Virus record (IMG/VR): IMGVR_UViG_3300020385_000080
Coordinates: 1 to 20,463 of that record
DNA length: 20,463 bases
Strand: one strand, 5' to 3'
DNA from: a virus
Part shown: positions 1-20,463 of the stretch, piece by piece
How positions within the stretch are numbered: position 1 is the stretch's first letter
Layout: the number at the start of each line of letters is the position of its first letter
Position numbers and translations under genes: made by a program
Notes under the pieces: model-generated
Told to the model about the DNA's origin: nothing
Databases searched by the model: none
Seen by the model: the letters and a program-made list of their open reading frames with translations, nothing else

Positions 1-27
1 ACAGACGTAGAAGGAGTAGGATTCTAA
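1..27 (+). CDS. C-terminal end of an upstream gene (partial)
   Basis: Frame 1 from the window edge reads TDVEGVGF and then TAA, ending two bases before the gp53 start codon. This tight spacing and the shared strand fit the last eight codons of an upstream structural (probably baseplate or tail) gene in the same operon. Eight residues cannot identify a family. The other two frames either stop early or would overlap deeply into gp53. Confidence 0.5.
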   Translation, partial: TDVEGVGF

Positions 28-28
28 A

Positions 29-721
29 ATGGGATACTTCAGAGAACTATCTAATTTTGAATATATTTCACCTTTATCTGATCGCAATAAAGATAACGAA
101 TATATTCTAGCAAAGAACTTATTCAGAAGAATCAAACTAGTAGATGACTTTCAAAACTCAACTACTAACTTTCAAAAGTATTATATCAAAGATGGTATGA
201 GACCAGATCAAGTTGCACTTGAACTGTATGGTCTTTCAACTCATGATTGGGTGGTTCTTATCTCTGCTGGAATCACTAATGTGAGAAATCAATGGCCATT
301 ATCTGATCGTGATATCTATGATTATGCTCAGGCAAAATATGGTGTTGATGTTAATATGACTCGCTTCTACGAAACTAAAGAAGTAAAAGATAGTAAAGGT
401 AGATTGATTATGCCAAAGGGGCAAATTGTTGATGCATATTTCAAATCACCAAAACCAAAAGTAGATACTGCACCAACATCATCATATGTTCAATTTTGGG
501 ACAGTGGTCTTGATACAATGATAACAAAAACTGATATTACATCTCCAGTTACTAACTTTGAATATGAAACTAGACTAAACGATGAGAAGAGAGGAATATT
601 TGTATTAAGACCGTCTTATCTACAGCAGTTCTTGTCTAACAATAGAACTCTTATGTTATACGGAAGTTCTACACAAACAATAAGTAGAAAACTTAAGAGA
701 GGAGAAAATATTAGACTCTGA
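29..721 (+). CDS. gp53: Baseplate wedge subunit, T4 gp53-like
   Basis: Structural protein of the tail baseplate wedge; in T4, gp53 joins neighbouring wedges around the central hub. The 230-aa product carries the segment typical of this family around residues 50-95 (YYIKDGMRPDQVALELYG, then a DWVVLISAGI stretch and NQWPLS), which is LysM-like in T4. It is somewhat longer than T4 gp53 (about 196 aa), as cyanophage versions tend to be. AGGA at 18-21 lies seven bases before the ATG. It is the only complete + strand gene in the window. Its TGA (719-721) directly abuts the stop of the convergent Mom-like gene. The identification rests on recognising the family motif; no alignment was run. Confidence 0.87.
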   Translation: MGYFRELSNFEYISPLSDRNKDNEYILAKNLFRRIKLVDDFQNSTTNFQKYYIKDGMRPDQVALELYGLSTHDWVVLISAGITNVRNQWPLSDRDIYDYAQAKYGVDVNMTRFYETKEVKDSKGRLIMPKGQIVDAYFKSPKPKVDTAPTSSYVQFWDSGLDTMITKTDITSPVTNFEYETRLNDEKRGIFVLRPSYLQQFLSNNRTLMLYGSSTQTISRKLKRGENIRL

Positions 722-1309
722 TCACCACAATAGATCTAGTTTCTTATCAAAGATCATAACGTATCGATGTTTACGAGATCTATCTTTCCACTCACCCTCG
801 GATCCTCTGACACTTCCTCTGGAGTGTTTAGTTCCGTCTGCAAAGTAGAAATCTTTTTTTGGTTCTGATAGACCGCAATACCGAAAGTTACAAGCACGAT
901 AAATTGTGCCAGAATGATGGTCACTATCAGCGTATGAGATAATCCCCCTAACGCTGGTCTCTTTTCTAAGGCGTCTAATCGCTTTTGATACGAACCAAGA
1001 AGTGATATTATACTCGTTTTGCTGAGTAGACGGGTGGATGCAGAGTCGTGATAGTTCAAAAAGTCCATCTTGTTCATGACGTTGTAATCCAAAAGCACCT
1101 TGTGCAATTTCAGGAACAGGAAGACCTGTAAAAATACAGATTCCCTGAATACCACCAATGTTTAGTGGACAAAAATCATTGTTTTTGTATAGACCATAAT
1201 TATAACCAGACTTAAAGGTTTTGGAAACATCCTTCAAATAATGAAACCGCAGAAGTAACTCTGCGGCTTCGGATTTGGTTACACGTTCTATAGTGTAATC
1301 AGTCTTCAC
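722..1309 (-). CDS. Mom-like DNA base-modification protein (GNAT-fold family)
   Basis: A 195-aa protein resembling the Mom family of phage Mu, a GNAT-like fold that adds a carbamoylmethyl group to adenine N6 and protects phage DNA from restriction. Visible blocks are GGIQGICIFTG (about residues 51-61), then ELSRLCIHPS followed by TSWFVSKAIRRLRK, then GIISYADSDHHSGTIYRACNFRYCG. The last two are the most diagnostic of Mom-like proteins. The start is GTG at 1309, sharing GTGA with the gp32 stop, so translation is probably coupled to gp32. The chemical product cannot be deduced; a generic acyltransferase is the main alternative. A different-frame ORF with a hydrophobic segment overlaps it (see findings). 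Confidence 0.78.
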   Translation of the reverse strand: MKTDYTIERVTKSEAAELLLRFHYLKDVSKTFKSGYNYGLYKNNDFCPLNIGGIQGICIFTGLPVPEIAQGAFGLQRHEQDGLFELSRLCIHPSTQQNEYNITSWFVSKAIRRLRKETSVRGIISYADSDHHSGTIYRACNFRYCGLSEPKKDFYFADGTKHSRGSVRGSEGEWKDRSRKHRYVMIFDKKLDLLW

Positions 1310-2232
1310 TCTTCGGCAAGTTTAGCGAAGTATGAGAGAGCATCATCATCTTCATCAGAAGAACTGGAAGTAACAATGTCCTCTGCATTGAAGTCGCCAG
1401 GTGTAGAAGTTACCTGAGGGGCAGGACCACGGTTAGAAGCACGGAAATCTTCCTCTGCCTCAACAGTTTCCTGATCTTGGAAACGAGGGGTGCCCTTGTT
1501 GCCCAGAACATAATCAAGACGCTTCTTCAGTGCATCATAGTCCTTAAACTGATCGGCAGCAGTGAACTCAGCGAGAGAGTTCTCTTTCTTCCAGATTGCT
1601 TCCATTGCGTCATCGTCATCCAAGAGTGCGCCTTGTGCAGCAAACTCAGAAGAATCGTAGTTACGATAACCTGCAACGTTCTTTGCCTTCAGTTTGAAGT
1701 TGGCACCCTGCCAGAAGTCGAACGGATCGATTGCTTCCTCGTCCTCAAACTCAGGTTGCATTGCAGCAGTCAGTTTGTCAAAGATCTTCTTACCATACTT
1801 GTAGAGCATCACTCTACCCTCGTTCTGAGGATTGGTAGGATCCTTCACAACATAGATGTTGCTGATATAGGTGAGTTTACGCTTCTGCTTACGTGCAGCA
1901 TCTTTACCTGCATCTGTGCCATTGTTCCACAGCAGAGAATTGTACTCAGACACGGGATCTTTCTGTCCCAGACTAGTCAGAGAGTTCTCAATGTACCAAC
2001 CACCAGGACCTTGGAAGGCGTGGGAGTAGAGTTTCACGAATGGCAGATCTTCGCCATCGGGAGCAGGCAGGAAACGGATAACGGCATAACCATTGCCACT
2101 CTTATCACATTCCAGTTTCCAGAGACGGTCATCACCAGAACCGCCAGTATTATTCATTTTTTCAACTTCCTTAACCAGTTTTTGGGTAAGGGATCCCAAT
2201 TTAGATTGCTTCTTAAGGTCAGCAAAAGACAT
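1306..2232 (-). CDS. gp32: Single-stranded DNA-binding protein, T4 gp32-like
   Basis: Coats single-stranded DNA during replication, recombination and repair and recruits gp59 and other replisome proteins. The 308-aa sequence follows T4 gp32 closely: a basic N-terminus with Lys/Leu-rich LGSLTQKLVKEVEK (cooperativity region), an OB-fold core with GYAVIRFLPAP, FVKLYSHAF, GGWYIEN, YISNIYVVKDP and GRVMLYKYGKKIFDKL, and an acidic C-tail ending DEDDDALSYFAKLAEE (protein-interaction tail). The three zinc-binding cysteines of T4 gp32 are absent: the matching region reads IENSLTSLGQKDPVSEYN. GAGG precedes the ATG by about seven bases. A sigma70-type promoter and a repeat-bearing leader lie directly upstream. 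The downstream Mom-like gene overlaps the stop codon. Confidence 0.95.
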   Translation of the reverse strand: MSFADLKKQSKLGSLTQKLVKEVEKMNNTGGSGDDRLWKLECDKSGNGYAVIRFLPAPDGEDLPFVKLYSHAFQGPGGWYIENSLTSLGQKDPVSEYNSLLWNNGTDAGKDAARKQKRKLTYISNIYVVKDPTNPQNEGRVMLYKYGKKIFDKLTAAMQPEFEDEEAIDPFDFWQGANFKLKAKNVAGYRNYDSSEFAAQGALLDDDDAMEAIWKKENSLAEFTAADQFKDYDALKKRLDYVLGNKGTPRFQDQETVEAEEDFRASNRGPAPQVTSTPGDFNAEDIVTSSSSDEDDDALSYFAKLAEE

Positions 2233-2270
2233 TTAGATTTCCTCGGATTTTTTGGATTTGGGGGATTTAC
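2233..2270 (-). promoter_or_regulatory. gp32 leader with a 9-nt tandem repeat (possible autoregulatory site)
   Basis: Between the predicted transcription start and the gp32 ATG the mRNA is A-rich. It contains AAATCC three times (+ strand GGATTT at 2245-2250, 2254-2259, 2263-2268), exactly nine bases apart, with a fourth partial GGAT at 2273-2276. The ribosome-binding GAGG lies just downstream. T4 gp32 represses its own translation by binding an unstructured leader; this leader has little self-complementarity, so a similar role is plausible but inferred. Confidence 0.4.
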
Positions 2271-2276
2271 TTGGAT

Positions 2277-2305
2277 AGTATAGCGAAGTTTTGCTCAGGT
2301 GTCAA
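2277..2305 (-). promoter_or_regulatory. Sigma70-type promoter for gp32
   Basis: On the - strand, TTGACA (2305-2300), a 17-base spacer and TATACT (2282-2277) form a near-consensus promoter. The -35 box lies inside the last codons of the DUF1825-like gene. Transcription should start near 2270, giving a leader of about 38 nt. It would give gp32 and the Mom-like gene extra transcripts beyond read-through from the operon. Confidence 0.7.
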
Positions 2306-2627
2306 TATAGTCCTTGAGCGATTCAATGGTTTTATTCATACTATCGAACAGTAGATTAAGATCGGTTTCAGGGGGAAACCCCATCATAGCAACCGACTTA
2401 CGTAGGTTCTCTTTCATCTCAACCGCTTTGGGGTCGTCCGAAAGAGATAACCTAGTATACATCACTCTCTGCTTTTCTAGCAACGTTGCTAGTTTTTCAA
2501 CTTTATCTATCCTTGCATCGCGGTCCATAGAACTGAAGGCAAGGAGAGATCCATAGATCTCTTCCTGGAGTGTATTAATCTCCTTCAACTCTTCTTGTAT
2601 GATTTCGGAATCGAAAAAATTACTCAT
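2295..2627 (-). CDS. DUF1825-like protein (cyanobacterial family)
   Basis: A 110-aa, probably all-helical protein of unknown function. The N-terminus FFDSEIIQEELKEI, the middle LEKQRVMYTRLSLSDDP and the C-terminal MGFPPE with LFDSMNKTIESLK follow the pattern of DUF1825, a short family found mainly in cyanobacteria and their phages. It lies between gp59 and gp32, overlapping the gp59 end by eight bases. That suggests co-expression with replication proteins, but no role is known. No strong Shine-Dalgarno is visible, so coupling to gp59 translation is likely. The family call is from memory of the sequence pattern. Confidence 0.72.
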   Translation of the reverse strand: MSNFFDSEIIQEELKEINTLQEEIYGSLLAFSSMDRDARIDKVEKLATLLEKQRVMYTRLSLSDDPKAVEMKENLRKSVAMMGFPPETDLNLLFDSMNKTIESLKDYIDT

Positions 2628-3219
2628 GAACTATTGACCGTAATACTCTTTTATATTGGAATACATCAATATTTATGAAGGGATTATATTTTTTAATTTT
2701 AAGACTCACAGTTTCCCACACAGGATCATCCAATCTCTTATCCATAATAGATACGAAATCAAAGATCTTATTAAAGATTACCAGAGTTTCTAGACTAGTC
2801 CTTCCACCAAGATATCTTTTTAGAATTACTGGATGCCCTTTGGAACAACTGAAGAGTTCTTCTAATTTTCTCTCCGAGAGTAATTCGTTGCTTTGTTCTT
2901 TGAACAAGTAACTCAAACTCTGCTGTCGTTTCATCCACTCGGCGTATGTTCTTTCTCCAGAATTGATAATTTCTCCAATCCATAAGTTCTGTGGGTTGTC
3001 GGTGGAAACAAAATTTGCTAGTAGAAAATCTACTACTTCCTTATTAGAATATTTTCTAGAGGTTTTTTCAAACCAATACTTATCTTTCCTCTTATTAAAT
3101 GAGGATACAGTAGCGCGAGATTTTCCCCCATACTTAAAAAAGTCATATTTACGATTAGTAAAATGACTCTTCATAGAAAGATATGTTTGGTAGGTCTCAT
3201 ATGGTGTCACTTTCAGCAT
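2620..3219 (-). CDS. gp59: Helicase loader, T4 gp59-like
   Basis: Loads the gp41-type replicative helicase onto gp32-coated forks. The product (199 aa from the chosen start) matches T4 gp59 along its length: YETYQTYLSMKSHFTNRKYDFFKYGG at the N-terminus (T4 has VYKLYLMIKQH..KYDVIKYN), then KRKDKYWFEKTSRKYSNKE, LWIGEI, and a C-terminal half with DDPVWETVSLKIKKYNPFINID. The ATG at 3219 is preferred over the in-frame TTG at 3249, because it matches the length of T4 gp59 before the first conserved helix and overlaps the preceding gene by only 23 bases. It overlaps the next gene (DUF1825-like) by eight bases. Confidence 0.92.
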   Translation of the reverse strand: MLKVTPYETYQTYLSMKSHFTNRKYDFFKYGGKSRATVSSFNKRKDKYWFEKTSRKYSNKEVVDFLLANFVSTDNPQNLWIGEIINSGERTYAEWMKRQQSLSYLFKEQSNELLSERKLEELFSCSKGHPVILKRYLGGRTSLETLVIFNKIFDFVSIMDKRLDDPVWETVSLKIKKYNPFINIDVFQYKRVLRSIVHE

Positions 3220-3397
3220 CTGCAAGATCAATTTTTTCAATACAATCAACGGTCACACTATGTTGACCAACACGATACCAATGGTGTATTACACCACAAA
3301 TATCAGGTTTTTCTCCAAGATACTCTAGATTATCGCTTTCATTTTCACGCAACCATGCTTGTAGGCGATGGTGCATTAATTCATCGCGAGAAATCAT
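3197..3397 (-). CDS. Conserved small protein of unknown function (66 aa)
   Basis: Starts at ATG 3397 in an ATGA overlap with the gp33 stop and ends inside the start of gp59. This placement in a tightly coupled gene chain is the main support. The sequence begins MISRDELMHHRLQAWLREN and contains PDICGVIHHWYRVGQHSV in the middle, ending with an acidic tail. There is no membrane segment and no recognised motif. A longer reading from GTG 3454 exists but would run through the gp33 coding region, so the ATG is preferred. A role linked to replication or late transcription is only suggested by position. Confidence 0.68.
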   Translation of the reverse strand: MISRDELMHHRLQAWLRENESDNLEYLGEKPDICGVIHHWYRVGQHSVTVDCIEKIDLADAESDTI

Positions 3398-3654
3398 AGA
3401 GGTAATTTTGCTCTTGAAGTTTTCTTCATAAAGTTGAGACGAATAGCATCCCACTTGAGACGTTCTTTCAAAGATTTTGAAACAAGTTTCGTTACCGATT
3501 CTACCTCAAGTTCGTTTATTTCACAATAGTGAACAATAGCATCAATATAATTAAATTTCTCTTCAGCAACAATTTTTTCAATCTCAAGAGCAAATTTTGA
3601 AGGTGTTAAAAATTTATTCTCGATTACCTTTTCTAGTTCCTTATTTGGTTCCAT
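3394..3654 (-). CDS. gp33: Late-transcription coactivator, T4 gp33-like
   Basis: In T4, gp33 bridges the RNA polymerase beta-flap and the gp45 sliding clamp and so couples late transcription to replication. The 86-aa product has the family core FALEIEKIVAEEKFNYIDAI followed by VHYCEINELEVESVTKLVS, comparable to T4 FIIEKMVEEFGMSYLEAT plus its following helix. The start is ATG 3654, preceded by GGAG at five bases; the reading from 3759 would lie inside the nuclease gene and has no such site. It overlaps the nuclease gene by 14 bases and the next gene by four. The C-terminus (RAKLPL) is basic and lacks an obvious clamp-binding tail like T4 LDFLL. Confidence 0.83.
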   Translation of the reverse strand: MEPNKELEKVIENKFLTPSKFALEIEKIVAEEKFNYIDAIVHYCEINELEVESVTKLVSKSLKERLKWDAIRLNFMKKTSRAKLPL

Positions 3655-4321
3655 AGAGCTCCAGTTTATCTGTAACAAACTTTCTAATGTATTCGGTGAG
3701 AAGTTTGATGTACTTTGATTTGTCTCTTTCTTCGTAGACGACGCATTCTCCATTTTCACAAGCCATGATGATTACAAATTTTTTAACTGGAATACCAGTC
3801 ATTTCATACAGCATACAACCATATGCTGCACATTGGACAAAATAGTTTTCGATCCAATTTCTTGGTTTCGGTTTTTTAGAAGTCTTAAAGTCAATTATTG
3901 CTAATTCACCCTCGTATTCTGCAATACAATCGACGGTTCCAGCAATACCTAACTGCTTACTATATAGGGAAGTTTCCAGAGCATGAATATTATCAATATT
4001 ATTTAAAGTTCCCTTAGAAATCTTAAATAAAAAATCAGAAATAGGACGAACTTTTGGAAGTTTTTCATTCTTGAGATGATACTCTACAAGAGTATGCATA
4101 TCCGTGCCACGACCAGTTGCAGCCTTTGTGACACGATTTGCCTCTTCATCACCAACCTTCTTACGCCACTTAACAAAGATTTCTTTATTATAATGACTAG
4201 TCACCGAAGTAATAGAAACTAGTTTTAAGAGTTCTTTTTCATCGGGAACAGAATAGTATCTGACTCCATCAATAGTCTCCCTCTCAAGTTGAGGGAGACT
4301 CAAATCAACATGATTAAACAT
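3641..4321 (-). CDS. PD-(D/E)XK exonuclease (RecB/MGME1-like)
   Basis: A 226-aa nuclease of the RecB-like PD-(D/E)XK superfamily, which cuts single- or double-stranded DNA ends with Mg2+. Motifs seen in order: GRGTDMHTLVEYHL (about residues 70-83), a Glu in HALETSLYS (E116), GTVDCIAEY with the catalytic Asp (D131), LAIIDFKTSKKPK with D144 and K146, and YFVQCAAYGCML (Q163, Y167). This set is typical of the MGME1-like exonucleases carried by T4-like cyanophages. The ATG shares one base with the PhoH stop (TAATG). Its place between phoH and gp33 suggests a role in host-DNA breakdown or recombination during replication; the substrate is unknown. Confidence 0.85.
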   Translation of the reverse strand: MFNHVDLSLPQLERETIDGVRYYSVPDEKELLKLVSITSVTSHYNKEIFVKWRKKVGDEEANRVTKAATGRGTDMHTLVEYHLKNEKLPKVRPISDFLFKISKGTLNNIDNIHALETSLYSKQLGIAGTVDCIAEYEGELAIIDFKTSKKPKPRNWIENYFVQCAAYGCMLYEMTGIPVKKFVIIMACENGECVVYEERDKSKYIKLLTEYIRKFVTDKLELYGTK

Positions 4322-5076
4322 TAAAAACCTGCATCTATTTTTGCAACTAGATATTCTTTACATAGACCAGAACGAACAATATCATCAAGACCAAACTCAA
4401 TAATATCAAACGATGGCATTGCTCTAAGAATTCTCATAAAATCGATAATACCGTTTCTTTCGTTAGTTTTTTGCAAATCAGATTGAGTTGCATCACCACA
4501 GAAACAAATACGGGTATTCTCGCCAACTCTTGTAATTATACTATCAAGTTCATGAAAATTCAAGTTTTGAAATTCATCAACTATCACAATAGCATTATCA
4601 AGAGTTGTTCCACGGAGAAATGACGTGGACCAGAACTTAATTGTTTCCTGTGCTTTCAGATTACCATACAGCATCTCAAAATCGGAATCACTAGGCATCT
4701 GGAACATGTATTTAACCATGTTCTTATAAGGAATCTGATAGATATCAGACTTATCTTCATAAGTTCCAGGAAGGAATCCAATCTCTCTAGTAGAGACAAG
4801 AGAGCGAACCAGATAAATTCTCTCGTAAGGAGTATTATCGTTTAAAACATCTTGAAGAGCCTTATACAGAGCAATGAATGTTTTACCTGTCCCAGCACAA
4901 CCATAACCAATAAGATGTTTCCCCTCTGCATACGAATCAAAGAATCTTTTTTGATTATCTGTTAATGGATCAATATCAACCAATAAATCTGTATTGATTG
5001 GTTTTTTTCTTCTCATTTGCTTGGCAGTCATGCCAATTCCAATAGGGGAGTCGTTCTTTCTCTTTCTAGTTGGCAT
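4321..5076 (-). CDS. phoH: PhoH-like P-loop ATPase
   Basis: A 251-aa ATPase with Walker A GCAGTGKT (residues 59-66), Walker B IVIVDEFQN (163-171) and the sensor-like GDATQSDL (194-201), the arrangement of the PhoH family. LVRSLVSTREIGFLPG (about 89-104) is another hallmark. PhoH genes are widespread in marine phages; the bacterial family is phosphate-regulated and has been linked to RNA metabolism, but the phage function is not established. Only a weak Shine-Dalgarno is visible (AAGTAACTT before the ATG). It starts seven bases after the end of the 82-aa protein and ends overlapping the nuclease start, so it belongs to the same operon. Confidence 0.92.
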   Translation of the reverse strand: MPTRKRKNDSPIGIGMTAKQMRRKKPINTDLLVDIDPLTDNQKRFFDSYAEGKHLIGYGCAGTGKTFIALYKALQDVLNDNTPYERIYLVRSLVSTREIGFLPGTYEDKSDIYQIPYKNMVKYMFQMPSDSDFEMLYGNLKAQETIKFWSTSFLRGTTLDNAIVIVDEFQNLNFHELDSIITRVGENTRICFCGDATQSDLQKTNERNGIIDFMRILRAMPSFDIIEFGLDDIVRSGLCKEYLVAKIDAGF

Positions 5077-5083
5077 AAGTTAC

Positions 5084-5332
5084 TTAGATCTTTTTGACAG
5101 TTGAACCAGGTGCTTTTGATGCCTTAGCAAGCACATCATTCCATCCAGGATTTTTATTGACGAGTTTATCTCGCCACTCTCCAACCTCTCCAGGTTGAGG
5201 ACAAGTTGATGGATCTGACCAATCTCTTTTCCAAGTAGGATTGTCATCACACCACTGAGGCCAGTCATGAACACTGAGTTTTACTTCTTTTTGTTCGCCG
5301 GTCTCTTTATTGACTACAGGATAGGTTGCCAT
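5084..5332 (-). CDS. Conserved cyanophage protein of unknown function (82 aa)
   Basis: Begins MATYPVVNKETGEQKEVKLS and continues with a Trp-rich stretch (HDWPQWCDDNPTWKRDWSDP) and PGEVGEWRDKLVNKNPGW, a pattern I recall as common between thyX and phoH in T4-like cyanophages. The N-terminus resembles that of FmdB-like zinc-ribbon proteins, but the paired CXXC cysteines are absent, so a metal-binding role is not supported. ATG 5332 is chosen over the longer reading from 5365, which would overlap thyX. No Shine-Dalgarno is seen; the 23-base gap to thyX is AT-rich and contains CTAAATA, which resembles a T4-type late -10 element. Confidence 0.78.
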   Translation of the reverse strand: MATYPVVNKETGEQKEVKLSVHDWPQWCDDNPTWKRDWSDPSTCPQPGEVGEWRDKLVNKNPGWNDVLAKASKAPGSTVKKI

Positions 5333-5355
5333 AATTATGAATGATATATTTTTAT

Positions 5356-5991
5356 TTAGACCCACCCAAGTGCTTCAGCACAGGTTGGGAATTGTTCCAA
5401 GAATACTTTCTTACAACCTTCTGCAAGATCCATATGCTCTTTCTGAGTACCATTAGCAGTCCTCAGATTTATGTAATGAATCCACGAACGACAAGAACCG
5501 GACATATAGATTTTGGTGGGCGTTGCTAAAGGAAGCACAAAACGAGCACATTCTTTTGCAATACCAGCATCAAGCATCTCTTGATAAAGTTTCATTCCTT
5601 CGTCAAAATGTTTTTGCATTTTGATCTGGAACTCTTGACGGACAAACGGGTCAATATCATCAATAGAATTCTGACGATTCTTGGTGTCTTGTCTGCGTAG
5701 TTCAGGTAGAGGGATCGTCTCCGCGAGTAAGGAAGAATCAGCATAGCGTTGTGAAAATTCTTGATATGTGAATGAACGATGTCGAAGCACTTGAGCTGCT
5801 ACACCCCTGGTAGTTTCAAGTTCCAGAGTCATAAATGCCTGCTCAAACACAGACCAATGATTGTGTTTGATACAGTAACCCAACAGTTTTGCATAGTTGG
5901 GATTTTCCTGATTGTTTGGATTTGACACACGCGCAACGTATGCCATCATCTTCTCCGCATCGGGAGTGACGCTAATTAGTTTTACACTCAT
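5356..5991 (-). CDS. thyX: Flavin-dependent thymidylate synthase ThyX
   Basis: Converts dUMP to dTMP using FAD, NADPH and methylenetetrahydrofolate, supplying thymidylate for phage DNA synthesis. The 211-aa length is normal. The ThyX signature is present at residues 70-82 as RHRSFTYQEFSQR (usual form RHRxxSxxxxSxR, here with Thr in place of the first Ser, as in many cyanobacterial/cyanophage forms). Other conserved stretches are NHWSVFEQAFMTLELETTR and the C-terminal ARFVLPLATPTKIYMSGSCRSW with HYINLRTANGTQKEH. The ATG overlaps the TGA of the 59-aa gene (ATGA), indicating coupling. It is the best-defined metabolic gene in the window. Confidence 0.97.
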   Translation of the reverse strand: MSVKLISVTPDAEKMMAYVARVSNPNNQENPNYAKLLGYCIKHNHWSVFEQAFMTLELETTRGVAAQVLRHRSFTYQEFSQRYADSSLLAETIPLPELRRQDTKNRQNSIDDIDPFVRQEFQIKMQKHFDEGMKLYQEMLDAGIAKECARFVLPLATPTKIYMSGSCRSWIHYINLRTANGTQKEHMDLAEGCKKVFLEQFPTCAEALGWV

Positions 5992-6167
5992 TCTTCGTTC
6001 AAATCACTGTCTTCAAAGACTTCATCATAGTCATGGAGATACCTCGCAACTTCATCGTATTTCACTTCCTGGGTATATGCGTCTACATCAGAATAAACTT
6101 CTGCTTTGAGTCCATCTACTAAAAGTTCTAGATTGCGGACGATGAGTTTGAGTCTTTCTTTGTCCAT
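5988..6167 (-). CDS. Small acidic protein of unknown function (59 aa)
   Basis: Begins MDKERLKLIVRNLELLVDGL and ends with a very acidic tail (YDEVFEDSDLNEE). ATG 6167 has AAAGGA about nine bases upstream; an in-frame ATG at 6188 would put this site inside the coding region and lies next to the predicted -10 box, so 6167 is preferred. It is the first gene of the thyX-phoH-gp33-gp59-gp32 operon and overlaps thyX by four bases. It has no membrane segment or known domain. Confidence 0.74.
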   Translation of the reverse strand: MDKERLKLIVRNLELLVDGLKAEVYSDVDAYTQEVKYDEVARYLHDYDEVFEDSDLNEE

Positions 6168-6188
6168 GATGAAATGTCCTTTCACCAT

Positions 6189-6197
6189 ATTATAGCA
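6189..6197 (-). promoter_or_regulatory. Extended -10 promoter for the thyX operon
   Basis: The - strand reads TGCTATAAT (TATAAT at 6194-6189, preceded by TGn), a full extended -10 element. No -35 match exists at the right distance, which extended -10 promoters do not need. It lies immediately behind the terminator of the preceding gene, and transcription would start near 6182, just before the AAAGGA site of the 59-aa gene. Confidence 0.6.
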
Positions 6198-6198
6198 T

Positions 6199-6221
6199 AA
6201 AAAAGGAGGGCATATGCCCCC
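6199..6221 (-). terminator. Rho-independent terminator after the 57-aa gene
   Basis: On the - strand a GGGC-ATAT-GCCC stem-loop with flanking G/C bases is followed by TCC and six T residues (+ strand A run 6199-6204). The stem is short but GC-rich. It starts about ten bases after the stop codon of the 57-aa gene and separates it from the thyX operon promoter. Confidence 0.7.
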
Positions 6222-6230
6222 GATTTTAAA

Positions 6231-6404
6231 TTAATTTGCTAATAGAATTTTACAAATTCTTTTACATGTTCCTTGGTCTTCTTCGCATTCAATTAAACAG
6301 TCAAAGTAGTCATTTACCAAATCCAATTCTTCATTAGATTTAGAAAGTGCATTTTCGATATGCACCCATTCTGCTAATTGATTACGGGAAATGCGATTAT
6401 GCAT
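6231..6404 (-). CDS. Small protein with a twin CX3C motif (57 aa)
   Basis: Begins MHNRISRNQLAEWVHIENAL and ends with two CX3C pairs, C36/C40 and C47/C51, separated by six residues (CLIEC..CKRIC). ATG 6404 follows GGAGGT with a four-base spacer, the strongest Shine-Dalgarno in the window. Upstream in-frame ATGs at 6416 and 6431 would bury that site. It is a monocistronic gene with its own putative promoter and a terminator. The paired cysteines suggest metal binding or a disulfide-pinned helical hairpin, but no function is known. I recall similar short proteins in other cyanophages. Confidence 0.74.
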   Translation of the reverse strand: MHNRISRNQLAEWVHIENALSKSNEELDLVNDYFDCLIECEEDQGTCKRICKILLAN

Positions 6405-6463
6405 TTTCACCTCCATAGATTTTGATACCATAAGAAGGAATTACTTCATAGGCTAGCCTTAAT

Positions 6464-6492
6464 TCTATACTATGTAGTCTACTTTGTGTTAA
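6464..6492 (-). promoter_or_regulatory. Putative promoter of the 57-aa gene
   Basis: TTAACA (6492-6487), a 17-base spacer and TATAGA (6469-6464) on the - strand give a fair sigma70-type match. A 10-base palindrome AGGCTAGCCT (6450-6459) lies just downstream near the expected transcription start, and TGTTAATTCA is repeated at 6487-6496 and 6505-6514. These could be operator elements, but this is inference. Confidence 0.42.
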
Positions 6493-6526
6493 TTCACTAA
6501 CATTTGTTAATTCATTACGTAAAGAC

Positions 6527-6554
6527 AAAAAAAGAGAGGGTTTGTAACCCTCTC
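6527..6554 (-). terminator. Rho-independent terminator after the DUF4278-like gene
   Basis: The - strand has a perfect GAGAGGG / CCCTCTC stem (seven pairs) with a seven-base loop, followed by seven T residues. It lies about 20 bases after the stop codon of the 55-aa gene. This is the clearest terminator in the window. Confidence 0.87.
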
Positions 6555-6573
6555 CGTAATGTAAGTTAATGAA

Positions 6574-6741
6574 TCACTTAGTATAAGTACGACCACGATA
6601 GCAGAATGTACCGTGCGACTCTTTATTTTCTACACAACGTGTATCATACTCAACACCACGATATGAGGTGTGAAGAATTTGTGCGTTATGCAGTGCAGAT
6701 GCCTTGTTGATCTGCTTTTTTACCATTTGAAGGGTGTTCAT
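6574..6741 (-). CDS. DUF4278-like small protein (55 aa)
   Basis: A short gene reading MNTLQMVKKQINKASALH at the start and ending with two YRG motifs: TSYRGVEYD (about residues 25-33) and FCYRGRTYTK (46-55). The repeated YRGxxY pattern with a short Cys-containing linker (C36, C47) is that of DUF4278, a small family of cyanobacteria and cyanophages with no known function. AGGAG lies seven bases before ATG 6741. A strong terminator follows. The upstream 40-base gap carries a stem-loop that reaches the Shine-Dalgarno. Confidence 0.74.
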   Translation of the reverse strand: MNTLQMVKKQINKASALHNAQILHTSYRGVEYDTRCVENKESHGTFCYRGRTYTK

Positions 6742-6751
6742 TGTCAGTCTC

Positions 6752-6785
6752 CTGAAGTTAGGGTTTTTAATCCCCGTTCCTTCAG
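6752..6785 (-). promoter_or_regulatory. Intergenic stem-loop reaching the DUF4278 ribosome-binding site
   Basis: On the - strand, CTGAAG and CTTCAG (six pairs) enclose a GGG/CCC inner stem, spanning the stop of the 54-aa gene and running into the CTTCAGGAG that holds the next gene's Shine-Dalgarno. It has no T-run, so it is not a standard terminator. Possible roles are RNA processing or translational control. Confidence 0.4.
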
Positions 6786-6946
6786 TCGTGTGCGTCCCAT
6801 GGATAACATTCAGGGGTTGATTCCTTCATGACCTCAATCAATTCCACCTTATATTCGGTAGGAATATTCTCATTTGCTCTCATCCGAATCATAATTGAAT
6901 CGGCTTGAGCACATGAGAGTGACGTATAGAATAATAGTTCTAACAT
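6782..6946 (-). CDS. Small protein of unknown function (54 aa)
   Basis: Begins MLELLFYTSLSCAQADSIMI and ends ESTPECYPWDAHD, a pattern that I recall as a recurring cyanophage small protein. The frame is open to ATG 7027 (81 aa), but a consensus promoter (-35 at 7038-7033, -10 at 7015-7010) places the transcript start near 7002, downstream of that ATG, so the internal ATG 6946 is the likely start. GGAG lies about 11 bases upstream of it. The extra 27 codons would be rich in Ser, Lys and Arg and cover two hairpins, which also fits non-coding leader. It is probably co-transcribed with the DUF4278-like gene. Confidence 0.66.
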   Translation of the reverse strand: MLELLFYTSLSCAQADSIMIRMRANENIPTEYKVELIEVMKESTPECYPWDAHD

Positions 6947-6947
6947 G

Positions 6948-7002
6948 GGATGAACGACTCCGTTCCGCGACTTACTTGCGTCCGATTTCTCGGATGAACG
7001 AC
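6948..7002 (-). promoter_or_regulatory. Structured 5' leader of the 54-aa gene
   Basis: The predicted leader (about 55 nt) contains the hairpin TCCGA-GAAA-TCGGA (five pairs, GNRA-type tetraloop) and has the 11-base direct repeat GTCGTTCATCC near each end (+ strand 6948-6958 and 6992-7002). The second copy sits directly before the ATG. This may be a translation-control element; no known riboswitch class was recognised. Confidence 0.42.
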
Positions 7003-7009
7003 AGGTCTT

Positions 7010-7038
7010 ATTATAGACCTCATACATTATTTAGTCAA
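7010..7038 (-). promoter_or_regulatory. Strong sigma70-type promoter
   Basis: TTGACT (7038-7033), a 17-base spacer and a perfect TATAAT (7015-7010) on the - strand. The -35 is one arm of an inverted repeat TAGTCAA/TTGACTA (7032-7038 and 7053-7059), and the -10 lies in the loop of a perfect hairpin sequence AGGTCT/AGACCT. It should drive the 54-aa and DUF4278-like genes and is a likely host-recognised early promoter. Confidence 0.72.
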
Positions 7039-7119
7039 GTGCCTTGATATTATTGACTACTATAAAAAAACTTTATGGAGTGAAAATTTTGCCGGAGTTT
7101 TTTACGCCAATATATGGAA

Positions 7120-7326
7120 TTAAAGGTCGGTTTTCATTTCGGTTCCTTCAATCACCTCTTCAACACCTTCAACTAGTTTTTTAATGATTTCTTCATTACC
7201 ATCTAGTTTTTTAATCTCGAACAAAGAAGATTTCATATACTTTTTTAGTTTTTTATATTTTTTCACCACCTTCTGCATTTCATCAGGATCGATGTTTACA
7301 TTTAAGGGAACTGATTCTTCACTCAT
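7120..7326 (-). CDS. Small charged helical protein of unknown function (68 aa)
   Basis: Lys/Glu-rich and probably helical or coiled coil: the stretch DEMQKVVKKYKKLKKYMKSS is followed by KLDGNEEIIKKLVEGVEEVI. It has no cysteines or membrane segment. The ATG overlaps the stop of the 84-aa gene (ATGA), so it is the last gene of the glutaredoxin-DUF6433 run. About 80 bases without a gene or clear terminator follow, before the next promoter. Confidence 0.68.
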   Translation of the reverse strand: MSEESVPLNVNIDPDEMQKVVKKYKKLKKYMKSSLFEIKKLDGNEEIIKKLVEGVEEVIEGTEMKTDL

Positions 7327-7577
7327 CGTTTTTTACTTTCTTTTTTTGGTTTAATACCCCATAGTTTAGGATTTACTCTTCCTTCAGATTGGGTCATGTT
7401 AACAAAATCATGTTGATAATTGTCCCAGTAATGATCAAATATATCTACCTTCTTAGGAGCAGTAACAATATCAAACTTAGTTATCCCATCTTGTAAATAC
7501 TCGACGAGATATGCAGTATATGGAAGACTACGATCTTCTCCTAATTTGGGATCACAGTCTGAATGAAGAATTTTCAT
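7323..7577 (-). CDS. Conserved cyanophage protein of unknown function (84 aa)
   Basis: Begins MKILHSDCDPKLGEDRSLPY and continues with TAYLVEYLQDG and KKVDIFDHYWDNY, which I recall as a recurring small cyanophage protein. It ends with a basic tail (KPKKESKKR). ATG 7577 follows the DUF6433 stop by one base (TAA T ATG); the longer reading from 7592 would overlap that gene. Coupled to the 68-aa gene downstream. No catalytic motif is evident. Confidence 0.74.
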   Translation of the reverse strand: MKILHSDCDPKLGEDRSLPYTAYLVEYLQDGITKFDIVTAPKKVDIFDHYWDNYQHDFVNMTQSEGRVNPKLWGIKPKKESKKR

Positions 7578-7578
7578 A

Positions 7579-8142
7579 TTAAGCGCGTCCACCCCACTTA
7601 ATATCAGGATATGCTTGACTCACAATTTCTTTAGTAATTTTATATTTGGTCTCAAGTTGTTTATCCTTAACAAGACAAACAATCTCTGCTTCCAGGGGAT
7701 GCAAACCCTGAAGAAGGTTGATAAACATCGTTTCTCTACGAATAGAACTCAACGAATCATTACCACCACGAATGAAATTGTAGAACTTGTCATACTCTTT
7801 ACGGATAGATGAACGTCCTTGATCCTGAGATCCAAGAGAGTTTGATCCAAGTTCATTCATCATTCCAACAGCATCATTGATTTTCTCACTGACGTTTCCG
7901 CTGAAAGAATTTTGTTCTCCAACGCTGGCATAAGGAACTTCACCTGGAGGGAGAACAGATACAAGACTCTCATCAAAATTCCAAATGAGTAATGATTTAA
8001 GCGATGCGTGTTCGTATTTTTTAAGAACTTCGACTTTTTTTGCTTTTGATCTTTGCTTTGAGGCAAGTTGAAAAACCTCAAATGCAAAGGGATTAACTGC
8101 CAATTCAGTAGTAGCAGTTGATTTAGATTTTACTGTGGGCAT
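7579..8142 (-). CDS. DUF6433 family protein
   Basis: A 187-aa soluble protein of a family known from T4-like cyanophages and without assigned function. Recognisable stretches are NPFAFEVFQLASKQRSKAKK (about residues 17-36), LLIWNFDESLVSVLPPGEVPYASV, SIRKEYDKFYNFIRGGNDSLSSIRRE and the C-terminal LHPLEAEIVCLVKDKQLETKY with YPDIKWG. The C-terminal half is helical and charged. No strong Shine-Dalgarno precedes ATG 8142. It lies 31 bases after the membrane protein and one base before the 84-aa gene. The name is from recall of the family pattern. Confidence 0.8.
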   Translation of the reverse strand: MPTVKSKSTATTELAVNPFAFEVFQLASKQRSKAKKVEVLKKYEHASLKSLLIWNFDESLVSVLPPGEVPYASVGEQNSFSGNVSEKINDAVGMMNELGSNSLGSQDQGRSSIRKEYDKFYNFIRGGNDSLSSIRRETMFINLLQGLHPLEAEIVCLVKDKQLETKYKITKEIVSQAYPDIKWGGRA

Positions 8143-8173
8143 AACTTAGAATGAATAAAAATTTTATTAGAGA

Positions 8174-8401
8174 TCAATCCTCTTCTTCTTCAGATTCGTC
8201 TGTAAAGAAACCTTCTTCAAAACGGAGAGCGAGAACTTCGTCGGGAACAACATTACCATGCTCATCAAAGAATTCTGGGTGCAGTCTGGGAGCATCTTGG
8301 TAATTCATAAGATATTCGCGGGCAACCCAACCACCAATAATACCCACTACTAAAAACAGAAAAGTTAAAAATGAACCGAAAACTAAACTTACTGCTAACA
8401 T
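8174..8401 (-). CDS. Single-pass membrane protein (75 aa)
   Basis: An N-terminal hydrophobic helix (VSLVFGSFLTFLFLVVGIIGG, about residues 4-24) is followed by VAREYLMNYQDAPRLHPEFFDEHGN and an acidic C-tail (DESEEEED). The layout suggests an inner-membrane protein with a soluble C-terminal part; the orientation is not certain. GGAG lies about eight bases before ATG 8401. It sits in a run of small genes behind glutaredoxin. I recall similar proteins in other cyanophages, without known function. A holin is possible but not supported: there is one helix and no lysis genes nearby. Confidence 0.74.
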   Translation of the reverse strand: MLAVSLVFGSFLTFLFLVVGIIGGWVAREYLMNYQDAPRLHPEFFDEHGNVVPDEVLALRFEEGFFTDESEEEED

Positions 8402-8418
8402 TGTTCTACTCCGAGAAA

Positions 8419-8640
8419 CTACTTAATTTTCTTTGTCCAAAAAGAAAATTCAAAATAGATGTTTACTTCTCGATTAAAAAAGCAAACCATCTTATTTAAA
8501 ACTATCTGAAATGGTTTTGGTTGCTTCTTTTTCCCCCCATTGAGAATAAATTCAATACCACGATTGAGGTGGTCCTTGGTTTTATTTATGTCTTCTTCAG
8601 ACGATTTGTTGTTCTTTAAGGAATCTGATTGTGTCAACAC
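8419..8640 (-). CDS. Small basic protein of unknown function (73 aa)
   Basis: An ORF starting at GTG 8640 (or TTG 8637) and overlapping the glutaredoxin end by 44 bases; AGGAGG lies three to six bases upstream, but it also encodes Leu-Gly-Gly of glutaredoxin, so its value as a start signal is limited. No ATG is available before the conserved-looking part (HLNRGIEFILNGGKKKQPKP, then NKMVCFFNREVNIYFEFSFW). The Phe/Trp-rich C-terminus could associate with membrane. It fills what would otherwise be a 195-base gap in the operon, which supports a real gene; the exact start is uncertain. Confidence 0.55.
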   Translation of the reverse strand: MLTQSDSLKNNKSSEEDINKTKDHLNRGIEFILNGGKKKQPKPFQIVLNKMVCFFNREVNIYFEFSFWTKKIK

Positions 8641-8833
8641 ATCCTCCTAACTTTCGATCATCACAGAGCACTTGTGGGAATGTAGAACCCTTACCAAATT
8701 TATCATAAAACTCCTCACCTGTAAACTCCCTGCCGAGTTTATACTCAACAAATTGTTTTCCAGTCATTTCTAGCACCTGCATTATCTTATAACAATACGG
8801 GCATTCATTTTTTGAATAAACTAAAAATTTCAT
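8597..8833 (-). CDS. Glutaredoxin
   Basis: A 78-aa thiol oxidoreductase that uses glutathione, probably to reduce ribonucleotide reductase and so support phage dNTP supply. The active site CPYC is at residues 11-14, the cis-Pro motif TFPQV at 51-55, and the glutathione-contact GGCVD at 63-67, all in the usual glutaredoxin order and spacing. The start ATG 8833 has no clear Shine-Dalgarno (AT-rich TAACTATTTTTT before it). It is the first gene of its run; a candidate promoter lies in the upstream 200-base gap. Confidence 0.94.
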   Translation of the reverse strand: MKFLVYSKNECPYCYKIMQVLEMTGKQFVEYKLGREFTGEEFYDKFGKGSTFPQVLCDDRKLGGCVDTIRFLKEQQIV

Positions 8834-8855
8834 AAAAAATAGTTAGATAATATAC

Positions 8856-8884
8856 ACCTTACAATATAAACTCTAATTTGTCAA
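8856..8884 (-). promoter_or_regulatory. Putative promoter of glutaredoxin
   Basis: TTGACA (8884-8879) on the - strand has a consensus -35, but the hexamer 17 bases downstream is TAAGGT, a weak -10. Better AT-rich boxes (TATATT at 8868-8863 and 8854-8849) have poor spacing (10 and 24 bases). The position upstream of glutaredoxin makes a promoter likely; the exact -10 is uncertain. Confidence 0.4.
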
Positions 8885-8888
8885 GGAG

Positions 8889-8917
8889 TTGACAGAGTGT
8901 ATGAATCTAAGTAGAAT
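8889..8917 (+). promoter_or_regulatory. Sigma70-type promoter pointing rightward, antisense to the fibre genes
   Basis: TTGACA (8889-8894), a 17-base spacer and TAGAAT (8912-8917) on the + strand form a near-consensus promoter. Its -35 is back to back with the glutaredoxin-side TTGACA, with only GGAG between them (perfect inverted repeat 8879-8894). No + strand gene follows, so it would make an antisense RNA into the 3' end of the fibre block or be a chance match. Confidence 0.45.
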
Positions 8918-8950
8918 ACCTTTGTTAGGGTTAAAGGATGACGTTTAGCT

Positions 8951-9046
8951 TTAAGATTCAGAGTTATAAGAATCTACTGCTTCTTGAATCCAAGCAGGAA
9001 TTGGTCCAATAGTAGTTCCACCTGTGATAGTCCTTACAACTCCGCG
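8951..9046 (-). pseudogene. Coding remnant behind the 353-aa fibre gene
   Basis: Immediately after the 353-aa gene stop, the -1 frame reads about 31 codons of protein-like sequence, including TITGGTTIGPIPAWIQEAV, before a TAA at 8951. It has no start codon and begins after an in-frame TAG at 9047-9049. Its Gly/Thr/Pro-rich, then helical composition resembles a fibre C-terminus. It is either a relic of a replaced fibre tip or the original end of the 353-aa protein lost by a one-base frameshift. Confidence 0.42.
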
Positions 9047-10095
9047 CTAAATTCTGCGGTAAAACCTTCCCATGATGGTACGAATGAATGTGTTGATGAC
9101 CAAGTTGATGCAACTTGAAAAAGAAATCTATTTCCAGACACACTATTCCATTCGTAAACGTTTGGACTACTTTGAGTTGTATTAAAGTTTGACTGAAAAT
9201 TTGTAAAAGTTCCGCCAGCAGTTAATGTTGGTGCAGGTGATGCTCGCATAGGCACTGGACATTCTACTGCAAAATTTGCAGATGTATCATGTCTTTTATA
9301 CCCCATAATCAGACGTGAATTAGAAAGTTTAAAGAAATATCTCTGACACAAGGCAAGTTCTTCACCATAAGAACGATGTTCAAATTCAGTAGCGTTTCTG
9401 CCTTTCTCTAATTGAAATCCAGTCCAATAGTTTATTCCAATATGAGAATTATTTCTACCAATTAATATTGAAAGGTATGTAGCAGTTGCTGGAACATCTG
9501 GACTAATTGCAAATTGACAGATTACTTTTTCCCAATTACCAGATCCAGAATATTCTTTAATAACTTTAGTTGTTATATATGTTCCACCAGTAAGAGAACT
9601 TGACCATCTTGCTCTAACAATATTAATCCAAGATGTATCTGTCCCATCACCCTTTACCCAAAATGAAAATGTATAAATTTCTCCAGGAACAAATGGTGAC
9701 TCACTCCCAGTGCGATTTAATTCAATTGGTATATTGATTTCACTATGTCCATTTTTACCTGTTGTGTCTCTTTTTAATGAGTAAGTAAATTCATTACTAG
9801 GAACATCTGTTGATTGTGAAAAGGTTGCACCAGAACCACTGTTAACATTATAAATTCTAAACATATCAGCAGTATAAGGTCTGCTAGAATAATCTGCAGT
9901 AATTGAAGTTCCTCTTTGCCAGATTTGTAATTCACCATTGATGATCAAATTTTTGCGACCAGCACTTACAAGGTCTCGTGCTTCTTGAACTGTTTCTGCT
10001 GATACAAGTTCAGAACCCTTAAGACCAAAACGACGACCAAGTTCTGTTAGTTTCTCTCTAACATTAAAGGTAGGTTTACTTGCTCTGAGTGCCAT
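9034..10095 (-). CDS. Tail fibre-like protein with a carbohydrate-binding jelly-roll-like domain
   Basis: A 353-aa protein. The N-terminal part (about residues 1-45) is helical, with LRASKPTFNVREKLTELGRR and SAETVQEARDLVSAG, a linker form I recall from cyanophage virion proteins. It is followed by NLIINGELQIWQRGTS (about 49-64), the entry to a beta-sandwich seen in many phage tail proteins, with FSFWVKGDG, NYWTGFQLEKG and FEHRSYGEELALCQRYFFK as later marks. The C-terminus EGFTAEFSAEL resembles a natural end for this fold. It starts one base after the 910-aa gene stop and has only a weak ribosome site (GAG). Probable role: host-surface glycan binding. Confidence 0.78.
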   Translation of the reverse strand: MALRASKPTFNVREKLTELGRRFGLKGSELVSAETVQEARDLVSAGRKNLIINGELQIWQRGTSITADYSSRPYTADMFRIYNVNSGSGATFSQSTDVPSNEFTYSLKRDTTGKNGHSEINIPIELNRTGSESPFVPGEIYTFSFWVKGDGTDTSWINIVRARWSSSLTGGTYITTKVIKEYSGSGNWEKVICQFAISPDVPATATYLSILIGRNNSHIGINYWTGFQLEKGRNATEFEHRSYGEELALCQRYFFKLSNSRLIMGYKRHDTSANFAVECPVPMRASPAPTLTAGGTFTNFQSNFNTTQSSPNVYEWNSVSGNRFLFQVASTWSSTHSFVPSWEGFTAEFSAEL

Positions 10096-10096
10096 A

Positions 10097-12829
10097 TTAT
10101 TGCTCTATTATAAATTCGTTTTGTGCTGTTATAGCAGTCGTTACTGCCGTAGTATTATTATTTATTCTACGTAATCCCTGGAAATCTGATCTACCTGATG
10201 AGGTTCCAACGTGTAGAAGATTAGTATCATCATCAAATGCTAATGCAGTCACAGTGTCTGATGAACCATATAAGGTTGCCTTAGCATTCTCTTGGAATAG
10301 AACCTTCTCGTCCTCATACATCTTCTTGATTTGTTCTGGTGATGGTGCTGATGCACTCATTCGGAACAGTGCTAAAGATGATGTAGTTGCTGGTCTAGAT
10401 GAATTGGGTCTTTCTCCAATCCAAGTTGACGCTGATGTATTAGTCAAATTTTTACTAGACGATGCTGTACCATTAACTTCACCGTTTAAATATGCTTTTA
10501 CAGAAGTTCCACTTCTGACTAAAGTGTAATGCATCCACTGACCAGTTGCTGCTTTAGTGCCTGTAACAGTAACAGTATCATAACTACTAAATGCAGATTC
10601 TGCAAGGAATGCTGCTAAATTAGTTGAGTTAAATTCAATTTGAATAATTTTTCCACTACCCCAAGTTCCAGTTCCACCATCTCCTCTGTGTAAGAAACAT
10701 TCTGTTGGGACTGATCCACTAGGAGTTTTAAACCAGAACATAATACTAAAATCACCAGTTCCAAAATCCAAACCAGAGTTATAAGGTTGTTTCAGATAGT
10801 TACTAGCACTAAACCCACTATAAGCAATCAAGTCTGAACCAGTCGCAACGACACTCTTGGTGACTGTTCCGTAAACTGCGAGTCCTTTGTTGTTTACTGA
10901 ACGGTCTTCGTCATCAACTGCTCTAACAATAAAGTTGGAAACATTAAGGGTAATTGCGTTTGCATATATCAATAAGACATCATCATTGGTGGTTTGAGCA
11001 GTAAATGATCCAGTTAATGTTTCTGAACTTCCATTATTTTTATTCCAGTGAGTAAATTCTGTATCATTTTGACCCGAAAGACCATTTTGGTGTACAATTT
11101 TCTGTCCATATGCCGAATTATCTGTTACTGCGTTATTATCCCAAGTCATTGAAATAAAATACGTTTGACCAACAGTTAGATTTGGCATTGCAAACATAAC
11201 ATAACCATTAACACTTCCAGAATTATCAACCATCTGCCAGGAAGTATCTCCATCATCATAAGTTTCTGATGTAAGTCTTGCAGTGCCAATTTGGGTAAAA
11301 GTGCTGGCAAGATTTGTATTGATAGTCAAAGACTCAGCAGTTGTATCAGATAGGAAAGCACCTTTGCAATCTCCGTGCATCCATCCAGTGTTGTAGTCTG
11401 ATGCGACAAAGGCAACTAAACTTTTTTTTGCAGGATCAAATTCTTCCCTATCAAACAATGTCAATCCATTAATAATCTCACTGTTACCGTTCTCATCAAA
11501 CGCAAATGCACCCTTTGTGATTAACTTTCCTCCATTGCCCATATTTCTTCCTAGTAATCTAATTTCACCACTAGAAAATCCAGCATGAGTTCCTACTGGA
11601 TAAATTACTCTACCATTTGATGTACTACTATATCCTCCATAGTTAATATCAGATGAAGGAATATCTACTTCATACACCACCGAAGTGTCTTCCATATCAT
11701 ATAAAAGTTTTCCATAATCACTGAAAAATACATTATTAGTTACTGTATAAGGAGAATTTTGAGTTAGGTCAACAACATTCCCATCATCCTTAATCACACT
11801 TACACCACCTTCAGTCCCAACAGCAATGGTAGGAACAGGAAGTCCAGTAGCACTATCAATCGGTGCGTTTGGTAACACAGTCATTGCTACGTCGTTGATA
11901 GTGCGGTCAACAATTCCTATGGTCGAGTCTAATGTGCGACCTGTTGATGATTGTGAGTTTCGCTCTAAAAAATTACCTAAACTCGCCCTATGACCACCAC
12001 CAGAATTTGCTGTGGCCCAATCCTCACAATAATCTTTAAGAAGGAAAACTAACCTTAACCGTTGATTTGTAACATTACCACCCACCGCTAATATACCATT
12101 TTTAGCTGATAGAGTTCCTGGGGTAGCTCCACTAATCCAACCTGAAGAACCATCAAACACCATCCACATAGGAAGGTCTGGGTCATCACCATCATAGATG
12201 GTTACATTAGATGCCGTAGCAACAATCACAGCAACAGCAGGAAACTCTTTTCTACTACCTCTAGTTGCTGTATTCAATGTTTCATTATACCAAGAGGTGT
12301 GTTGAGTTCTCTTTCTCCATGCACCACCATCAGAGTCTTTAGAGGTATCGTATATGAATACGTCTACGGCAGTGTCAGAGATTGTTGAATCAATCGCAGC
12401 ATAATCAAGTGATTTAAAGGTTGATATGCCAGAAGTAACACTAAGGTTTCTACCGATTAGAACATCACTCTGTGCAGTTATAATACCAACCGAATCAATA
12501 TTAGTTACATCTTCGTAGGTTAATGTTCCACCAATACTTACATTACCAGTCGCAGTAATATCCGTAACTGTAATACTTGGGGAACCAGTTAGATTAGTAG
12601 CAGTTCCAGAAGTATTGCCAGTTACATCACCGGTAATATTTCCAGTTACGTTTCCAGTTACATTACCAGTTACGTTTCCAGTTACATTTCCCGTAACGGC
12701 ACCCGTTAAAGGTCCACTAAAAGTTGTTGCCGTTATCATTCCAGCAACTACGGCACCAGTATCGGCAATAGTAACTGTACTTAAACCACTTCTATTGGTT
12801 AGACTATTTACACGAATTTCCGATGACAT
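10097..12829 (-). CDS. Large tail fibre/adhesin with LamG-like domain
   Basis: A 910-aa virion protein, probably a distal fibre. The N-terminus MSSEIRVNSLTNRSGLSTVT shares a signature with four other proteins here. Residues 45-72 are VTGN tetrapeptide repeats, followed by GTLTYEDVTNIDSVGIIT (shared with the 644-aa fibre). Residues of about 330-420 (TEGGVSVIKDDGNVVDLT) and 860-890 (ALAFDDDTNLLHVGTSSG) look like beta-propeller blades. Between them lie a beta-sandwich-like region (about 515-650) and a LamG/concanavalin-like lectin fold (about 665-830, LDFGTGDFSIMFWFK, WMHYTLVRSG, AYLNGE). A CATAAATA element lies upstream of the ATG. Probable role: receptor recognition; no enzyme motif is seen. 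Confidence 0.82.
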   Translation of the reverse strand: MSSEIRVNSLTNRSGLSTVTIADTGAVVAGMITATTFSGPLTGAVTGNVTGNVTGNVTGNVTGNITGDVTGNTSGTATNLTGSPSITVTDITATGNVSIGGTLTYEDVTNIDSVGIITAQSDVLIGRNLSVTSGISTFKSLDYAAIDSTISDTAVDVFIYDTSKDSDGGAWRKRTQHTSWYNETLNTATRGSRKEFPAVAVIVATASNVTIYDGDDPDLPMWMVFDGSSGWISGATPGTLSAKNGILAVGGNVTNQRLRLVFLLKDYCEDWATANSGGGHRASLGNFLERNSQSSTGRTLDSTIGIVDRTINDVAMTVLPNAPIDSATGLPVPTIAVGTEGGVSVIKDDGNVVDLTQNSPYTVTNNVFFSDYGKLLYDMEDTSVVYEVDIPSSDINYGGYSSTSNGRVIYPVGTHAGFSSGEIRLLGRNMGNGGKLITKGAFAFDENGNSEIINGLTLFDREEFDPAKKSLVAFVASDYNTGWMHGDCKGAFLSDTTAESLTINTNLASTFTQIGTARLTSETYDDGDTSWQMVDNSGSVNGYVMFAMPNLTVGQTYFISMTWDNNAVTDNSAYGQKIVHQNGLSGQNDTEFTHWNKNNGSSETLTGSFTAQTTNDDVLLIYANAITLNVSNFIVRAVDDEDRSVNNKGLAVYGTVTKSVVATGSDLIAYSGFSASNYLKQPYNSGLDFGTGDFSIMFWFKTPSGSVPTECFLHRGDGGTGTWGSGKIIQIEFNSTNLAAFLAESAFSSYDTVTVTGTKAATGQWMHYTLVRSGTSVKAYLNGEVNGTASSSKNLTNTSASTWIGERPNSSRPATTSSLALFRMSASAPSPEQIKKMYEDEKVLFQENAKATLYGSSDTVTALAFDDDTNLLHVGTSSGRSDFQGLRRINNNTTAVTTAITAQNEFIIEQ
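12614..12697 (-). repeat. VTGN tandem repeats in the 910-aa fibre
   Basis: Seven tandem 12-base units encode V/I-T-G-N/D tetrapeptides at residues 45-72. DNA copies differ mostly at third positions, alternating forms such as ccagttacgttt and ccagttacatta on the + strand. Such arrays can change copy number by slippage and would alter shaft length. Confidence 0.88.
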
Positions 12830-12850
12830 TTTATATTATACTTTTAATTA

Positions 12851-12858
12851 TATTTATG
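12851..12858 (-). promoter_or_regulatory. T4-type late promoter-like element before the 910-aa fibre
   Basis: CATAAATA on the - strand, about 22 bases before the ATG, resembles the TATAAATA element read by the T4 late sigma gp55 with gp33. The surroundings are very AT-rich, so chance occurrence cannot be excluded. Confidence 0.45.
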
Positions 12859-12893
12859 AGTTGGTTGTATAGGAACCACAGAACTAAACAGGT

Positions 12894-13793
12894 TTAGGTG
12901 ACGATATACATAATAGATATAGCATATTCATTACCTGCAGCGGGTAAAAAATAACCAGTGGCGTTGTGAGTTAAGTTTATTTTAGAGGTAGATTCAGCAA
13001 TCTGATAAACTAATGGCCAGTAATAATGTGCTTGACCGTTTATATAGAGAGTAACAGTCCCACCTCCCCTTGCATCAGAAATGTTATTTCTAACTGCAAA
13101 AGGTAAATTAATTAGTGTGCCACCTACTGGACTACTTACTGAAGATACTCTTATTTGTCCAGTAACATACACCATTCTTCCAATTTTTGTATAACTCAAG
13201 GTGTCATAACTTGAGTTCATTGTAACTGTTCCACTAGTGCCCATTGTTATAGATGCTGAGTAAGTTCCCTCCTCATAGTCATCAAGAAGCTCACTTTGCA
13301 TTCCACCAGCATTACCAGCAGCAGAGAAGTCAATACCTTTACCAGATGCTATTACAATATTCTCAGCGAGAGTAAGTTCCCCCTTATGACTTACAGAAAA
13401 AGTATCAGTATTACTGTTGTTTCTAATTCTTAGTGCTTTGTTGGTATTTGTTGCCTGCGTACTAAGAGAACGAATAATAATACCTTGAGAAGCATTATCC
13501 CTTACTTCAAGTTTAGCACCTGGATTATCAGTTCCGATACCAACCGATCCACCAGTAACATTGATACCAGAAGAGAATGTAGAAGTGCTACTAGAAGTTA
13601 CATTACCAGTAACATTACCTGTCAAATTACCTGTCAAATTACCAGTAACATTACCAGTTACATTACCTGCTACAGGACCAACAAAATTTGATGCAGTAAT
13701 AGTTACTCCCGATGCAGAAACATCAGAAGCATTAACCGTTATAGTATTTCCTCCACCTACTGGTTGTATCTGATTAACGTTGAGGATACTCAT
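12894..13793 (-). CDS. Tail fibre-like protein (299 aa)
   Basis: The N-terminus MSILNVNQIQPVGGGNTITV carries the shared fibre signature. Residues 41-68 form a second xTGN repeat array (V/L-T/A-G-N). Then GINVTGGSVGIGTDNPGAKLEV is the repeat unit also found in the 644-aa fibre, and the C-terminal third (from LLDDYEEGTYSASITMG, with YTKIGRMVYVTGQI) is a beta-rich domain often found at phage fibre tips. A GATAAATA element lies 18 bases before the ATG, and the gene stands 55 bases behind the 644-aa fibre. Probable role: a short accessory fibre or tip protein; binding target unknown. Confidence 0.78.
   Translation of the reverse strand: MSILNVNQIQPVGGGNTITVNASDVSASGVTITASNFVGPVAGNVTGNVTGNLTGNLTGNVTGNVTSSSTSTFSSGINVTGGSVGIGTDNPGAKLEVRDNASQGIIIRSLSTQATNTNKALRIRNNSNTDTFSVSHKGELTLAENIVIASGKGIDFSAAGNAGGMQSELLDDYEEGTYSASITMGTSGTVTMNSSYDTLSYTKIGRMVYVTGQIRVSSVSSPVGGTLINLPFAVRNNISDARGGGTVTLYINGQAHYYWPLVYQIAESTSKINLTHNATGYFLPAAGNEYAISIMYIVT
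13590..13673 (-). repeat. xTGN tandem repeats in the 299-aa fibre
   Basis: Seven 12-base units encode V-A-G-N, V-T-G-N and L-T-G-N tetrapeptides and end in V-T-S-S at residues 41-68. The + strand shows repeated attaccagtaac and attacctgtcaa units. It lies at the same relative place as the VTGN array of the 910-aa fibre. Confidence 0.88.
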
Positions 13794-13810
13794 TATCTAC
13801 TTTTTATTTG

Positions 13811-13818
13811 TATTTATC
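13811..13818 (-). promoter_or_regulatory. T4-type late promoter-like element before the 299-aa fibre
   Basis: GATAAATA on the - strand, 18 bases before the ATG. A related CATAAATA stands at a similar distance before the 910-aa gene. Inferred from resemblance to T4 late promoters only. Confidence 0.45.
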
Positions 13819-13848
13819 TACACAGCATCTAATCTTGCTTCATGAGAA

Positions 13849-15783
13849 TTAACCAGCACTATAATTACGAACGAGAGTAAATGATCTCGTAGTAATACGA
13901 ACTGTTGCTGTAACTTGTACTGAACCTGGAATTGTTACCATTAAGACACCATTTTGAAAGAACAAGTTTGGTTGGATGCTGCTATCATTGCCGCTCCCCG
14001 CTGCATTTACATTAGGTATATTTGTCCATGATGTATTGTTACCGCTTCTTCTAGTTGATGCAAGTTTTATTCCCGCATAATGATTACTACCAGAATAAGC
14101 AAACAAAGAAACATATTCCATTGTTGCTACTGCGCTATTATCTACTCCAGTTGCAGTGCATGTAAATATATTATGAGTTCCTGCGCCAAAACTAGCGACC
14201 ATTACACTACTTCTAACTACTGCTCCGTCAGAATAACCTTGCTGCAAAATAGCCCCTTTAACATGGAGTCTATCGCTCGGGGAGGTTGCATTTATACCGA
14301 CATAACCAGAAGAATTTATAGTAAGTCTTGTTTGATCATTGACGCGGAAAAACATTTCGTCATTGTTATGCGTATACCCGACCATTCCAATGTTTCCATC
14401 AGCTGTATCTGTAAAGAAGACACTGCTTTGCCCATCAGTATTGCTTTTTATTTCAACCCCCGAATTAGAGGCATGATATACTGACAATTGCCTGGCTGGA
14501 CTAGTCTCATGGATACCAACATTACCATTAGAATCTAATGTAATACCAGGAGTTGCATTCAAACTAGTGCCAGGTCTTATGCTATACACTCCACTTGAAT
14601 CACGATATCCTTGAACATACCTGGTGGTATTCGATTCATCAGCATATTCAATAAAAGCCCAATCACCATTATTAGTATTTTGTAGTTTTAGTGCAGCATT
14701 ACCACCGGCAATATGCATACCAATTGTAGTACCTGTTAGTGATGGATCATTAGTTCCGATACCAACCGAACCATCAGAAGTTATACGAAGTCTTTCTTTT
14801 GGTGAGTGAGTATTACCATCATCACCAGCAACACCCGATTTAGATGTTTTGAAAACTAAATCATTAGATCCGTCATCAGCACTATTTCTTACTCCACTAA
14901 TAGTAGCAAGATATAAACCATTATTTGATAGAGCATTTGATGCAGATGTATCAAATGCAATACCTCCACCGCCACCAACAGCGTTAGATCCAGTTACCTC
15001 CATATGAACAAATGAAGGACTGGAAGACATTGCATTTTTGAAATGCATTGCATACAGTGGAGCATTATTGTTTACACCAATCTTACCATCAGAAGTTATA
15101 CGAAATCTTTCTGTTAAAGATGAGGTATTTCTAATTCTTACTGTTCCATCAACTAAAGATTGAATATAAGCAACATTTGTAGAAAGAGTTCTAAAGTGAA
15201 GTCCGCCAATATTATCTGTGGCAGTTGTTCTATCTGACTGAAGTTCAATTCCAGTATATCCAGGGTCAGAAATAGATAACTTATTCGCTGGAGCATCAGT
15301 TCCGATGCCGACCAGACCAGTATCACCCATTATACGAATAATTTCTCCAGCACCTTGACCTTCGACGGTCAATGCATTATTAAGACCAACCATTCCGATA
15401 GAATACTCATTAAATCCAGAGGCAATGCTTCCACCTTCTCGGAATCTTATTCTGGCATTGCCCTGATTGGCACTATGCATAATAAGATTTTTACTACCAT
15501 TAATGTTTCCGATATGTAAATCACCTTGCGGATTTGTTTGTCCTATACCAACCGAACCACCAGTGACGTGAATACCAGAACGTGCTGTTACAACACCAAC
15601 TGAATCAACGTTGGTTACATCTTCATATGTAAGAGCTCCAGCAATATCTACATTGCCACTAAAGGTTGCCGCAGTTCCAACAATATTACCATTAAAAGTT
15701 GGTGCGGTTACTTCATTATTAAAAGTAACGGTGCTAATACCAGCATCTGCTTCAATATTATTAACTACAATCTTACTGGTCAT
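13849..15783 (-). CDS. Repeat-rich tail fibre/adhesin (644 aa)
   Basis: Starts MTSKIVVNNIEADAGISTVTF, the shared N-terminal signature, then GALTYEDVTNVDSVGVVTAR as in the 910-aa fibre. The body is a series of degenerate units ending in S-V-G-I-G-x-x-x-P (for example HVTGGSVGIGQTNP, GLVGIGTDAP, SVGIGTNDP, NVGIHETSP, YVGINATSP), each with an LRITSDG-like strand: a typical beta-helical phage fibre shaft. The C-terminal 150 residues (from SVMVASFGAGTHNIFTC) are beta-rich and probably the tip. No S74 endosialidase chaperone is present. ATG 15783 has GGAGG five bases upstream and overlaps the preceding gene by four; the reading from 15795 would bury this site. Confidence 0.82.
   Translation of the reverse strand: MTSKIVVNNIEADAGISTVTFNNEVTAPTFNGNIVGTAATFSGNVDIAGALTYEDVTNVDSVGVVTARSGIHVTGGSVGIGQTNPQGDLHIGNINGSKNLIMHSANQGNARIRFREGGSIASGFNEYSIGMVGLNNALTVEGQGAGEIIRIMGDTGLVGIGTDAPANKLSISDPGYTGIELQSDRTTATDNIGGLHFRTLSTNVAYIQSLVDGTVRIRNTSSLTERFRITSDGKIGVNNNAPLYAMHFKNAMSSSPSFVHMEVTGSNAVGGGGGIAFDTSASNALSNNGLYLATISGVRNSADDGSNDLVFKTSKSGVAGDDGNTHSPKERLRITSDGSVGIGTNDPSLTGTTIGMHIAGGNAALKLQNTNNGDWAFIEYADESNTTRYVQGYRDSSGVYSIRPGTSLNATPGITLDSNGNVGIHETSPARQLSVYHASNSGVEIKSNTDGQSSVFFTDTADGNIGMVGYTHNNDEMFFRVNDQTRLTINSSGYVGINATSPSDRLHVKGAILQQGYSDGAVVRSSVMVASFGAGTHNIFTCTATGVDNSAVATMEYVSLFAYSGSNHYAGIKLASTRRSGNNTSWTNIPNVNAAGSGNDSSIQPNLFFQNGVLMVTIPGSVQVTATVRITTRSFTLVRNYSAG
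14280..15590 (-). repeat. Degenerate VGIG-type repeats in the 644-aa fibre
   Basis: About six copies of a 30-45-base segment with the + strand core ataccaaccgaacca or close variants occur near 14290, 14510, 14753, 15070, 15300 and 15541. Each encodes the S-V-G-I-G turn, often with gaagttatacgaa (RITS) beside it. Related copies occur outside the gene at 13531 (299-aa fibre) and 20345 (partial fibre). Confidence 0.75.
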
Positions 15784-16022
15784 ATGATCCTCCAAATTCC
15801 TTGAATTGTAACGGTATATCCGTCACTTACAGTTATTGTTCCAGCACTAAGTCCATTAGTTCCTGCTGGGATTGTCACATTCTCATCAATTGTTGGTTTA
15901 TTTGCTTTGATAACACCAAAGGTATCAACCCATTGATTTGCTCTATTGGCAGAGATAACATCTTTAAAATCAAGAGTGTCTCCTGATTGTGTCTGAATAG
16001 TATTAACAATTAATCTTGTCAT
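15780..16022 (-). CDS. Small fibre-associated protein, paralogue B (80 aa)
   Basis: Begins MTRLIVNTIQTQSGDTLDFK and contains NQWVDTFGVIKANKPTIDENVTIPAGTNGLSAG, closely matching the neighbouring 79-aa protein. Thr/Val/Ile-rich, probably all beta, with no enzyme motif. ATG 16022 overlaps the preceding stop as ATGA, and its own stop overlaps the 644-aa fibre start, so the three genes are translationally coupled. Its N-terminus shares the fibre signature. Likely a short virion or fibre-attachment protein; function unknown. Confidence 0.77.
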   Translation of the reverse strand: MTRLIVNTIQTQSGDTLDFKDVISANRANQWVDTFGVIKANKPTIDENVTIPAGTNGLSAGTITVSDGYTVTIQGIWRII

Positions 16023-16258
16023 ACAATCACCCACTCCCCATTCACAGTGACCTCATTACCTTCAGCAATTACAATTGGTCCTGATGAAAGACCATTTGTA
16101 TCTGCTGGGATAGTTACATCTTCAGAAATGGTGGTGCGATTGGTTTTAATCACACCATAAGAGTCTACCCACTGCTTATCACCATTGGCAGTAATAGTTT
16201 CCTTAAACTCCGTTGTTGAGGAAGTAGAATCAATTATATTTGCCTTGATTGTAGACAT
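16019..16258 (-). CDS. Small fibre-associated protein, paralogue A (79 aa)
   Basis: Begins MSTIKANIIDSTSSTTEFKE and shares QWVDSYGVIK, then T-I-S-E-D-V-T-I-P, TNGLSSG and a closing beta strand with paralogue B in the same order, indicating tandem duplication. It lies 13 bases after the 1286-aa fibre stop; AACTAAG before the ATG is a weak ribosome site. The N-terminus carries the fibre signature. I recall close relatives in other cyanophage fibre clusters. Role unknown, probably virion-associated. Confidence 0.77.
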   Translation of the reverse strand: MSTIKANIIDSTSSTTEFKETITANGDKQWVDSYGVIKTNRTTISEDVTIPADTNGLSSGPIVIAEGNEVTVNGEWVIV

Positions 16259-16271
16259 CTTAGTTTTTTAG

Positions 16272-19200
16272 TTATTTAGCGTTTGCCGTCTGGAATGGTG
16301 ATTCTGCGAAGGCAGCGAATATGTAAGTTTCTCCATTTAGATTTAAGGAATCTTCAGTATCTCTCTGTTTAAAACCATTGGAAAGTAAATCAACATCAAA
16401 GTTATTAGTGTCTGCCCAACTGTTATTGGGACTCAGAGCAGTTGTAGTCAAATTTGTAGGTGTTCTTGAAGAATCCCACAACACCCAATGTCCATTAGTT
16501 GTTGATGATAACTTAACTAACAAAAATGCAGGTTTGAATCCACAATACACAAAAGGACCATCAGTATTTCCATTTCCAGTGTAACTTCCAAACTTACTGT
16601 AACCTTCTATTTCTGCCCAGGCATATAAGATACAACTACCTTGATTAACGAGACCAGATCCATGTGTTAATACTGTTGATGTTGGTTCAACTCCACCCCA
16701 AGCTGCTGCATTACCAATAACTGCTGCAGTTGTGTTAAATTGTGCCCAACCAGATGCCCCCCAACTTTGATGATACATATACCAATTTGTTGTATTAGTA
16801 TGTGGTTTATAAATCCAGAAAGCAGGTTTCTTACCAAGTCCATGTCCAACTGTAGCCGAACTACTACCACCTTGTCCAGTAAATTTAACAATACTAAATC
16901 CAGCATCCTGATTAACACTCACCTGTGATGTGAGATCTCCATCACTGTTTGATACTGCGGCACCACCTGCTTTCCAACACCAGGCACAAAATGTTCGACC
17001 ACTTGTATTTGTATCTCCAGATGAACCAGTCGTAAAACCATTATCATCGAATGATTGTATCCTTATAGAAGATACATTTTCCTGATTGGTATTATTTGAA
17101 TAAAGAGCTAGACCAGGACCTCTAACTGTATCTGATAGTGTATGATCATCGGCGTTACTTCTACACTTCACCCAGACAAGATCGGGTTTGAATCCAACAC
17201 CAGTAATTGAATGTCCCTCGTTACCATCACCAGTATAAAGCACAGTCTTAAAGTGATCACCAGGATCAGCAATCGCAGGAGTAGGTAAGTTATCCTCACA
17301 TAATGCTAGGAAACCAGTTGGGGAGTAATACTTAAACAGTCCCTTACCACTATCATCTGCGTTTGTTCCTGCTGTTACTTGACCAGAGAATGATGGGTTT
17401 TGACCAAAGTTGAATGTTTGTGTAGTATTAGCAAAATATGTTCCTGATGTTGGGAAATAAGTATCAGCATATGTTTTTAAATTACTTCTCGCAGGATTTG
17501 CTCCAATAGATGGATTGCCTGCTCCTTGCCATGATCCATTTTTAGAGAACCAGACCTTACCACCACTATCATCCATATCAAGTGCAATACCTATGATATC
17601 TGTAGCACCATATGCTGCACCCCAACTTACTTGACCAGCTGTTTGTGAATCAGCATGATATAATCTACCATCATCATAATAAGTAACACCAGCATCATCA
17701 GATTGTCCTGGAAGAAAACCTAAACGTGCTCCGTTAGTGGAATCATTTCCAGCTGGTCCAGCAACGGATGCACATATGACTTGATTGATTGCATCAACAC
17801 GCATTTCCCAATACCATTTTCCACTTGAAACACCTATTGTTGCTCTAGAATTATTCCAACCATCACTACCAGCATCACCATATGTTAGATTTCCATTTGA
17901 AAGAACTCCACCATTATTATCGATAGAATTCAAAGTAGCAAAGTTATTCTTACAAGTATCAGCAGTTGTTCTAAATGCCTCAATACCTACTGGTGTGTAA
18001 GGTTTGGAAACATCAAAACCACCTTTGTATTTTACTATACTATAAAATCTAGCATCAAAAATTCCACCATTATAGTAATAAGTATCACCACCACTATTCG
18101 GTCCTCTATAGTGACCACCTATTCTCATGTAATCAGGTGAAGTATATGTCATATTTGAAGAGACTGCAACTGTTTTTGCAGCAACTCCATTTACATAGGT
18201 TACAATTCTGGGAGTAGGATTTGCTTCTTTAACTATAGCAATATGACACCATTCATCTTGTGGTATTACTGGTCCATCACTGCTAGAAAGAACTCCCCAA
18301 CTGCTACCATTATAAGACCAAACATAATAAAGTCTTCCAGAAGGATGAATACTTATACCAATATTTTGATAATCAGTTCCATTACCAAACTGGATTAGGT
18401 TTGAAGCACCACTACCAATTGCACCCCTCTTATACCATGCCTCAAAAGTCCATTCTGCAGTGGTTAGATTTATATTATCAAATGCTGTAGAGTCTGCAAC
18501 CTCAATATAACCTCCAGTGTTTGCAGGAGAATTATAATCAACAAAACTTCCATAAGGACTATGCCCAGAAGTTATAGTTGGTGTTATGCTATTATAAGTT
18601 ACTGCTGATACTGTTTTAGCAGTACCACTACCTCTGATATCATTAGAATAATCTCCAAAACCACTATCTTTTCCGCCACTAATAAGAGGCAGTGCATAAA
18701 CAATAGAACCAGTCAGTTCATTTCTGGTAGCAAAAGCATTACCATTTGCAGTAATTGTTCCAGGTGTGACTGTTGATGCTGTTGCAGAAGTTGATGAATT
18801 ACAGCACAGGAGTTTTGTGTTGGTTACTGCTGTGAGTGGTTCTGTTGGTGCTGTGAAGTTTGCTGTGTAGAGTGCGGTTCCCTTAATAACACGGAAATTG
18901 GAAATAAACCCACTAAATTCTTCTGCTGAATTTCTAACTCTTCTACCAACTTCTGCGGCACTAGAACCATCTGAAGCAATTGTTTCTGATACAGTTTCTC
19001 CAACACCATCAAAATAAACTTTAATTGTGCTACCTTGTCTAACAAGAGCTAAGTGTATCCATTTATTTAATCTAACTGTTTGTGTAGTATCAACACCAGA
19101 ACTTGTTGTGTAAATTCTGATTCTACCATTAGTTCTTATTTTAAAATCAAAATTTTCTGTTGAAAAAATATTCGCATGAGTTGCTGATACTGCCGTTTGA

Positions 19201-20132
19201 TAGACAAATGCTTCTACTGTAAAATCACCACCAAAACTAAAATCTGAATTATCAGCAAAACTCAAATAATCACCAGTGCCATCAAATTTAACAGCACCAT
19301 CAAAACCAAGTGTTCCTGTTTCTTGTCTCAACTGACTCACAAATGCATCAGTAGTTGTAGGAGCACCATTCTGTGGTTGTGGTAAGTCTTCTCCTTTCAG
19401 TTTGATAATACTATTAGGATCGCAGTGGAAGTCAGCACCAGGATTAGAACTATCATTCATAGGCAGATAGAATCCATTGACTCCAAATCCACCTCTACGA
19501 TTTATATCTTTTTTAATCTTTGCTGGTGAATGTGGCATCCACTGACCAGGACGGAAATCAGTTGCGTTTGTAGTTCCAGAAGACATATAACCGTCTCCGT
19601 CTTTATGGAAACCAAACACATCTGGGGTGAGTGCCTGACCGTCTACGAAGAAGACATCAAATCCTTGACCTTTTACATAATCTCTATTACTAGCGTTATA
19701 TTTTCTTGCTAAAACATTATGCTCTTTACCTGCAACATTAAATGCAATACTATCAAAGTTTTTAGCAACATAAGCACCAATTCCACTGCTTGTAGTCGTA
19801 TCAACTTCTACACCATTAATGTAAATAACACTTCTTTTTCTTTGACTTTCTAATGTAGTGTTTAAGGCAAAAACTATATGAAACCAGTTACCAGTATCTC
19901 TATACTTATTGGTAGTATCAAATCCATATAATGTAGAACCAGCACTCAAATATCGCAAAGAATCTGCTCTAAATCCAATTTCTTCTTGCTGGCTACCAGT
20001 ATTGTGTGCATTAAATATATCAAAACGAGTTGATCCATCAGTTAAAGAATTTTTCTTAAACCATCCAGCATATGTAAATATCTTACGATTACCAGTGCTG
20101 GTAGGAGTTCTCTTTAAATATTCGTTTGCCAT
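16272..20132 (-). CDS. Giant adhesin with three LamG-like folds, a SPRY-like domain and C-terminal repeats (1286 aa)
   Basis: The largest gene in the window. Domains in order: LamG-like 1 (about residues 15-175: FTYAGWFKKN, WFHIVFAL, VIYINGVEV); LamG-like 2 (about 273-440: VKFDGTGDYLSF, DFTVEAFVY, WIHLALVRQG, GFISNFRVIKGTALYT); LamG-like 3 (about 540-715: YIEVADS, WTFEAWYKRG, WCHIAIVKE, YMRIGG); a SPRY-like fold (about 755-910: GKWYWEMRVD, LGFLPG, DDGRLYH, VSWGAAY, IIGIALDMDD, VWFSKNGSWQG); then three related units at about 962, 1078 and 1190 (Y-T-G-D-G or similar followed by GFKPDLVWVK-type strands), ending in YIFAAFAESPF. The C-terminal part recalls DUF7483 of marine phages. GAGGT precedes ATG 20132. 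Probable role: multivalent receptor binding on the host surface. Confidence 0.85.
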   Translation of the reverse strand: MANEYLKRTPTSTGNRKIFTYAGWFKKNSLTDGSTRFDIFNAHNTGSQQEEIGFRADSLRYLSAGSTLYGFDTTNKYRDTGNWFHIVFALNTTLESQRKRSVIYINGVEVDTTTSSGIGAYVAKNFDSIAFNVAGKEHNVLARKYNASNRDYVKGQGFDVFFVDGQALTPDVFGFHKDGDGYMSSGTTNATDFRPGQWMPHSPAKIKKDINRRGGFGVNGFYLPMNDSSNPGADFHCDPNSIIKLKGEDLPQPQNGAPTTTDAFVSQLRQETGTLGFDGAVKFDGTGDYLSFADNSDFSFGGDFTVEAFVYQTAVSATHANIFSTENFDFKIRTNGRIRIYTTSSGVDTTQTVRLNKWIHLALVRQGSTIKVYFDGVGETVSETIASDGSSAAEVGRRVRNSAEEFSGFISNFRVIKGTALYTANFTAPTEPLTAVTNTKLLCCNSSTSATASTVTPGTITANGNAFATRNELTGSIVYALPLISGGKDSGFGDYSNDIRGSGTAKTVSAVTYNSITPTITSGHSPYGSFVDYNSPANTGGYIEVADSTAFDNINLTTAEWTFEAWYKRGAIGSGASNLIQFGNGTDYQNIGISIHPSGRLYYVWSYNGSSWGVLSSSDGPVIPQDEWCHIAIVKEANPTPRIVTYVNGVAAKTVAVSSNMTYTSPDYMRIGGHYRGPNSGGDTYYYNGGIFDARFYSIVKYKGGFDVSKPYTPVGIEAFRTTADTCKNNFATLNSIDNNGGVLSNGNLTYGDAGSDGWNNSRATIGVSSGKWYWEMRVDAINQVICASVAGPAGNDSTNGARLGFLPGQSDDAGVTYYDDGRLYHADSQTAGQVSWGAAYGATDIIGIALDMDDSGGKVWFSKNGSWQGAGNPSIGANPARSNLKTYADTYFPTSGTYFANTTQTFNFGQNPSFSGQVTAGTNADDSGKGLFKYYSPTGFLALCEDNLPTPAIADPGDHFKTVLYTGDGNEGHSITGVGFKPDLVWVKCRSNADDHTLSDTVRGPGLALYSNNTNQENVSSIRIQSFDDNGFTTGSSGDTNTSGRTFCAWCWKAGGAAVSNSDGDLTSQVSVNQDAGFSIVKFTGQGGSSSATVGHGLGKKPAFWIYKPHTNTTNWYMYHQSWGASGWAQFNTTAAVIGNAAAWGGVEPTSTVLTHGSGLVNQGSCILYAWAEIEGYSKFGSYTGNGNTDGPFVYCGFKPAFLLVKLSSTTNGHWVLWDSSRTPTNLTTTALSPNNSWADTNNFDVDLLSNGFKQRDTEDSLNLNGETYIFAAFAESPFQTANAK

Positions 20133-20143
20133 TATTTCTTACC

Positions 20144-20463
20144 TCAACCTAAAGTAGTAGAACCAGTGGGGAAATAATCCGTGATTATCTCTACCCAGTT
20201 TGTGCCGTTATAAAACTCCAAGGCATTATTAGTGCTATTCTTTCTTATATATGGTGCCGAACCAGTTGGTCTTTGTGCTGTGGTGCCTTGTGGTAGTGCT
20301 ACAGCACCTGTCTTCTGTGAGATATCAACATCTGTTTTTGGTGCTGTTGATGAGATACCAACTGAACCAGCGGAAGTTATACGAATTCTTTCTAAATTAT
20401 TAGTTCTTAGAACAAGAGGATGATTCGTTGCTGTTTGAACAAACAAACCATTTGAATCATTAA
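20144..20463 (-). CDS. C-terminal part of a tail fibre protein (partial)
   Basis: The frame is open to the window edge, so only the last 105 or so codons are present. The visible part has RTNNLERIRITSAGSVGISS, the same RITS-VGI unit as the 644-aa fibre, followed by a short tip with GTTAQRPTGSAPYIRKNSTN, ALEFYNGTNWVEI and a final YFPTGSTTLG. The YNGTNWVEI type of ending is common in phage fibres. It ends 11 bases before the giant adhesin start, whose ribosome site overlaps the end region. The apparent TTG start at 20446 is not the real start. Confidence 0.78.
   Translation of the reverse strand, partial: NDSNGLFVQTATNHPLVLRTNNLERIRITSAGSVGISSTAPKTDVDISQKTGAVALPQGTTAQRPTGSAPYIRKNSTNNALEFYNGTNWVEIITDYFPTGSTTLG

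Follow-up and report, generated by a model that had tools for sequence, protein, structure and literature searches.

A Mom-family gene with a conserved terminator-like hairpin in its first codons behind gp32 of T4-like cyanophages

Introduction

The stretch of DNA analysed here, referred to as the window, is a virus record of 20,463 bases (IMGVR_UViG_3300020385_000080) in which a gene for a protein of 195 residues begins inside the stop of gp32. The locus raises the questions of what this protein does, and how its gene is reached by the RNA polymerase when there is no room left for the usual terminator of gp32. According to the original prediction the gene is a Mom-like DNA-modification gene of a cyanophage, coupled to gp32 so that its dose follows that of gp32. 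Loci and contigs compared with the window are labelled with L-numbers (e.g. L078, L410).

Results

The reading frame for the 195-aa protein, mom, is real and lies at 722..1309 on the minus strand; its product is by homology a DNA-modification enzyme of the Mom family (GNAT fold). As proposed, mom is situated directly behind gp32, the gene for the single-strand DNA binding protein (1306..2232, minus strand; PHROG_224, E=4.8e-123; Pfam gp32, E=6.5e-43), and its GTG start is inside the gp32 stop, with GTGA common to the two genes. The baseplate wedge gene gp53 (29..721, plus strand; PHROG_232, E=2.8e-60) is convergent to mom, and the two stops abut with a spacer of 0, which leaves no room for a terminator after mom. 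The left part of the window encodes, on the minus strand, ThyX thymidylate synthase, a PhoH-like protein, an exonuclease, gp59, DUF1825, gp32, and Mom. A sigma70-like promoter candidate, TTGACA-17-TATACT, was found upstream of gp32 (2277..2305, minus strand) by a consensus scan only, in which promoter-like matches overall were barely more common than by chance. At 6957-7002 on the minus strand there is also a sub-threshold match to the Glutamine riboswitch RF01739 (26.1 bits, the gathering score being 35; E=0.001 for a search of 281 bases), where the Glutamine-II match is weak as well.

The phage is a cyanophage, as had been predicted, and is T4-like. Of the annotated gp32 proteins, the window's is closest to those of P-SSM5 and P-SSM2, phages of Prochlorococcus (81.8%), and of the Synechococcus phage S-SKS1 (80.1%), and a sibling contig of 236 kb, with a gene order identical to that of the window, carries two Photo_RC (photosystem reaction-centre) genes. 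Because the nearest gp32 proteins are from cyanophages and the sibling contig has reaction-centre genes, the host is very probably a picocyanobacterium.

The assignment to the Mom family held in profile searches, where Pfam Mom (PF25680; E=1.3e-24, 87.4 bits with a cut-off of 27.1) and PHROG_1384 (E=1.8e-33) were the clear best families. The PF25680 alignment covers residues 5-190 of the protein and positions 2-188 of the 202 in the profile. A general GNAT acetyltransferase was rejected, since no general GNAT family in Pfam was matched and Mom was far better; a search of NCBIfam with the window's Mom gave no match. Against solved structures, the best phmmer match was Mu Mom (8bv8, E=0.0015), to which the identity is 23%. 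In an alignment of 17 sequences, 14 positions are invariant from the window's Mom to Mu Mom, including H23, Y24, E85, L86, R88, S125, D128, G134, Y137, A139, N141, and G146, and the two blocks that the original prediction had quoted as Mom-type are conserved blocks of the family. Mu S124, the need for which is known here only from the title of 8bv8, "inactive mutant S124A", aligns to S104 of the window's Mom, and this position is Ser in 15 of the 17 sequences and Thr in the other two. An AlphaFold model made from 24 sequences (mean pLDDT 70.5, with a low C-terminal third) had 8bv8_B as its best fold match (E=3.1e-6, TM ~0.57), with the other listed GNAT structures ranking lower. The comparison with Mu Mom thus came out as the prediction had it, and no unrelated acetyltransferase lacking the Mom residues was found instead, but the model confidence is only moderate and the fold match is therefore supporting and not decisive. 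The median dN/dS of mom, from a simple Nei-Gojobori count on 110 distinct coding sequences, is ~0.095, lower than that of gp32 (0.137) and gp53 (0.32), so that mom is the more constrained gene. A chance match to the Mom family is excluded by these sequence comparisons.

Scans of IMG/VR gave 166 mom relatives with one query and at least 527 with another. In the first 80 relatives, gp32 was found upstream and gp53 downstream wherever the contig reaches, with the exception of L078. Among 74 scorable junctions selected by gp32, mom is present in 16 and missing from 58, a share of 22% that is not a frequency in nature because the junctions were picked by their likeness to the window's gp32. The slot between gp32 and gp53 is without mom in P-SSM2, S-SKS1, and S-8S56, and among the annotated phage records searched there was no match to the window's Mom at 60% or above and none of the gp32-slot type. 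Hence mom is a facultative cassette in the gp32-gp53 slot of T4-like cyanophages. The GTGA overlap is common and not universal, being found in 50 of the 76 scored junctions of the first locus set, and most of the remaining junctions in that set have a gap of 61-245 nt with small ORFs.

The gap between gp32 and mom is an insertion hotspot. In L002, L003, L007, L015, and L068 there are ~245 bases between the genes, with an 80-aa membrane-like ORF (PHROG_8909), and some of its carriers otherwise nearly match the window. An HNH endonuclease (L078:111-509), a similar ORF in L129, an apparent GIY-YIG endonuclease (L330), and a further ORF (L345) were also observed.

A terminator-like hairpin was found by the terminator scan inside mom itself, at codons 14-22 (1243..1270, minus strand), with the sequence GAAGCCGCAGAGTTACTTCTGCGGTTTC followed by the imperfect U-tract ATTATTTG. 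It was the first-listed terminator-like site of positions 1..8900. The U-tract has 4-5 U of 8, which means that termination may be weak. No known RNA family in Rfam matches the hairpin. A second strong RNA hairpin, CAGGGAATCTGTATTTTTACAGGTCTTCCTG, was revealed by RNA folding at codons 55-65 (1117..1147, minus strand); it lacks a U-tract and has a mean z of -3.7 against synonymous shuffles of 15 sequences.

An RNA-level constraint acts on the hairpin at codons 14-22. In 73 dereplicated mom sequences the synonymous diversity of these codons was 0.05 of that expected. The median for the gene is 0.64 (sd 0.16), outside the hairpin no window is lower than 0.35, and the minimum in gp32, DUF1825, and gp53 is not under 0.24 of expected. 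Rows L296 and L308 were left out of the alignments due to internal stops, and gp59, with 2 sequences only, was not usable as a control. For 67 of the 73 sequences the hairpin exceeded every one of the 200 synonymous shuffles in stability (median z -4.7), each of its 12 stem pairs is formed in 60 to 73 of them, and it is part of the minimum free energy fold of the 198-nt context in all 106 junctions of the embedded type. The shuffles and the diversity profile together rule out a chance hairpin arising from the coding of AAELLLR. Two-sided changes are few since the stem hardly varies, but in L149 both partners of the pair C45-G62 are substituted and still pair, and the same holds for two pairs in L129, a basal member of the clade. 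The embedded type arose once on the mom tree (clade support 94/85). The constraint statistics are therefore those of a single long-lived lineage and not of repeated inventions, and shared ancestry explains part of the sameness of the hairpin.

A comparison of 138 distinct gp32-mom junctions showed that embedded and intergenic terminators alternate between clades. The embedded hairpin is present in 106; 96 junctions have it as the only one, 10 have it together with a weak intergenic stem, 31 have an intergenic terminator only, and L129 was unscored, having a visible bulged terminator that is outside the scoring. Thus, in the window's clade (106 junctions) the intergenic terminator is absent or weak, whereas the sister clade (31 junctions, mom 72-78% identical) has a canonical terminator between gp32 and mom and no embedded hairpin. 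L129 has kept its hairpin despite an intergenic terminator ahead of mom. Most mom-less junctions have a canonical terminator within a few tens of bases after gp32, and at this place the terminators of both the sister clade and these junctions end in T5-T8. Of 1554 control coding windows, 3.2% gave a detector call, all of them scoring below 26, while the embedded hairpins have a median score of 29. The motif TGnTATAAT was observed in the gap of 24 of 31 intergenic-type junctions, as compared to 1 of 57 mom-less and 0 of 106 embedded-type junctions. In the sister-clade loci L122, L142, L154, L161, and L321-L399, mom is found directly behind TGnTATAAT and a terminator stem-loop, in a PeSL-like arrangement, with an ATG right after the T-run and no obvious Shine-Dalgarno sequence.

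Some contigs have lost most of mom, and these deletion scars serve as natural experiments. In L410 an in-frame internal deletion has joined mom codons 1-24 to the last codons with the hairpin intact, and the TTTCAT after the hairpin now reads TTTTTTT. A more decayed mom, with the hairpin as in L410, is shared by L101 and six other contigs that are nearly identical to one another; in L410 and L101 the U-tract has improved after the loss of mom coding. A separate scar with an extended stem is present in L115, a contig of 231 kb that has no other mom. In L078 the order is gp32, a 5' fragment of mom with the hairpin and T7, the HNH ORF, and a complete mom, in which its own hairpin is broken. Judging from the scars and L078, it is the position behind gp32 that preserves the hairpin, and not a need of the Mom protein.

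Discussion

The window's Mom is similar to that of phage Mu (8bv8; PF25680) over nearly the full length, with the GNAT fold and the residues H23-Y24, E85-L86-x-R88, S125, D128, G134, Y137, A139, and N141 in common, and with S104 at the position of Mu S124. The gene most likely encodes an enzyme that would add an acyl-type group to adenines of the phage DNA and in this way shield the DNA from nucleases; we infer modification and protection from the homology, and an anti-restriction role would follow from what the family does. The cassette is probably protective. The two systems differ in setting and control: the window's mom is found in a lytic T4-like cyanophage behind gp32, whereas Mu mom has a C-dependent late promoter, and where Mu uses Com and a translation-inhibitor stem, the window's mom has an apparent embedded terminator. 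A com zinc-finger gene overlapping mom, as in Mu, was not found, it is gp32 itself that overlaps the window's mom. The small gp32-mom ORFs of other loci were rejected as Com-like partners, they code for membrane-like peptides with no CxxC motifs.

Lytic-phage homologues in PHROG_1384 are found in Listeria LP-114, Enterococcus RioGrande, Salmonella SP-031, Roseobacter CRP-212, and Synechococcus S-SSM7, with 27-53% identity to the window's Mom and CRP-212 the closest, and several have replication genes as neighbours, which in RioGrande and SP-031 is the gene for DNA polymerase. A second, separate cyanophage Mom lineage of the S-SSM7 type was observed in L085:4947-5570 and L253-L311; in S-SSM7 mom is placed beside a tRNA cluster and psbA, and in one relative, L401, the matched frame is interrupted by a TAG. 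Coupling to replication genes was seen again in the phage-like contig L319, classed with a gammaproteobacterial MAG, in which the mom homologue at 4001-4615 overlaps a DnaB/gp41-like helicase gene at its stop. The "Hef-like homing endonuclease" of Campylobacter phage CP30A (L100:418-2037) has a C-terminal Mom-like domain (PHROG_1384, E=3e-11).

Owing to the conserved hairpin in codons 14-22, the original prediction is not supported in its statement that the dose of mom follows gp32, and a read-through model replaces that part of it. In the window's clade mom leaves no room for the usual gp32 terminator, and codons 14-25 of mom probably encode one. It is likely that the embedded hairpin is the terminator of gp32, that some transcripts end there, and that mom is reached mainly by read-through, termination and its level being predicted from the sequence. 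An RNA polymerase leaving gp32 would meet a moderate terminator ~40 nt past the gp32 stop, where a fraction of the transcripts would end as gp32 mRNA while the remainder would read through into mom. The level of read-through would be set by the imperfect U-tract UUUCAUUAUUU, which the coding of the invariant His23-Tyr24 limits and keeps imperfect. Ribosomes re-initiating at the overlapping GTG could perhaps melt the hairpin and raise the read-through, but this is speculation.

It is conceivable that gp32 and mom simply share one transcript and are coupled in translation, and that the hairpin stabilises the 3' end of the gp32 mRNA or is an RNase processing signal, with no polymerase stop. The GTGA overlap and the imperfect U-tract are in line with this, and stable hairpins can protect RNA 3' ends. 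However, the canonical T5-T8 terminators at the same place in the sister clade and in most mom-less junctions, and the U-tract that became T7 once mom coding was lost, make this explanation unlikely. The hairpin could also be a DNA-level target of recombination or homing for exchange of the mom cassette, its sameness being the result of frequent exchange. HNH, GIY-YIG-like, and small ORFs are indeed inserted around the site (L078, L129, L330), and according to work cited in PMC4503421 the shuffling of cassettes in T4-like phages takes place through promoter-terminator motifs. A mere DNA site would not account for two-sided changes that keep the pairing in L149 and L129, for scar tails that change toward better termination, or for a hairpin orientation that follows the gp32 strand, and we regard it as very unlikely.

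We give the least credence to the idea that the Mom-fold GNAT modifies RNA or protein and not DNA, for instance as a host-takeover acetyltransferase. Enzymes with a GNAT fold acetylate a variety of substrates, the model's next matches by fold are general GNATs, and the identity to Mu Mom is low, but the profile searches favoured the Mom families and no general GNAT family, and the Mom invariants, including D128 and Y137, are kept together with S104.

There is a precedent for a 5'-embedded terminator in T4 mobE and segF, and the mobE terminator stops ~30% of the transcripts (PMC2988022). The window's mom has, like these, a GC-rich stem, a short loop, and a U-rich though imperfect tail inside its first codons, and in both cases the gene is a mobile cassette in a T4-like genome with a weak terminator, predicted in the case of mom. 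In contrast, mobE and segF are homing endonucleases of coliphages, and mom is a cyanophage DNA-modification gene with the hairpin retained in deletion scars. The case has been made that an inserted gene is retained more readily if control elements lie within it (PMC2988022), and the scars fit this argument. Another known arrangement is PeSL, the promoter-terminator cassettes of T4-like phages (Comeau et al. 2014, as cited in PMC4503421), which the sister clade resembles in having TGnTATAAT directly before the stem-loop ahead of mom. The window's clade differs, its stem-loop is inside the reading frame and it has no promoter motif, and a PeSL-type early promoter before the stem-loop was therefore rejected there.

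The read-through model may also suggest, tentatively, that the hairpin acts as an attenuator and links DNA modification to replication, in that ribosomes finishing gp32 would re-initiate at the mom GTG and melt the hairpin, with mom made only during translation of gp32, although we find this doubtful. A deletion would then have to spare the hairpin, which would protect the cassette from loss. Autorepression of gp32 is established for T4 and RB69 (PMC535899). If the attenuator is real and the cyanophage gp32, when in excess, represses its own translation like that of T4, modification would be turned on with the demand for single-strand binding protein.

With at least 527 relatives in one IMG/VR scan, mom appears to be a widespread and largely unsampled DNA-modification cassette in environmental cyanophages. 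It would also show how an accessory gene can follow an essential replication gene without loss of the terminator, by having the terminator written into the accessory codons.
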